This document shows, piece by piece, positions 1-64,000 of a DNA stretch of 64,000 nt. Made by a program: the position numbers and the translations under genes. The DNA comes from Ramlibacter cellulosilyticus (GTDB lineage Bacteria; Pseudomonadota; Gammaproteobacteria; Burkholderiales; Burkholderiaceae_C), in the NCBI RefSeq assembly GCF_014297465.1, contig NZ_JACORT010000001.1, forward strand, positions 744,001 to 808,000. The letters are read 5' to 3'. The first letter of the stretch is position 1. Each line of letters opens with the position of its first letter. The notes under the pieces are model-generated. The model was not told where the DNA came from and made no database searches. It saw nothing but the letters and a program-made list of their open reading frames with translations.

Positions 1-197
1 CGGCCGTGCAGGTGGTCGTGCACATGATCTACTTCCTGCACCTCAACGCGAAGGTGGAAGGCGGCTGGACCATGCTCGCGACGCTGTTCACGATCATCGT
101 CGTGGTGATCATGCTGGCCGGCTCGATCTGGGTCATGTACCACATGAACACGAACATGATGCCGATGGATCCTCACACGGTCCGCAACATGCCTTGA
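1..197 (+). CDS. cyoD: Cytochrome bo ubiquinol oxidase subunit IV (C-terminal part)
   Basis: This is the 3' end of a gene that begins before the window; 64 codons and the stop are visible in frame 3. The motif HMIYFLHLN followed by one long hydrophobic helix and the tail SIWVMYHMNTNMM match the last two membrane helices of CyoD, the small subunit of the quinol-oxidising haem-copper oxidase CyoABCD in the inner membrane. The SURF1 gene starts three bases after the stop, as expected for the end of a Burkholderiales cyo operon. The rest of the operon is not visible. Confidence 0.88.
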   Translation, partial: AVQVVVHMIYFLHLNAKVEGGWTMLATLFTIIVVVIMLAGSIWVMYHMNTNMMPMDPHTVRNMP

Positions 198-199
198 CG

Positions 200-937
200 A
201 TGGATGTTCCCGCGCGAGGCCCGCGCTCGCTCCGCGCGCTGGTGGTGATGCTCACCGCCTGCGCGGTGGCGTGCGTGGGCTTCGTCGCATTGGGGGCCTG
301 GCAGGTCGAACGGCTCGGGTGGAAGGAGGCGCTCATCGCGCGGGTGGAGCGCAACGCGAACGGCGCGCCCGTTCCCGCGCCCGGCCCCGCGCAATGGGAC
401 CTCCTCACGCGCGACGACGAATACCGCCGCGTCCAGGTCCACGGCCGCCTCGACTACGAGCGCGAAGTGCTCGTGGCCGCCACGACGGGACTGGGGCAGG
501 GCTTCTGGGTGCTGACGCCGCTGCAGACGCAGCAAGGCCACTGGGTGCTGGTCAACCGCGGCTTCGTCCCTTCCGACCTGCGCGAGCGCGTGCCGCAGGG
601 TGCGCTGGAAGAGACGGTCACCGGCCTGCTGCGCTTCAGCGAGCCGGGCGGCCGGCTGCTGCAGAAGAACGATGCCGCCGAGGGCCGGTGGTACTCGCGC
701 GACGTTGCCGCCATCGCGCAAACGCAGCACCTCCCCGGGACGGTCGCCCCCTACTTCGTCGACGAGGTGGCACTCCCCGGCGCGCCGGCTGACTGGCCCC
801 GGCCCGGCCTCACGGTGCTCCAGTTCCCGAACAACCACCTGGTGTACGCCCTCACCTGGTTCGCGCTCGCCGCCATGACGGCCGCTGCGGTAGGCTACGT
901 GCTGCTCGACCACCGCCGCCGTCGCCCGACGGCCTGA
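200..937 (+). CDS. SURF1 family oxidase assembly protein
   Basis: The 245-residue product has the SURF1 layout: an N-terminal membrane helix at about residues 12-33, the family motif GAWQVERLGWK directly after it, a long periplasmic domain and a second membrane helix near residues 217-236. SURF1 proteins help insert haem or copper into haem-copper oxidases. Its position immediately after cyoD suggests it serves the cytochrome bo oxidase. The ATG at 200 was chosen over an in-frame TTG at 194 that overlaps the cyoD stop. Length is normal for the family. Confidence 0.88.
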   Translation: MDVPARGPRSLRALVVMLTACAVACVGFVALGAWQVERLGWKEALIARVERNANGAPVPAPGPAQWDLLTRDDEYRRVQVHGRLDYEREVLVAATTGLGQGFWVLTPLQTQQGHWVLVNRGFVPSDLRERVPQGALEETVTGLLRFSEPGGRLLQKNDAAEGRWYSRDVAAIAQTQHLPGTVAPYFVDEVALPGAPADWPRPGLTVLQFPNNHLVYALTWFALAAMTAAAVGYVLLDHRRRRPTA

Positions 938-947
938 GGGCCCCGGG

Positions 948-2273
948 TTGCTGACTCCATCCACCTTTCCCGCCACGGCGCCCGCCGTCGCCGGCATGGC
1001 GCCGGAACGCCTGGCGCACAACCGCAACCTGCTGCAGCTGGTGGAGCTGCGCTGGCTTGCCGTCGCCGGCCAGCTGCTCACCGTGCTGGTCGTGCAGACG
1101 CTGCTGCAGGTGGAGCTGCCGGTGCGCGAGATGCTCACGCTGCTCGCGATCCTGGCGCTCTTCAACGTGGCGAGCTGGCTGCGCACGCGCCTGTCGCTGC
1201 CGGTGGTCAACGCGGAACTGTTCGCCGGGCTCCTGGTGGACGTCGCCGTGCTGACGGGGCAGCTCTATTACGCGGGCGGCATCACCAACCCCTTCATCTT
1301 CCTGTTCCTGCTGCAGGTGGCGGTCGCCTCGGTGCTGCTGCGGCCCCGCTACGTGTGGGCGCTGGTGGCGGCCACGACGGGCGCCTTCATCGCGCTCACG
1401 CTGTGGCACCGGCCGCTGGCCCTGTCGGGACTGTTCGACGCCGTCCTCTCCACCGACTACGTCGGCGGCCTGCTCGTGTGCTTCGTGCTGAATGCGGCGC
1501 TGCTGGTGATCTTCATCGGCCGCATCTCGCGCAACCTGCGCCAGCGCGACGAGGCCCTCGCCAAGCTGCGGCAGCGCGCGGCGGAGGAGGAGCACATCGT
1601 GCGCATGGGCCTGCTCGCTTCGGGAGCCGCGCACGAGCTGGGAACGCCGCTCGCCACGCTGTCCGTGATCCTGGGCGACTGGTCGCGGATGGCGCCCTTC
1701 GCGGGCGAGCCCGAGCTGCGCGAGGAGATCGAGGAGATGCAGCGGCAGATCGCGCGCTGCAAGGCGATCGTGGCGGGCATCCTGAGCTCCGCCGGGGAGA
1801 CGCGCGGCGACGCGCCGGAGGAGACGACGCTCAACGCCTTCCTGGACACCCTGGTGGACGAGTGGAAGCGCACGCGCGGCGCCGAGCTCGCCTTCCGCCG
1901 GGAGGGGCTGGACCTGCCCATCATCTCCGACACGGCGCTCAAGCAGATGATCCACAACATCCTGGACAACGCGCTGGAGGCGGCGCCGGAGCAGCCGCTG
2001 CACTTCCATGCGCGCTGGGACGACGACACGCTGAGCCTGCGCGTGCAGGACCGCGGCCCCGGGTTCCCCGCGGACATCCTGGAGCGCCTGGGCACGCCTT
2101 ACCAGTCCAGCAAGGGCTCGGGCCGCGGCCTCGGGCTCTTCCTCGCCTTCAATGTCGCACGCACGCTGGGGGGACACATCGCGGCGCACAATGTCCCCGG
2201 GGGCGCCGAGGTGGAGATCACGCTGCCGCTGGCCGCCCTGATGCCGCAGGAGGATGCCGACGATGGACGCTGA
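948..2273 (+). CDS. regB: Redox sensor histidine kinase, RegB/PrrB type
   Basis: The protein has an N-terminal region of about six membrane helices, then dimerisation and ATPase domains. It carries the three RegB hallmarks: GGITNPF near residues 110-116 (the quinone-binding motif in the second periplasmic loop), the H-box HELGTPLATL with the phosphorylated His at residue 229, and the redox-active Cys at residue 271 in RCKAIVAGIL. GRGLGLFLA is the G2 box. In known systems RegB senses the quinone pool and oxygen and phosphorylates RegA to control respiration genes. The start is uncertain: TTG at 948, or the in-frame ATG at 996, which gives 425 residues and fits the family well. The gene overlaps regA. 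Confidence 0.9.
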   Translation: MLTPSTFPATAPAVAGMAPERLAHNRNLLQLVELRWLAVAGQLLTVLVVQTLLQVELPVREMLTLLAILALFNVASWLRTRLSLPVVNAELFAGLLVDVAVLTGQLYYAGGITNPFIFLFLLQVAVASVLLRPRYVWALVAATTGAFIALTLWHRPLALSGLFDAVLSTDYVGGLLVCFVLNAALLVIFIGRISRNLRQRDEALAKLRQRAAEEEHIVRMGLLASGAAHELGTPLATLSVILGDWSRMAPFAGEPELREEIEEMQRQIARCKAIVAGILSSAGETRGDAPEETTLNAFLDTLVDEWKRTRGAELAFRREGLDLPIISDTALKQMIHNILDNALEAAPEQPLHFHARWDDDTLSLRVQDRGPGFPADILERLGTPYQSSKGSGRGLGLFLAFNVARTLGGHIAAHNVPGGAEVEITLPLAALMPQEDADDGR

Positions 2274-2799
2274 GCGCGAACTGCTGGTCGTGGAGGACGA
2301 CGACGCCTTCGCGCGCACGCTCACGCGCTCCTTCGAGCGCCGCGGCTACCGCGTGCTGCGCGCGTCCGACCTGGAGAGCGCCAGGGCCGTTCTCGAAGGG
2401 CATGCGCCCGCCTACGCGGTCGTGGACCTCAAGCTGGCGGGTGGTGCCTCGGGGCTTGCCTGCGTGCAGCTGCTGCACGAGCACGATCCGGAGATGGTGA
2501 TCGTCGTGCTGACCGGCTACGCCAGCATCGCCACGGCCGTCGAAGCCATCAAGCTCGGCGCGCGCCACTACCTCGCCAAGCCCGCCAACACCGACGACAT
2601 CGAGGCCGCGTTCGCGCGCGCCGAAGGCGATGCAGAGGTGGAGCTCACCGAACGCCAGACCAGCATCAAGACGCTGGAGTGGGAGCGCATCCACGAGACG
2701 CTCGCCGAGACCGGCTTCAACATCTCCGAGACGGCGCGACGCCTGGGCATGCACCGGCGCACGCTGGCGCGGAAGCTGGAAAAGCAGCGGGTGAAGTAG
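2263..2799 (+). CDS. regA: Response regulator, RegA/PrrA type
   Basis: The protein has a receiver domain with the acidic pair after LLVVED, the phosphoacceptor Asp in VVDLKLAG and the conserved Lys in YLAKP, followed by a short C-terminal Fis-type helix-turn-helix (FNISETARRLGMHRRTLARK). This two-domain architecture of about 180 residues is diagnostic for RegA/PrrA/ActR. It is the cognate partner of the kinase encoded just upstream, whose 3' end it overlaps. An ATG at 2254 is an alternative that adds three residues. Its place next to cyoD and SURF1 suggests control of terminal oxidases, which is inference. Confidence 0.9.
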   Translation: MDAERELLVVEDDDAFARTLTRSFERRGYRVLRASDLESARAVLEGHAPAYAVVDLKLAGGASGLACVQLLHEHDPEMVIVVLTGYASIATAVEAIKLGARHYLAKPANTDDIEAAFARAEGDAEVELTERQTSIKTLEWERIHETLAETGFNISETARRLGMHRRTLARKLEKQRVK

Positions 2800-2809
2800 A
2801 TTGGAGGCC

Positions 2810-3292
2810 ATGCGCTCCAGACGCCTGGCCTTCCTCGCCCTCGCCGTCCTCGCCACCGCCGCCCCGGCGCAGGAGCGGCGCAACGTCTTCGGCGATCCCT
2901 TCCTGCAGGTCACGTCCGCGATCCCCGGCTGCCCCGTCCCGCGTCCCCCCGGGTTCACCGAGGAGGAGATCCGCAAGGAAGAACACGCGCGCGCCCAGCA
3001 CGGCACCAGCTGCTACCACTCGGGGCGTTGCCGGCTGCCGAACTCCTACCTGTACGACAAGGAGATCATTCCGCGCGTGCAGCAGTACATCCGGCGGGAT
3101 GGGCGCTTCGACGACACGTCGGTGTGGGTCCTGGGCGAGCGGCGCATCGTCACGCTGATGGGATGCGTGAAGACCCGGGAGCAGGGCGAGCAGATGGAGA
3201 AGGCGGTGATGCTGGTGGACGACGTGATGGGGGTGGTGAACTTCCTGCAGGTGGGGACCGGCGGCAAGCCGAAGTACGAGCTGGCGCGGTGA
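2810..3292 (+). CDS. Exported BON-domain protein
   Basis: The 160-residue product starts with a signal peptide (RRLAFLALAVLATAAPAQ) and, after a Pro- and Cys-containing linker, ends in a BON domain at about residues 80-150 (YDKEIIPRVQQYI, then VVNFLQVG). BON domains are small periplasmic or membrane-binding modules. The ATG at 2810 is used; an upstream TTG at 2801 would only lengthen a signal peptide that is already complete. It follows regA by ten bases and may be co-transcribed. The particular function is unknown. Confidence 0.7.
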   Translation: MRSRRLAFLALAVLATAAPAQERRNVFGDPFLQVTSAIPGCPVPRPPGFTEEEIRKEEHARAQHGTSCYHSGRCRLPNSYLYDKEIIPRVQQYIRRDGRFDDTSVWVLGERRIVTLMGCVKTREQGEQMEKAVMLVDDVMGVVNFLQVGTGGKPKYELAR

Positions 3293-3307
3293 CGGTGCGC
3301 CCGGATC

Positions 3308-3340
3308 GCTGGGGTGCGCTGACGCGCAACCCAGCCTACG
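3308..3340 (-). repeat. Dispersed palindromic element A, copy 1
   Basis: Reverse-orientation copy of an element whose forward form reads GTAGGCTGGGTTGC, a short variable loop, then GCACCCCAGC. The two halves are imperfectly complementary, so each copy can form a hairpin. It faces copy 2 across about 45 bases, giving a larger inverted repeat from 3308 to 3416. Confidence 0.85.
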
Positions 3341-3385
3341 GTCCGCCGCAATCGGAAGGATGCCGGCGCGGGACACGCCCGGGCC

Positions 3386-3416
3386 GTAGGCTGGGTTGCC
3401 CGAAGGGCACCCCAGC
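3386..3416 (+). repeat. Dispersed palindromic element A, copy 2
   Basis: Forward copy with loop CCGAAGG. It lies directly before the gltA terminator and pairs with copy 1 in inverted orientation. Confidence 0.85.
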
Positions 3417-3424
3417 GATGCAAA

Positions 3425-3455
3425 GCAAAAGGCCCGCGCCAGCGGGCCCTTTGCT
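3425..3455 (-). terminator. Rho-independent terminator of the sdh-gltA operon
   Basis: Read on the minus strand, GGGCCCGC and GCGGGCC form a strong GC stem with the loop TGGC, followed by CTTTTGC. It lies 15 bases past the gltA stop, where the sdhCDAB-sdhE-gltA transcript should end. Confidence 0.75.
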
Positions 3456-3470
3456 TGCAGAACCGAACGA

Positions 3471-4781
3471 TCAGCGCTTGTCGATCGGCTGCACGTCGCG
3501 CTTCGTGGCGCCGACGTACAGCTGGCGCGGACGGCCGATCTTGTACTCGGGGTCGGCGATCATCTCGTTCAGCTGGGCGATCCAGCCGACCGTGCGGGCC
3601 AGCGCGAAGATCGCGGTGAACAGCGAGACCGGGATGCCGATCGCGCGCTGCACGATGCCGGAGTAGAAGTCGACGTTCGGGTACAGCTTGCGGGAGACGA
3701 AGTATTCGTCCTCCAGCGCCACCTTCTCCAGGGCCATCGCCAGCTTGAACAGCGGGTCGTTGCCCAGGCCCAGGGTGTCCAGCACCTCGTGGCAGGTCTC
3801 GCGCATCAGCTTGGCGCGCGGGTCGTAGTTCTTGTACACGCGGTGGCCGAAGCCCATCAGCTTGATGCCGCTGTTCTTGTCCTTCACCTTGGACACGAAC
3901 TCGCCGATCTTCGCCACGCCGCCCATCTTCTGGATGTCTTCCAGCATGTTGAGCGCCGCCTCGTTGGCGCCGCCGTGCGCGGGACCCCACAGGCAGGCCA
4001 CGCCGGCCGCGATCGCCGCGAACGGGTTGGTGCCGGAGGAGCCGCACAGGCGCACCGTGGAGGTGGAGGCGTTCTGCTCGTGGTCGGCGTGCAGGATGAA
4101 GATGCGGTCCATGGCGCGCACCAGCACGTCGTTGGGCTCGTACTCCTCGCAGGGCGTCGCGAACATCATGCGCATGAAGTTCGACGTGTAGCCCAGCTTG
4201 TTCTGCGGGTACATGTAGGGCTGGCCCATGGAGTACTTGTACGCCATGGCGACGAGCGTCGGCATCTTCGCGATCAGGCGGATCGCGGAGATCTCGCGGT
4301 GCTCGGGATTGTTGATGTCCGTGCTGTCGTGATAGAAGGCCGACAGGGCGCCCACCAGGCCGGTCATCACGGCCATCGGGTGGGCGTCGCGGCGGAAGCC
4401 GCGCAGGAAGAACTGCATCTGCTCGTTGACCATCGTGTGGTTGGTCACGCGGTTGACGAAGTCCGTCTTCTGCTGCGGGTTGGGCAGCTCGCCGTACAGC
4501 AGCAGGTAGCAGGTCTCCAGGTAGTCGCACGAGGTCGCCAGCTGCTCGATCGGGTAGCCGCGGTACAGCAGCTCGCCCTTGTCGCCGTCGATGTACGTGA
4601 TGGTCGACTGGCAGGAGGCCGTGGACATGAAGCCCGGGTCGTACGTGAACATCCCCGTCTGGGCGTACAGCTTGCGGATGTCGACGACGTCGGGGCCGAT
4701 GCTGCCCTGGTAGACGGGCAGCTCGACGCTCGGGCTGCCGTTGCTGAAGGACAGCGTGGCCTTGTTGTCAGCGAGTTTCAT
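3471..4781 (-). CDS. gltA: Citrate synthase
   Basis: This 436-residue protein condenses oxaloacetate and acetyl-CoA to citrate, the entry step of the TCA cycle. Recognisable type II (hexameric, Gram-negative) features include the N-terminal beta-domain, the [10 protein letters not shown] segment with a catalytic His, [21 protein letters not shown] with the second His, and [14 protein letters not shown] before the catalytic Asp region. Length matches the family exactly. It is the last gene of the minus-strand sdh operon, 25 bases after sdhE. Confidence 0.97.
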
Positions 4782-4806
4782 AGGGGTGTTCCTAAACAGT
4801 GGTCTC

Positions 4807-5100
4807 TCAATGCCGGGTACCGGTCGATGCGTCCGGCTTGCGCCGCAGCATCTCCAGCACTTCTCTCGTGTCCGGCCGATCCAGTTCGCCTTCGGGATCC
4901 TTGCGCCGCAGCAGCAGGTCCAGCAGGTCGTTGTCGGCCAGGTCCATCAGCTCCCCGAGCGCCTCGGCCTGCCGGACGGTCAGGCTGTCGGCGTAGCGGC
5001 CGAAGAAGCGCTCGATGAAAAGGTCGTTCTCCAGCAGCCCGCGGCGGCAACGCCAGCGCAGCTTGCTGAGGGCACGTTCGTCGAGCAGCGTTTCAGCCAT
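4807..5100 (-). CDS. sdhE: FAD assembly factor SdhE (succinate dehydrogenase assembly factor 2)
   Basis: The 97-residue protein contains the signature [14 protein letters not shown] near its N-terminus, the SdhE/YgfY/SDHAF2 motif (RGxxExD) needed for covalent attachment of FAD to the flavoprotein subunit SdhA. It sits between sdhB and gltA, the usual place in Burkholderiales. It is a small cytosolic helical protein expected to bind apo-SdhA. Confidence 0.92.
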
Positions 5101-5114
5101 TGTGCGTCAAACGG

Positions 5115-5819
5115 TCAGACCGCGCGGCGGACCATCAATTCCTTGATCTTGCCGATCGCCATGGTCGGGTTGAGACCCTTCGGGCAGACGTCGACGCAGT
5201 TCATGATGGTGTGGCAGCGGAAGAGGCGGTACGGATCTTCCAGGTTGTCCAGGCGCTCGCCGGTCGCCTGGTCACGGCTGTCGGCGATGAAGCGGTAGGC
5301 CTGCAGCAGGCCGGCGGGGCCCACGAACTTGTCGGGGTTCCACCAGAAGCTCGGGCAGCTCGTGGAGCAGCTCGCGCACAGGATGCACTCGTACAGGCCG
5401 TTCAGCTCCTCGCGCTCCTCGGGCGACTGCAGCCGCTCCTTCTCGGGCGGGATCTCGTCGTTGACGAGGTAGGGCTTGATCGAGTGGTACTGCTTGAAGA
5501 ACTGCGTCATGTCCACGATCAGGTCGCGGATGACCGGCAGGCCGGGCAGCGGCTTCAGGACGATGGGGTCCTTCAGCGTGCGCAGGTTGGTCAGGCAGGC
5601 CAGGCCGTTCTTGCCGTTGATGTTCATCGCGTCGGAGCCGCAGACGCCTTCGCGGCAGGAGCGGCGGAAGGCGATGGTGGGATCCTGCGCCTTGAGCTTC
5701 ATCAGGGCGTCGAGCAGCATGCGCTCGTTGCCCTCCAGCTCGATCTCCACCGTCTGCATGTACGGCTTGGCATCCTTGTCCGGGTCGTAGCGGTAGATGT
5801 GGAAGGTGCGCTTTTGCAT
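5115..5819 (-). CDS. sdhB: Succinate dehydrogenase iron-sulfur subunit
   Basis: The 234-residue electron-transfer subunit of complex II shows all three cluster sites. For the 2Fe-2S centre these are C55, C60, D63 (Asp replacing Cys, as in E. coli SdhB) and C75. For the 4Fe-4S centre they are C145, C148, C151 and C155 region, and for the 3Fe-4S centre C202, C208 and C212. It passes electrons from SdhA to ubiquinone at the SdhCD membrane anchor. The gene lies between sdhA and sdhE. Confidence 0.97.
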   Translation of the reverse strand: MQKRTFHIYRYDPDKDAKPYMQTVEIELEGNERMLLDALMKLKAQDPTIAFRRSCREGVCGSDAMNINGKNGLACLTNLRTLKDPIVLKPLPGLPVIRDLIVDMTQFFKQYHSIKPYLVNDEIPPEKERLQSPEEREELNGLYECILCASCSTSCPSFWWNPDKFVGPAGLLQAYRFIADSRDQATGERLDNLEDPYRLFRCHTIMNCVDVCPKGLNPTMAIGKIKELMVRRAV

Positions 5820-5873
5820 GGGGTAATCCGTATCGTGAATCTAGGCGCTTTTCTTATGCGCAGGATTGCGTAA

Positions 5874-7682
5874 TCAGAAAGTCCGGACCTTGGGCGGCAC
5901 GGTTTCCACGGACAGCGGCTTGAGCTTCACGGGCTTGTACGCGAGGCGGCTGCCCTCGCTGTACCACAGCGTGTGCTTCATCCAGTTCGCGTCGTCGCGG
6001 CCCAGGGGGGCGACCGCGTCGTTCGCCGGGCGCTCGTAGTCGCTCACGGTGTGGGCGCCGCGGCATTCCTTGCGGGCGGCGGCGGACACGATGGTCGCCT
6101 GCGCGGCCTCGATCAGGTTCTCCACTTCCAGCGCCTCGACGCGGGCGGTGTTGAACACGCGCGACTTGTCCTTCAGCTCGATGGCGCCCACGCGATCGCG
6201 GATGGCCGCGATCTTGCGCACGCCTTCGTCCATGCTGGCCTGGGTGCGGAACACGCCGGCGTGCGCCTGCATGGCGGAGCGGATGTCGTTGGCGACGTTC
6301 TGCGCGTACTCGCCGGACGTCGTGTTGTCCAGGCGGTTGAGGCGCTCGAGCGAGCGCTCCGCGGCATCGGCGGGCAGCGGCTTGTGCGCCTTGGTGCGGC
6401 TCGCGTACTCCACGATGTGGTTGCCCGCGGCCTTGCCGAACACCAGCAGGTCCAGCAGCGAGTTGGTGCCCAGGCGGTTGGCGCCGTGCACGGACACGCA
6501 GGAGCACTCGCCCACGGCGTACAGGCCGTTCAGCGCGTCGTTGTCGCTGCCGTTGCGCTGCAGGACGACCTGGCCGTGGATGTTGGTCGGGATGCCGCCC
6601 ATCTGGTAGTGGATGGTGGGCACCACCGGGATCGGCTCGCGCGTGATGTCGACGTTGGCGAAGTTGATGCCGATCTCGTACACCGACGGCAGGCGCTTCA
6701 TGATGTCCTTCTCGCCGATGTGCGTCATGTCGAGCATGATGTAGTCCTTGTTCGGACCGCACCCGCGCCCTTCCTTGATCTCCTGGTCCATCGAGCGGGA
6801 CACGAAGTCGCGCGGCGCCAGGTCCTTCAGCGTGGGCGCGTAGCGCTCCATGAAGCGCTCGCCGTTGGCGTTGCGCAGGATGGCGCCTTCGCCGCGGCAG
6901 CCCTCGGTGAGCAGCACGCCCGCGCCGGCCACGCCGGTGGGGTGGAACTGCCAGAACTCCATGTCTTCCAGCGGGATGCCGGCGCGCGCCGCCATGCCGA
7001 GGCCGTCGCCCGTGTTGATGAAGGCGTTGGTGGAAGCCTGGTAGATGCGGCCCGCGCCGCCGGTGGCCAGCAGCACGGTCTTGGCGTGCAGCACGTGCAG
7101 GTCGCCGGTTTCCATCTCCAGCGCGGTCACGCCGACCACGTCGCCTTCGGCGTCGCGGATCAGGTCCAGCGCCATCCACTCGACGAAGAACGAGGTCTTC
7201 GCGCGCACGTTCTGCTGGTACAGCGTGTGCAGCATGGCGTGGCCGGTGCGGTCGGCCGCGGCGCAGGCGCGCTGCACGGGCTTCTCGCCGTAGTTCGCCG
7301 TGTGGCCGCCGAAGGGACGCTGGTAGATCGTGCCGTCGGGGTTGCGGTCGAAGGGCATGCCGAAGTGCTCGAGCTCGTACACGACCTTCGGCGCCTCGCG
7401 GCACATGAATTCGATCGCGTCCTGGTCGCCGAGCCAGTCGGAACCCTTGACGGTGTCGTAGAAGTGGTAGTGCCAGTTGTCCTCGGACATGTTGCCGAGC
7501 GAGGCGCCGATGCCGCCCTGCGCCGCCACGGTGTGCGAGCGGGTGGGGAACACCTTCGTCAGCACGGCCACGTTCAGGCCGGCGAGGGACAGCTGGAGGG
7601 AGGCGCGCATGCCGGAGCCGCCGGCGCCCACGATGACGACGTCGAACTTGCGCGTCGCGATGTTGCTCTTGGTGTATGCCAT
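5874..7682 (-). CDS. sdhA: Succinate dehydrogenase flavoprotein subunit
   Basis: The 602-residue catalytic subunit oxidises succinate to fumarate. The N-terminal dinucleotide fold VVIVGAGGSGMRAS is followed by SHTVAAQGG, whose His carries the covalent FAD, and by the substrate-site segment FHPTG. The ATG at 7682 gives the expected start MAYTKSN; the open frame continues upstream, but without family similarity. It is third in the order sdhC-sdhD-sdhA-sdhB. Confidence 0.97.
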   Translation of the reverse strand: MAYTKSNIATRKFDVVIVGAGGSGMRASLQLSLAGLNVAVLTKVFPTRSHTVAAQGGIGASLGNMSEDNWHYHFYDTVKGSDWLGDQDAIEFMCREAPKVVYELEHFGMPFDRNPDGTIYQRPFGGHTANYGEKPVQRACAAADRTGHAMLHTLYQQNVRAKTSFFVEWMALDLIRDAEGDVVGVTALEMETGDLHVLHAKTVLLATGGAGRIYQASTNAFINTGDGLGMAARAGIPLEDMEFWQFHPTGVAGAGVLLTEGCRGEGAILRNANGERFMERYAPTLKDLAPRDFVSRSMDQEIKEGRGCGPNKDYIMLDMTHIGEKDIMKRLPSVYEIGINFANVDITREPIPVVPTIHYQMGGIPTNIHGQVVLQRNGSDNDALNGLYAVGECSCVSVHGANRLGTNSLLDLLVFGKAAGNHIVEYASRTKAHKPLPADAAERSLERLNRLDNTTSGEYAQNVANDIRSAMQAHAGVFRTQASMDEGVRKIAAIRDRVGAIELKDKSRVFNTARVEALEVENLIEAAQATIVSAAARKECRGAHTVSDYERPANDAVAPLGRDDANWMKHTLWYSEGSRLAYKPVKLKPLSVETVPPKVRTF

Positions 7683-7693
7683 TTGTTCTGTCC

Positions 7694-8059
7694 TCAGACG
7701 CGCCACAGCACCTGGATGGCCCAGCCCGCGCAGCCCACGAGCCACACGAGGACCAGGATCTGCAGGACGAGGCGGATGCCGACGGGCTTGACGTAGTCCA
7801 TCAGCACGTCGCGCATGCCGACCCACACGTGGTACAGCAGGCCGACGATGGTGGCGAAGGTGAGCATCTTCATCCACTGCGGATGGAAGATGCCGGCCCA
7901 CGCGTAGTAGTCGACCGGGCCGCGGGTGAAGAGCACCTGCGCCAGCACGACCAGCGTGAAGAGGGCCATGACGACCGCGGTGACGCGCTGCGCCAGCCAG
8001 TCGCGGGTGCCGTAGTGCGCACCGACGACGGTGCGGCGGGAGCCGTAGTTGACTGCCAT
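7694..8059 (-). CDS. sdhD: Succinate dehydrogenase membrane anchor subunit
   Basis: This 121-residue protein has three hydrophobic helices. The segment GTRDWLAQRVTAVVMA and the motif YHVWVGMRDVLMDYV, which carries the haem-ligand His, are typical of SdhD. With SdhC it forms the ubiquinone site and haem b pocket of complex II. It lies 11 bases before sdhA and 9 after sdhC, as part of one operon. Confidence 0.93.
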   Translation of the reverse strand: MAVNYGSRRTVVGAHYGTRDWLAQRVTAVVMALFTLVVLAQVLFTRGPVDYYAWAGIFHPQWMKMLTFATIVGLLYHVWVGMRDVLMDYVKPVGIRLVLQILVLVWLVGCAGWAIQVLWRV

Positions 8060-8068
8060 GGTTCTTCC

Positions 8069-8491
8069 TTAGTAGACGCCGAAGAGCTTGAGGCCCAGGA
8101 CCACCGTCAGCAGCAGGCTGGCGACGAGGGTGACCTTCGCGGAAGTGCCGCCCCAGGCCTTGCTCACGGCCTTGTGGCTCACGTCCATCCAGACGTGGCG
8201 CAGGCCGGCGATGAAGTGGTGCAGGTAGGCCCAGATCAGCGCCAGGCACACCAGCTTGAGGACCACGCCGGTGCCGCCGGTGAAAGCGGCGCGCAGGCGG
8301 TTGCTGGAGATCTCGGAGGACACCGAGGCGTCGAAGATCCAGAGGATCAGGGGCAGCAGCACGAACATCAGCACGCCGCTGATGCGGTGCAGGATGGAGA
8401 CCCAGCCAGGCGCGGGCAGCCGGTACGTGGGCAGGTCCTTGAAGGCGTGGATGTTGCGGAATTCCGGCCGCTGCTTGGCGAGCTCTGTCAT
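8069..8491 (-). CDS. sdhC: Succinate dehydrogenase cytochrome b556 subunit
   Basis: The first gene of the sdh operon encodes a 140-residue membrane protein with three helices, the HRISGVLMF motif at residues 35-43 and the HHFIAGLRH motif with the haem-binding His near residue 91. Both are SdhC signatures. A 118-base gap separates it from the upstream GntR gene and holds a plausible promoter. Confidence 0.93.
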   Translation of the reverse strand: MTELAKQRPEFRNIHAFKDLPTYRLPAPGWVSILHRISGVLMFVLLPLILWIFDASVSSEISSNRLRAAFTGGTGVVLKLVCLALIWAYLHHFIAGLRHVWMDVSHKAVSKAWGGTSAKVTLVASLLLTVVLGLKLFGVY

Positions 8492-8538
8492 GCGTTTCTT
8501 TCGGATGGCGGGGGGTGTGCGGATGCGGACAACCCAAA

Positions 8539-8544
8539 ATTCTA
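8539..8544 (-). promoter_or_regulatory. Possible -10 element for the sdh operon
   Basis: On the minus strand TAGAAT lies about 48 bases upstream of the sdhC ATG in an AT-richer patch (AATAGAATTTTGGG) of otherwise GC-rich DNA. No clear -35 box is visible 16-18 bases upstream, so activator dependence is possible. Confidence 0.35.
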
Positions 8545-8609
8545 TTGCAACGCAACAGAGTGCTACCGACGACTGACTTGGGCCTTGCGTCCGAAAGGCC
8601 CGCCGGCCC

Positions 8610-9371
8610 TCAGTTCAACTCGTTGCGGTAGTGGTGCGTGTCGGTACGGTACAGGCCGCGGCGCAGCTCCATCGGTACGTCGTTGTACGTATAGGAAAGC
8701 CGCTCCACGGACAGCAGCGGCGCGCCTTCGGGCATGGCGAGCAGGGTGGCCTGCTGCGCGTCCGCCGCGACCGCGCGGATCTTCTCTTCGGCCCGCACCA
8801 TGCGCACGCCGAACTCCAGTTCGAAGAGCGCGTAGGTCGGGCCCTGGTGGGCGTCGAGCTGTTCGGCGGTGAGTCCCTTGAACGGGTTTCCCGGCAGCCA
8901 CATGTCCTCCAGGATCGTGGGGACACCGGAGAACGAGAGCACGCGGCGCACCTGCACGACCGAGTCGCCGGTGCGCAGCTGCAGGGCGCGCGCGACCTCG
9001 GCGCTGGCGCGCTGCCGGCGGCATTCGAGGATGCTGCGCTGCGCGGGCCCGGCCTCGCCCGTGTCGGGCACGAGCTTGAGGAAGCGGTAGCGCACGTGCT
9101 GCTCGGCATGCGTGGCGACGAAGGTGCCCTTGCCCTGGCGGCGCACCACCAGGTTCTCGGCCGCGAGTTCGTCGATCGCCTTGCGCACGGTGCCCTGGCT
9201 CACGCGGAAACGCGCGGCCAGGTCCATCTCGCTCGGGATGGCTTCGCCGGGCTTCCACTCGCCGGCCTGCAGGCTTTGCAGGATCAGCCCCTTGATCTGC
9301 TGGTACAGCGGGCTGAACGCGGGCGTGGCGCCTTCGGGCGAGTCAGCGGACGGGGCAGGGGTGGCGGCCAT
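8610..9371 (-). CDS. GntR/HutC family transcriptional regulator
   Basis: The 253-residue protein has an N-terminal winged helix (PLYQQIKGLI, PSEMDLAARFRVSQGTVRKA, ENLVVRRQGKGTFVA) and a C-terminal UTRA ligand domain, the HutC layout. It lies between the sdh operon (same strand, downstream) and mdh (divergent), so it is a likely regulator of TCA-cycle genes responding to a small acid; the ligand is unknown. A perfect palindrome, TCTTATATAAGA, lies 25 bases upstream of its ATG, in the shared region with mdh, which fits autorepression. The start ATG at 9371 was chosen because the domain begins about 20 residues later; the frame extends far upstream only as an artefact of high GC. Confidence 0.88.
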   Translation of the reverse strand: MAATPAPSADSPEGATPAFSPLYQQIKGLILQSLQAGEWKPGEAIPSEMDLAARFRVSQGTVRKAIDELAAENLVVRRQGKGTFVATHAEQHVRYRFLKLVPDTGEAGPAQRSILECRRQRASAEVARALQLRTGDSVVQVRRVLSFSGVPTILEDMWLPGNPFKGLTAEQLDAHQGPTYALFELEFGVRMVRAEEKIRAVAADAQQATLLAMPEGAPLLSVERLSYTYNDVPMELRRGLYRTDTHHYRNELN

Positions 9372-9395
9372 GGTGTGGGATGGACCCCAATGATA

Positions 9396-9407
9396 TCTTA
9401 TATAAGA
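9396..9407. promoter_or_regulatory. Palindromic operator, site 1 (gntR-mdh)
   Basis: TCTTATATAAGA is a perfect 12-base palindrome in a strongly AT-rich patch between the divergent gntR and mdh genes. An identical 12-mer occurs upstream of the DUF3579 gene at 32610. GntR-family operators are typically short AT-containing palindromes, so the adjacent GntR protein is the natural candidate to bind it. Confidence 0.65.
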
Positions 9408-9418
9408 CATAAGACGCG

Positions 9419-9448
9419 TTGACCCCCGAGGGTTTGCCCGGGTACACT
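9419..9448 (+). promoter_or_regulatory. Probable sigma-70 promoter of mdh
   Basis: TTGACC at 9419-9424 and TACACT at 9443-9448 are separated by 18 bases. The operator palindrome ends 11 bases before the -35 box. Transcription would start near 9455, leaving a leader of about 110 bases before the mdh ATG. Confidence 0.55.
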
Positions 9449-9563
9449 CACGCCCTGTCCCCGCAGGGCCGCACCCGGGCCTCGCGCACGCGAGCTGCTC
9501 CTCCCGCGCCCCACGCCGACTCCCGACCATCTCTTTCGCAGCACTTCCATCCGGAGAATTTCC

Positions 9564-10550
9564 ATGAGCAAGAAGCCCGTTCGCGTCGCCGTCACCGGCG
9601 CCGCTGGCCAGATCGGTTACGCCCTGCTGTTCCGCATCGCCTCCGGCGAGATGCTGGGCAAGGACCAGCCCGTGATCCTGCAGCTGCTGGAGATCCCCGA
9701 CGAGAAGGCCCAGAAGGCGCTCAAGGGCGTGATGATGGAACTGGAAGACTGCGCCTTCCCGCTGCTGGCCGGCATGGAAGCCCACAGCGACCCGATGACC
9801 GCCTTCAAGGACACCGACTACGCCCTGCTGGTCGGCGCCCGCCCGCGCGGCCCCGGCATGGAGCGCAAGGACCTGCTGTCCGCCAACGCCCAGATCTTCA
9901 CGGCCCAGGGCAAGGCGCTGGACAAGGTCGCCTCCCGCAACGTCAAGGTGCTGGTGGTCGGCAACCCCGCCAACACCAACGCCTACATCGCGATGAAGAG
10001 CGCCCCGAGCCTGCCGCGCGAGAACTTCACCGCCATGCTGCGCCTGGACCACAACCGCGCGCTGTCGCAGGTCGCGGCCAAGACCGGCACGCAGGTCAAG
10101 GACATCGAGAAGCTCACGGTGTGGGGCAACCACTCGCCCACCATGTACGCCGACTACCGCTTCGCCACGGTCAACGGCAAGTCCGTCAAGGACCTGATCA
10201 ACGACCAGGAGTGGAACGCCAACACCTTCCTGCCGACGGTGGGCAAGCGCGGCGCCGCGATCATCGAAGCGCGCGGCCTGTCGTCCGCCGCCTCCGCCGC
10301 CAACGCCGCCATCGACCACATGCGCGACTGGGCCCTGGGCAGCAACGGCAAGTGGGTCACCATGGGCATCCCGTCCAACGGCGACTACGGCATCCCCAAG
10401 GACGTCATGTTCGGCTTCCCCGTCACCACCAGGGACGGCAAGTACGAAGTGGTGAAGGGCCTGGAGATCGACGCGTTCTCGCAGGAGCGCATCAACCTGA
10501 CGCTCAAGGAGCTGCAGGAAGAGCAGCAGGGCGTCTCCCACCTCCTGTGA
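9564..10550 (+). CDS. mdh: Malate dehydrogenase
   Basis: The 328-residue NAD-dependent enzyme interconverts malate and oxaloacetate. It has the nucleotide-binding motif [15 protein letters not shown] at about residues 11-25, the substrate-binding Arg region [21 protein letters not shown], and the catalytic His in WGNHSPTMY. Length and sequence match the cytosolic-type MDH common in Burkholderiales. A Shine-Dalgarno-like GGAGA precedes the ATG. Confidence 0.97.
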
Positions 10551-10556
10551 GCTTGA

Positions 10557-10630
10557 AGGGACTAGGGATTAGGGGCTAGGGACTAGGGTCCTGCCTCTCC
10601 CTAGTCCCTAAACCCTAGCCCCTAGTCCCT
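10557..10630. repeat. Large imperfect hairpin of CTAGGG repeats
   Basis: Two 32-base arms (10557-10588 and 10599-10630) match at 28 positions in inverted orientation around a 10-base loop. Both arms are built from GGGACTAGGG/GGGGCTAGGG units. The structure starts 6 bases after the mdh stop and ends one base before the ATG of the next gene, so it may terminate mdh transcription while leaving the next gene without a ribosome-binding site. Confidence 0.85.
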
Positions 10631-10631
10631 C

Positions 10632-11612
10632 ATGCATCCCAGAGACATCCTCCTCGGCACGCAGGGCCGCACCGGCACGCTGCCGGTGTGCGACCACTAC
10701 AGCGGCGTCGAAGCGCGCATGCGCAAGAGCCTGCAACTGCAGGAGGAGATGACGCAGGAGTTCGGCGCCTGCGTCTTCGACGTCACGCTCGACTGCGAGG
10801 ACGGCGCGCCGGTCGGCGGCGAGGCGGAACATGCCGCCCTCGTCGTCGAACTCGCGCTGGGTGCGAAGCCCGATGCGCGCGTCGCCGTGCGCGTGCATCC
10901 GGTGGACCATCCCGCGTTCGAGCAGGACATCGCCACCATCGCCGGCAAGGCGGGCCACCGCCTCGTGCACATCATGGTGCCGAAGGTGGAGCGGCCCGAG
11001 GACGTCGAGCGTGCCGCGCGCGCGCTGGACGCCGCGGGCGCGAAGCAGCTGCCGCTGCAGGGCCTCATCGAGTCGCCGGCGGCCGTGCACCGCGCCTTCG
11101 ACATCGCGGCGCACCCGCGCATGCAGTCCCTGAGCTTCGGCCTCATGGACTTCGTGTCGGCGCACGGCGGCGCCATCCCGTCGGACGGGATGGGCGTGCA
11201 GGGCCAGTTCACGCACCCGCTCGTGGTGCGCGCCAAGCTCGAAATTTCCTCCGCCTGCCATGCCCACGGCAAGGTGCCGTCGCATGGCGTCGTGACGGAG
11301 TTCAAGGATCGCGAGGCTTTCCGCGCCGCGGCGTCGCGCGCAGCCAACGCGTTCGGTTACACGCGCATGTGGAGCATCCACCCTGACCAGATCAGGACGA
11401 TCGTGGAAGTGTTCGCTCCCGGCGCCGACGAAATTCACAAGGCGACACAACTTCTTCGCGCCGCGGAAGCGGCAAGCTGGGCACCGATCAGCTTCGACGG
11501 CAAACTCGAAGACCGGGCGAGCTACCGCTACTACTGGCAGGTCCTGGAAAGGGCCCACCAGACCGGGCGGCCGCTCCCCGAAGAAGCACGCGCGTGGTTT
11601 GCGCGTCCCTAG
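10632..11612 (+). CDS. HpcH/HpaI aldolase / citrate lyase beta-subunit (CitE) family protein
   Basis: The 326-residue protein shows CitE-like TIM-barrel features: FDVTLDCEDGAPV (metal-binding Asp and Glu), an Arg-rich substrate strand (VAVRVHPVDHP), HIMVPKVERPEDV, GLIESPAAV with the catalytic Glu, and SFGLMDFVSAHG. Such enzymes cleave or form malyl-, citramalyl- or citryl-CoA. It stands alone, without other citrate lyase subunits, so it is more likely a malyl-CoA/citramalyl-CoA lyase or thioesterase relative. The context between mdh and acnB suggests C4-C6 acid metabolism. No Shine-Dalgarno is visible, because a large hairpin abuts the ATG. Confidence 0.8.
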   Translation: MHPRDILLGTQGRTGTLPVCDHYSGVEARMRKSLQLQEEMTQEFGACVFDVTLDCEDGAPVGGEAEHAALVVELALGAKPDARVAVRVHPVDHPAFEQDIATIAGKAGHRLVHIMVPKVERPEDVERAARALDAAGAKQLPLQGLIESPAAVHRAFDIAAHPRMQSLSFGLMDFVSAHGGAIPSDGMGVQGQFTHPLVVRAKLEISSACHAHGKVPSHGVVTEFKDREAFRAAASRAANAFGYTRMWSIHPDQIRTIVEVFAPGADEIHKATQLLRAAEAASWAPISFDGKLEDRASYRYYWQVLERAHQTGRPLPEEARAWFARP

Positions 11613-11630
11613 TCCGAGAGGAGAGACGTC

Positions 11631-12221
11631 ATGAAGAAAGTTGTGATTGCCAGCATCCTGGCCGCTGCGTTCGGTGCCACCGGCCTCGCGCAGGCGCAGC
11701 AGAGCGCGCCGGCGACCAAGCCCGCCGCCAAGGCCAAGGCCCCTGCCAAGCCGGCCACGCGCCGGGAGGCGGTGGAGCTGTCCACGCCGCTGGAGGAGAA
11801 CGACCCGTCCGACAAGCTCACGCCTGCCGAACTGGAGATCGCCCAGCGTGTCTACACGGGCGAGATCAAGTGCGAGCTCGGCGCGCACGTGAAGGTGACG
11901 CCGCGCCGCCGCGCCGGCTACTTCCTCGTGTCGCACGGCATCAACCGCTTCGTGATGCACCCGGTGGAGAGCAAGACCGGCGCCATCCGCCTCGAGGACC
12001 CCGCGCGCGGCGCCCTCTGGCTGCAGCTGGGCAACAAGTCCATGCTGATGAACCAGAAGGAAGGCAAGCGCCTGGCCGACGAGTGCCAGAGCCCCGAGCA
12101 GCTCAAGTTCGCGGAGGAGATGAAGACCCGTCCGCCGATCAACCTGCTCGAGCCGGCGCCCACGCCCACCACTTCACAACAGCCGGCCGCGCCCGCGGCA
12201 CCGGCGGCACCCAAGACCTGA
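11631..12221 (+). CDS. Conserved exported protein of unknown function
   Basis: The 196-residue product has a clear Sec signal peptide ([23 protein letters not shown]), a Lys/Ala/Pro-rich linker to about residue 45, and a compact domain with [30 protein letters not shown] and [12 protein letters not shown]. The C-terminus is Pro/Ala-rich. A good Shine-Dalgarno (GAGAGGAGAG) precedes the ATG. I do not recognise a named family. It lies between the CitE-like gene and acnB, probably in the same transcript; a periplasmic location is inferred from the signal. Confidence 0.75.
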
Positions 12222-12237
12222 TTTACGGAGAGACCCC

Positions 12238-14829
12238 ATGTTGCAAGCCTACGTCGAACACGTTGCCGAGCGTGCCAAGCTCGGCATCCCCCCGCTGCCG
12301 CTGTCCGCGAAGCAGACCGCCGAACTGATCGAGCTGATCAAGGCGGCCCCGGCCAAGGAAGAAGCCTTCCTGCTGGACCTGCTCACGAACCGCGTGCCGC
12401 CGGGCGTGGACGATGCGGCCAAGGTGAAGGCCAGCTTCCTGGCCGCCGTCGCGCATGGGGATCTCGCCGTCAAGGCGATTTCCAGGGCCAAGGCGACCGA
12501 GCTGCTCGGCACCATGGTCGGCGGCTACAACGTCAAGCCGCTGATCGACCTGCTCGATGACGCGGAGGTCGCGCAGATCGCCGCCGACGGCCTGAAGAAG
12601 ACGCTGCTGATGTTCGACTACTTCCACGACGTCGCCGAGAAGGCGAAGGCGAACAACGCCTTCGCCAGGCAGGTGATCCAGTCGTGGGCCGACGCCGAGT
12701 GGTTCACGAGCCGCCCGGAAGTGGCGCAGAAGATCACGGTCACCGTGTTCAAGGTGCCCGGCGAGACCAACACCGACGACCTGTCGCCCGCCCCGGACGC
12801 CTGGTCGCGCCCCGACATCCCGCTGCACACGCTGGCGATGCTGAAGAACTCGCGCCCCGGCACCGCGTTCAAGCCGGAAGAAGAGGGCAAGCGTGGCCCC
12901 ATCGCCTTCATCGAGGACCTGAAGAAGAAGGGCCACCAGGTCGCCTACGTCGGTGACGTGGTGGGCACCGGCTCCTCCCGCAAGTCCGCCACCAACAGCG
13001 TGATCTGGGCCACGGGCCAGGACATCCCGTTCGTGCCGAACAAGCGCTTCGGCGGCGTCACGCTGGGCGGCAAGATCGCCCCGATCTTCTACAACACGCA
13101 GGAAGACTCCGGCGCGCTGCCGATCGAGGTGAACGTCACGCAGCTGGAGACCGGCGACGTGATCGACATCTACCCGTACGAGGGCACGATCGAGAAGGAC
13201 GGCAAGGTCGTCGAGCGCTTCTCGCTCAAGTCCGACGTGCTGCTGGACGAAGTGCGCGCCGGCGGCCGCATCAACCTGATCATCGGCCGCTCGCTGACCG
13301 CCAACGCGCGCCAGTTCCTGGGCCTCGGCGCCTCCACCACCTTCCGCCTGCCCAAGCCCCCGGTCGATTCCGGCAAGGGCTTCACGCTGGCGCAGAAGAT
13401 GGTCGGCCGCGCCTGCGGCCTGCCGGAAGGCAAGGGCATCCGTCCCGGCACGTACTGCGAGCCGCGCATGACCACCGTGGGTTCGCAGGACACCACGGGC
13501 CCGATGACCCGCGACGAGCTGAAGGACCTGGCCTGCCTCGGCTTCAGCGCCGACATGGTGATGCAGTCCTTCTGCCACACCGCGGCCTACCCGAAGCCCG
13601 TGGACGTGAAGACGCACCGCGAGCTGCCCCAGTTCATCTCCAACCGCGGCGGCGTGGCCCTGCGCCCCGGCGACGGCGTGATCCACTCCTGGCTGAACCG
13701 CCTGCTGCTGCCCGACACCGTCGGCACCGGCGGCGACAGCCACACGCGCTTCCCGATCGGCATCAGCTTCCCCGCCGGCTCCGGCCTGGTGGCCTTCGCC
13801 GCGGCGACGGGCGTGATGCCCCTGGACATGCCCGAGTCCGTGCTGGTGCGCTTCAAGGGCGAGATGCAACCCGGCATCACGCTGCGCGACCTGGTGCACG
13901 CGATCCCCTACTTCGCGATCCAGCAAGGCCTGCTGACCGTGGCGAAGGAAGGCAAGAAGAACATCTTCTCCGGCCGCATCCTCGAGATCGAGGGCCTGCC
14001 GGACCTGAAGGTGGAACAGGCGTTCGAGCTGTCCGACGCGTCCGCCGAGCGCTCCGCCGCCGGCTGCACGGTGAAGCTGAACCCGGCGCCGATCAAGGAG
14101 TACCTGACCTCGAACATCGTTCTCATGAAGAACATGATCGCCCAGGGCTACGCCGACAAGCGCTCGCTGGAGCGCCGCATCAAGGCCGTGGAAGCGTGGC
14201 TCGCCAAGCCGGACCTGCTGGAAGGCGACAAGGACGCCGAGTACGCCGCCGTGATCGAGATCGACCTCGCGACGATCACCGAGCCGCTGCTGTGCTGCCC
14301 GAACGACCCGGACGACGTGAAGCCGCTGTCCGCCGTGCAGAACACGAAGATCGACGAAGCCTTCATCGGTTCGTGCATGACCAACATCGGCCATTTCCGT
14401 GCCGCCTCGCTGCTGCTCGAAGGCAAGCGCGACATCCCGGTCAAGCTGTGGGTCGCCCCGCCGACCAAGATGGACCAGGAGGAGCTGACGAAGGAAGGCC
14501 ACTACGCCAACTTCGGCGGCGCCGGCGCGCGCACCGAGATGCCCGGCTGCTCGCTGTGCATGGGCAACCAGGCGCAGGTGAAGGAAGGCGCGACGGTCGT
14601 GTCCACGTCGACGCGCAACTTCCCCAACCGCCTGGGCAAGAACACGAACGTGTTCCTGGCCTCCGCGGAGCTGGCCGCGATCGCGTCCAAGCTGGGCCGC
14701 CTGCCGACCGTGTCCGAGTACCAGGCCGACATGGGCGTGATCAACGCCAACGGCGACAAGGTCTACCGCTACATGAACTTCGACCAGATCGAGGAATACG
14801 CGGAAACGGCGAAGGAAGTGGCGGTCTGA
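12238..14829 (+). CDS. acnB: Bifunctional aconitate hydratase 2 / 2-methylisocitrate dehydratase
   Basis: The 863-residue protein has the AcnB order: an N-terminal HEAT-like domain (residues 1-160), the swivel domain ([16 protein letters not shown]), then the catalytic domains with the 4Fe-4S Cys ligands in [16 protein letters not shown] and [12 protein letters not shown]. It isomerises citrate to isocitrate and can act in the methylcitrate cycle. It follows the exported protein gene by 16 bases with a GGAGAG ribosome-binding site. A second aconitase, acnA, is encoded 7.7 kb downstream. Confidence 0.97.
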
Positions 14830-14855
14830 CGCTGCCGCGCCACACCGCGCCCGTC

Positions 14856-14882
14856 AATGCCCCGCGAGAGCGGGGCATTTTT
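14856..14882 (+). terminator. Rho-independent terminator after acnB
   Basis: AATGCCCCG and CGGGGCATT form a perfect stem around CGAGAG, followed by TTTTTC. It starts 27 bases after the acnB stop. Confidence 0.85.
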
Positions 14883-14919
14883 CTTGGCGGTCCCCTACAG
14901 TGCCGGCAGGGGGGTGGCC

Positions 14920-15660
14920 ATGGACAAGTCCATCGTGGGGATCCTGGCCTGCGCCGCGGCGCTGGCGGGGCCGGCGGCGCACGCGCAGAACAAGTGCGTG
15001 GAGAACGGCAGGACGACCTACCAGGAAGCACCGTGTCCGGGCACGGCACGGTCGGAGACGATCCAGTCGCCGTCCGCCGTGCGGACCGCGCCTTCCCCGG
15101 CGCCGCGCAACGGCGCCGCCGCCGCGCCGCCCCGGCCCTCCGCCGGCCGCGACCCCATGGAACTGCGCAAGGAGGCGTCGGAGATGGAGAGCTGCGCCGG
15201 CGACTGGGACATCCAGGCCGGCACGATGCGCAGCCAGCGGGAGGCCATGGAGCGGTCGCGGGCGCGGGGCCGCAGCACGGCCAGCGACGAGGTGGTTGCC
15301 ACGACGCAGATGCAGCGCTTCGTCGCGCGCTTCCTGCCCAAGTGCGGCAAGTTCGGCTTCGTCGCGCCCACGGACGCGGCTTCGGAGCAGCTGGACATCG
15401 GCATCGCGCAGGAGCTCTGGCGCAAGCACGACGCGAAGCTGGCGGAGATCGAGGCCGCGGGGAGGGCGGAGACGGCGGCGCGCAGCCGCGCGTCGGAACA
15501 GCAGGGCCGCGCCGACCTCGCCCGCGACTGCATGAAGGCGCGCCGGGAGATCGCCGACGCGTTCGCGCAGAACATGCGGCTGCCCGCCGACCAGCGCGCG
15601 CCGGGTGAGCGCGCGATCGCCCAGGCGCAGAGGGAGGTCGAGCGGGAGTGTTCCCGGTGA
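14920..15660 (+). CDS. Exported protein with an N-terminal DUF4124-like segment
   Basis: The 246-residue product starts with a signal peptide (IVGILACAAALAGPAAHAQ). The segment NKCVENGRTTYQEAPCPG resembles the short DUF4124 module in which an aromatic and Pro follow a Cys-bearing strand. The rest is helical and charged with scattered Cys residues and no recognised domain. The ATG at 14920 is preceded by GGGGTGG; the frame is open further upstream into the acnB terminator, which argues against the longer form. Its stop overlaps the next start (GTGA), so the two are likely translated together. Confidence 0.7.
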   Translation: MDKSIVGILACAAALAGPAAHAQNKCVENGRTTYQEAPCPGTARSETIQSPSAVRTAPSPAPRNGAAAAPPRPSAGRDPMELRKEASEMESCAGDWDIQAGTMRSQREAMERSRARGRSTASDEVVATTQMQRFVARFLPKCGKFGFVAPTDAASEQLDIGIAQELWRKHDAKLAEIEAAGRAETAARSRASEQQGRADLARDCMKARREIADAFAQNMRLPADQRAPGERAIAQAQREVERECSR

Positions 15661-17636
15661 GCCGGCTCGCGCGCGTCGGCCTCCTGGTCCTGCTGCTCGT
15701 CGGCCTTGCCGTCGCGATCCGGTGGTCCTCGCAGCGCCTCGTCCCCGACCGCGCTTCGCCCTCCGGCCCGCAGAAGGCGGCCTTGTTCGGTCCCTGCATG
15801 GACCGCCGGCCGCAGCAGCCGGACGCAGCGCCCGTGCCCGGGCTGGATCCGCGCACGCTTCTCTTCAGCTCCGATTGCCGGTGGCTCGTGAGCGGCAACC
15901 GCAACGGCAGCATCCAGGTGATCGAGCGGGAAAGCGGCAAGCTCCTCGCGCAAGCGGCCGGCCACGCCTTCCAGGTCGAGAACATGGTGCTCGGCGCCGA
16001 CGACAAGCTGCTCTTCTCCTCTTCGAAGACGCAGGAGGACGTGCTGGCCTGGTCGCTGCCGGACCTGAAACGCCTCGCCACCGTGCAGACCAGCCGCCGC
16101 GGCAGTTCGGCGCTCGCCTACGACGCGAAGCGCGGCGTCCTCGCCACCGGCGACAGCAGCGGCCTGTACCTGTGGAAGATCGCCCCCGAACCCGGACGCG
16201 AGGTGCGGGTCGCCGAGCCGTTCTTCCAGCTGAAGCCGCGGGGGACGGTGCATTCGCTCGCCTTCTCGCCGGACGGGAAGCTGCTCGCCGCCGGCCTCGG
16301 CGGCGCGGTGGAGATCTGGCAATACGACGGTACGGGCCTGGTGCCGATCGCGCGGACCGCGCAAGGAGACTTGCGCGACTGGATCCTGGCCGTGGCCTTC
16401 ACGCGCGACGCGAAGGCGCTCGTTTCCGGAACGAGCCACAAGGCGATCGCGGTGTGGCAGGTGCCTTCGCTCGAACCGGTGCGCCAGGCCGCGGCCGATC
16501 CGGCGACCTGGTCGTTCTACACGGACCCGACGCGCTTCACCGCGCGGCCGCCGCGCGAGTACGCGGGGCCGGACAAGGGCAGCCTGGTGTTCGAGATCGA
16601 CGATGCCACTGCGGACCGCGTTTACCTAGCCGCCACCGGCCACGTGTACCAGGACCCGATCGCCTGGCGCGGGCTCGTGCAGGCGGCGGGCAACGGCGGG
16701 GGCATCTCCTTCTTCGACGTCTACGCGAACCGTCCCGGGCCGGTCCTGAGCATTCCCACCTCGCGTGCTCCGCAGCGCGGCTTGCTCCTGAACTTCGCCG
16801 TGCTGCCGGAACGCTCGCTGCTCGCGGTGAAGCGCGAGTCCGACCTGGTGGTGGTCGACCTGGCGAACCTGAAGGTGCTGCACAACCTGCAGGTGACGCG
16901 GGGCAAGGCCGAACTGCAGTGGATCGCCGACGGCGCCACCCTCGCGTACAGCGATTCCGGGGAGGTCGGCTTCGTCACCGTCGCGAGCGGCCAGGTCCGC
17001 AAGGTGCCGCGACCGGCGTGGAACGGCCAGCCGCAGATGATCCATCACCAGCTCGGTGCCAGCCTCGACGGCCGGGGCGTGGTCGCGGTCTTCGGGGACC
17101 GGCTCGTGGAGATCGACACCGACCTGCGCGTGAAGGACGTGGTCCGCATGCCGCTGATGCCGATCGAACGCCTGGCGCCCATTGCGCCAAGGGACGCCTA
17201 CCTGGTCGCCGGCCCCGACGGCGCAGCGCTGTTCCGCAGCGGCGCAGCGGAAACGAGGATCCCCAGCCGCGTCAGCGAGACCGTGCAGGCGGCACTCAGC
17301 CCCGACGCAGGAACGCTCTACGTGAAGGAAAACGACAAGCTCTGTCGCTACCGCCTCGAGGCACCCGGGCCCTGCGACGCGTTCGCCACGGCCGCCAATC
17401 CCGGCAAGATGGCGCTCGACACCGACGGGCGCCTGCTCGTCGAAGGCGGCCACAGGAAGACGGTGCGCGTCCTTGACCTGGCCTCCGGCCAGGACATCGC
17501 GCAGCTCGAAGGGCATCTCGGCGAGATCGTCTACGTCCGCCTCCTCGGCAACCGCGTGCTGTCGGCCGACAGCACGGGCGAGCTCAGGCTCTGGTCGCTG
17601 GAGACGCGCGAACTGGTCGCGAGCACCCGGCCGTAG
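15657..17636 (+). CDS. Membrane-anchored WD40-like beta-propeller protein
   Basis: The 659-residue protein starts with one membrane helix (VGLLVLLLVGLAVAI) and then shows degenerate WD40-type strands: LLFSSDCRWLVSGNRNGSIQ, VHSLAFSPDGKLLAAGLGG, VAFTRDAKALVSGTSHKAI and a last blade RVLSADSTGELRLWSLETRE. It is probably exported and tethered, with a propeller used for protein contacts. GTG at 15657 overlaps the preceding stop by four bases; GTG at 15648 is the alternative. The partner and role are unknown; it forms a two-gene unit with the preceding exported protein. Confidence 0.7.
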   Translation: MSRLARVGLLVLLLVGLAVAIRWSSQRLVPDRASPSGPQKAALFGPCMDRRPQQPDAAPVPGLDPRTLLFSSDCRWLVSGNRNGSIQVIERESGKLLAQAAGHAFQVENMVLGADDKLLFSSSKTQEDVLAWSLPDLKRLATVQTSRRGSSALAYDAKRGVLATGDSSGLYLWKIAPEPGREVRVAEPFFQLKPRGTVHSLAFSPDGKLLAAGLGGAVEIWQYDGTGLVPIARTAQGDLRDWILAVAFTRDAKALVSGTSHKAIAVWQVPSLEPVRQAAADPATWSFYTDPTRFTARPPREYAGPDKGSLVFEIDDATADRVYLAATGHVYQDPIAWRGLVQAAGNGGGISFFDVYANRPGPVLSIPTSRAPQRGLLLNFAVLPERSLLAVKRESDLVVVDLANLKVLHNLQVTRGKAELQWIADGATLAYSDSGEVGFVTVASGQVRKVPRPAWNGQPQMIHHQLGASLDGRGVVAVFGDRLVEIDTDLRVKDVVRMPLMPIERLAPIAPRDAYLVAGPDGAALFRSGAAETRIPSRVSETVQAALSPDAGTLYVKENDKLCRYRLEAPGPCDAFATAANPGKMALDTDGRLLVEGGHRKTVRVLDLASGQDIAQLEGHLGEIVYVRLLGNRVLSADSTGELRLWSLETRELVASTRP

Positions 17637-17752
17637 GGGAAGAAAAGGCGGCCCCCCGGTGCCTGACTCCGCAGCCATCGAAACCGGAGCATCCCCGCCG
17701 GTGCCGCTCAGCCTTTAGCATCACCGGACAAACACCAAGCACAAGGCTTCCG

Positions 17753-18769
17753 ATGTTCCGTTCCTTCTTCCTCAACCGGCGGTGGTTCGCGTGGTCCATC
17801 CTCGGGACCATCCTGATCCTCGCGGCGACCTGGTACCGCGTGCAGCTGGACGTGCAGATCAACGAGTGGTTCGGCACCTTCTACGACCTGGTGCAGAACG
17901 CGCTGTCCAAGCCGGGCAGCATCACGCTGGACTCCTACTGGCAGCAGCTCTCGACGTTCCTGTCGATCGCGATGATCTACGTCACCGTGGCGGTGGTGCT
18001 GGACTTCTTCATCAAGCACTACATCTTCCGCTGGCGCCAGGCGATGAACGACTACTACATGGAGCACTGGAAGAAGCTGCGCACGATAGAGGGCGCGGCC
18101 CAGCGCGTGCAGGAGGACACGATGCGCTTCGCCAGCATCATGGAAGGCCTGGGCGTGGACCTCATGCGCAGCCTCATGACCCTCGCGGCCTTCGTCCCCA
18201 TCCTCTGGGTGCTCTCGGACAAGATCACCGGCCTGCCGGTGATCGGCGCCATCCCGCATTCGCTCGTGTGGGTGTCCATCGGCTGGGCCGTGTTCGGCAC
18301 GGTGCTGCTGGCCGTCACGGGCATCCTGCTGCCGGGGCTGCAGTTCCAGAACCAGCGGCGCGAGGCCGCGTACCGCAAGGAGCTGGTGTACGGCGAGGAC
18401 GATCCTGCGCGCGCCGAGAAGCCGGTCGTGGCGGTGCTGTTCCAGGAAGTGCGGCGCAACTACTTCCGGCTGTTCTTCCACTACCTGTATTTCGACGTCG
18501 TGAAGTGGTCGTACCTGCAGGTGAGCGTGCTGGTGCCGCTGATCGCCATCGGCCCTACGGTGGCGGCCGGCGTGATCACGCTGGGCGTGATGCAGCAGAT
18601 CTCGCGCGCGTTCGACAAGGTGACGGAATCGTTCCAGTACCTCGTGTACAGCTGGAGCACGATCGTGGAGCTGATCTCGGTGTACAAGCGCCTGCGCGCC
18701 TTCGAGGCGCGGATCCACGAGCCGGATGCGGCGCCGCCGGACGATGGGTTGGTGCCGTTGAATCCTTGA
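17753..18769 (+). CDS. sbmA: SbmA/BacA-like inner-membrane peptide transporter, short form
   Basis: The 338-residue membrane protein matches SbmA/BacA closely: WSILGTILILAATW near the start, FRWRQAMNDYY, the block EGAAQRVQEDTMRFAS, LPGLQFQNQRREAAYRKELV, YGEDD and NYFRLFFHYLYF. SbmA/BacA proteins import peptides and peptide-like antibiotics across the inner membrane using the proton gradient. E. coli SbmA is 406 residues from memory; this one begins about 70 residues in, so the first membrane helices are missing. No upstream in-frame extension encodes them, so the short form looks genuine. It stands alone between unrelated genes. Confidence 0.88.
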   Translation: MFRSFFLNRRWFAWSILGTILILAATWYRVQLDVQINEWFGTFYDLVQNALSKPGSITLDSYWQQLSTFLSIAMIYVTVAVVLDFFIKHYIFRWRQAMNDYYMEHWKKLRTIEGAAQRVQEDTMRFASIMEGLGVDLMRSLMTLAAFVPILWVLSDKITGLPVIGAIPHSLVWVSIGWAVFGTVLLAVTGILLPGLQFQNQRREAAYRKELVYGEDDPARAEKPVVAVLFQEVRRNYFRLFFHYLYFDVVKWSYLQVSVLVPLIAIGPTVAAGVITLGVMQQISRAFDKVTESFQYLVYSWSTIVELISVYKRLRAFEARIHEPDAAPPDDGLVPLNP

Positions 18770-19134
18770 GGCGGGCGATTGCTGGGGTGCCCTGCGGGCA
18801 ACCCAGCCTACGGCCGTTGTCCACGGGAGGCGACCGGCCGTCGTTCACGGGAGGCCACCGGCCGTCTCGTTCACGGAGGCGACCGGCCGTCGTTCACGAG
18901 AGGCGACCGGCCGTCGTTCACGGGAGGCCACCGGCCGTCGTTCGCGGGAGGCCACCGACCGTCGTTCACGGGAGGCGGCCGGCCGTCGTTCACGGGTGGC
19001 CACCGGCCGTCGTCCACGGGAGGCGGCCGGCCGTCGCTCACGGGAGGCCACCGGCCGTCGTTCACGGAAGGCGACCGGCCGTCGTTCAACGGGAGGCGGC
19101 CGACCGTCGTTCACGGATGGTCACCGGCGGCCGC
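18770..19134. other. Non-coding repeat region
   Basis: This 365-base gap holds one reverse copy of element A and a tandem array of 24-base units running to 19140; a forward copy of element A lies just beyond it, inside the 3' end of the XRE gene. Some reading frames stay open because the unit is eight codons long, but I see no evidence of coding. Confidence 0.8.
18781..18813 (-). repeat. Dispersed palindromic element A, copy 3
   Basis: Reverse copy with loop CCTGCGG, beginning 11 bases after the sbmA-like stop. Its last bases run directly into the first unit of the tandem array. Confidence 0.85.
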
Positions 19135-19140
19135 TCACGG
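18812..19140. repeat. Tandem array of about thirteen 24-base units
   Basis: Thirteen full units and one partial unit follow each other head to tail; the consensus starts GGCCGTCGTTCACGGGAGGC and ends with a variable NACC. Eleven full units are 24 bases and two (starting 18860 and 19077) are 25. Units differ at one to four positions, mostly at the last four bases and around position 9. There are no unique spacers, so it is not a CRISPR array. It is bracketed by inverted copies of element A. Confidence 0.9.
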
Positions 19141-19995
19141 GTATTCGTAGGCTGGGTTGCGCGAAGCGCACCCCAGCTTCGCGAGCGCCCGCAAGCGCGC
19201 CGCCGTCTCCGCATCCGCCGGAAAGAAGGTCTCCAGCGCCAGCTCCTGCAAGGTCACGTCCACCGGCGTGCCGAAGATGGTCGTGGTGCTGATCAGGTTC
19301 AGTACCCCGTCCGGCGTCCGGAAGCGCAGCGGCACGGCGATGCCGAGCACCTCGCCTTCCAGCCGCGTCTCGTCCGCCCCTTCCGGCACCGGATAACCCC
19401 GCAACTCCTGCTCCAGCGCGCGCAGCGTGCCATCGCCGGTCGCCTGGATCTGCTGCCGCAGCCGCTCGAACAGGTGGTGCCGCCACTGTCCCAGGTTGGC
19501 GAGGCGCGGCGCGACGCCGCGCGGGTGCAGGCTCAGGCGCAGCACGTTGACGGGCGGCTGCAGGAGTTCGGCGTCCACGCCGGCGAAAAGCTGTCCGGCC
19601 ACGCCGTTGTGCGCCACGAGGTTCCAGTGGCGGTCCACGGCGAGGGCCGGGTGGGGCGCGTGGCTGCGCAGGATCAGCTGCACCGCCTCGCGTGCGGCGG
19701 CGAGCGCCGGGTCGTCCAGCGGCCGCTCGCGGTACATGGGCGCGTAGCCGGCCGCCACCAGGAGGGTGTTGCGCTCGCGCAGCGGCACGTCCAGCCGCTC
19801 CGCCAGGCGCAGCACCATCTCGCGGCTGGGCACCGAGCGTCCCGTCTCCACGAAACTCAGGTGGCGCGTCGAGATCTCCGCCTCGCCCGCGAGGTCCAGC
19901 TGGCTCATGCGGCGGCGCAGGCGCCAGTCGCGCAGGTGTTCGCCGAAGGGGCGCTGCGAAGCCGGCGCGGCCGGCGCGGCAAGGGCGATGTCCAT
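19135..19995 (-). CDS. XRE family regulator with MmyB-like ligand domain
   Basis: The 286-residue protein has an N-terminal Cro/CI-type helix-turn-helix ([20 protein letters not shown], then [20 protein letters not shown]) and a C-terminal MmyB-like domain ([29 protein letters not shown]). Members are usually repressors of nearby enzymes. The last 13 residues ([13 protein letters not shown]) are encoded by element A copy 4 and by the edge of the 24-base array, where the stop lies, so the original C-terminus has been replaced by repeat sequence. A perfect dyad at 20031-20049 lies 36 bases upstream of its ATG. It is divergent from serC. Confidence 0.85.
19147..19177 (+). repeat. Dispersed palindromic element A, copy 4
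   Basis: Forward copy with loop GCGAAGC. It forms the 3' end of the XRE regulator gene on the other strand and closes the inverted pair around the 24-base array. Confidence 0.85.
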
Positions 19996-20030
19996 GGCCT
20001 CGCATGGTAGAGGGCCCCGCGCGCCGGTTC

Positions 20031-20049
20031 CATGACCTGGGAGGTCATG
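20031..20049. promoter_or_regulatory. Dyad operator upstream of the XRE regulator
   Basis: CATGACCT and AGGTCATG are perfect 8-base inverted repeats around GGG. The site lies between the divergent XRE gene and serC, 36 bases from the XRE ATG. Its symmetry fits a dimeric XRE repressor controlling its own gene. Confidence 0.6.
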
Positions 20050-20159
20050 CCTTGCCGCCCGTCGGAGCGGGCCCGCGCGGAGGCGGGGCATGGCATCTTG
20101 GTATGCTGGCAGGTCCGGGGGCGCCTTGCGCCCCGCCCGTCTCCACGTTCCCAGCATCC

Positions 20160-21242
20160 ATGACCCGCGTCTTCAATTTCAGCCCCGGCCCTGCCACCCT
20201 TCCCGAACCCGTCCTGCGGCAGGCCGCCGCGGAGATGCTGGACTGGAACGGCTCCGGCATGTCGGTGATGGAAATGAGCCACCGCGGCAAGGAGTTCATG
20301 GGGATCCACGCCGAAGCGGAGGACCTGCTCGCGGAGCTGATGGGCATCCCGTCCGGCTACCAGATCCTGTTCATGCAGGGCGGTGCCATCGGCGAGAACG
20401 CGATCGTCCCCATGAACCTGATCGGCGCCACCGGCCGCGCCGACTACGTGCTCACCGGCGACTGGTCGAAGAAGTCCGCGAAGGAAGCGAAGACCTACGG
20501 CACGGTGAACGTCGCCGCAACCGGCGAGGCCTCGAAGTTCACGGCCATTCCGAAGCAGTCGGAGTGGAAGCTCGATCCCGGCGCCTCCTACGTCCACATC
20601 TGCTCCAACGAGACCATCGGCGGCGTGCAGTTCCACTGGACGCCGGACACGGGCAAGGTGCCGCTCGTGGCCGACATGTCCTCGGACATCCTCTCGCGTC
20701 CGCTCGACGTCTCGAAGTACGGCCTGATCTACGCCGGCGCGCAGAAGAACATCGGCCCCTCGGGCCTCACCATCGTCGTCGTTCGCAAGGACCTCCTCGG
20801 CCACGCGCTGCCGGTCACGCCGTCTGCCTTCAACTACCAGATCCAGGGCGAAGCGGACTCCATGTACAACACGCCGCCGACCTACGCGATCTACATCGCG
20901 GGCCTGGTGCTCAAGCACGTGAAGGCGCTCGGCGGCATGCCGGCCATGGCGGAACACAACGCGCGCAAGGCGAAGATCCTCTACGACTTCCTCGACGGCA
21001 GCAGCTTCTTCCGCAGCCCCATCTCGAAGGAGGACCGCTCCCTGATGAACGTGACCTTCTGGCTGAAGGACGACAAGCTCGACGATCCCTTCGTGAAGGG
21101 CGCCCTGCAGCACGGGATCTCCGGCATCAAGGGCCACCGCTCCGTGGGCGGCATGCGTGCCTCGATCTACAACGCGATGTCCGTCGAGGGCGTGCACGCC
21201 CTCGTGAAGTACATGCAGGACTTCGAAAGGCAGCATGGCTGA
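20160..21242 (+). CDS. serC: Phosphoserine aminotransferase
   Basis: The 360-residue PLP enzyme makes 3-phosphoserine from 3-phosphohydroxypyruvate. The start [16 protein letters not shown], the block [10 protein letters not shown], the Lys-bearing segment [13 protein letters not shown] and the C-terminal [15 protein letters not shown] are SerC signatures. Length is typical. The ATG at 20160 is required by the family start, although the frame is open upstream. It overlaps serA by eight bases, so serine synthesis genes are coupled here. Confidence 0.96.
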
Positions 21243-22425
21243 GGCCGTGTCCTTCGGGGTCCTGGTACTGAACCAGATCTCGAAGGCTGGTCTCGAGCGG
21301 CTGCCTGCCGGCCGCTACCTCACGGGCAAGGACATCGCCGAGCCCGACGCCATCCTGGTGCGTTCCGCGGACCTCCACGGCCGGGAGATCCCGGCTTCCG
21401 TGCAGGCCGTCGCCCGCGCCGGCGCGGGCACCAACAACATCCCCGTGCCGGCGCTGAGCGCGCGCGGCGTCCCCGTCTTCAACGCACCGGGCGGCAATGC
21501 GAACGCCGTCAAGGAACTCGTGCTCGCGGGCATGCTGATGGCGGCCCGCCGGCTCGGCCAGGCACAGCGCTTCGTCGACACGCTCGATGCCGCCGGCGGT
21601 GACCTCGAGAAGGTGGTGGAAGAAGGCAAGAAGGCCTTCGCCGGCTTCGAGCTGTGCCACCAGACGCTGGGCGTCATCGGGCTCGGCAAGGTGGGCGCGC
21701 TCGTCGCCGACGCGGCGATCAAGCTGGGCATGCACGTGACGGGCTACGACCCCGACATCACCGTCGAAGCGGCGTGGAGCCTGCCGTCGCAGGTGCAGCG
21801 CGCCACCAGCGTGGAAGACGTGCTGAAGCATTGCCTGTTCGTGACCCTGCACGTGCCGCTCGTGCCTGCGACGCGGCACCTGGTGGGTGCGAAGAACCTC
21901 CCGCTCATGCAGGCGGACGGCGTGCTGCTGAACTTCTCGCGCGAAGGCGTGGTCGACGATGCCGCGGTGCTGGCGGCGCTCGATGCGAAGCAACTCGGCC
22001 ATTACGTCTGCGACTTTCCCAACGCGACCATCCTGCGCCACCCGGGCGTCATTGCCTTGCCCCACCTCGGTGCGTCCACGCGCGAGGCGGAGGACAACTG
22101 CGCCGTCATGGTGGCCGATCAGCTGCGCGACTACCTGGAGCACGGCAACATCCGCAACGCCGTCAACTTCCCGGACGTCCGCATGGGCCGCGGCACCTCG
22201 TGGCGCGTGGCCATCGCCAATGCGAACGTCCCGAACATGCTGGGGCAGATCTCCACGGCGATGGCGCAGGCCGGGCTCAACATCCACAACATGGTGAACA
22301 AGTCGCGCGGCGAGATGGCCTACACGCTGGTGGACGTGGACAGCCCCGTGGGGGAGCCGGTGCTCGCCGCCCTGCGCGCCATCGAGGGCGTGCTGTCCGT
22401 GCGTTACCTGCCGCAGCCCGCCTGA
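21235..22425 (+). CDS. serA: D-3-phosphoglycerate dehydrogenase
   Basis: The 396-residue enzyme performs the first step of serine synthesis. It has the NAD-binding motif [29 protein letters not shown] in the substrate domain, the catalytic Arg/Glu/His region including [16 protein letters not shown], and a C-terminal ACT domain ([20 protein letters not shown]) that could mediate serine feedback. It is the short form with ACT but without an intervening domain. It overlaps serC by eight bases. Confidence 0.93.
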
Positions 22426-22485
22426 CGCCCCCTCGCCCGCGTCTGGCGGCACAATGACGCAAAGCAACAACGAGAGGTCGAGAGA

Positions 22486-25379
<2,894 letters not shown>

Positions 25380-25380
<1 letters not shown>

Positions 25381-26549
25381 TGCTCGAACTGCTGGTGGCC
25401 GGCGGCGGGATCGCCGGCCTCGCCGCGGCGGTCGCGGCCCGGCATGCCGGCTGGGAGGCGCGCCTGTTCGAGCAGGCGCCCGAATTCACGGAGGTCGGTG
25501 CCGGGATCCAGCTCGGGCCGAACGCGACGCGCATCCTGCGCGAATGGGAGCTGTCCCCGCAGGCCCTGCACGCCGTGGCGCCGCCCCGCCTGCGCGTGCG
25601 CGACGGGGTCGACGGCGCCTTGCTCGCGCTGATGCCGCTGGGTGCGGATTTCGAGCGGCGCTACGGCGCGCCTTACCTCACGGTGCATCGCGCCGACCTG
25701 CACTCGGCGCTGCTGGCCGCCGCCCGCGACGCCGGCACGCGCCTGCACCCGGCCTGCCGCGTCCTCGAGGCGCAGGAGAGGGCCGATGCCGTCGCCCTGC
25801 GCACCGAGCGCGCGAAAGGGGTGGAAGGCGATGCGCTCGCCGTCGCCGAAGGCGTGTGGAGCGGCCTGCGCGCGCTGGTCGCCGAGGACGGGGCGCCGCG
25901 GAGCACCGGCCATCTCGCCTATCGCGGCATGGTGCGCCAGCAGGACCTGCCGCCGCTGCTGCGCAGCGACGAGGTGACCGTGTGGCTCGCCCCGCGCATG
26001 CACCTCGTGACCTATCCGGTGCGCGACGGCGAGTGGCTCAACGCGGTGTGCGTGGTCGAAGGCACGCAGGCGGGCGACCCGCGCAGCTGGGACCACGCGG
26101 CCTCGCAGGCGCAGCTGGACGCGGCGCTGGGCCCCGTGTGCAATGCCGTGCGCGAGCGCGTGGCGTGCATCCCCGAGTGGCGCCTGTGGGTGCTGCATGC
26201 GCGCACGCCGGTGGCGGCGCCCGGTGAGCTGGCCCGGGGCCGCATCGCGCTGCTCGGCGACGCGGCGCACCCGATGCGTCCCTACCTCGCGCAAGGCGCG
26301 GGCATGGCGATCGAGGATGCGCGGGAATTGCAGCGCGTGCTGTCGGTGGCCGACGGCCGCGTGATCGACGTGCCGACGGTCTTGCGCCGCTATGCGCTGA
26401 ACCGCTGGGAGCGGGTCGCGAAGGTGCAGGAGCGTTCCGAGCGCAACGGGACGGTGTTCCATGCGACCGGGCCGCTGCGCATGGCGCGCAACACGGCGCT
26501 GCGGACGCTGGGGGCGAAGCTGCTGGACCAGCCGTGGTTGTATCGTTGA
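25380..26549 (+). CDS. FAD-dependent aromatic-ring monooxygenase
   Basis: The 389-residue protein has the class A flavin hydroxylase motifs: an N-terminal VAGGGIAGLAAAVAARHAGW for FAD, a weakened middle motif (AVAEGVWSGLR in place of the usual GADG), and GRIALLGDAAHPMRPYLAQG for the FAD ribityl chain. Relatives hydroxylate salicylate, 3-hydroxybenzoate or related acids. Its start overlaps the acnA stop (TGATG). It converges on the kynurenine genes, but I see no feature that makes it a kynurenine 3-monooxygenase; the substrate is unknown. Confidence 0.83.
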
Positions 26550-26550
26550 C

Positions 26551-26681
26551 CGGTGGGGTTCACTTCGTTTACCTGCCCGCGGCCCGCCGCGGCCACCCCA
26601 CAGAAACCCACGCGCGTGAGCCATCCCCTGTAGGGTGGCGGCGCGCCAGCGCCGGAAGGTGAGCGCCAGCAAACCCCACCG
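26551..26681. repeat. Hairpin-rich intergenic segment
   Basis: CGGTGGGGTT at 26551-26560 is inverted as AACCCCACCG at 26672-26681, with several shorter GC palindromes between. It lies between the convergent monooxygenase and kynA genes and may act as a bidirectional terminator. Confidence 0.45.
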
Positions 26682-26687
26682 CCAGGC

Positions 26688-27527
26688 TCACAAGTCCGTC
26701 CGCAGCTGCCAGATCTCCGGAAACAGCACCACGTCCAGCATCTTGCGCAGGTAGCTCACCCCGCCCGTGCCGCCCGTGCCGCGCTTGAAGCCGATCACCC
26801 GCTCCACGGTGGTCACGTGCCGGAAGCGCCAGAGGCGGAACGCGTCTTCCAGGTCCGTGAGCTCCTCGCCGAGCTGGTACAGGTCCCAGTGCTGCTGCGG
26901 CGCGCGGTACACCTGCAGCCAGGCCTGCTCCACTTCCTTGCTCGCCTCGTACGGCTGCGTCCAGTCGCGCTGCACGTGCGAGGCGGGCATGGGCACGCCG
27001 CGGCGCGCGAGCAGGCGCAGCGACTCGTCGTAGAGCGAAGGCGCCTCGTACGCCGCCTGCACCACGGAGAGCCGCTCCGCATGGTGCGCGTGCGGCTTGA
27101 GCATCGCCGCATTCTTGTTGCCGAGGCGGAATTCGATGCAGCGGTACTGCCAGCTCTGGAAGCCGCTGGAGTTCGCGAGGTAGGGACGGATCGCGCTGTA
27201 CTCCGGCGGCGTCATGGTCGCCAGCACGTCCCACGCGTGCACCAGCTGCTCCATGATGCGCGAGACGCGGGCCAGCATCTTGAACGCGGGCGGCAGCTCG
27301 TCGGCGGCGATGCTGGCGATGGCGGCCGAGAGCTCGTGCAGCATCAGCTTCATCCAGAGCTCGCTCGTCTGGTGCTGCACGATGAACAGCATCTCGTTGT
27401 GGTCCGGCGAGAGCGGCTTCTGCGCCGACAGGATCGCGTCGAGCTGCAGGTAGTCGCCGTAGCTCATGTCCCGGCTGAAATCGAGCTGCGCGCGCTCGCT
27501 GCGCACGATGTCTTCTGGCTTGTTCAT
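26688..27527 (-). CDS. kynA: Tryptophan 2,3-dioxygenase
   Basis: The 279-residue haem enzyme opens the indole ring of L-tryptophan to give N-formylkynurenine. Family features include [34 protein letters not shown] with substrate contacts, [14 protein letters not shown], and [13 protein letters not shown] near the C-terminus. It overlaps kynU by four bases (ATGA) and is the last gene of the kynB-kynU-kynA unit. Confidence 0.96.
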
Positions 27528-28789
27528 GTCACTGCATGCTGCTGGTTGAATTCGGGCCGCTGCCACTCCTCCTCGGCGAGGACCTGGCGCAGGTGCTCCA
27601 CGGCGTGCCACGTGTCCTCGAAGCCGACATACAGCGGCGTGAAGCCGAAGCGCAGGATGTCGGGGCGGCCGGCGCGGAAGTCGCCGATGACGCCGCGCGC
27701 GATCAGCGCCTGCACGATCGCGTAGGCGCCGGTGTCGCGCGTGAGGCAGACCTGCGAGCCGCGCCGCGCGTGTTCGCGCGGCGTCGCCAGGCCGAGGCCG
27801 TGGCCGGCGCAGCGCTCCTCCACGAGCGCGATGAACAGGTCGGTGAGCGCGAGCGACTTGCGGCGCAGGGCCTGCATGCCGCCGAAGCGGTCCGCGGCGT
27901 GCAGCGTGTCGAGGCCGCATTCCAGCGCCGTCATGCTCAGGATCGGCTGCGTGCCGCACAGGTAGCGCGCGATGCCCGCGGCCGGCTGGTAGTCGTGCGT
28001 GAAGGCGAACGGCGCGGCGTGGCTCCACCAGCCGGAGAGCGGCTGCCAGAAGCGGTCCGCATGCCGCGGGTGCACCCATGCGAAGGCAGGCGCGCCCGGG
28101 CCGCCATTGAGGTACTTGTAGCCGCAGCCGATGGCGAAGTCGGCGTCGGCCCCGCGCAGGTCGACCTCCACCGCGCCGGCGCTGTGGGCCAGGTCCCAGA
28201 CAACCAGCGCCCCCGCGGCATGCGCCGCGCGCGTCACGGCGGCCATGTCGTGCATCGCGCCGGTGCGGTAGTTGACGTGCGTGAGCATCAGCACCGCGGT
28301 GCGCTCGTCGACCGCCGCGGGCAGCTCCTCTGCGTCCACGAGGCGCAGCTCGAGCCCGCGCTCGCGGCAGAGGCCTTCGGCGATGTAGAGGTCGGTGGGG
28401 AAGTTGCTGCGCTCGCTGACGATCACGCGGCGCGACGGGGCATCGGCGGCCGTGATGGAAAGCGCCGCGCTCAGCACCTTGAACAGGTTGATCGACGTGC
28501 TGTCGGTCGCCACCGTCTCGCCGGCGCCGGCGCCGACCAGCGCGCCTATCCTGTCGCCGAGCCGGCGCGGCAGCTCGTACCACCCGGCGGTGTTCCAGGA
28601 GCGGATCAGCCCCTGGCCCCATTCCTCGCGCACCGCCTTTGCGACCCGTTCCGGCGCGGCCCTGGGCAGCGGGCCGAGCGAATTGCCATCGAGGTAGATC
28701 ACGCCTTCGGGCAGCGTGAAGAGGTCGCGCAGCGGGCGCAGCGGGTCGCGCGCGTCGAGGGCGCGGCAATCTTGCAGGGTCGTCGTCAT
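27524..28789 (-). CDS. kynU: Kynureninase
   Basis: The 421-residue PLP enzyme cleaves kynurenine to anthranilate and alanine. It shows [13 protein letters not shown] near the N-terminus, [18 protein letters not shown], and [16 protein letters not shown] with the PLP-binding Lys. It overlaps kynA and kynB by four bases each, so the three genes are translationally coupled. The pathway here would supply anthranilate for catabolism or signalling. Confidence 0.96.
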
Positions 28790-29415
28790 GGAAGGCTTCG
28801 CAGCACGGCGCGCACGGGGGACGCGTCGGCGGCCATGAGTTTCAGGGGCAGGGCGATCAGCTCGTAGTCGCCTTCCGGGACCGCGTCGAGGACGAGGTTC
28901 TCCAGCACGCGCAGGCCGCGGCGGCGGATCACCTGGTGGCTGTCCAGGGTCTTGCTTTCCGCCGGGTCGATGCTGGCGGTGTCGATGCCGACGAGGCGCA
29001 CGCCGAGGTCGGCGAGGCGCTCAAGCGTCTGCGGTGCATAGGCGGCCAGCTGCGGGTCCCAGCGGTCCACGGGGGCGCGCTCGTACGTGCGCACGAGCAC
29101 GCGGGCGGGCAGGTCCTGCACGGCGTGCGCGAGGTCGTCCCAGGTCACGAGCGGGCCGCGCCCGATCGCGTGGATCACGCGGCAGCGTCCCAGGTAGGGC
29201 TCCAGGTCGAGCGCGCCCACCGGCACGCCCTGCGGGTCGTAGTGCAGCGGGGCGTCGGCGTGAGCGCCCACGTGGGGCGAGAGGGTCAGCGTGCTGACGT
29301 TGACGGGGCAGCCGGGCGCGATCTGCGCGGCCCACTGCTGGCGGTACGGCGTGTCGCCGGGGAAGACGGGCGCGCCTTCCTGCACCGGCGGAGAGATGTC
29401 CCAGAGGCGTGGCAT
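28786..29415 (-). CDS. kynB: Kynurenine formamidase
   Basis: The 209-residue metal-dependent hydrolase converts N-formylkynurenine to kynurenine. The start [20 protein letters not shown] and the metal-binding pattern [12 protein letters not shown] (HxGxHxDxP) identify the cyclase-like KynB family. ATG at 29415 gives the standard 209-residue length; a longer frame upstream is not supported. It is the first gene of the kynBUA unit. Confidence 0.94.
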
Positions 29416-29488
29416 GCGGCGCAGTGTGCGCTGCTGCCGGAGGGCGTGGTGTCGGTTGCTTCCAACAGCCTGCAAAAATTCTTCAGGC

Positions 29489-29824
29489 TTAAAGCATCCC
29501 CGTTTCGACCGGCGCCAGGCCGTGCCGTGCCCGTGCCTGCTCGCACGCGTCGCTGCCGGGCTCGAGCTCGCGGCAGGGGTTGGGTCGCCACTCGTAGATG
29601 CCGCAGGAGGCGCGCTCGCCGACCTTGCCGACGAGGGCCGCGCAGCGGACGGGCTGGTGGTCGGTGCCGCGCATGCGCCAGGTGCTGCCCGTCACCTCGA
29701 CGGCGAGGCCCATGGGAACGGTGCCGCCTTCGTCCAGCAGTTCGCAGGCGGAGAAATCGACGCGGTAGGCGGCGCAGCAGGCGCCGCAGCGCAGGCAAGG
29801 GTGCTCGGGATTTTCTTGTGACAT
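29489..29824 (-). CDS. YkgJ family cysteine-cluster protein
   Basis: The 111-residue protein carries the motif CLRCGACCAAYRVDFS near its N-terminus and further Cys residues in CAALVGKVGERASCGIYEWRPNPC. This is the CxxCGxCC family (YkgJ, UPF0153) presumed to bind zinc or an iron-sulfur cluster; the biochemical role is not established. It lies 73 bases upstream of kynB on the same strand and may share its transcript. Confidence 0.8.
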   Translation of the reverse strand: MSQENPEHPCLRCGACCAAYRVDFSACELLDEGGTVPMGLAVEVTGSTWRMRGTDHQPVRCAALVGKVGERASCGIYEWRPNPCRELEPGSDACEQARARHGLAPVETGML

Positions 29825-29908
29825 TTCAACGTCAACGCGAGAAGCGGCGCGGGCGTTGGGGCAGGGCTGTATGGAGATACAGATCGCCGCACGCCACAGG
29901 AGGCCACC

Positions 29909-30321
29909 ATGGAACTGCAGATCGCGCGCCAGATTATCGACACCCTGGCGCAGGGCATCCACCCGGTCACCGGGGAAGCCATGCCGGAAGACAGCCCTTA
30001 CAACGCCCCGCCGGTCATCCGCGCGCTGCACGCGGTGTCGCGGGCGCTGGAATGCGCGCTCGCGCCGCCCGGGGAGGCGCCGGAGGGCGGCAAGTCGCGC
30101 GGCAGTCCGCCGCCCAATGCCGGCAAGAAGTGGACGGAGCAGGAAGACGCCGCGCTGGAAACCGCCTACGACGCGGGCATCCCGCTGAAGCAGGTCGCGC
30201 AGGAGCTCGGTCGCACCGCGTTCGCGGTGGAGCAGCGGCTGGTGAAGCTCGGCAAGGTCGAGGCGCCCGCGGGCGGTGGCCGCTACGGCAGCACGGCCCG
30301 CGAGCCGCTCGCGGCCTATGC

Positions 30322-30325
<4 letters not shown>
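29909..30325 (+). CDS. Hypothetical protein with a SANT/Myb-like DNA-binding motif
   Basis: The 138-residue product has an N-terminal helical part (MELQIARQIIDTLAQGIHPV), a low-complexity Gly/Pro linker and a C-terminal segment (KKWTEQEDAALETAYDAGIP, then LGRTAFAVEQRLVKLGK) that reads like a Myb/SANT or Trihelix-type helix-turn-helix. A clear GGAGG ribosome-binding site precedes the ATG. It converges with argF and overlaps it by four bases. A nucleic-acid-binding role is inferred from the motif only. Confidence 0.7.
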
Positions 30326-31242
<917 letters not shown>

Positions 31243-31247
31243 GGTGC

Positions 31248-32441
31248 TCACTGCGCGAGGAAGTCCTTCACCAGCGGGGCCAGGATGGAGACCACCTCGT
31301 CCGCCTGGCGCTCGGTCATGATCAGCGGCGGCAGCAGGCGGATCACGGTGTCCGCGGTGACGCTGATCAGCAGGCCGGCGTCCGCGGCGCGCTGCGTGAG
31401 CACGCCGCAGTTGCGATCGAGCTCGACGCCGAGCATGAGGCCCTGGCCGCGGATCTCGACCACGCCCTTGAGGCCGCCGAGTTCGCGGGCGAGGGCGCCC
31501 TTGAGGTGGGCGCCGACGCGCGAGGCGTTCTCCAGCAGGCCGTCCTCTTCCATGATGCGCAGCGTCTCCACGCCGGCCCGCATGGCCAGCGGGTTGCCGC
31601 CGAAGGTCGTGCCGTGGTTGCCCGGCTGGAAGATGTTGGCCGCGCGGGGGCCGGCCACCACGGCCGCGATCGGCACGCCGGAGCCCAGGCCCTTGGCGAG
31701 CGGCATCACGTCGGGCTGGATGCCCGCCCACTGGTGGGCGAACCACTTGCCCGTGCGGCCCATGCCGCACTGCACCTCGTCGATGACCAGCAGCCAGTCC
31801 TTCTGGTCGCAGAGTTCGCGCACCTTCTGCAGGTAGTCGATGCGCATCTGGTTGATGCCGCCTTCGCCCTGGATGGTCTCGAACATCACGGCCACGACGT
31901 TGGGGTTGCCCTGCGTGGCCTTCTTCAGCGCGTCGATGTCGTTCATCGGCACGCGGATGAAGCCTTCCACCAGCGGGCCGAAGCCCTGCTGGACCTTCTC
32001 GTTGCCGGTGGCCGAGAGCGTGGCGATGCTGCGGCCGTGGAAGGCCTTCTCGTAGACGACGATCTCGGGGCGGGCGATGCCCTTGTCGTGGCCGAACTTG
32101 CGCGCGAGCTTGATCGCCGCCTCGTTGGCTTCCAGGCCGGTCGAGCCGAAAAACACGTTGGTGAGGCCCGACAGCTGCACCAGCTTGGCCGCCAGCTTCT
32201 CCTGGTTGGGCACGTGGTAGTAGTTGCAGCTGTGGATGATCTTCGCCACCTGGTCCTGCAGGGCGGGGACCAGCTTGGGGTGGTTGTGCCCGAGCGTGTT
32301 GACCGCGATGCCGGCCAGCGCGTCGAGGTAGCGCTTCCCGTTCACGTCCCACACGTAGCAGCCGTCGCCGCGCTCCAGCGCGATCGGCAGCCGGCCGTAG
32401 GTGTTCATGGTGTGGGGCGACGACGCCTCGATCTGGGCCAT
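31248..32441 (-). CDS. argD: Acetylornithine aminotransferase
   Basis: The 397-residue class III PLP aminotransferase has NTYGRLPIALERGDG near the start, YYHVPNQ, the Asp-containing DEVQCGMGRTGKWFAHQW, the Lys segment MPLAKGLGSGVPI and HGTTFGGNPLA. Together with argF downstream this supports acetylornithine/succinyldiaminopimelate transamination. ATG at 32441 gives the expected length; the frame is open further upstream without similarity. It is divergent from the DUF3579 gene. Confidence 0.93.
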   Translation of the reverse strand: MAQIEASSPHTMNTYGRLPIALERGDGCYVWDVNGKRYLDALAGIAVNTLGHNHPKLVPALQDQVAKIIHSCNYYHVPNQEKLAAKLVQLSGLTNVFFGSTGLEANEAAIKLARKFGHDKGIARPEIVVYEKAFHGRSIATLSATGNEKVQQGFGPLVEGFIRVPMNDIDALKKATQGNPNVVAVMFETIQGEGGINQMRIDYLQKVRELCDQKDWLLVIDEVQCGMGRTGKWFAHQWAGIQPDVMPLAKGLGSGVPIAAVVAGPRAANIFQPGNHGTTFGGNPLAMRAGVETLRIMEEDGLLENASRVGAHLKGALARELGGLKGVVEIRGQGLMLGVELDRNCGVLTQRAADAGLLISVTADTVIRLLPPLIMTERQADEVVSILAPLVKDFLAQ

Positions 32442-32609
32442 GGGTGCGTTTCCTCGAATCACAAATGAAAGCGGCTCAACGTGTGAAGTGAGCCGTTGAG
32501 GGCCGATTGTAGGCACACGGCCCGCGCGCCTTGTTTGAGAATTCCGCATCACAGCGATGCCCGCGACAGCCCCCTGACAGGCCCGCGGGCGACCATGGCG
32601 GCTGCCAAC

Positions 32610-32621
32610 TCTTATATAAGA
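32610..32621. promoter_or_regulatory. Palindromic operator, site 2
   Basis: A second perfect TCTTATATAAGA palindrome, identical to the site between gntR and mdh, lies 59 bases upstream of the DUF3579 ATG and 168 bases upstream of argD. TAGAAT follows immediately at 32622-32627 and may be a -10 box, which would put the operator in the promoter spacer. Confidence 0.6.
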
Positions 32622-32680
32622 TAGAATACTTGTGCGCCGCAGCAAGGGCCTTCCCTGCGCGCCCGGCGCCAGGCCACGAC

Positions 32681-32983
32681 ATGGATTCCAAGCTCCCCCG
32701 CGAAGTGTTCATCCAGGGCGTCACCCGGGACGGACGCACCTTCCGCCCCAGCGACTGGGCGGAACGGCTGGCCGGGGTCATGAGTTCCTTCCGCCCCGGC
32801 GGCGCCCAGCCCGGGAGCCACCTCAATTACTCGCCCTGGTGCATCCCCACGGTGATCGAAGGCGTGAAGTGCGTCATCGTGAACCGCGAACTGCGCGACT
32901 ACGAGCCCATGGCCTGGGACTTCGTCATCAACTTCGCCAGGGACAACAACCTGAAGGTGTCCGAGGGGAAGTTCGAGAGGTAG
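32681..32983 (+). CDS. DUF3579 domain protein
   Basis: The 100-residue protein reads as one DUF3579 domain: REVFIQGVTRDGRTFRPSDW, then NYSPWCIPTVIEGVKCVIVN and a C-terminal MAWDFVINFARDNNLKV. The family is small, cytosolic and of unknown function, common in betaproteobacteria. The ATG at 32681 matches the family start. It is preceded by the second TCTTATATAAGA palindrome, linking it to the GntR regulator near mdh. Confidence 0.82.
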   Translation: MDSKLPREVFIQGVTRDGRTFRPSDWAERLAGVMSSFRPGGAQPGSHLNYSPWCIPTVIEGVKCVIVNRELRDYEPMAWDFVINFARDNNLKVSEGKFER

Positions 32984-33000
32984 CTGCGTATCGGGCAGGA

Positions 33001-33098
33001 GAACGCAGAGGTCGCAGAGATCACGCAGAGGTCGCGGAGAACAGCCTCCAGAAGGGCTTCTCTGCGACCTCTGCGAACCCTCTGCGACCTCTGCGTTC
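33001..33098. repeat. Element B (CGCAGAGG) inverted repeat, copy 1
   Basis: Left arm 33001-33040 is built from GAACGCAGAGGTCGCAGAG units, right arm 33061-33098 from their complements ending CTCTGCGTTC. It lies between the convergent DUF3579 and rpsT genes, so it could stop transcription from both sides. Related copies flank the subunit c gene near 43.5-44.1 kb. Confidence 0.8.
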
Positions 33099-33141
33099 AG
33101 GAATGCCTTCCTCCCGCGCCCGCTGAATGGACGCGCCCATG

Positions 33142-33166
33142 AAAAAACCGCCCGAAGGCGGTTTCT
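33142..33166 (-). terminator. Rho-independent terminator of rpsT
   Basis: On the minus strand AAACCGCC and GGCGGTTT form a stem around TTCGGG-type loop bases, followed by TTTTTTC. It lies about 75 bases past the rpsT stop. Confidence 0.8.
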
Positions 33167-33239
33167 CACTTTGCTGGCAGCGCACCCGGTTCAAACGGCG
33201 CGAACCTTGCGGTTCACGGGCTGACCCGACGCTGTGACG

Positions 33240-33539
33240 TCAGGCGGCGGCCTGGAGGCCCTTGACCTTCGCGGACAGGCGGGACTTGTCGCGAGCGGCC
33301 TTGTTCTTGTGGAAGATGCCCTTGTCGGCCACCGTGTCCACGATCGCTTGCGCCTTGGCGAAGAGTTCGGTCGCCTTGGCCTTGTCACCGGCGGCGACGG
33401 CCTTCTCGACGTTCTTCACCGCGGTGCGGTACTTGGAGCGCAGCGAGGTGTTCGCTGCGTTGAGCTTGACGTCCTGGCGGGCGCGCTTGCGGCCCGACGC
33501 CAGGCGGGGGTTCTTCTTCTTGGGTTTGGCAGAAGCCAT
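33240..33539 (-). CDS. rpsT: 30S ribosomal protein S20
   Basis: The 99-residue basic protein starts [20 protein letters not shown] and contains [20 protein letters not shown] and [17 protein letters not shown], the S20 pattern. It binds 16S rRNA in the body of the small subunit. It is a single-gene transcript with its own terminator downstream. Its promoter -10 box lies just beside the cloverleaf element described below. Confidence 0.96.
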
Positions 33540-33584
33540 GGGAGATCCTTTACGTGTCTGAGGATGTTGCCAGCAAAGCCGACC

Positions 33585-33590
33585 ATTATA
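33585..33590 (-). promoter_or_regulatory. -10 box of rpsT
   Basis: On the minus strand this is TATAAT, a consensus -10 box, 46 bases upstream of the rpsT ATG. The -35 position (about 33608-33613) falls inside the outer arm of the cloverleaf element and shows no TTGACA-like box. Confidence 0.6.
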
Positions 33591-33600
33591 GCCCGCGCCC

Positions 33601-33874
33601 CAGGAGCCTGCGCGGCAGAGAAACGGGCCTGCGTTGGGCCGAGAAGGGGCCGCAGGCTAGGCGCGGGCGCGGGTCAAGGCTCGACGCCTTGACCCGTGAC
33701 CGTAACGACGCCTGCGGCCCCTTATCGGCCCAACCCGAAGGGCAGGTGCCTGCAAGCCCGCGATGCGTCGTTGCGACCGCCTTGTGTACGGCAAGTACAC
33801 GGCGTCGGCCGCGCCTAGCCTCGCGGGCTTGCAGGCACCTGCGCAGGCCCGTTTCTCTGCCGCGCAGGCTCCTG
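33601..33874. repeat. Cloverleaf-forming nested inverted repeat
   Basis: Outer stem: 33601-33633 pairs perfectly with 33842-33874 (33 bases). Arm 1: 33634-33657 pairs with 33710-33733 (23 of 24), enclosing an 11-base hairpin (33670-33680 with 33686-33696). Mini-hairpin CCCGAAGGG spans 33734-33742. Arm 2: 33743-33763 pairs perfectly with 33821-33841 (21 bases), enclosing a hairpin around GTGTAC/GTACAC. The stems abut with no unpaired bases, giving a complete four-way junction. The element lies between the divergent rpsT and murJ genes. Confidence 0.92.
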
Positions 33875-33926
33875 TCCTACGCTCCCGCGGGGCGACCGCC
33901 CGAACCGCAGGGCTACACTCGCGGCG

Positions 33927-35492
33927 GTGAGCCTGTTCAAAGCCGCCTCCACCGTCTCCCTCCTCACCCTCGCGTCCCGCGTCACCGGCCTGGTCCGGGA
34001 CGTCCTGTTCGCCTCCTTCTTCGGCGTCTCGGCGCTCACCGACGCCTTCTACGTCGCCTTCCGCATCCCCAACCTGTTCCGCCGCATCTTCGGCGAAGGG
34101 GCCTTCAGCCAGGCGTTCGTTCCGGTGCTGGCCAGCGTCCGCACGACCGAAGGGGACGCCGGCGCGAAGAACCTCGTGGACCACGTGTCCACCGTGCTGC
34201 TCTGGACGCTGGTGGTCCTGTGCATCCTGGGCGTGGTCGGCGCGCCGCTGATGGTGTGGGCGCTGGCGAGCGGCCTGCAGAAGGACCCGCACGCCTACGA
34301 CGCCGCCGTGCTCATGACCCGCTGGATGTTCCCCTACATCGGCTTCATGTCGCTGGTGGCGCTGGCGGGCGGCATCCTCAACACCTGGAAGAAGTTCGCC
34401 GTGCCCGCGGCCTCGCCGGTGCTGCTGAACCTCTGCATGATCGCCTCCATCGCGCTCGCGGCGCCCTGGTTCCGCAGCATCGGCATCGAACCGATCTACT
34501 CGCAAGCCATCGGCGTGATGGCGGGCGGGGTGCTGCAGCTGGCGATCCAGGTGCCGGCGCTGCGCCGCATCGGCATGTGGCCGCGCATCGGCGTGGCGTT
34601 CTCCGGCCTGCGCGCGGCGTGGAACGACCCGTCGACGCGCAAGATCCTCGGCCTGATGCTGCCGGCGCTGCTCGGGGTCAGCGTCGCGCAGATTTCCTTG
34701 CTCATCAACACGCAGATCGCCTCCTGGCTGCCCGCGGGCAGCGTGAGCTGGCTGAACAATGCCGACCGCCTGATGGAATTCCCGACGGCGCTGCTCGGAG
34801 TCGCGCTCGGGGTCGTGCTCATGCCGCAGCTCGCGGCGGCGCGCGCCAGCCAGGACGAGGAGCGCTACTCCGGCATGCTGGACTGGGGCCTGCGCCTCGT
34901 GGTGCTGCTCGCGATCCCGAGCTCGGTGGCGCTGCTGGTCTTCGCCGCGCCGCTGGTGGCGACGCTGTTCCACTACGGCGCCTTCAAGGACAGCGACGTG
35001 GGCCAGGTCGCCTTCGCGCTCGCCGGCTACGGCACGGGGCTGCTGGGGCTGGTCGCGATCAAGGTGCTGGCGCCCGGCTACTACGCCAACCACGACATGA
35101 AGACGCCGATGAAGATCGCGATCGCGGCGCTCGTCGTCACGCAGCTGCTGAATGCGGTGCTGGTGCCTTTCCTCCAGCACGCGGGGCTCGCCCTGTCGAT
35201 CGGCATCGGCGCGCTGGTCAACGCGGGCGCGCTGCTCGTGGGGCTGCTGCGCCGGGGCAGCTACAAGCCGCGGCCGGGATGGCTCGTCTTCGCGCTGCAG
35301 GTGCTCGCGGCCTCCGCGCTGCTCGCGGTGTTCCTCACCTGGGCCGCGCATGCCTTCCCCTGGACGGCATGGCGCGTGGAGCCGTGGAGGCGCGCCGGCA
35401 TGATGGCCGCGATGCTCGCCGGCGCGATGGTCCTCTACTTCGGCGCATTGCTCGCGGCGGGCGTGAAGCTGCGCCAGTTTGTCACGCGCTGA
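33927..35492 (+). CDS. murJ: Lipid II flippase MurJ
   Basis: The 521-residue inner-membrane protein has about 14 helices and the MurJ start SLFKAASTVSLLTLASRVTG followed by DAFYVAFRIPNLFRRIFGEG and AFSQAFVPVL. It flips the lipid-linked peptidoglycan precursor to the periplasm. The GTG at 33927 is fixed by the family start. No Shine-Dalgarno is visible; TACACT at 33914-33919 could be a -10 box so close that the mRNA would be nearly leaderless. The cloverleaf element ends 52 bases upstream. Confidence 0.95.
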   Translation: MSLFKAASTVSLLTLASRVTGLVRDVLFASFFGVSALTDAFYVAFRIPNLFRRIFGEGAFSQAFVPVLASVRTTEGDAGAKNLVDHVSTVLLWTLVVLCILGVVGAPLMVWALASGLQKDPHAYDAAVLMTRWMFPYIGFMSLVALAGGILNTWKKFAVPAASPVLLNLCMIASIALAAPWFRSIGIEPIYSQAIGVMAGGVLQLAIQVPALRRIGMWPRIGVAFSGLRAAWNDPSTRKILGLMLPALLGVSVAQISLLINTQIASWLPAGSVSWLNNADRLMEFPTALLGVALGVVLMPQLAAARASQDEERYSGMLDWGLRLVVLLAIPSSVALLVFAAPLVATLFHYGAFKDSDVGQVAFALAGYGTGLLGLVAIKVLAPGYYANHDMKTPMKIAIAALVVTQLLNAVLVPFLQHAGLALSIGIGALVNAGALLVGLLRRGSYKPRPGWLVFALQVLAASALLAVFLTWAAHAFPWTAWRVEPWRRAGMMAAMLAGAMVLYFGALLAAGVKLRQFVTR

Positions 35493-35558
35493 GCCGCCTC
35501 GTTGCCCCTCACCCGCAGGGCGCTTGACGCTCGCTGGCCCGTCCATTACAAACATCGC

Positions 35559-36413
35559 ATGTCGTCGCTCCAGTTCACTGCGCCCACGCCCCTGGAATAT
35601 TTCCGGATGCTGGTGCAGAGCGACGAACAGTTCCCGCTGCTGGAGGCCGCCGCCAGCATCGCGCAGGACGAATACCCGGACCTCGACCTGCAGGTCGTGC
35701 TGGGCGACGTCGACCAGCTGCTCGCGCGGCTCAAGCGCCGCATCCCCGCGGATGCCGCGGCGCTGCAGCGCCTGCGCACGCTCAACCAGTTCTTCTTCCG
35801 CGACCTGAGCTTCGGCGGCAACGTCAACGACTACTGCGACCCGGACAACAGCTACCTCAACGTGGTGCTGCGCACGCGGCGCGGCATCCAGATCTCGCTG
35901 GCCGTGCTGTGGATCGAGCTCGCGCAGGGCATCGGCCTGCACGCGCGCGGCGTCTGCTTCCCCGGGCACTTCATGGTGAAGGTCAACCTGCCGAAAGGGC
36001 AGGTGGTGATCGACCCCTTCACCGGCCAGTCGCTGTCGCGCGAGGAACTCTCCGAACGCCTGGAGCCGTACAAGCGGCGCAGCGGACTGGTCGACGAGTT
36101 CGAGGTGCCGCTGGGCCTGTACCTGCAGGCCGCGCCGCCGCGCGACATCCTCGCGCGCATGCTGCGCAACCTGAAGGAGATCCACCGCGCGCAGGAGGAC
36201 TGGCAGCGGCTCATCGCCGTGCAGAACCGCCTGCTCGTGCTGCTGCCCGACGCCTGGGCCGAGTACCGCGACCGCGGCCTCGCGCACGCGGAGCAGGGCC
36301 ACACGGCGCTCGCGGTGGAGGACCTCGAGACCTACCTGGTCCACGCGCAGGACGCGCTGGACATCGACGCGATCGCCGATCGCGTCGCGGACCTTCGCCG
36401 TGCCATCCCGTAG
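35559..36413 (+). CDS. SirB1 family protein (transglutaminase-like with TPR)
   Basis: The 284-residue protein has a transglutaminase-like core (LNQFFFRDLSFGGNVNDY, then GIGLHARGVCFPGHFMVKV) and a C-terminal tetratricopeptide-like helical part (LARMLRNLKEIHRAQEDW, YRDRGLAHAEQGHTALAVED). This is the SirB1 family, found widely in proteobacteria and of uncertain role. The TAG stop (36411-36413) is part of the GTAGG that begins a run of element A copies, so the repeat supplies the stop codon. Confidence 0.82.
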   Translation: MSSLQFTAPTPLEYFRMLVQSDEQFPLLEAAASIAQDEYPDLDLQVVLGDVDQLLARLKRRIPADAAALQRLRTLNQFFFRDLSFGGNVNDYCDPDNSYLNVVLRTRRGIQISLAVLWIELAQGIGLHARGVCFPGHFMVKVNLPKGQVVIDPFTGQSLSREELSERLEPYKRRSGLVDEFEVPLGLYLQAAPPRDILARMLRNLKEIHRAQEDWQRLIAVQNRLLVLLPDAWAEYRDRGLAHAEQGHTALAVEDLETYLVHAQDALDIDAIADRVADLRRAIP

Positions 36414-36496
36414 GCTGGCTTGCGCGCCAGCGCGCTGCAGGCTGGGTTGCCGCGCCAGCGCACCGTAGGCTGGGTTGCGCGGCAGCGCACCCCAGC
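36410..36496 (+). repeat. Three consecutive element A copies
   Basis: Forward copies start at 36410, 36436 and 36465. The first two are truncated on the GCACCCCAGC side and run into the next; the third is complete with loop GCGGCAG. The cluster fills the gap between the convergent SirB1-like and ParA genes. Confidence 0.8.
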
Positions 36497-36504
36497 GTTC
36501 GCGC

Positions 36505-37323
36505 CTAGCGCTGCGTCCCGCCGACCACCGCGAGGCGCCCCGCCTCGTTGAGCGGCTTCCCCCCGAGGATCGTCGAGCGCGACTCCGTCAGCACCGAATT
36601 GCGGTGCGTCTCGTGCAGGGGCCGTGCGCCCAGCACCGAGGGCTTGCGCACCGGCAGGATGGGCTCGCGCTTCACCTCCGGTGCCGGCGCCGGATTCATC
36701 ACCGGCTGCAGCCACTGCAGGATGGACTCCCACTGGCCCAGGTCGATGGTCGCCTTGTCCTTCGGCACGTCGAACAGGGTCAGCCCGCGTTCGAGGCAGC
36801 GCACGTAGTTCTGCGTCTCGCGCAGCACGCCGATCATCTCCACGTTCGCTTCCTTCGCCCAGGCGCGCAGCGTGTCGGCGCCGCTGGTGCGGTTGTCCAC
36901 GCGCATGCCCACCGCGGCCACCTTGCACTGGCCCTTGGCCACGCGCGGCAGCGTGTGCAGTTCGGCGAGGCAGGCGGCGGCCGATTCGCGGTCGAAGACG
37001 GAGGGGCACACCGGCATGACGATCGCGTCGGCGAACATCACGATGCGCGAGAGCTCGAAGCCGTGCAGGCCGCCCGGCGTGTCCAGCACCACGTGGGTGA
37101 TGCCCGTGGGCACGCGCAGCACGTTCTTCTGGTCGATCACCCAGGGGGCGATGGCGGGGAGGGATGCGTCGCGCCGTCGCAGCCAGCCGCGGCTTGATTG
37201 CTGGCGGTCGATGTCGCCCAGCATCACGGCGAGCCCCTGGTGCGCGCACCAGGAAGCCACGTGGGCGGCGAAGGTGCTCTTCCCGCTGCCCCCCTTCCGG
37301 TTGACGACTGCGATGACCGGCAT
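36505..37323 (-). CDS. ParA family ATPase, orphan
   Basis: The 272-residue protein has the deviant Walker A motif NRKGGSGKSTFAAHVASW at the N-terminus, GDIDRQQSSRGWL (switch/Walker A'), and THVVLDTPGGLHG as Walker B. It belongs to the ParA/MinD family that positions DNA or protein cargo. No parB or replication gene is nearby. The C-terminal 60 residues are a proline-rich tail with a repeated motif (VLGARPLHE and ILGGKPLNE). The cargo is unknown. ATG at 37323 is chosen because Walker A begins immediately after it. Confidence 0.83.
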   Translation of the reverse strand: MPVIAVVNRKGGSGKSTFAAHVASWCAHQGLAVMLGDIDRQQSSRGWLRRRDASLPAIAPWVIDQKNVLRVPTGITHVVLDTPGGLHGFELSRIVMFADAIVMPVCPSVFDRESAAACLAELHTLPRVAKGQCKVAAVGMRVDNRTSGADTLRAWAKEANVEMIGVLRETQNYVRCLERGLTLFDVPKDKATIDLGQWESILQWLQPVMNPAPAPEVKREPILPVRKPSVLGARPLHETHRNSVLTESRSTILGGKPLNEAGRLAVVGGTQR

Positions 37324-37443
37324 GGTTCCTCTCCCGACGGTGAGGGGCCAGTGTCGGGGACGGTCCCGCGGCTGTCCAGCGCCCGCGGGCATTTTCCCGC
37401 TCCTCGTTTTGTAGCGGCGCAACGCGCCGCCGCCTGTCCGGCG

Positions 37444-38661
37444 CTAGCTGCCGTTCGCCGCCGCCGGGGCCTTCCAGGCCAGGACGGCGAGGGCCAGGGC
37501 GCTGGTCACGGCCCCCGCCACGAAGGTGCTCGCGCCTCCCAGCCTGTCCCACAGCAGGCCGGCGAGGGCGCTCGCGACCAGCATCGCGATGCCGCTCGCG
37601 AGGTTGAACATGCCGAAGGCGGTGCCGCGCAGCGGCGCGGGCGAGGTGTCCGCCACCATCGCGGCGAGCAGGCCCTGCGTGAGCGCCATGTGCAGTCCCC
37701 ACAGCACGATGCCGGCCCACAGCAGCGGCCCGTGGTCGGCGAGCGCGAGGGCCACGTCGGCGGCGATCAGCACCGCCAGGCCGGCGGCGAGCAGCTTGCG
37801 GTGCGACATGGTGTCGGCGAGGCGCCCGAAGGGATACGCGCCCAGGGCATACACGACGTTCATCGCGATCAGCACCAGCGGCGCCCACGCGATCGGCAAC
37901 CCGCCCTGCTGCGCCCGCAGCACGAGGAAGGCCTCGCTGAAGCGCGCCAGCGTGAACAGCGCGCCTATGCCCACGACCCACCAGTAGGGCGCTGCGAGCC
38001 GCCGGAGGTTCTCGCGGCGGATCGGGTTGACGCGCTTCGCTCCCGGCGGCGCATCGGGCTCCTGCACGCCGAAGGCGAGCAGCGCCACCGAGAGCGCCGC
38101 AGGGATCACGGCCACCCAGAAGATCGCGTGGAAGTCGTTCGCCCACAGCAGCATGAGGCCGATGGCGAGCAGGGGGCCGGTGAACGCCCCCACCGTGTCG
38201 AGCGACTGCCGCAGCCCGTACGCGGCGCCGCGTTGCTCGGGCAGCACGAGGTCGGCGACCAGCGCATCGCGCGGCGCGCCGCGCAGTCCCTTGCCGACGC
38301 GGTCGATGAGCCGCGCGCCGAGCACCATGCCGGACGTGGTCGCCAGCGCGAACAGCGGCTTGGCGACGGCGCCGAGCCCGTAGCCGAGCACCGCGAGCGG
38401 CTTGCGGCGGCCCAGCCAGTCGCTCCATGCGCCGGAGAAGACCTTGACGATCAGGGCGGTGGCTTCGGCAGCCCCCTCGATCAGCCCGATGGCCAGCATG
38501 CTGGCGCCCAGGCCGGTGGCGAGGAAGACGGGCAGCAGGCTGTGGATCATCTCCGAGGAGACGTCCATCAGCAGGCTGACGAAGCCCAGCGCCCAGATGC
38601 TCGCGGGCAAGCGCGAGCGCGCGGCGGACGCGCCGCCTTCAGGCGACGGTGACGCTGGCAC
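37444..38661 (-). CDS. MFS transporter
   Basis: The 405-residue membrane protein has 12 hydrophobic helices and the major-facilitator loop motif between helices 2 and 3 ([20 protein letters not shown]) with a related one in the second half ([14 protein letters not shown]). The substrate cannot be read from the sequence; relatives include drug and sugar-phosphate exporters. Its first codons overlap the 3' end of purM by 23 bases, which suggests co-transcription from the purM promoter. Confidence 0.85.
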
Positions 38662-39673
38662 CGTCCCCGCGCGGCGCGATGCGGCCGATCTCGTGCACGG
38701 CCTCGCCCTGCTGGCGCAGCGTGGCGGCGACGGCCGCGGCTTCGGCGGCAGCCACCACGACGACCATGCCGATGCCGTTGTTGAACGTGCGGTTCATCTC
38801 GTGGTCGTCGATCGCCGCCGTGGCCTGCAGCCACTGGAACAGCTCCGAGCGCGGCCAGCTGCCCTTGCGCAGGTGCGCGGCCAGGCCGTCCGGCAGCACG
38901 CGCGGGATGTTCTCCAGCAGGCCGCCGCCCGTGATGTGCGCCAGCGCCTTGATGCCCGCGTGCTGCTGCAGGGCCGCGAGCACCGGCTTCACGTAGAGCC
39001 GCGTCGGCTCCATCACCGCGTTGCGGAACGGCTTGCCGTCCAGGGTGGCGGGCAGCTGGCCACCGGCGCGCTCGAGGCACTTGCGCACCAGCGAGAAGCC
39101 GTTGGAATGCACGCCGCTGGAGGACAGGCCCAGCACCACGTCGCCGGCCTGCACGTTGCGGCCGGTGAGGATCTTCGATTTCTCCACGGCGCCGACCGCG
39201 AAGCCCGCCAGGTCGTATTCGCCGGCGGGATACATGCCGGGCATTTCCGCGGTCTCGCCGCCGATCAGGGCGCAGCCGGAGAGCTCGCAGCCGCGGGCGA
39301 TGCCGCCCACGACGGCCGCCGCCGTGTCCACGTCCAGCTTGCCGCAGGCGAAGTAGTCGAGGAAGAACAGGGGCTCGGCACCTTGCACCAGCACGTCGTT
39401 GACGCTCATCGCCACCAGGTCGATGCCCACCGTGTCGTGCATGTTCCACTCGAACGCCAGCTTGAGCTTGGTGCCCACGCCGTCGGTGCCGCTCACGAGC
39501 ACCGGCTCCTGGTAGCGCTTGGGCACCTCGAACAGCGCGCCGAAGCCGCCGATGCCCGCCAGCACGCCTTCGCGCATCGTCTTCTTCGCGAGCGGCTTGA
39601 TGCGCTCGACCAGCGCGTCGCCGGCGTCGATGTCGACGCCGGCATCCTTGTACGAGAGGGGGGAAGCGTTCAT
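38639..39673 (-). CDS. purM: Phosphoribosylformylglycinamidine cyclo-ligase
   Basis: The 344-residue AIR synthetase closes the imidazole ring in purine synthesis. It shows [20 protein letters not shown] at the start, [34 protein letters not shown], and [20 protein letters not shown]. The ATG at 39673 fits the family; upstream open frame has no similarity. It is divergent from hda, as in many Burkholderiales. Confidence 0.96.
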
Positions 39674-39793
39674 GCAGGTGCTGGCCGGGCCCCTGGAGCG
39701 CCGGCCGATAGAATTTGCGCCTGATTTTAGTGTCTCCGGGCCCATCGCCCGGTTCCATCCACCCGTGCAACCCCTCCCCACCGCGAAGCGGGC

Positions 39794-40468
39794 ATGAAGC
39801 AGCTGCCCCTGGACATCGGCCTGGCGCGCGCCCCCACGCTGGCGACTTTCCTGGCCGGGCCCAACGAGGCCGCCTGGAAGCACCTGCAGCTGTGGGTGGG
39901 CAGCCCCACGCGCTCGCCGGTGCCTACCTACCTCTGGGGCGCGGCGGGCAGCGGCAAGACCCACCTGCTGAAGGCCGTGCAGGAGAGCCTGCGCGAGCAG
40001 GGCGCCACCGTCGGCTGGCTCGACCCCTCCATGGTGGAACCGCCTGCCTACGACGAGCGCTGGGCGGCGGTGCTGATGGACGACGTGCAGGCGTACAGCG
40101 CCGTGCAGCAGCACGCTGCCTTCAGCTGGTTCGTGCAGGCGCAGGCGCTGCAGCGCGGCGTGCTGGCCGCCGGCCTGGCCGCTCCCGCGCACCTGGAGCT
40201 GCGCGAGGACCTGCGCACGCGGCTCGGCTGGGGCCACATCTTCGAGCTGCACGTCCTGTCGGAGCCGGAGCGCCGCGCGGTGCTGCGCCAGGCGGCCGAC
40301 GCCCGCGGCGTCTTCCTCGGCGACGACGTGATGGACTTCATCCTGCACCGCTTCTCGCGCGACCTCGGCAGCCTCATGCAGCTGCTCGACCACCTCGACG
40401 CCTACGCCCTGCAGACGCAGCGCGCCATCACCATCCCGCTCATCAAGTCCATGCTGGAGAACGCGTGA
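39794..40468 (+). CDS. hda: DnaA regulatory inactivator Hda
   Basis: The 224-residue AAA+ protein resembles the ATPase domain of DnaA without its DNA-binding domain. The N-terminal MKQLPLDI is a beta-clamp-binding motif of the QLxL type, Walker A is GAAGSGKT at 49-56 and Walker B contains D96-D97 (VLMDDVQAY). With the DNA clamp it stimulates ATP hydrolysis on DnaA and limits re-initiation of replication. It is first in the hda-HAD-pcnB-folK unit and overlaps the next gene by four bases. Confidence 0.92.
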
Positions 40469-41145
40469 GCAAACCCAAGGTCGCGCTGTTCGACCTCGAC
40501 CACACCCTGCTGCCCATCGACTCGGATTATTCCTGGGGCAAGTTCACCCAGCAGATCGGCTGGACGGACCCGGTCGACTTCAAGCGCCGCAACGACGAGT
40601 TCTACGCCCATTACGTGGCCGGGACGCTGGACGTGCACGACTACGTGCGCTTCGCCGTCGAGGCCTTGCGCCTGCGCGGCGCCGGCGCGTACGAGGAGGC
40701 GCACGCGCGCTTCATGCGCGAGTGGATCACGCCCGTGCTGATGCCGCAGGCCATCGACCTCGTGCGCTCGCACCAGCAGCAGGGCGACCAGGTGGCCATC
40801 GTGACCGCCACGAACGAGCTCGTCACCCGCCCCATCGCGGCCGCGCTCGGCGTGCCCGATCTGATCGCGGTCGAGCTGGAGCGCGACGCCTCCGGCTGGA
40901 TCACCGGCGAGATCGCCGGCGTGCCGTCCATGCGCGAAGGCAAGGTCGTGCGCGTCACGGACTGGCTGGCCGCCCGCGGGCTGGACTGGCTGGACGTGGA
41001 GACCACCTTCTACTCGGACTCGATGAACGACCTGCCGCTGCTGGAGCGGGTGGAGCATCCGGTCGCCACCAATCCGGATCCCCGCCTGCGCACCCTCGCC
41101 CTCGAGCGCGGCTGGCGTATCCTCGACCTCTTCCCAAGACAATGA
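40465..41145 (+). CDS. HAD-IB family phosphatase
   Basis: The 226-residue protein starts [19 protein letters not shown], with the nucleophile and acid Asp10 and Asp12 of the HAD fold, then has the threonine motif IVTATNE and the DSMNDLPLL motif. It is annotated in relatives as a phosphoserine phosphatase-like hydrolase, though the true substrate is unclear. The GTG start at 40465 overlaps the hda stop and its own stop overlaps pcnB, so translation is coupled. Confidence 0.88.
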
Positions 41146-42725
41146 TCAAGAAGTTCATCGACAACCTCATCGCGGGCGCCACCGGCCGCAAGCCCCGGTT
41201 CGGCAAGCGCAAGGAGGTCGGCCCGCAGGAGCACGCGATCGACCCCACGCTGGTCGACGAGCGGGCCCTGTCCGTGGTGCACACGCTCAAGGAAGCGGGG
41301 CACGAGGCCTACATCGTCGGCGGTGCCGTGCGCGACCTGCTGCTGGGCCTGCGCCCCAAGGACTTCGACGTGGCGACCAACGCGACGCCGGAGCAGGTGA
41401 AGTCGCTGTTCCGGCGCGCCTTCATCATCGGCCGGCGCTTCCGCATCGTGCACGTCGTGTTCGGCCGCGGCCGCGAGCACGAGGTCATCGAGGTGTCCAC
41501 CTTCCGCGCCTACCTCGACGCCGCCAGCGCGGAAGCCGTGAGCGGCAACGAGCGCACGAGCAAGAGCGAACTCGCGGGCATGCACCACGCGGTGGACGCG
41601 TCCGGCCGCGTGCTGCGCGACAACGTGTGGGGCCCGCAGGAGGAAGACGCGGCCCGGCGCGACTTCACGATCAACGCCATGTACTACGACCCGGAGACGC
41701 GGATCGTGGTGGACTACCACGGCGGCATCACCGACGCCAAGAAGCGCCTGCTGCGCATGATCGGCGACCCGGCGACCCGCTATCGCGAGGACCCGGTGCG
41801 CGTGATCCGCGCCGTGCGCTTCGCCGCCAAGCTCGCGGGGCTCGGCTTCAAGTTCGATCCCAAGACCAAGTCGCCGCTGCTGCACGCGCTGCCGCTGCTG
41901 CAGGAAGTGCCGCAGAGCCGCCTGTTCGACGAGATGCTCAAGCTGCTGCAGACGGGCCATTCGCTGGCGACCATCGAGCAGCTCAAGGCGCTGGGCATGG
42001 CGCGCGGCATCTACCCGCTGCTGGACCTGGTCGTCGAGCGCGCCGAGCAGCCCTTCGTGCGTGCGGCGCTGCAGGACACGGACCGGCGCGTCAACGAAGG
42101 CAAGCCGGTGGCGCCCAGCTTCCTGCTCGCGTGCGTGCTGTGGTCGGACGTGCGCGAAGGCTGGCAGGACCGCACGGCGCGCCGCCTGCATCCTTTCCCC
42201 GCGCTGCAGGAATCGATCGACGAGGTGTTCGATGCGCGCATCGGCGACATCTCCGGCCGCGGCAAGCTCGGCGCCGACATGCGCGAGATCTGGATGATGC
42301 AGCCGCGCTTCGAGAAGCGCAGCGGGCAGACGCCGTTCACGCTGGTGGAGCAGCCGCGCTTCCGCGCCGCCTTCGACTTCATGCGCCTGCGCGCCGACAT
42401 CGGCGAGGTGGACGTGATGCTGGCCGACTGGTGGCAGGAGTTCAGCCAGGCGAGCGACCTGGTGCGCGAGGACCTGGTCGCCGCCCTGCGCGACGAGCAG
42501 CGCAAGCAGCAGCAGCCGCGCGTGCGCCGCGTGAAGCCGCAGGCGAGCGCCGAGGGTGAAGCGCCGGCACCCGAGCGCCGCGCGGCGGAAGGCGAAGCGG
42601 CCGAGGGCGAAGGCGCCACCGGCGACGCCCCGCGCAAGCGCCGCCGCCGTCGGCGCAAGCCGGCGGGCCAGGGCGGCGGCGAGCACGCGCCGCATGCGCC
42701 GTCCGCGGGCGAATCGGCCGAATAG
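41142..42725 (+). CDS. pcnB: Poly(A) polymerase I
   Basis: The 527-residue protein is a class II nucleotidyltransferase. GGAVRDLLLGLRPKDFDV (about residues 60-77) gives the GG and DxD catalytic motif, and RRDFTINAMYYD and REDPVRVIRAVRFAAKL follow. The C-terminus ends in a long Ala/Glu/Arg-rich tail with a run of Arg and Lys. It adds poly(A) to RNAs and so promotes decay. PcnB rather than tRNA CCA-adding enzyme is favoured by the length and basic tail. Confidence 0.92.
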   Translation: MIKKFIDNLIAGATGRKPRFGKRKEVGPQEHAIDPTLVDERALSVVHTLKEAGHEAYIVGGAVRDLLLGLRPKDFDVATNATPEQVKSLFRRAFIIGRRFRIVHVVFGRGREHEVIEVSTFRAYLDAASAEAVSGNERTSKSELAGMHHAVDASGRVLRDNVWGPQEEDAARRDFTINAMYYDPETRIVVDYHGGITDAKKRLLRMIGDPATRYREDPVRVIRAVRFAAKLAGLGFKFDPKTKSPLLHALPLLQEVPQSRLFDEMLKLLQTGHSLATIEQLKALGMARGIYPLLDLVVERAEQPFVRAALQDTDRRVNEGKPVAPSFLLACVLWSDVREGWQDRTARRLHPFPALQESIDEVFDARIGDISGRGKLGADMREIWMMQPRFEKRSGQTPFTLVEQPRFRAAFDFMRLRADIGEVDVMLADWWQEFSQASDLVREDLVAALRDEQRKQQQPRVRRVKPQASAEGEAPAPERRAAEGEAAEGEGATGDAPRKRRRRRRKPAGQGGGEHAPHAPSAGESAE

Positions 42726-42734
42726 GAAGCCGCC

Positions 42735-43509
<775 letters not shown>

Positions 43510-43521
43510 AAGGCGGACAGC

Positions 43522-43579
43522 CGAACGCAGAGGTCGCAGAGGAACTTCCGAGGATTTTCTCTGCGATCTCTGCGTTCGG
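43522..43579. repeat. Element B, copy 2
   Basis: CGAACGCAGAGGTCGCAGAGG is inverted as CTCTGCGATCTCTGCGTTCGG across a short loop (AACTTCCGAGGATTTT). It starts 12 bases after the subunit c stop and may terminate its transcript. Confidence 0.8.
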
Positions 43580-43606
43580 CTGCCCGTTTCCGGAGCCTCA
43601 GGGCAC

Positions 43607-43637
43607 GTAGGCTGGGTTGCCCGAAGGGCACCCCAGC
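43607..43637 (+). repeat. Dispersed palindromic element A, copy 8
   Basis: Forward copy with loop CCGAAGG, facing copy 9 in inverted orientation at the first tandem junction. Confidence 0.85.
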
Positions 43638-43657
43638 TTTTCGCACCGGCGCGGGTT

Positions 43658-43688
43658 GCTGGGGTGCGCTCCGCGCAACCCAGCCTAC
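43658..43688 (-). repeat. Dispersed palindromic element A, copy 9
   Basis: Reverse copy with loop GCTCCGC; it runs directly into the second copy of the subunit c tail. Confidence 0.85.
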
Positions 43689-43693
43689 CGGTG

Positions 43694-43745
43694 CTGATCG
43701 GGGTGGGTGGCCATGATGTTCGTCTTCGCGAATCCGTTCGCGAAG
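43694..43745 (+). pseudogene. Duplicated 3' tail of the subunit c gene, copy 2
   Basis: CTGATCGG followed by ATGATGTTCGTCTTCGCGAA and TCCGTTCGCGAAGGAG repeats the last 45 or so bases of the subunit c gene. An indel shifts the frame and the TAG stop has become GAG, so it is a non-coding fragment. Confidence 0.8.
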
Positions 43746-43760
43746 GAGAAGGCGGACATC

Positions 43761-43849
43761 CGAACGCAGAGGTCGCAGAGGTTGCGCAGAGGTCGCAGAG
43801 GAACTTCCGAGGATTTTCTTTGCGGGTCCTCTGCGATCTCTGCGTTCGG
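43761..43849. repeat. Element B, copy 3
   Basis: Longer version with the CGCAGAGGTCGCAGAG unit twice in the left arm; right arm ends CTGCGATCTCTGCGTTCGG. Confidence 0.8.
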
Positions 43850-43876
43850 CTGCCCGTTTCCGGAGCCTCAGGGTAC

Positions 43877-43907
43877 GTAGGCTGGGTTGCCCGAAGGGCA
43901 CCCCAGC
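43877..43907 (+). repeat. Dispersed palindromic element A, copy 10
   Basis: Forward copy identical in sequence to copy 8, at the second tandem junction. Confidence 0.85.
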
Positions 43908-43927
43908 TTTTCGCAATGGCGCTGGTT

Positions 43928-43958
43928 GCTGGGGTGCGCTCCGCGCAACCCAGCCTAC
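43928..43958 (-). repeat. Dispersed palindromic element A, copy 11
   Basis: Reverse copy identical to copy 9, leading into the third subunit c tail. Confidence 0.85.
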
Positions 43959-43963
43959 CGGTG

Positions 43964-44018
43964 CTGATCGGGGTGGGGGTGGCCCATGATGTTCGTCGTC
44001 GCGAATCCGTTCGCGAAG
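43964..44018 (+). pseudogene. Duplicated 3' tail of the subunit c gene, copy 3
   Basis: Repeats the subunit c 3' tail again, with TTCGTCGTCGCGAATCCG in place of the original coding bases, a different indel and the same TAG-to-GAG change as copy 2. Confidence 0.8.
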
Positions 44019-44033
44019 GAGAAGGCGGACATC

Positions 44034-44120
44034 CGAACGCAGAGGTCGCAGAGGAAATCCTCAAGAATTCCTCTGCGACCTCTGTGCAATCTCTGCGACC
44101 TCTGCGATCTCTGCGTTCGG
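44034..44120. repeat. Element B, copy 4
   Basis: Left arm CGAACGCAGAGGTCGCAGAGG, right arm extended by extra CTCTGCGACC units and ending CTGCGTTCGG. It lies just downstream of the phosphatase gene on the minus strand. Confidence 0.8.
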
Positions 44121-44138
44121 CTGCCCGTTTCCGGAGCC

Positions 44139-44615
44139 TCAGAACCAGTGCACCAGCCCCGACTGCTCCGCATTCTGCGGATTCGACCCCGCGTCGCGCA
44201 CGCGCTGCAACGCGTCCTCCGCCGGCAGGCCGAGGGCCTTCAGCAGGCACGCGGCTGCGGTGCCCGTGCGGCCCAGGCCAGCGGCGCAGTGCAGCAGCAC
44301 GATGTCGCCGCCGCGCAGGTCGTGGGACAGCGTCGCGATGTCGCGGCGGAAGCCGGCGGGGTCTTCGGGGAGGCCGAAGTTGCGCATGGGGACGTGCAGC
44401 CAGCGGAACGGCAGGCCGCCGCGCGCGAGGGCCGCGTGGTAGTCCGGGGCGAGCTCCGCGACCTCGCTGCGCGGCGCGAGGCAGACCACCGTGCGCAAGG
44501 ACGTGCGCCGGGCTTCCTCCCGGAAACTGTTCCAGGAATCGAAGCGGCCCGGCATCGGCCCCAGCCACACCTGGCCGGGGACCTCGGGCGGCAGATGCAG
44601 TCGTCGCAGCGCCAT
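44139..44615 (-). CDS. Dual-specificity / tyrosine phosphatase-like protein
   Basis: The 158-residue protein has the Cys-phosphatase loop HCAAGLGRTG (nucleophile C110, R116) after the strand GGDIVLLHC, and an upstream Asp-bearing region near PMRNFGLPED. It would hydrolyse phosphotyrosine or other phosphoesters. The ATG at 44615 gives a compact domain. Its stop codon lies in the segment GGAGCCTCAG that is also present in the two upstream tandem copies, so its 3' end took part in the triplication. Confidence 0.8.
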   Translation of the reverse strand: MALRRLHLPPEVPGQVWLGPMPGRFDSWNSFREEARRTSLRTVVCLAPRSEVAELAPDYHAALARGGLPFRWLHVPMRNFGLPEDPAGFRRDIATLSHDLRGGDIVLLHCAAGLGRTGTAAACLLKALGLPAEDALQRVRDAGSNPQNAEQSGLVHWF

Positions 44616-44631
44616 GCAGCGATTGTGACCG

Positions 44632-45918
44632 CTACTCGCGCGTGCTGCTGCGCTGCTGGCTGACGGACAGTTCGCTGACCGGCGCCGCGCGGTTGTTCCA
44701 GGAAGAGCGGACGTACGTGATGACGGCCGCCACGTCCGCATCCGACATCACGGTCGCGAAGGGCGGCATGCCGAAGGGCCTCGGCTGTCCGCGCGTGGCG
44801 GGCGGGAAGCCGCCATGCAGGATCACCTGCACGAGGTTCGAGGTGTTCGCGAGCATCACGGCGCGGTTGCCGGCGAGCGGGGGATACGCGCCGGGCACGC
44901 CCTGGCCCTGGTCGCCGTGGCAGGCGGCGCAGTGCCGCTCGTACAGCTTGCCGCCGCGCTCCAGCACGGACGCTGCAGCCCGCGGAACCTCGCGCGGGTC
45001 GGTGTCGGTGGGCGTCTGCGGCAGCCCCTTGAGGAACACCGCCATCGCGCGCAGGTCGGCGGGCTCGAGGTACTGCGTGCTGTGCAGCACCACTTCGGCC
45101 ATGGGGCCGAGCACCGTGCCGCGCGGGGACGCGCCCGTCGCCAGCAGCTGCACGATCGCGTCGATCGACCAGTCGGCGACGCCCGCCTCGGTGGGCGATG
45201 CAAGCGATGGCGCGTACCAGTTCTGCATCGGGATCAGGCCGCCCGAGAGGTCCATGCTGTCCCGCTGGCCGCCGAAGGCGTCGCGCGCCGCATGGCAGGC
45301 GCCGCAGTGGCCCAGTCCCTGCACGAGGTAGGCGCCGCGGTTCCACTCCGCCGGGCGCGAGGGGTTCTCCTCCTGCTGCTCGGGGCGGAAGTAGAGCGTG
45401 CGCCACACCGCAAGCGCCGCCTGCGTCGAGTAGGGCCAGCGCAGGCGGTGCTGCCGGTTCGGGCGCGACACGGCGGGCAGGCTGCGCAGGTAGTCGAACA
45501 GCGCGTCGGCGTCGGGCTCCGTCACGCGCGTCATGTGCGTGTACGGGAACACCGGGTACAGCAGGCGCCCGTCGCGCGAGCGGCCCTCGTGCAGCGCACG
45601 GCGGAAGTGCGCGGCCGACCAGGTGCCGATGCCCGTTTCCGCGTCGGGCGTGATGTTGCTCGCGTACACGGTGCCGAACGGCGTTTCCAGCGGGCGTCCG
45701 CCTGCATACGCTGCGCCGCCGCGCTCCGTGTGGCACAGCATGCAGTTGCCCGCGCGCGCGAGGTAGGCGCCGCGCGCGACCTGTTCGCGCGCGGGCGGCG
45801 TGCGCGGCGCGCCGTCGCGGATGCGTTCGCCGCCGAAGTTCATCGACCAGACGAGGGCGCCGAGGGCCGCGGCGGCGAGGAGGACGAGGACGCCCACGAC
45901 GAGGAGCAGGCGTTTCAT
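44632..45918 (-). CDS. Trihaem cytochrome c, alcohol-dehydrogenase subunit type
   Basis: The 428-residue protein has an N-terminal membrane anchor or signal (LLLVVGVLVLLAAAALGALV) and three CxxCH haem sites: CMLCH at 59-63, CGACH near 202 and CAACH near 335. The layout matches the cytochrome c subunit of membrane alcohol, aldehyde or gluconate dehydrogenases, which passes electrons to ubiquinone or to an oxidase. No dehydrogenase gene is adjacent, so its donor is unknown. Its start overlaps the stop of the next cytochrome gene by four bases. Confidence 0.85.
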   Translation of the reverse strand: MKRLLLVVGVLVLLAAAALGALVWSMNFGGERIRDGAPRTPPAREQVARGAYLARAGNCMLCHTERGGAAYAGGRPLETPFGTVYASNITPDAETGIGTWSAAHFRRALHEGRSRDGRLLYPVFPYTHMTRVTEPDADALFDYLRSLPAVSRPNRQHRLRWPYSTQAALAVWRTLYFRPEQQEENPSRPAEWNRGAYLVQGLGHCGACHAARDAFGGQRDSMDLSGGLIPMQNWYAPSLASPTEAGVADWSIDAIVQLLATGASPRGTVLGPMAEVVLHSTQYLEPADLRAMAVFLKGLPQTPTDTDPREVPRAAASVLERGGKLYERHCAACHGDQGQGVPGAYPPLAGNRAVMLANTSNLVQVILHGGFPPATRGQPRPFGMPPFATVMSDADVAAVITYVRSSWNNRAAPVSELSVSQQRSSTRE

Positions 45919-46685
45919 CGCGTGCTCCCCGCCACCGGGGGCAGTGCCGCGCCGCACCGCATCGGCGGCGGTTCGGGCGCGGGGGCCGGCGCCGCGGCCT
46001 TGCGCCCCTTGCGGCGCGCGGGCGCGGGCGCTTCGAGCGACACCGGGTGCGCGTTGGCGGGCACCGCTTCGGACGACAGCCAGGCCGTCACCGCGGACAG
46101 GTCTTCCGGCGAGAGCCGGCGCGCGATCTCCGCCATGCAGTCCGGCGCCACCGCGCGGCGCTGGCCGGTACGCCAGGCACCGAGCTGCGCGTTCAGGTAA
46201 TCGCGCGGGAGGCCCAGGAGGCCGGGCGTGTTGGGCAGCACGCCGGCCAGCGCCTTGCCGTGGCAGCTCGCGCAGGCGGGCAGCCGCCGCTCGGCGTCGC
46301 CCTGCGTCGCCAGGCGTTCGCCGCGCGCCAGCACCTCGGGCGGCACGTTCGCGCGCTGCGGCGGGGGGTAGGGCACGTCGAGGCTCGCGAAGTGCAGCGC
46401 GATGTCGTAGAGGTACGCGTCGGAGAGCGGTGCCAGCAGCCCGGCCATCAGCCCGTAGTGGCGCCGTCCGTCGCGGAAGTTCAGCAGCTGGTTGTACAGG
46501 TAGCCCGCGGGCTTGCCCGCGAGGCGCGGGTAGTAGCCGTCCGGGCCGGCGCGGCCTTCGCGGCCGTGGCAGGAGGTGCAGGCGAGCGTGCGCTGGCCCA
46601 TCGTGTCCTGGAATGCGATCGGTGCTGCGGGCGCGGCGGCGGCACCGCACAGCAGGGAGAGGAGAAGGAGAAGCTTGCCGCGCAT
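45915..46685 (-). CDS. Dihaem cytochrome c, c4-like
   Basis: The 256-residue product has a signal peptide (KLLLLLSLLCGAAAAPAAP) and two CxxCH sites: CTSCH near residue 36 and CASCH near residue 138, with GYYPRLAGKPAGYLYNQL between, as in cytochrome c4. The C-terminus is a Pro/Ala-rich tail. It is a periplasmic electron carrier. It is translated first and is coupled to the trihaem cytochrome gene, so both likely form one electron-transfer unit. Confidence 0.85.
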   Translation of the reverse strand: MRGKLLLLLSLLCGAAAAPAAPIAFQDTMGQRTLACTSCHGREGRAGPDGYYPRLAGKPAGYLYNQLLNFRDGRRHYGLMAGLLAPLSDAYLYDIALHFASLDVPYPPPQRANVPPEVLARGERLATQGDAERRLPACASCHGKALAGVLPNTPGLLGLPRDYLNAQLGAWRTGQRRAVAPDCMAEIARRLSPEDLSAVTAWLSSEAVPANAHPVSLEAPAPARRKGRKAAAPAPAPEPPPMRCGAALPPVAGSTR

Positions 46686-46801
46686 GGCACGCGACTATGC
46701 CACTCCTCGCGATCCGCGTTTCGCAACGTCGGTTCGCAGCGGACATGTGCATGGCCCGCGTCCTACAACGCGCGGAGGCGGCGAAACCTAACGTGGCCGC
46801 C

Positions 46802-46990
46802 ATGAACCTGTACCGACGTTCGAGCAGGCCCAAGCCGCAGGCGGAGACGCCGCGAGGCCGCCGTCGCCAGCCGCCGGGCGGCGATGGCAGCAACGCGGTC
46901 CAGCACCGCCCGGACCCGAAGGCGGAGCCCATCCCCGACGGCGAGCACAAGTACGTGCCTCGCAGCCCGTACCGCACGGGCAACTACTGA
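46802..46990 (+). CDS. Small basic hypothetical protein
   Basis: The 62-residue product is Arg/Pro-rich at the N-terminus (NLYRRSSRPKPQ) and ends PDGEHKYVPRSPYRTGNY. It looks disordered and has no recognised domain. It is divergent from the cytochrome genes with a 115-base gap. No strong ribosome-binding site is obvious, so the call rests on the open frame and codon pattern. Confidence 0.45.
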   Translation: MNLYRRSSRPKPQAETPRGRRRQPPGGDGSNAVQHRPDPKAEPIPDGEHKYVPRSPYRTGNY

Positions 46991-47012
46991 CCTGCGCGTG
47001 CCGCGCAGGCGC

Positions 47013-47303
47013 CTAGTCACCCATCACGACGTCCGATTCCGGGTAGGCCACGCAGGGCAGGACCCAGCGGCCGTCCCTTTCCTCGGGCAGCAGCCCCGGC
47101 CAGGGGATGCGGTACGCGACGCGTCCCGCATGCAGCGGACGCAGGCACGCGCGGCAGGTGCCGTTGCGGCAGGAGCTCGCTAGCACGATCCTGGCCTCCT
47201 GCGCCGCCAGCAGCAGCGGCCGGCCGGCCGGTGCCGTGAAGCGGCGGCCCGAGGGCTGCAGCGTCGCCTGGAACTGCGTTGTCGGCGCCCCCTCTTGCGT
47301 CAT
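47013..47303 (-). CDS. 2Fe-2S ferredoxin
   Basis: The 96-residue protein contains the plant-type ferredoxin pattern CRNGTCRAC (C-x4-C-x2-C) and a fourth Cys in [12 protein letters not shown] about 35 residues on. It would carry one 2Fe-2S cluster for an oxygenase or other acceptor, but no partner is adjacent. ATG at 47303 is chosen; it is divergent from the DUF808 gene with only 41 bases between starts. Confidence 0.85.
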
Positions 47304-47344
47304 CCCTTGATGATAATGAGCAGAGAACAACGATCCTCCCCCGC

Positions 47345-48262
47345 ATGGCCACCAGCCTCCTCGCGCTCCTCGACGACATCACCACCCTGCTCGACGACGT
47401 CTCGGTCCTGACCAAGGTCGCGGCGCGCAAGACCGCGGGCGTGCTCGGCGACGACCTCGCGCTGAACGCGCAGCAGGTCACCGGCGTGCGCACCGAGCGC
47501 GAGCTGCCCGTCGTGTGGGCGGTGGCCAAGGGCTCGCTGGTGAACAAGGCGATCCTCGTGCCGGCCGCGCTCGCGATCAGCGCGATCGTGCCGTGGGCGG
47601 TCACGCCGCTGCTCATGCTGGGCGGCGCCTTCCTCTGCTTCGAAGGCGCGGAGAAGGTCCTGCACCGCCTGCTGCACAGCCGCGACGAGGACGCGGCGCA
47701 CGAGAAGGAACTGAAGGAAGCCTTCCTGGACGACCAGGTCGACATGCGCGCCTTCGAGAAGGACAAGATCAAGGGCGCCATCCGCACCGACTTCATCCTG
47801 TCGGCGGAGATCATCGTGATCTCGCTCGGCACCGTGAGCGGCGAGGATTTCCTCACCCGCGTGACCGTGATGGTGGCCATCGCGCTCGCCATGACCGTGG
47901 GCGTGTACGGCCTCGTCGCCGGCATCGTGAAGCTGGACGACCTCGGCATCTACCTGCACCAGCGCACCTCCGCTGCCGCCCGGGCGATCGGCCGCGGCAT
48001 CCTGCGGGCGGCGCCCTGGCTGATGAAGGCGCTTTCCATCGGCGGCACGATCGCCATGTTCCTCGTGGGCGGCAGCATCCTCGAGCACGGCGTGCCGCAG
48101 CTCCACCACGCCTTCGAGGAGGCGACCGCCGATGCCGGCGCATGGCACGTTCCCCTCGGCATGCTGTTCAACATGGCGGTGGGGGCGATCGCCGGCAGCA
48201 TCCTGGTCGGCATCTACGCCGCCGTGCGCCGCGCTCGGGGGAAACCCGCACTTCCGGCCTGA
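47345..48262 (+). CDS. DUF808 (YedI-like) membrane protein
   Basis: The 305-residue protein starts [20 protein letters not shown] and has [38 protein letters not shown] and [19 protein letters not shown], all typical of the DUF808/YedI family. It has several membrane helices in the second half. The function is unknown. The ATG at 47345 fits the family start. Confidence 0.88.
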
Positions 48263-48381
48263 CGAACAGGCCACCCAAGCTCATGCGTAGGCGGGCTCCT
48301 ACGCTGCCTTGGGTGCGCGGCGGATAAACCTTTTCCGACGCGGGCCGAACAATGGCCCTTCCAATCGAGAGGGAGTCCGAC

Positions 48382-48549
48382 ATGCCCGAGATGCAGCCGT
48401 CCATGCAGCCCGCCAACCCGATGCCCTTGTCCGTCGACGCGATGCCGGTCGACGACGATTTCGGCTACGCCCTCGGCTGCGAATGCGCCGACCCCTCGCT
48501 GCAGATCGAGCGCTGGCAGGAAGTGCGCGCCGGCGGCGAGGCGAACTGA
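48382..48549 (+). CDS. Small hypothetical protein
   Basis: The 55-residue product is Met/Pro-rich at first (MPEMQPSMQPANPMPLSVDA) and ends GYALGCECADPSLQIERWQE plus a short tail. The ATG at 48382 is preceded by AGAGGGAG at seven bases, which decides this start over the ATG at 48352. No domain is recognised. Confidence 0.5.
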   Translation: MPEMQPSMQPANPMPLSVDAMPVDDDFGYALGCECADPSLQIERWQEVRAGGEAN

Positions 48550-48647
48550 GGCAGGCGCCGTCGCGCTCCTACAAGCGCAACGGCACTCGCCCCACGCGGG
48601 TCTCCCGGTCGGCTGCCTAAGCTGCGGTTTCCCCAGCGAGACCGTCC

Positions 48648-49556
48648 ATGCAAGAACACCGCAACGACAAGAAGACGAAGCCCGCTGAGCGCCCGGTGCG
48701 GCGCTCGGAATTCGTCTCCTCCGCGCGCCTCGGCGCGCTCATCGCCGCCGGCGTGATGCTGGTCGCGATCCCTCCCCTGAAGATGCTGAAGTCGCGCGAC
48801 GCGCAGCAGGAGCCGCCGGTCGCGATGGCGCCGGACGCGAGCGCGCCGGCTCCCTCCGCCCCTTCGATCGCGCACCCCCCGGCGCCCGTGGCTCCCTCCA
48901 CCGGCGTGCGGCTCGCGGACTTCCGCGGCGAGGACCCCTCCGCGGATGCGCGGCTGGTGGCGAACTGGGTCGTCGCCACCGGCGACGCGAAGAAGCATGC
49001 GTTCGTGGTGGTGGACAAGAAGGATGCACGCGTCTACGTCTTCGGGCGTGACGGCCGCCTGCGCGACAGCGCGCCCGCGCTGCTCGGTTCCGCGCACGGC
49101 GACGACTCCTTCCCCGGCATCGGCGACAAGCCGCTGGAGCTGGTGCGCCCCGAGGAGAAGACCACGCCCGCCGGCCGTTTCGTCGCCGAACCGGGCCTCA
49201 ACGCCAGCCACGAGGACGTGGTCTGGGTCGACTACGACGCCGCCGTCTCCATGCACCGCATCCGCCCGACGGTGGCCAGCGAACGCCGCCTGGAACGCCT
49301 CGCATCCCTCACCGTCGACGACAACCGCATCTCCTTCGGCTGCATCAACCTGCCGGTGCGCTTCTACGAGGACGTCGTGAGCCCCACGGTGCGCAAGGAA
49401 GGCGCCGTGATCTACGTGCTGCCGGACACGAAGACGGTGCAGCAGGTGTTCGGTGCCTTCGACGTGACCGACCCCGCGCAGGCCGCCGCGATCCAGGCGC
49501 GCACGCAACAGCCCGCTTCCCGCGCCGGCGTGCAGAAGGTCGCGCTGAAGCCCTGA
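48648..49556 (+). CDS. L,D-transpeptidase-like (YkuD-type) protein, paralogue 1
   Basis: The 302-residue protein has one N-terminal membrane helix (LGALIAAGVMLVAIPP), a Pro/Ala-rich linker and a YkuD-like domain with a catalytic-pattern His203 and S229-F-G-C232 (RISFGCINLP). Such enzymes cross-link peptidoglycan or attach lipoproteins in the periplasm. The His-to-Cys spacing fits a catalytic dyad. A second, shorter paralogue is encoded directly downstream. Confidence 0.72.
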   Translation: MQEHRNDKKTKPAERPVRRSEFVSSARLGALIAAGVMLVAIPPLKMLKSRDAQQEPPVAMAPDASAPAPSAPSIAHPPAPVAPSTGVRLADFRGEDPSADARLVANWVVATGDAKKHAFVVVDKKDARVYVFGRDGRLRDSAPALLGSAHGDDSFPGIGDKPLELVRPEEKTTPAGRFVAEPGLNASHEDVVWVDYDAAVSMHRIRPTVASERRLERLASLTVDDNRISFGCINLPVRFYEDVVSPTVRKEGAVIYVLPDTKTVQQVFGAFDVTDPAQAAAIQARTQQPASRAGVQKVALKP

Positions 49557-49668
49557 GACCCCGGCGCGCGCCCGGCGTTTACAACTCCCCTGTTGCGCGG
49601 CCACGGCCGCGCTTGCTAGCATCCGCCCCTGCTGAGCCATCGTGGCTCGGCAAAGAGGGGACGCGAGG

Positions 49669-50310
49669 ATGTCAGCTTGGCGCCGGTGGCTGCGGAATGC
49701 AGCCGGCAGTACGGCATGGACGGTGGTGGCGTGGGTACAGCCCGCGCAGGCGGCACCGCAGGAATTCATGGCCACCCGGCCGACGCCCGAGGCGGCGCGG
49801 CTCGTCGACTGGGTGACGCAGACCAGCGATGCGCGCGGCAAGCCCTTCGCCATCGTCGACAAGCGGGCCGCGCGCCTGTACGTCTTCCACGCCGACGGCC
49901 GCCTGGCCGGGCACACGCCGGCGCTGCTGGGGAGCGCCCCCGGCGACCACACGCTCCCCGGCACCGGCGAACGCACGCAGAACGGCACGCTCCGACCCGA
50001 AGACCGCACCACGCCCGCAGGCCGCTTCGACTCGGAGGCCGGCGTGAACGCCACGGGCGAGCACGTGGTGTGGGTGGATTACGCGAGCGCCTTCGCGATC
50101 CACCGGCTGCGGCCCGGCTTCGCGTACCAGGCGCGTGCTTCGCGCCTCGCCAGCACGCAGTCCGCCGGCAGGCGCGTGTCCTGGGGGTGCGTGGTGGTGC
50201 CCGTGCCGTTCTACACGCAGGTGGTCCAGCGCGTGCTGGGCCAGGGGCGCAGCGTCGTGTACGTCATGCCCGAGAACATGCCGGTGCAGCAGGTGTTCAA
50301 CGCGCTCTAG
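49669..50310 (+). CDS. L,D-transpeptidase-like (YkuD-type) protein, paralogue 2
   Basis: The 213-residue exported protein shares with its upstream neighbour FAIVDKRAARLYVF, LLGSAPGDHTLPG, TTPAGRFDSEAG and HVVWVDYASAF. The catalytic pattern is H145 and S171-W-G-C174, but the usual Asn or Arg after GC is replaced by VVV. ATG at 49669 is preceded by GAGGGG at eight bases and is chosen over GTG at 49642. The pair looks like a tandem duplication that has diverged. Confidence 0.7.
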   Translation: MSAWRRWLRNAAGSTAWTVVAWVQPAQAAPQEFMATRPTPEAARLVDWVTQTSDARGKPFAIVDKRAARLYVFHADGRLAGHTPALLGSAPGDHTLPGTGERTQNGTLRPEDRTTPAGRFDSEAGVNATGEHVVWVDYASAFAIHRLRPGFAYQARASRLASTQSAGRRVSWGCVVVPVPFYTQVVQRVLGQGRSVVYVMPENMPVQQVFNAL

Positions 50311-50439
50311 CGCGGTTCCTAGGAACTTTCCGACAACGTCGTGCGCGCGGCACTGACGTTGCCTCATCGGGGTCTCCTTATCTTGGTCAGGCCGGCGTGA
50401 CGCCGGACACACGAAAGTCCAACCAAGGAGATCCCTGAA

Positions 50440-50808
50440 ATGTCCTCGCTCAAGATCCTTGCTGCCGCGGTTGCCGCGGCTACCGTCAGCTTCGCCATGG
50501 CCCAGGGCACGCCGCCGCGTCCCGCCGCCGACCCCGCCACGGGCGCCGGCCAGCGCAGCACGCAGAACACCCCGATGGGCACCACCGGCACGCCGGGCGG
50601 CGCGGGCGCAGGCGCGGCAGCGCAGGGCTCCACCGCGGGCAGCGCCGCGGCCAGCACGGCGGGCAGCACCGGTGCGTCCGGCTCCATGAACTCCGGCGCG
50701 TCCATGAACAACTCCGGCTCGACCGGCAGCGGCGCCATGGCCGCCGACACGGGCACCCACAAGAAGGCCAAGAAGTCGCACAAGGCCGCCAAGGCCGACC
50801 GCAACTGA
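50440..50808 (+). CDS. Exported low-complexity protein
   Basis: The 122-residue product has a signal peptide (SSLKILAAAVAAATVSFAMA) followed by a Gly/Ala/Ser/Thr-rich mature part and a Lys-rich tail (HKKAKKSHKAAKADRN). AAGGAG precedes the ATG and a strong terminator follows, so it is a well-defined monocistronic gene. Similar small proteins are common in Burkholderiales, without a known role. Confidence 0.7.
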   Translation: MSSLKILAAAVAAATVSFAMAQGTPPRPAADPATGAGQRSTQNTPMGTTGTPGGAGAGAAAQGSTAGSAAASTAGSTGASGSMNSGASMNNSGSTGSGAMAADTGTHKKAKKSHKAAKADRN

Positions 50809-50828
50809 AACGGGCTCTCGCAAGGACG

Positions 50829-50854
50829 AAGGCCGCCCCCGGGCGGCCTTTTTC
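50829..50854 (+). terminator. Rho-independent terminator
   Basis: AAGGCCGCCC and GGGCGGCCTT form a near-perfect stem followed by TTTCC, 20 bases after the low-complexity protein gene. It may also serve the convergent DUF4864 gene. Confidence 0.85.
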
Positions 50855-50871
50855 CTGGCGCGCCGATGCGA

Positions 50872-51378
50872 TCAGGTGAGGATCTGCCGGCCCTCGGGCG
50901 TCACCACGCAGCCGCTGATGCGCCACTGCCGGCCGCCTTCGCGATTGAGCAGGTAGGTCAGCGTCCACGACGAGCCTTCCTCGTCGGCAACGCGCACGCG
51001 CTGCAGCGCGATGCGGCCGTCGGTCTCCGGCTTCAGGAACAGCACGCTGGTGGGATGCATCAGCATCGGGTACTGCTCGCGCACGGTCGCCAGGAAGGCC
51101 TCGGCCGTGCCGAATTGCGTGCGCAGGTCGGTGTCGGCCAGCGCGAAGGCCTGCAGCGCGTCCTCGTTGGCGAAGGCAGCCAGCTGCTGCTGCACCACCG
51201 TGCGGACGACCTGCACGTTGTCCGCTTCGCCGGGCACGCGCAGGTGCGCCGGGTCGGACGCGAACACCGCGCCGCCCAGGACGGCGGAGAACAGGAGCGA
51301 CCAGGCGAGCGCGACGCCGGCACGGGGGCGGCGATGGCGCGGCCGCAAGGCGAAATCGGAGGGGGAGGGCGTGTGCAA
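50872..51378 (-). CDS. DUF4864 exported protein
   Basis: The 168-residue product has a membrane segment (VALAWSLLFSAVLGGAVFA) near residues 22-40 and a domain with VVRTVVQQQLAAFANEDALQ, DLRTQFGTAEAFLATV and GRIALQRVRVADEEGSSW, as in DUF4864. No ATG is available in frame; TTG at 51378 with GAGG upstream is the most plausible start and gives a normal signal region. Function is unknown. It lies eight bases after the next small gene. Confidence 0.68.
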   Translation of the reverse strand: MHTPSPSDFALRPRHRRPRAGVALAWSLLFSAVLGGAVFASDPAHLRVPGEADNVQVVRTVVQQQLAAFANEDALQAFALADTDLRTQFGTAEAFLATVREQYPMLMHPTSVLFLKPETDGRIALQRVRVADEEGSSWTLTYLLNREGGRQWRISGCVVTPEGRQILT

Positions 51379-51386
51379 GGGGAACC

Positions 51387-51533
51387 TCAGGGGCGTGCGG
51401 CCGGGACCACGATGGCGGAGAGGGGCTGGAAGCCAGGCTCCGGCGCGCCATCCGCCCGCGCCTTCAGCTGCATGCTGGTGGCGGCCAGCGCGATGCCGAC
51501 CAGGGTGAAGATGCGCATCATCAGCGGGCTCAT
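51387..51533 (-). CDS. Small secreted hypothetical protein
   Basis: The 48-residue product begins MSPLMMRIFTLVGIALAATS, a signal-like hydrophobic stretch, followed by GAPEPGFQPLSAIVVPAARP. GGGAG lies seven bases before the ATG. It is eight bases upstream of the DUF4864 gene and probably co-transcribed with it. Confidence 0.5.
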   Translation of the reverse strand: MSPLMMRIFTLVGIALAATSMQLKARADGAPEPGFQPLSAIVVPAARP

Positions 51534-51893
51534 TGGTGGTCTCCCGGAACAACGTGTTGTGCTTGGACGAGAGCGTACGGCCGGCCCCTGCTGCGCCGCT
51601 GTAGGTGGAGTGCGCTGGCCCGCGTGGGAGCCGCAAGGGCGCCGGTGCCGGTGCGTGCGTGGCCGCGCCACAAATGGAAACAGCGCCCGGAGGCGCTGTC
51701 CCGATCCGCGGGGGAAGCCACCGGACCACTGGACAATGTTCTCGCTCATCGCCTGCGGCGGCGGAAGAGTCCGATCCCTGTCGTCGTAGCGCGGAATCCG
51801 GTGGGCTTTGATGGATTGGAGTGCGGCGGCCGCGCGGCGATCGCAGGCGCCGGGCCCTTGCCGCTGTAGGCGTGCCCCCCCGCGGCCCGTGCG
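51534..51893. other. Intergenic region without a gene
   Basis: Apart from the hairpin at 51680-51699 I see no coding, tRNA or riboswitch pattern in these 360 bases. It separates the small secreted gene from the NUDIX gene, both on the minus strand. Confidence 0.5.
51680..51699 (-). terminator. Possible terminator downstream of the NUDIX gene
   Basis: ACAGCGCC and GGCGCTGT form an 8-base stem around four bases; on the minus strand it is followed by TTCCATTTG. It is about 195 bases after the NUDIX stop, so the assignment is weak. Confidence 0.35.
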
Positions 51894-52763
51894 TCAATCG
51901 CCGAGGAGGATGTCCAGCCCCGCGTCGGGTTCGAACCGCTTGTTGCGCCACGACAGGCGCGTCGGCCCCGGCAGCAGCTGCTCGCGCTCGCTGTGCCACG
52001 GGTCGCCCGGATAGCACAGCACGCGCGTGCCGTCCACGTCGCGCGGCTCCGGCCGGATGCAGGGCGGCCTCCGCGCGCCCGCCGCGGCCCGCACGCTCGC
52101 GACGCTGCGGTGCCGCGCCAGGTGCGTGAGGCTCATGATCTGCGGCGGCGCCATCTCGATCTGCCGGTCCCAGTACTGGCGCAGCGCCGCGCGCGGCGAG
52201 AGCCACAGGCTTTCGGTCGCCTCGTGCGTGTCGTGGCGCGGCTCCTGGCCGGGCGGCACCGTGGCGACGAAGAAGCGCGTGTCGAAGCGCTTGCGGCCCA
52301 CGCTGCTCAGGGCGGGCGTGATCCAGCGGGACCAGGGGAGCAGGGCGCCGGCGTGCAGCCGCAGGCCGGTGTTTTCGAAGAGCTCGTCGAAGCGCGGCCC
52401 CTGGCGCAGCGCGGCCCACGCCTCTGCGGCCTGTCCGGGCGTGATGTCGGCGAAGAGGACGCCGGTCTCCTCGAACACTTCGCGGATGGCTGTGACGAAC
52501 AGCGCCGCCGCCTGTCCTTCCGAGAGTTCCGGTTCGCCGAGCGCGGCATGCAGCGCCGCCGGTGGGCGGTCGAGGCGCTGCACCCAGCCGAGGTCCTCGG
52601 GATCCGCCTTGCCGCCGGGAAAGACGTAGGCGCCGCCGAGCACGTCGGACTGCGCGTGCCGCCGCAGCAGGAACACCTCCAGGTCCTCGTGCGCGTCGCG
52701 CAGCAGCACCACCGTGGCGGAAGGCGCGGCGGGCCCCTCGATGCGCGTCGTGTTCAACTCCAT
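51894..52763 (-). CDS. NUDIX hydrolase
   Basis: The 289-residue protein has the NUDIX helix split as in the larger, CoA- or RNA-related members: GGAYVFPGGKADPEDLGW, then AIREVFEETGVLFAD with the REVxEE metal ligands. It would hydrolyse a nucleoside diphosphate derivative; the substrate is not apparent. ATG at 52763 avoids overlap with the divergent serine hydrolase gene. Confidence 0.83.
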   Translation of the reverse strand: MELNTTRIEGPAAPSATVVLLRDAHEDLEVFLLRRHAQSDVLGGAYVFPGGKADPEDLGWVQRLDRPPAALHAALGEPELSEGQAAALFVTAIREVFEETGVLFADITPGQAAEAWAALRQGPRFDELFENTGLRLHAGALLPWSRWITPALSSVGRKRFDTRFFVATVPPGQEPRHDTHEATESLWLSPRAALRQYWDRQIEMAPPQIMSLTHLARHRSVASVRAAAGARRPPCIRPEPRDVDGTRVLCYPGDPWHSEREQLLPGPTRLSWRNKRFEPDAGLDILLGD

Positions 52764-52806
52764 GGCTGTGAGGCTAACAGAGCCCGCCACCCCTTATGCT
52801 TGGGTG

Positions 52807-53859
52807 ATGCCCGACTTCAGCGAAGCCATTGCCCACGCACAGGCGCACGAAGTGCCCTGGCCCCGCGACCCCGCCGCCGACCCCGACCGCTGGGGCGTGC
52901 ACCAGGCCGACCCGCCGCCGTGGAACCGGCTGCGCGGCCCCGTGCATCCGCGCGGGCCCGTGTCCGGCGTGATCCGCATCGGCGGGCGCGAGGTGGCGGC
53001 CTGGGGCGAGCCGGACCGGGCCGACCTGACCTACAGCGTGGCGAAGACCTATCTCGCGCTGCTCGCCGGCCTGGCGCACGCGCGCGGCCTGCTGCCCGAT
53101 CCGCAGCAGCCCATCGCGCAGTTGCTCCCGGGCATCGGCTTCGACGACGCGCACAACCGCACCATCACGTGGGCGCACATGCTGGAGCAGACCAGCGAGT
53201 GGCAAGGCACCTGCCTCGGCATGCCGGACACCGTGGAACACAACCGCCGCGTGTCGCACGATCCCAAGCCGCCGCAAGGCGCCAAGGGCGAGCCGCGCCG
53301 GCTGCAGGCGCCCGGCAGCTACTGGGAATACAACGACGTGCGCATCAACCAGCTCTCGCTGGCGCTGCTGCACCTGTACCGCCGGCCGCTGCCGGAGGTC
53401 TTCGAGGAGGCGGTGCTGCGGCCGCTGGGCGGCGGCGAGGGCTTCCGCTGGGAAGGCTACGACGATGCGTGGGTCGAAGTCGGCGGCCTGCGCGTGCAGT
53501 CCGTGCCGGGTGGCTCGCACTGGGGCGGCGGCGTCTCGATCAGTGCACGCGACCAGGCGCGCATCGGGCAGTTGCTGCTCGATGGCGGCATGCATGCGGG
53601 GCAGCGCCTGCTGCCGGCGGAATGGATCGCGCGCATGCAGCAGCCTTGCGCGATCGCGCCCTTCTACGGCTGGCTCGCCTGGCTGAACCGCGACGGCGCG
53701 ATGTTCGCGGACGCGTCGCGCGAGAGCTGGTTCCTGGTCGGCGCGGGTGGCCACTACACCTGGATAGACCCCGCGCACCAGGCGGTGGTCGTCGTGCGCT
53801 GGCTCGATCCGGCGCACAGCCCCGGCTTCGTGAGCCGCGTCGCGCGCGCGCTGCGCTAG
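52807..53859 (+). CDS. Serine hydrolase, beta-lactamase class C-like
   Basis: The 350-residue protein has the SxxK motif SVAK at residues 77-80 (nucleophile S77) and a Tyr motif in YWEYNDVRIN (YxN), with GAGGHYTWIDP near the KTG position. These proteins include esterases and peptidases; no signal peptide is seen, so it is probably cytosolic. It is convergent with the PA2778-type gene and overlaps its stop by four bases. Confidence 0.82.
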   Translation: MPDFSEAIAHAQAHEVPWPRDPAADPDRWGVHQADPPPWNRLRGPVHPRGPVSGVIRIGGREVAAWGEPDRADLTYSVAKTYLALLAGLAHARGLLPDPQQPIAQLLPGIGFDDAHNRTITWAHMLEQTSEWQGTCLGMPDTVEHNRRVSHDPKPPQGAKGEPRRLQAPGSYWEYNDVRINQLSLALLHLYRRPLPEVFEEAVLRPLGGGEGFRWEGYDDAWVEVGGLRVQSVPGGSHWGGGVSISARDQARIGQLLLDGGMHAGQRLLPAEWIARMQQPCAIAPFYGWLAWLNRDGAMFADASRESWFLVGAGGHYTWIDPAHQAVVVVRWLDPAHSPGFVSRVARALR

Positions 53860-54833
53860 GAACCTGCGGCCCGCAGGCGCTCCTCGATCAGCTCGCGCGT
53901 CGCGCGCACCTCGCTGCCGAAGGGGCTCTGCGCCGCATCGGCGCGGTGGATCAGGGCCAGCGCTTCGCCATTGCGGCCCTGGTCGGACAGCGTCTGGGCC
54001 AGGTTGTTCATCAGGATCACGGAATCGGGATGGCGCTGCAGCGCCATGCGCAGCACGGCCGCTGCCTCGTCGAGGGCGTTCTGCGCATGCAGGTGGTTCG
54101 CGAGCCCCACGGCCGCCGGCAGGCTGTCGGGCCAGCGCGCCAGCGCCGCGCGGTAGCCACGCACGCTGGCATCCGCGTCGCGCCCGCGGGCGAGTCCGAG
54201 CAGGGCGTCCAGCCAGCGCTCCTCGGTCGCGGTGGCGGCGATGCGCCCGGGCGGCAGCACCACCATCGCCCAGTAGCGGCCGGCGAGCCACGTGCGCTCG
54301 AAATACGAGAACGGCATCGCCTGCCGCATCTGCAGGCCCGAGCGCAGGTACACGGTGCCGGTGGCGTAGTCGTAGCCGTTCACGACGGCGTAGTGCCACT
54401 CGGGCAGGAACATGCCCACGTCCTGCAGCACGATGACGGGGTTGCCGGCGGCGACTTCGCGCAGCAGGTCGGCATAGTGCGGCGCGAGCCTGTAGCTCAC
54501 GAGGCCGTGGCGGCGCGGCGCCGCGAGCATCTCGACCTGCAGGCTGCCGTGGCGCGACGGCACCCAGACTTCCTCCACCAGCGTCTCCGGCCGCACCGGC
54601 GCGCCGGCGTGCACCATCGCCATTGCCAGCGCGGCGGGGCCGCACTGGTAGTCGTCCTGGGGGAAGAAGGGCACGCGCGCCAGCTCCGCCTGGCGCGGCA
54701 CGCTCTCGGGCCAGGCGGTGCGCAGGTCCACCGTCTGCGGGATCAGCATGCCGCAGCCGGCGAGCAGCAGCGCGGCGGCGCAGGCCGCGAGCCACTGCGC
54801 GCAGCGCAAGGAAGAGCGAAGCGATGCCTGCAT
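53856..54833 (-). CDS. PA2778-type cysteine peptidase lipoprotein with TPR
   Basis: The 325-residue protein has a lipobox LAGC with acceptor Cys27, a C39-like papain fold with Cys64 in DDYQCGPAALAM, His147 in EWHYAVVNG and Asp155, and C-terminal tetratricopeptide-like repeats (ADASVRGYRAALARWPDSLP, VLRMALQRHPDSVILMNNLA). It belongs to the PA2778 family of Pseudomonas and Burkholderiales. It lies six bases after the PA2779-type gene; the two are always paired in genomes I know, but the target is unknown. Confidence 0.85.
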   Translation of the reverse strand: MQASLRSSLRCAQWLAACAAALLLAGCGMLIPQTVDLRTAWPESVPRQAELARVPFFPQDDYQCGPAALAMAMVHAGAPVRPETLVEEVWVPSRHGSLQVEMLAAPRRHGLVSYRLAPHYADLLREVAAGNPVIVLQDVGMFLPEWHYAVVNGYDYATGTVYLRSGLQMRQAMPFSYFERTWLAGRYWAMVVLPPGRIAATATEERWLDALLGLARGRDADASVRGYRAALARWPDSLPAAVGLANHLHAQNALDEAAAVLRMALQRHPDSVILMNNLAQTLSDQGRNGEALALIHRADAAQSPFGSEVRATRELIEERLRAAGS

Positions 54834-54839
54834 GCTTCC

Positions 54840-55199
54840 TTACTTGCGGATCGCGTAGTACCAGATCAGCGCCGCGATCAGGACGACGGCGACCCAGCCC
54901 CAGTCGCTCATGCCGCCGGCGGGAGCGGCCTGGATGTCCCGTGCCAGCGCCTGCACTTCCTGGTCGCTCATGGTCTGCACGCGTTCGCGCGCCGCGCGCG
55001 GGTCGATGCCCGCCGCCTGCAGCTGCGCGGCGACTTCGGCGCGGTCCAGCGTCCCCAGCACCAGGGCACGCTCGGGGGAGGGCGCCGGGCCGGCGGCCTG
55101 GTCGGCGCCGATGAGGCCGGCGTTGGCGGTCTGGAAGGACAGGGCGAGCAGGGAGACCACGAGCACGCGGCACGTGGTCTTCTTCAGGGCGAGGTTCAC
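54840..55199 (-). CDS. PA2779-type membrane protein
   Basis: The 119-residue protein has a signal-like N-terminus (CRVLVVSLLALSFQTANA), a helical middle (LGTLDRAEVAAQLQAAGIDP, ERVQTMSDQEVQALARDI) and a C-terminal membrane helix (WGWVAVVLIAALIWYYAIRK). This is the PA2779 family, partner of the PA2778 peptidase next to it. GTG at 55199 is chosen because AAGGAG lies six bases upstream; an ATG at 55220 lacks a site. The short C-terminal anchor suggests it presents its middle part to the periplasm. Confidence 0.85.
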   Translation of the reverse strand: MNLALKKTTCRVLVVSLLALSFQTANAGLIGADQAAGPAPSPERALVLGTLDRAEVAAQLQAAGIDPRAARERVQTMSDQEVQALARDIQAAPAGGMSDWGWVAVVLIAALIWYYAIRK

Positions 55200-55205
55200 G
55201 GAGGG

Positions 55206-55211
55206 CTCCTT
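55206..55211 (-). promoter_or_regulatory. Ribosome-binding site fixing the PA2779-type start
   Basis: On the minus strand AAGGAG is followed by CCCTCC and the GTG start codon, so the GTG start is preferred over the upstream ATG. Confidence 0.7.
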
Positions 55212-55318
55212 GTTGTGCATCCCGCGGTCGGAAACGCGGCGCGACATTTACGCACGCCTGGCTCTGCAGGGGGTGCGCGCGCTTCCGTTCCGATACAGCT
55301 TGCTACGAAAATCCGCCC

Positions 55319-56218
55319 ATGACCCTGCCCGACTATTCGCAAGGCGCCGCATGGCAGCGCGGCAGCTACGTGCCCATTGCGCAGGCGAGCGTGCCGCTCA
55401 CCGACTGGGGCTTCCTGCGATCGGATGCCGCGTACGACGTGGTGACGGTCTGGGACGGCGCGTTCTTCCGCCTGGATGCGCACCTCGAGCGCTTCCTGCG
55501 CAGCTGCAGCCGCTTCCGGCTCGACCCCGGCCGCTCACCGGAGGAGATCGTCGCGATCCTGGAGCAATGCGTGCGGCTCGCGGGCCTGCGCAGCGCGTAC
55601 GTGGAGATGCTGTGCACCCGCGGCCAGCCGCCCTGGGGCTCGCGCGACCCGCGCCAGGCGGCCAACCAGTTCTACGCGTTCGCGGTGCCCTACGTGTGGA
55701 TCGCCAACGAGGAACAGCGGCGCCGCGGGCTCGACGTGCGCATCAGCGGCGTGCAGCGCATCCCGCCCGCGAGCGTGGATCCCACGGCGAAGAACTACCA
55801 CTGGAACGACATGACCATGGGGCTGCTGGAAGCGCTCGATGCCGGTGCCGACACGGTGCTGCTCACCGATGCGCAGGGCAACGTGGTGGAAGGACCGGGC
55901 TTCAACGTGTTCGCCGTCCGCGCAGGCCGGCTCGTGACGCCGCGCGAAGGCGTGCTGGAAGGCATCACGCGGCGCACGGTGATGGAGATCGCGCAGTCGC
56001 AAGGCATCGCCGTGGAGGCGAGGGCCTTGCCTGCGGACGAATTGCGCGGCGCGGACGAGGCCTTCCTGAGCACGTCGGGCGGCGGGGTACTGCCCGTGAC
56101 GCGCATCGACGGCGAGACCGTCGGTTCCGGCGAGGTGGGCGCGATGACGCAGCGGCTCGCCGAAACGTACTGGGCGTGGCACCGCGACCCGCGGTACGCC
56201 ACGCCGGTCAGGTACTAG
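55319..56218 (+). CDS. Class IV PLP aminotransferase
   Basis: The 299-residue protein has YDVVTVWDGAFFRLDAHLER, the Lys-bearing TAKNYHWNDMTMG, EGPGFNVFAVRAGR and ITRRTVMEIAQ, the class IV pattern of D-alanine and branched-chain amino-acid aminotransferases. An internal change at the usual TxGxGxG-like substrate loop makes the exact amino acid uncertain. It is divergent from the PA2779-type gene by 119 bases and has no metabolic neighbour. Confidence 0.85.
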   Translation: MTLPDYSQGAAWQRGSYVPIAQASVPLTDWGFLRSDAAYDVVTVWDGAFFRLDAHLERFLRSCSRFRLDPGRSPEEIVAILEQCVRLAGLRSAYVEMLCTRGQPPWGSRDPRQAANQFYAFAVPYVWIANEEQRRRGLDVRISGVQRIPPASVDPTAKNYHWNDMTMGLLEALDAGADTVLLTDAQGNVVEGPGFNVFAVRAGRLVTPREGVLEGITRRTVMEIAQSQGIAVEARALPADELRGADEAFLSTSGGGVLPVTRIDGETVGSGEVGAMTQRLAETYWAWHRDPRYATPVRY

Positions 56219-56228
56219 GAGCCTGCGC

Positions 56229-56615
56229 CTACGACTGGGGCGGCACCAGCTGCTCGATCACCTCCGGGTCGCGCCGGATGGTGTCGCGGACGCGGTGCTC
56301 GCGCCGGTCCAGCTTGCCGAAGGTGTGGTCCAGCGCGTGCATCAGCTTGTCGGTGGCCCCGCGGATCGCGAGGTCCTGGTTGGGTGCGTAATTGGTCACC
56401 GCGACCGGTGCGCGTCCGTTGACGCGTGCCTCCAGCGTGCAGCGCTTGTCGACGCCGCCGCCCTTGGCGGCATGGTTCTCGTCGCTCAGCTGCACTTCGA
56501 TGCTCGTGAGGTCCTGGTCGAAGCGCGCGAGCTGCTCGTTCAGGTAGTCGCTGGCCCAGCGCTCCAGGGCGTCCTGGTTGTCGATGTCGTTGGAGGTGTT
56601 GACTTGCACTTTCAT
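56229..56615 (-). CDS. HPF/RaiA family ribosome-associated protein
   Basis: The 128-residue protein has MKVQVNTSNDIDNQDALERW, TSIEVQLSDENHAAKGGG, TNYAPNQDLAIRGATDKLM and LDRREHRVRD, consistent with the HPF/RaiA fold that binds the 30S subunit and stalls translation in poor conditions. It is shorter than long HPF and lacks its C-terminal extension. It converges on the aminotransferase gene. Confidence 0.8.
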   Translation of the reverse strand: MKVQVNTSNDIDNQDALERWASDYLNEQLARFDQDLTSIEVQLSDENHAAKGGGVDKRCTLEARVNGRAPVAVTNYAPNQDLAIRGATDKLMHALDHTFGKLDRREHRVRDTIRRDPEVIEQLVPPQS

Positions 56616-56807
56616 GCGGTTTCCTTTCGCGTCTGACACCATGCTGCGGACGGCCGGGCTGCAAGGCAAGTCGGACGGCTTGCTTTCGCCTGTCGGACGG
56701 AGCTTGCGAGCCGCTCGCTGCCCCATCCTGCGCGCGCGCGGCGCGCTTGGCAAACGTACGGGAAAGCGACGGGGCCGCGCAGCGCGGGATGAGGCGATGA
56801 TGGCCGC

Positions 56808-57596
56808 ATGAGGAAATGGACCACGGCCCCTGCCACGTCGGGAGCGCCCGGGCAGGCGCTGGCCCCCATGATCGACGCGCTGGGCCAGCCGGGCTTCCCC
56901 GGTGCCTTGCTGGCGCACGTGCATCCCCTGGTGCCGGCAGCCTCCTTCTCCGTCTACCAGATCGGCAGCACGCGCGCGCCGCGGCTGTTCATGTCGGCCA
57001 CCCGCGGGGTGCCGGACCGCACCCGGGACTGCTGGCGTGCCTACATCTCGGGCCCGCATCGCGAGGACCGCAGCCTGGAGAGCACGGAGGGCACCCAGGC
57101 CATCGTGCTGTGCCACGTCGACGCAGGCGAAGTGCCGAGGGAACACCGCGTGCTGGTGTACGAGGCGCACGGCATGGCGGAGCGCATCTCCGCAGTGCAG
57201 CGGGAGCCCGACGGGGCGCTGTTCGCGCTGAACCTGTACCGGCACCTGCACCAGCAGGCCTTCACCGACGCGCAGGTCGCCGCGTTCGAACAAATGGCGC
57301 CCGCGCTCGTCGCGCTGGCCCGCAAGCACGTCGCGCTGATGCCGGCACCGCCCGACGAGCGCAAGGCCGCGGGCTGGCGCCGGCAGCTGCGCCTGCTCGC
57401 GCCGGACCTCACCGACCGCGAGCTGGACGTCTGCGAGCGCCTGCTGCGCGGCATGACGCACGAAGGCGTGGCGGCCGACCTGCGCCTGGGCCTCGCCACG
57501 GTGAAGACCTACCGCAACCGCGCCTTCGGCCGGCTGGGCATCCATTTCCGCAGCGAGCTGTTCGCGCTGCTCGCCGCGCGCGCGGAGCTGCATTGA
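56808..57596 (+). CDS. LuxR-type regulator with GAF-like domain
   Basis: The 262-residue protein has an N-terminal sensory-like domain (residues 1-180) with no clear named family and a C-terminal LuxR helix-turn-helix: LTDRELDVCERLLRGMTHEG, then LATVKTYRNRAFGRLGI. It resembles stand-alone response-type LuxR regulators that bind a ligand directly. It lies between the HPF gene and the tannase-like gene; a link to the latter is possible but not shown. Confidence 0.78.
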   Translation: MRKWTTAPATSGAPGQALAPMIDALGQPGFPGALLAHVHPLVPAASFSVYQIGSTRAPRLFMSATRGVPDRTRDCWRAYISGPHREDRSLESTEGTQAIVLCHVDAGEVPREHRVLVYEAHGMAERISAVQREPDGALFALNLYRHLHQQAFTDAQVAAFEQMAPALVALARKHVALMPAPPDERKAAGWRRQLRLLAPDLTDRELDVCERLLRGMTHEGVAADLRLGLATVKTYRNRAFGRLGIHFRSELFALLAARAELH

Positions 57597-57618
57597 GCCC
57601 GCGCGCCGGCGCGCGGTT

Positions 57619-59328
57619 TCACGAGTCCGAGCAGGTGAAGTTCCCGGCGTCCTCCACGCTGCCCGTGCCCTTGTACTTCGCGAACTGCGGGTAGGGGCAC
57701 AGCGGCCGCGAGCGGTTGGGGAAGAAGGCGTTGGTGGGCAGCGCACGGGCGGCGATGCGGTCGGGCGCGCTGCCTTTCTCCACCCAGTCCACCATGGCCT
57801 GGATCGCGTCGAAGTTGTCGGTGGCGGGGCCGCCCGAGCAGTGGTTCATGCCGGGCACGTAGAACGCGCGCGCGAACTGCTTCGTGGCCGCCAGGCCGCC
57901 GTTGTTGACGACGAGCTGGTCGTAGTAGCGCTGCGACTCGGTGGCGGAGAAGATGGGGTCGGCCATGCCGTGCACGATCATCAGCTTGCCGCCGTGCGCC
58001 CGGTACGCGGCCAGCGTCGTGTCGCGGAAGGTGTCGTACACCTGCGAGAACGCTTCCATGCGCAGCGGGTCGCGGTCGAAGTCGAAGGCGAGCACGTTGA
58101 AGGCGGGGTCCGGCGGCGTGAAGAACTCGTTGCGCAGCGCGTCGGACATGAGGGTGTTGTACGCGGAGTTCGGCGTCGCGGTCGTGGAGCTGCCCAGGGT
58201 CCAGGCACGCCAGCCGGGCGCGCGGATGCCGGCGTCCCAGGGTTGGCCGAAGTACAGCGCGGTGCCGAAGGAGTTGCGCGGACCGGCGAACACTTCCTTC
58301 ACCGCGTTCACCTGTTGCGCGCTCAGGCACGTGTCCGTCTTGGCGCCCGCGCACTGCAGCACGGCGGGGTCGAAAGTGCAGCTGTTGGTCCTGCTGACCA
58401 TGCCGTCCGCTGCCCCGTCGGCGGCGTCGCACTTCTGCAGGATGGCGTCGGCGAGCAGGTCGAGGTCGGTGATCGACAGCGCCTGCGACAGGATGGGCGC
58501 GCCGGAGCCGTCCGTGGGCGCGGCCGCCGTGAACTTGACGTTGTTCCACATCGCGGCGATGGTCGCGCCGCTCGACACACGCATCGCCGGGGCGCCGGCG
58601 ATGATGCCGTCGAAGTAGTCCGGGAAGCGCTGCGAGAACATCATGCCCTGGCGCCCGCCGCCGGAGCAGCCGGCGAAGTACGAATGCGCCGCGGGCTTGC
58701 CGTAGCGGCTGGCGATGAGGGACCTGGCGGCCTGCGCCGTCTTGTCGTGCGCGGCATAGGCGTGGTCGATGCGGGCCTGCGCCTCGGCGCCGAAGGAGGC
58801 GGCCGTCCCGCCCTGGTGGCCCGCGTCGGTGGAGACCACGGCGAAGCCCTGGCCCAGGGGCGAGGGCGTGCCGCCGGAGATGCTCGCCGTGCGCGAGGTG
58901 TCGGCCAGGGAGCCGTCGTTGCCGCCGCCGCCCAGGTAGAGGAAGCGGCCATTGAAGTTGTCCGGCAGGCTCAGCCGGAACCCCGTGTAGTAGTTCTTGC
59001 CGTCCGTGCCCACGCGCGGGTCGATCCTGCCCTCGACGACGCAGTGGCCCGGCAGGAAATCGCCCGTGGCCGCATTGCCCGGCCGGCGCGTTCCTTCGGC
59101 GTGGTAGACCGTGGTGACCGTCGTGTTCGCCAGGCCCGGTGCCGCCGGCAGCCCTTCGCACCAGGCGCGCGACTGCGCCGCGGTCAGCGGCGGCGCCTCG
59201 GGTGCGGCAGGGGGCGGCGCTTCGGGAGGGGCGGTGGCCACGCCACCGTCGCCATCGCCGCCGCAGGCGGTGAGCAGGGCGGCCAGGAGGACCGCGCCGG
59301 TCTGCGCGGTGAAGGGGAAGGGGCGCAT
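57619..59328 (-). CDS. Tannase/feruloyl esterase family lipoprotein
   Basis: The 569-residue secreted esterase has a lipobox at LTACGG near residue 20, the tannase signature CSGGGRQGMM with the catalytic Ser, and C-terminal HGMADPIFSATESQRYYDQL and FYVPGMNHCSGG with Asp and His. It would hydrolyse aromatic esters such as feruloyl or galloyl esters outside the cell. It is divergent from the carboxylesterase gene. Confidence 0.86.
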   Translation of the reverse strand: MRPFPFTAQTGAVLLAALLTACGGDGDGGVATAPPEAPPPAAPEAPPLTAAQSRAWCEGLPAAPGLANTTVTTVYHAEGTRRPGNAATGDFLPGHCVVEGRIDPRVGTDGKNYYTGFRLSLPDNFNGRFLYLGGGGNDGSLADTSRTASISGGTPSPLGQGFAVVSTDAGHQGGTAASFGAEAQARIDHAYAAHDKTAQAARSLIASRYGKPAAHSYFAGCSGGGRQGMMFSQRFPDYFDGIIAGAPAMRVSSGATIAAMWNNVKFTAAAPTDGSGAPILSQALSITDLDLLADAILQKCDAADGAADGMVSRTNSCTFDPAVLQCAGAKTDTCLSAQQVNAVKEVFAGPRNSFGTALYFGQPWDAGIRAPGWRAWTLGSSTTATPNSAYNTLMSDALRNEFFTPPDPAFNVLAFDFDRDPLRMEAFSQVYDTFRDTTLAAYRAHGGKLMIVHGMADPIFSATESQRYYDQLVVNNGGLAATKQFARAFYVPGMNHCSGGPATDNFDAIQAMVDWVEKGSAPDRIAARALPTNAFFPNRSRPLCPYPQFAKYKGTGSVEDAGNFTCSDS

Positions 59329-59464
59329 GCGTTTTCCTGTCGTGGCATCGGGCAGCAGTCCACTGTAGTGCGCGCCGCGCGCGCCGCTGTCATCCCAGAG
59401 GAGGACAGCGGCTGCGGCATGCAGCGGGTCCAGCCGCTATGCTCCCGGGCCAAAGGAGCAACGC

Positions 59465-60142
59465 ATGCTGGACGTCATCGAAGCCGAATCGGGCGACAAC
59501 CCGGTCGCCACCATCCTGATCCTCCACGGGCTCGGCGCCGACGGGAACGACTTCGTGCCCGTCGCCGAGGAACTGCAACTGGACAGCGTCGGGCCCGTGC
59601 GCTTCATCTTCCCCCACGCGCCCGTGATGCCGGTGACCATCAACAACGGCTACCGCATGCGCGCCTGGTACGACATCGTGGGGTTCGACGCGGACGCACC
59701 GCAGGACGAGGCGGGGCTGCGCCGGTCGCAGCAGCTGGTGGAGGCGCTGATCGCGCGCGAGAAGCAGCGCGGCATCCCCGCGGAGCGCATCGTGCTCGCG
59801 GGCTTTTCGCAGGGCTGCGCGATGGCACTGCTCACGGGCCTGCGCCACCCCGAGCGGCTCGCCGGCATCGTGGGACTTTCGGGTTACCTGCCGCTGGCGG
59901 ACACGACCGCCGCCGAACGGCACGCGGCCAACCAGCAGACGCCCATCTTCCTCGCGCACGGCACGCACGACGAGGTGGTGCACCTCGATCGCGCGGAGGC
60001 TTCGCGCGACGCGCTGCAGGCCCTGGGCTACCCCGTCGAATGGCACGAATACCTGATGGGCCACGCGGTCCATCCGATGGAGATCGAGGAGCTGAACGCG
60101 TTCATCGTGCGGGTGCTGTCCGCCGGGCAGGAAGCACGCTAG
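59465..60142 (+). CDS. Carboxylesterase, alpha/beta hydrolase
   Basis: The 225-residue protein shows HGLGADGNDFVPVAEEL (oxyanion region), the nucleophile elbow GFSQG with Ser115, and a late Asp-His pair (DEVVHLDRAEAS, then LMGHAVHPMEI). It is the small carboxylesterase/phospholipase family (YpfH-like). No signal is seen, so it is cytosolic. It is divergent from the tannase-like esterase gene. Confidence 0.87.
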   Translation: MLDVIEAESGDNPVATILILHGLGADGNDFVPVAEELQLDSVGPVRFIFPHAPVMPVTINNGYRMRAWYDIVGFDADAPQDEAGLRRSQQLVEALIAREKQRGIPAERIVLAGFSQGCAMALLTGLRHPERLAGIVGLSGYLPLADTTAAERHAANQQTPIFLAHGTHDEVVHLDRAEASRDALQALGYPVEWHEYLMGHAVHPMEIEELNAFIVRVLSAGQEAR

Positions 60143-60217
60143 CGCCAGGCGCCTACACCGCGGCCGCGCTGCGGCCCCCACCCTCGAAGGCATCCGACGA
60201 ACCCGAAGGAGCTTTCG

Positions 60218-60826
60218 ATGAACTACAACAATCCCCTGCTGGGCCAGGTGCTCGGCGGACTCTTCGGCCAGGCGCTGGGGCGTCGTCGCGTGGGCGGCGG
60301 GCTGGGTGGCGGCGGCCTCGGCGGCGCGCTGGGCGGGATCGCGCTGGGCAGCGTGCTCGCCGGCGCGATGCGCAATCGCGGCCGCGCCGCCGGCGTGCCG
60401 GTGGGTGTCCCCGGCGGCGCGAACCCCTACGGCAACCGCACGGCACTGCTGGTGATGCTGCTGCCCCTGGCCATGCGCTGGGTGCAGAAGAACGGCGGCA
60501 TGGGCGCGGTGCTCGACCGGTTCAAGCAGCAGGGCTTCGGCCGCCAGGCGCAGTCCTGGGTCGACACCGGCGACAACGACGGCATCGACGAGCGCGCGGT
60601 CGAACAGGTGGTGGGGCAGGGCGAGCTGCAGCAGATGGCGCAGCGCCTGGGCGTCCCCGAGCACGAGGTGGCGCAGGCCTTCGCGGAGATCATGCCGCAG
60701 ATGGTCGACAAGCTGACCCCGGACGGCCAGGTGCCGCGCGAGGCGGACGAGGTGCTGGACGAGAGCCGGAACGCGCTGGAAAAGGAAATCCAGGACGTGG
60801 AGTACCGCGAGAAGTCGGTCTCCTGA
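60218..60826 (+). CDS. YidB family (DUF937) protein
   Basis: The 202-residue protein starts with a Gly-rich stretch (NPLLGQVLGGLFGQALGRRR) and continues with a helical domain (KQQGFGRQAQSWVDTGDNDG, LQQMAQRLGVPEHEVAQAFA, then MPQMVDKLTPDGQVP). This is the YidB family, widely conserved and of unknown function. A GAAGGAG ribosome-binding site precedes the ATG. Confidence 0.82.
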   Translation: MNYNNPLLGQVLGGLFGQALGRRRVGGGLGGGGLGGALGGIALGSVLAGAMRNRGRAAGVPVGVPGGANPYGNRTALLVMLLPLAMRWVQKNGGMGAVLDRFKQQGFGRQAQSWVDTGDNDGIDERAVEQVVGQGELQQMAQRLGVPEHEVAQAFAEIMPQMVDKLTPDGQVPREADEVLDESRNALEKEIQDVEYREKSVS

Positions 60827-60879
60827 GTCTCCCGGATGGCGGCGGCCGCCGCCGCGCGCAGAATGGGCTGTCCTTCGCG

Positions 60880-60884
60880 AGGAG
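60880..60884 (+). promoter_or_regulatory. Ribosome-binding site favouring a TTG start
   Basis: AGGAG abuts the ATG at 60885 with no spacer, but lies six bases before an in-frame TTG at 60891. The TTG start is therefore preferred for the next gene. Confidence 0.55.
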
Positions 60885-60890
60885 ATGCCC

Positions 60891-62483
60891 TTGAACGCAC
60901 CGGCCGCCACCGCCTCCCTCATGACCGGCGACGACTACCGCGAGTCGCTGCGGCGCTTGAAGCCGCGGGTGTTCGTGGACGGTCGGCGCGTGGAGTCGGT
61001 CGCCGACGAACCGGCGCTGCGCCCCGGCATCAACGCCATCGCGCTCACCTACGACTACGCGCACAGGCCGGAGCTGGCGCCGCTGATGACGGCGGTGCAG
61101 CACACGAGCGGCAGGCGCGTGAACCGGCTGGCGCACATCGACACGAGTGCCGGCGACCTGCTGAACAAGCTCGAGGCCGTGCGCCTCGTCTGCCAGGAGA
61201 CGGGCTGCGCGCAGCGCTACCTGACGCACGATGCGCTGAACGCGATCGGCCAGGTCGCGGCGCGCCTGGACGATGCGAAGGGTTCGCGCGAACACACGGC
61301 GCGCTTCCTCGAGTACCTGCACCGCGTGCAGGACCAGGACCTGACGCTGGGCGTCGCCATGACGGACGCCAAGGGCGATCGCAGCCGCCGCCCGCACGAG
61401 CAGGCCAACCCCGACACCTACGTGCACATCGTGGAGCGCAACGCGCGCGGCATCGTGATCAGCGGCACCAAGGCCATCGTCACGGGCGCGCCCTACATGC
61501 ACGAACTGCTGGTCATGCCCTGCCGCAACATGGGCGAGGCGGATGCGGACTTCGCGGTGTGCTGCGCGGTGCCGATCGACGCGCCTGGCCTCACCATCGC
61601 GGCACGTCCGGCGGGCCGCCCCGGCGAGAAGGTGGAGCACGGCGAGGCACTGTTCTCGCGCCGCTACGGCCAGAGCACCGGCGTGTGCATGTTCGACCGC
61701 GTGTTCGTGCCCTGGGAGCACGTCTTCTACGCCGGCGAGTGGGAGCACAGCGGCCACCTCACCTACAGCTACGCGACCCACCACCGCCACACCTGCATCG
61801 CCGCGCGCGCCGGGTTCGGCGACCTGCTGATCGGCGCGGGCGCCCTCATGTGCGAGGCGAACGGCTTCGATCCCGGGCAGGAGTCCCACCTGCGCGAGCA
61901 GATGGTGGAGCTGATCAAGATCACCGAGGGCTTCTACGCCTGCGGTGTCGCGGCGAGCGTGTACGCGAAGGTGGACGAGCACAGCGGAACGTTCATGCCC
62001 GACCCGCTGTTCTCCAACGTGGGCAAGCTGCTGCTGGCCACGCAGATCTACGACATGCACCGCATCGCGCACTACGTGAGCGGCGGCCTGGTGGTGACGC
62101 TGCCCGGTCCGGACGAGGACCACAATCCGGAAACGGGCGCGAAGCTCGCCGACGTGCTGCGCGCGAGCCCGGACGTGCCTTACGACAAGCGCATCGAGGT
62201 GGCGCGCTTCCTCGAGGACCTGAGCGCGGGCTACCAGGGCGGGTGGTACAGCCTCATCAGCCTGCACGGCGGCGGCTCGCCCGCGGCGATGAAGCAGGAG
62301 ATCTGGCGGCACTACCCCGTGGGATCCAAGGTGGAACTCGTGGAGCGCCTGCTGGAACGCGGCGTGCTGCACGACCCGCAACGCGCGATCACGCGCAACC
62401 GCCAGCCGGGAAAATGCTGCGACATGGGCTGCAGCGCGCCGGGACAAGCGGTGATGGTGGACCTGCCCGCCAAGCGCGGGTAG
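60891..62483 (+). CDS. 4-hydroxybutyryl-CoA dehydratase / 4-HPA 3-hydroxylase family flavoprotein
   Basis: The 530-residue protein matches the AbfD side of the family along its length: LMTGDDYRESLRRLKPRVFV, MTDAKGDRSRRP, SGTKAIVTGAPYMHE and a C-terminal GAGSP-like HGGGSP. AbfD binds a 4Fe-4S cluster with three Cys and one His (numbers from memory). Here the first Cys (C106) and the His (H298) are kept, but the second Cys is Tyr110 and the last is Ala305, so a cluster is unlikely. It may be a flavin-only isomerase, hydroxylase or dehydrogenase. No reductase partner is adjacent. Confidence 0.78.
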   Translation: MNAPAATASLMTGDDYRESLRRLKPRVFVDGRRVESVADEPALRPGINAIALTYDYAHRPELAPLMTAVQHTSGRRVNRLAHIDTSAGDLLNKLEAVRLVCQETGCAQRYLTHDALNAIGQVAARLDDAKGSREHTARFLEYLHRVQDQDLTLGVAMTDAKGDRSRRPHEQANPDTYVHIVERNARGIVISGTKAIVTGAPYMHELLVMPCRNMGEADADFAVCCAVPIDAPGLTIAARPAGRPGEKVEHGEALFSRRYGQSTGVCMFDRVFVPWEHVFYAGEWEHSGHLTYSYATHHRHTCIAARAGFGDLLIGAGALMCEANGFDPGQESHLREQMVELIKITEGFYACGVAASVYAKVDEHSGTFMPDPLFSNVGKLLLATQIYDMHRIAHYVSGGLVVTLPGPDEDHNPETGAKLADVLRASPDVPYDKRIEVARFLEDLSAGYQGGWYSLISLHGGGSPAAMKQEIWRHYPVGSKVELVERLLERGVLHDPQRAITRNRQPGKCCDMGCSAPGQAVMVDLPAKRG

Positions 62484-62486
62484 CTT

Positions 62487-62960
62487 TCAGACTTCGCCGC
62501 CGAACGCCTTCACCAGGTTGGCGATGTACTTCTCCACCAGCTTCTCGAATTCCGCGGCGACGATCGGCTCCACCACCATCTTCATGAGGCCCGGCACCGG
62601 CACGTCGACGCTGCCGGCCGTCTCGAAGACGATCTTCGTGGACTTGCCCTTGTTGTCGGTGATCTTCCAGTGGCCGCCGACCTGGGCGTTGCCCACCCCT
62701 TTCACGGGCGTCCACTTCACCAGGCCCTTCGCCTTGTCGGCCGTGTACTTGCAGGCATACACGGTCTGGATGTTCACCTGCGCGGTGCCCACCTTCTGCA
62801 TCTCCCACTGGTACACGCCGTCGCCGAGGTCGGTGAGCTTCTGCACCTTGGGAAAATGGGAAACGGACTTCGGCACGTCCGAGAGGAGGGCGAAGACCTC
62901 GTCGAACTTCGCCTTGACCTCGAATTCGTAGCCCAGGTCGATGTGCACGCTGACCGTCAT
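62487..62960 (-). CDS. SRPBCC superfamily protein
   Basis: The 157-residue protein has the START-like pattern YEFEVKAKFDEVFALLSDVP, FPKVQKLTDLGDGVYQWEMQ and a long C-terminal helix (MKMVVEPIVAAEFEKLVEKY). SRPBCC proteins hold hydrophobic ligands in a deep pocket. It converges on the AbfD-like gene with a three-base gap. Ligand and role are unknown. Confidence 0.8.
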   Translation of the reverse strand: MTVSVHIDLGYEFEVKAKFDEVFALLSDVPKSVSHFPKVQKLTDLGDGVYQWEMQKVGTAQVNIQTVYACKYTADKAKGLVKWTPVKGVGNAQVGGHWKITDNKGKSTKIVFETAGSVDVPVPGLMKMVVEPIVAAEFEKLVEKYIANLVKAFGGEV

Positions 62961-62995
62961 GGCGCCTCCTCTGTGGGTGGGGCGAGCCCGGTGGC

Positions 62996-63310
62996 TCAGC
63001 GGGCCATTCTGCCAGCCGCCGCCTGCGCCGCCTCCACCAGGGTGCCGACGGCCCGCTCGGCGCCCGTGGCGGACACCGCCACGCCCTTGCCGTAGTAGCC
63101 GGCAACCACGTCGCGGAAGTGGCTCGCATTGCGGCGGGTCTCCGCCGACAGCTTGGGGCTGGACTCGGCGAAGGCGCGGTCCCAGCGGGCGCGGGCGACG
63201 CTGCCCAGGCGGCCGGCACCGGAGCGGTAACCGGCGATGGCGCGGTGCGCGCCGCGGTCGAAGCCGGCGATCCATTGCCGGGCCGTGGCCTGCATGGTGG
63301 TCTTGTCCAT
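62996..63310 (-). CDS. Helical hypothetical protein
   Basis: The 104-residue product (MDKTTMQATARQWIAGFDRG and on) is Ala/Arg-rich and predicted helical, with no recognised domain. AGGAGA lies about seven bases before the ATG. It is 35 bases upstream of the SRPBCC gene on the same strand and may be co-transcribed. Confidence 0.6.
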   Translation of the reverse strand: MDKTTMQATARQWIAGFDRGAHRAIAGYRSGAGRLGSVARARWDRAFAESSPKLSAETRRNASHFRDVVAGYYGKGVAVSATGAERAVGTLVEAAQAAAGRMAR

Positions 63311-63497
63311 GGAAAGGTTCTCCTGTGTCGTTGCGTTCCATTGTCCGCACGGCCCCTAGGGCGGGCGACCTAATACCCTAGGGCGCAGCCCCTAGCACAG
63401 GGGGCCTGTCCCTGCTTGATCCCCGGCAAGCAGGTTTTCGGCAAAGGTGTTAACTTCGCACGCGCAAAGACACCCGGGCGAAGAGACAAGAATTCCC

Positions 63498-64000
63498 ATG
63501 AGCAAACTGCAAGCCGCCTTGAGCACGCTCGCGCCCGCGCGGCTGCAAGGCATCCGGCGCGGCATCGAGAAGGAGAGCCTGCGCGCCACCCCGGCCGGCG
63601 CCCTCGCACTCACCCCGCATCCCACCGCGCTGGGCTCCGCCCTCACGCACCCCAACATCACCACCGACTACAGCGAGTCGCAGCTGGAGCTGATCACGGG
63701 CGTCCACGCCAGCGTGGAACAGTGCCTGGAGGAACTCACGCAGGTCCACCAGTTCACCTACCGCGCGCTCGGCGACGAGATGCTGTGGGTCAGCAGCATG
63801 CCCTGCTCGCTGCCGGCGGACGAGAACATCCCGATCGGGCGCTACGGTGCGTCCAACGTCGGCCGCGCGAAGAGCGTCTACCGCATGGGCCTGGCCCACC
63901 GCTACGGGCGGCGCATGCAGACGATCTCCGGCATCCACTACAACTGGTCGCTGCCCGGCGTGAGCGACCCGGAATACTTCGGGCTGATCCGCAACTTCCG
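63498..64000 (+). CDS. gshA: Glutamate-cysteine ligase (start of gene)
   Basis: Only the first 167 codons are in the window. [20 protein letters not shown] (with the ATP/Mg Glu), [40 protein letters not shown] and [20 protein letters not shown] are signatures of proteobacterial GshA, which makes gamma-glutamylcysteine in glutathione synthesis. No stop appears before the window end. AAGAGACAAG precedes the ATG. Confidence 0.93.

Follow-up and report, generated by a model that had tools for sequence, protein, structure and literature searches.

The gap between rpsT and murJ of Ramlibacter cellulosilyticus is occupied by an element of about 270 bp, in which ends of the IS1182 family of insertion sequences (IS) enclose a pair of inverted hairpin arms with a mini-hairpin between them. 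The element is a MITE, being multi-copy, about 270 bp in length, without a transposase gene, and having IS1182-type ends and, at a sister copy, a TA duplication. The arm module is common to elements with IS1182-, IS5- and IS630-like ends. These data are best explained by a MITE with IS1182 ends that was moved in trans and whose arms are functional as folded single strands, and this reading is considered probable. The features of the element and its neighbours in the window, i.e. the whole stretch of 64,000 nucleotides that was analysed, are as follows.

33240..33539, minus strand: rpsT (PF01649), neighbour outside the element
33601..33633, plus strand: left terminal inverted repeat, 5' side of the outer stem; CA (target-TA remnant) followed by GGAGCCTGCGCGGCAGA..., of which about 19 nt are identical with the ends of the IS1182 family
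33634..33733, plus strand: arm 1, hairpin module, motif strand plus
33654..33664, plus strand: 5' half of the arm 1 internal-loop motif, AGGCTAGGCGC
33670..33696, plus strand: arm 1 apical hairpin
33702..33711, plus strand: 3' half of the arm 1 internal-loop motif, GTAACGACGC
33734..33742, no strand assigned: mini-hairpin CCCGAAGGG between the arms; its three pairs are invariant among the aligned copies
33743..33841, minus strand: arm 2, related to arm 1 in inverted orientation, motif strand minus
33764..33821, minus strand: arm 2 internal-loop motif and apical hairpin; exact match to AGGCWAGGCGC-N22..50-GYAACGMSGCA, with 0 matches in 100 shuffles
33842..33874, minus strand: right terminal inverted repeat, 3' side of the outer stem, with target-TA remnant TG
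33927..35492, plus strand: murJ (PF03023), neighbour outside the element

A four-way cloverleaf with a flush junction had been proposed in an earlier sequence-only reading of this DNA, and the fold was confirmed, with 92 of the 93 listed pairs standard. The outer inverted repeat (33601-33633 with 33842-33874) is paired throughout its 33 bp. The stem of arm 1 (33634-33657 with 33710-33733) includes a single G.A mismatch in 24 positions, and that of arm 2 (33743-33763 with 33821-33841) has 21 bp and no mismatch. The apical hairpins of arm 1 (33670-33680 paired with 33686-33696) and arm 2 (33784-33800) are borne out, as is the mini-hairpin, and zero unpaired bases lie where the helices meet. The complementarities between the arms that had been pointed out are present; they follow from the relationship of the two arms, arm 2 resembling arm 1 in inverted orientation. 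The DNA fold of 33581-33894 has an energy of -155.8 kcal/mol (z -17.1), as compared with a mean of -80.95 (sd 4.38) for 100 dinucleotide shuffles, of which 0 reach the native energy. The extent of 274 bp stood only in part: the insert proper is slightly shorter, and the full extent corresponds to a core GGAG...CTCC plus one target TA per side. At the window element the two TA copies read CA (left) and TG (right), which still pair; the duplication at this copy is therefore not clean.

Of the possibilities raised earlier for the cloverleaf, that of a non-autonomous mobile DNA proved right, as further copies, compensatory changes and empty sites were all found. The genome of origin carries five full copies, and an arm covariance model identified in it 10 arms forming 5 inverted pairs. 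The element was matched in 33 of 99 genomes (its own included), all but one of them in Ramlibacter; among plasmids, no match to the window copy was found. Thirty-five copies were found in total, and 33 full copies were aligned, the two with matches ending before an element end being left out. Base-paired cells make up 96.1% of 3,045 in this alignment (shuffle mean 86.6; slid versions ≤45.5). Both sides are altered in 53 of the 93 pairs (shuffles 26.8, sd 2.0; slid versions ≤11), where the counts of double changes are not independent events, the aligned copies sharing descent. Double changes were also present at 30 of 34 arm pairs in a set of 25 arms from several end classes.

In most of the 35 copies the terminal sequence is TAGGAGNC..., and it is frequently flanked by C and G, which gives CTAG. 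A pattern search of 97 genomes revealed element-type ends 1,550 bp apart in genome G019, which is the spacing of an IS. The open frame between them encodes an IS1182-family transposase (433 aa; NF033551, 384 bits), and the ends of this IS1182-family element are TAGGAGYCTGCGCGGCAGA. About 19 nt of the terminal repeat are common to the MITE and the IS1182-family element at locus L263, and in G033 element-type ends adjoin IS1182 pieces. Ends of this type are also found on short deletion derivatives that retain fragments of the IS1182 gene, and on stem-only pieces 54-57 bp long. Two of the stem-only pieces, with both ends and no arms, lie at L267:419-475 and L268:426-479. Three further short elements of the genus (L264:478-967, L275:513-980 and L262:518-1356) have IS1182-type ends with CTCCCTC...GAGAGGG nearby; L264 and L275 contain pieces of the IS1182 transposase gene and therefore look like ordinary deletion derivatives. 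A near-perfect palindrome, TAGGGCGTGTTAACACGTCCTAG at L178:6141-6158, looks like bare transposon ends.

Origin of the MITE itself as an internal-deletion derivative of IS1182 was ruled against, since its core has no arm match in the interior of L263 or L260 at ≤1 mismatch per half. At the same threshold the arm is absent from five autonomous ISs; a looser scan of ISs (2 mismatches per half, no stem test) gave scattered matches that were treated as chance.

Empty sites in relatives had been proposed as a check. The copy at L002 has TA on both sides, and the element-free relatives G022, G013 and G025 have one CTAG there; the site is also empty in G020 and G029, where it is diverged. The plasmid empty site for L191 is strongly diverged. 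Between rpsT and murJ, 12 of 14 relatives have a short gap leading straight into murJ and no element. In G020 the flanks are one base apart. Outside these 12 are G022 (L196), with the flanks 38 bases apart, and G009 (L208), with about 900 bp between the two genes.

An IS1182-family transposase above the cut-off was found in 10 of the 59 genomes searched, including 5 of the 36 from the genus, whereas the own genome gave no match, and neither did carriers such as G007, G009, G010, G013, G016 and G029. The host genome of a MITE typically, though not necessarily, encodes a transposase with matching ends. This absence lowers confidence in the best explanation, and the copies in the own genome are now probably stranded or were moved by an unrecognised relative.

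The general form of the arm is CA-GGCWAGGCGC-hairpin-GYAACGMSGC-A-TG. The pattern AGGCWAGGCGC-N22..50-GYAACGMSGCA matched at least 119 stretches of genome contigs. The 80 titled rows among the matches listed are mostly from Beta- and Gammaproteobacteria, with a few MAGs labelled otherwise, and the genera among the matches listed include Azotobacter, Stutzerimonas, Pseudomonas, Salinisphaera, Cupriavidus, Variovorax and others. The arm pattern was present in 13 of 398 genomes from the phylum, a set that includes the own genome; this is an undercount because the pattern is exact, and the reversed-pattern control gave 0. A blastn search of E. coli genomes with one Pseudomonas-type copy (a nucleotide query, not a motif search) gave no match, and phages gave none for such a copy.

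The ends surrounding these arms differ. Arms were found between ends CTAGGGTCTGTTCCCGTTTCG, which match an 861-bp IS5-family element, and between ends CTAGTGTCCTGTCCCGyAAAT, which match 1,165-bp IS630-family elements; about ten end types were distinguished by eye in 101 rows. These rows collapse to 90 elements, of which 48 are of 255-296 bp, 31 of 150-175 bp and 9 of 205-250 bp, with 2 others. The sizes fit two arms in the 255-296 bp class and one arm in the 165-bp class. Of the 90, 51 have TA at each of the two ends, as located by a crude method. The occurrence of the same arms between the ends of unrelated transposons suggests that the folded arms themselves do something.

The mismatches in the arm stems are unevenly distributed. 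In 121 distinct but related arms (left out were duplicates, arms close to a sequence end and arms in which under 13 of the 18 stem positions pair), G.T on the motif strand outnumbers A.C by 130 to 26; G.T prevails in 65 arms and A.C in 14. A wide set of 71 arms gave 90 and 17, respectively. The bias is strongest close to the motif (105 to 24 from position 4 outwards), weak in the apical hairpins (35 to 21) and absent from the outer stem (12 to 13). An asymmetric internal loop is kept in each arm, and its variable bases co-vary: A/C occurs in 84, T/A in 67, T/C in 1 and other combinations in 4 of 156 arms, the recruiting pattern having set the permitted letters and left their combination free. 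The 29 matches from the 398-genome scan comprise 15 T/A, 13 A/C and 1 T/C. Since the loop bases co-vary and G.T is favoured over A.C on one strand, the arms seem to act as folded single strands, and since they are inverted, their working strands are opposite. This single-strand signature of the arms concerns the core. Movement as a folded single strand, which had been suggested earlier, is not thereby demonstrated: the element has the ends, and the TA duplication, of a DDE transposon.

It had also been suggested that the structure controls both neighbouring promoters. Both rpsT and murJ point away from the element, the GTG start of murJ is 52 bp from one edge, and a minus-strand TATAAT (33590-33585) lies 10 bp from the other edge on the rpsT side. 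However, a simple scan of 33500-33960 revealed no sigma-70-like hexamer pair, copies lie at many different sites, and the relatives examined lack the element between rpsT and murJ. As judged by flanking frames picked with a GC3 heuristic, 17 of 33 copies lie between convergent, 11 between tandem and only 5 between divergent frames. Dual promoter control is thus unsupported, the varied placement and the missing hexamer pair ruling against it as the main reading.

The same placement bears on the form in which the arms might act. If they act as RNA, read-through from either flank would meet the arm in motif sense first, and the folded RNA would shield, cut or end the message, making insertion near stops tolerable. 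The wobble bias would be the same in this case, G.U in RNA predicting what G.T does in single-stranded DNA. Placement between convergent frames in about half of the copies by the heuristic call, together with 19 of 66 flanking frames that terminate in the element's own TAG, is in line with such a role; however, CTAG targets located at TAG stops also predict convergent placement. Furthermore, the simple scan of 33500-33960 found no terminator-like site, and Rfam gave no match at gathering score to the element, either at the window copy or at 10 loci, which rules against a known structured RNA. Action as RNA is therefore regarded as possible though rather doubtful.

Alternatively, the arms may be functionless, with template switching during replication keeping the palindromes perfect and recombination swapping cores between elements. 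Hairpins are generally prone to template-switch correction. Single arms have been lost in two Ramlibacter copies, L025 (without arm 2) and L054 (without arm 1), and both losses look like slippage between short repeats. However, the arms compared retain the asymmetric loop without correction, with co-variation of its two bases, the arm stems show a strand-biased wobble that is absent from the outer stem, and one core beneath unrelated ends is unexpected for passive filler. Lack of function is for these reasons thought unlikely.

The letters of the arm core, AAGGCG..CGCCGCAT, resemble those of the E. coli REP core, and DNA is tentatively preferred over RNA because of this resemblance. Published work on REP/REPIN sequences and their RAYTs (PMC8266576, PMC3733652) describes strand-specific hairpins, often in inverted pairs. 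The E. coli REP hairpin has an AA-GC mismatch needed by TnpA-REP (PMC8266576). The wobble bias and the co-varying loop of the arms would be consistent with a mismatched hairpin acting on one strand. The arms differ from the REPs and REPINs of those sources in being about 100 nt long, with an extra apical hairpin, DDE-type ends around them, no tag and no linked RAYT found. The REP dimers nested in palindromes, GTAG-15 of A. variabilis and CGTC-1 of H. neapolitanus, have, like the present element, a hairpin pair inside a palindromic shell. In PMC3733652 this is a remark on two species, whereas here the IS families of the ends are identified, many genera are involved and the loop is conserved.

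A REPIN-like element whose transposon-like ends are incidental and which is moved by a RAYT, i.e. an HUH tyrosine transposase, would account for the inverted hairpin pair and for the similarity of the core to that of E. coli REP with its AA-GC mismatch (PMC8266576). It would also suit the several carriers that have no IS1182 transposase and yet possess a Y1 gene. Nevertheless, a REP-type (Y1) tyrosine transposase is encoded in 35 of the 36 genomes of the genus, carriers and non-carriers alike, and the 30 Y1 loci scanned have 0 arms by the full motif and stem test, which left none of the scattered matches of a looser scan. By eye, neither a GTAG nor a CGTC tag is present at the foot of the arms, which abut the junction. 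Given ends like those of DDE transposons and a duplicated TA, this origin appears highly unlikely; a RAYT as the mobiliser is unsupported, and the REP resemblance is taken as a lead, with no claim of membership. One REP-associated tyrosine transposase gene (L239:1462-2160) is bounded by an unrelated inverted repeat, AATTGGGGTCAGATTCC.

In the preferred reading, an IS1182-family transposase would have moved the element in trans into the TA inside CTAG. The target would often be a TAG stop codon, which the TA duplication and the first G of the element would rebuild, and the insertion would therefore be mild. Each arm would be read in the folded, single-stranded state on the strand that carries its motif (plus for arm 1, minus for arm 2) by a putative hairpin-recognising protein acting via the asymmetric internal loop. 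Most likely it would be read as DNA that becomes single-stranded during replication, after the manner of REP hairpins. Such reading would give the element an advantage, which would explain the same core under unrelated transposon ends. A bolder version, put forward tentatively and rather doubtful, makes the arm an independent hairpin parasite, akin to REP. It would spread across bacteria under borrowed ends, taken from any transposon with CTAG targets that the host has active at the time (IS1182, IS5, IS630 and more), and a single conserved protein would read its folded single strand on either strand.

MITEs are usually regarded as deletion relics of one IS. A preference for CTAG has reportedly been seen in IS630-family elements. 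ISKpn6, an IS1182-family element of Klebsiella plasmids, resembles the present element in having ends TAGGAGYCTGCGCGGCAGA in a CTAG-like setting, but it is autonomous, 1.5 kb long and armless at ≤1 mismatch per half. Insertion of IS630-family elements at TA with TA duplication is described in PMC2170065. CTAG-inserting MITEs are likewise known: MITEPsy1 of Pseudomonas syringae duplicates CTAG or YTAA (PMC3189936), and such bacterial MITEs are, like the present element, short and gene-less with IS-like terminal repeats. They differ from it in the core, which here is a conserved folded module common to unrelated end families. No description of the shared arm module was found in the open-access literature searched, from which six exact sequence strings were likewise absent. 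If a folded core is indeed kept by selection while carried under ends from three or more unrelated families of transposase, MITE interiors would be able to be functional and transferable.

The complete genome G007, a member of the genus, has 69 arm matches under more than one end family (L055, L304) and no IS1182-family transposase.
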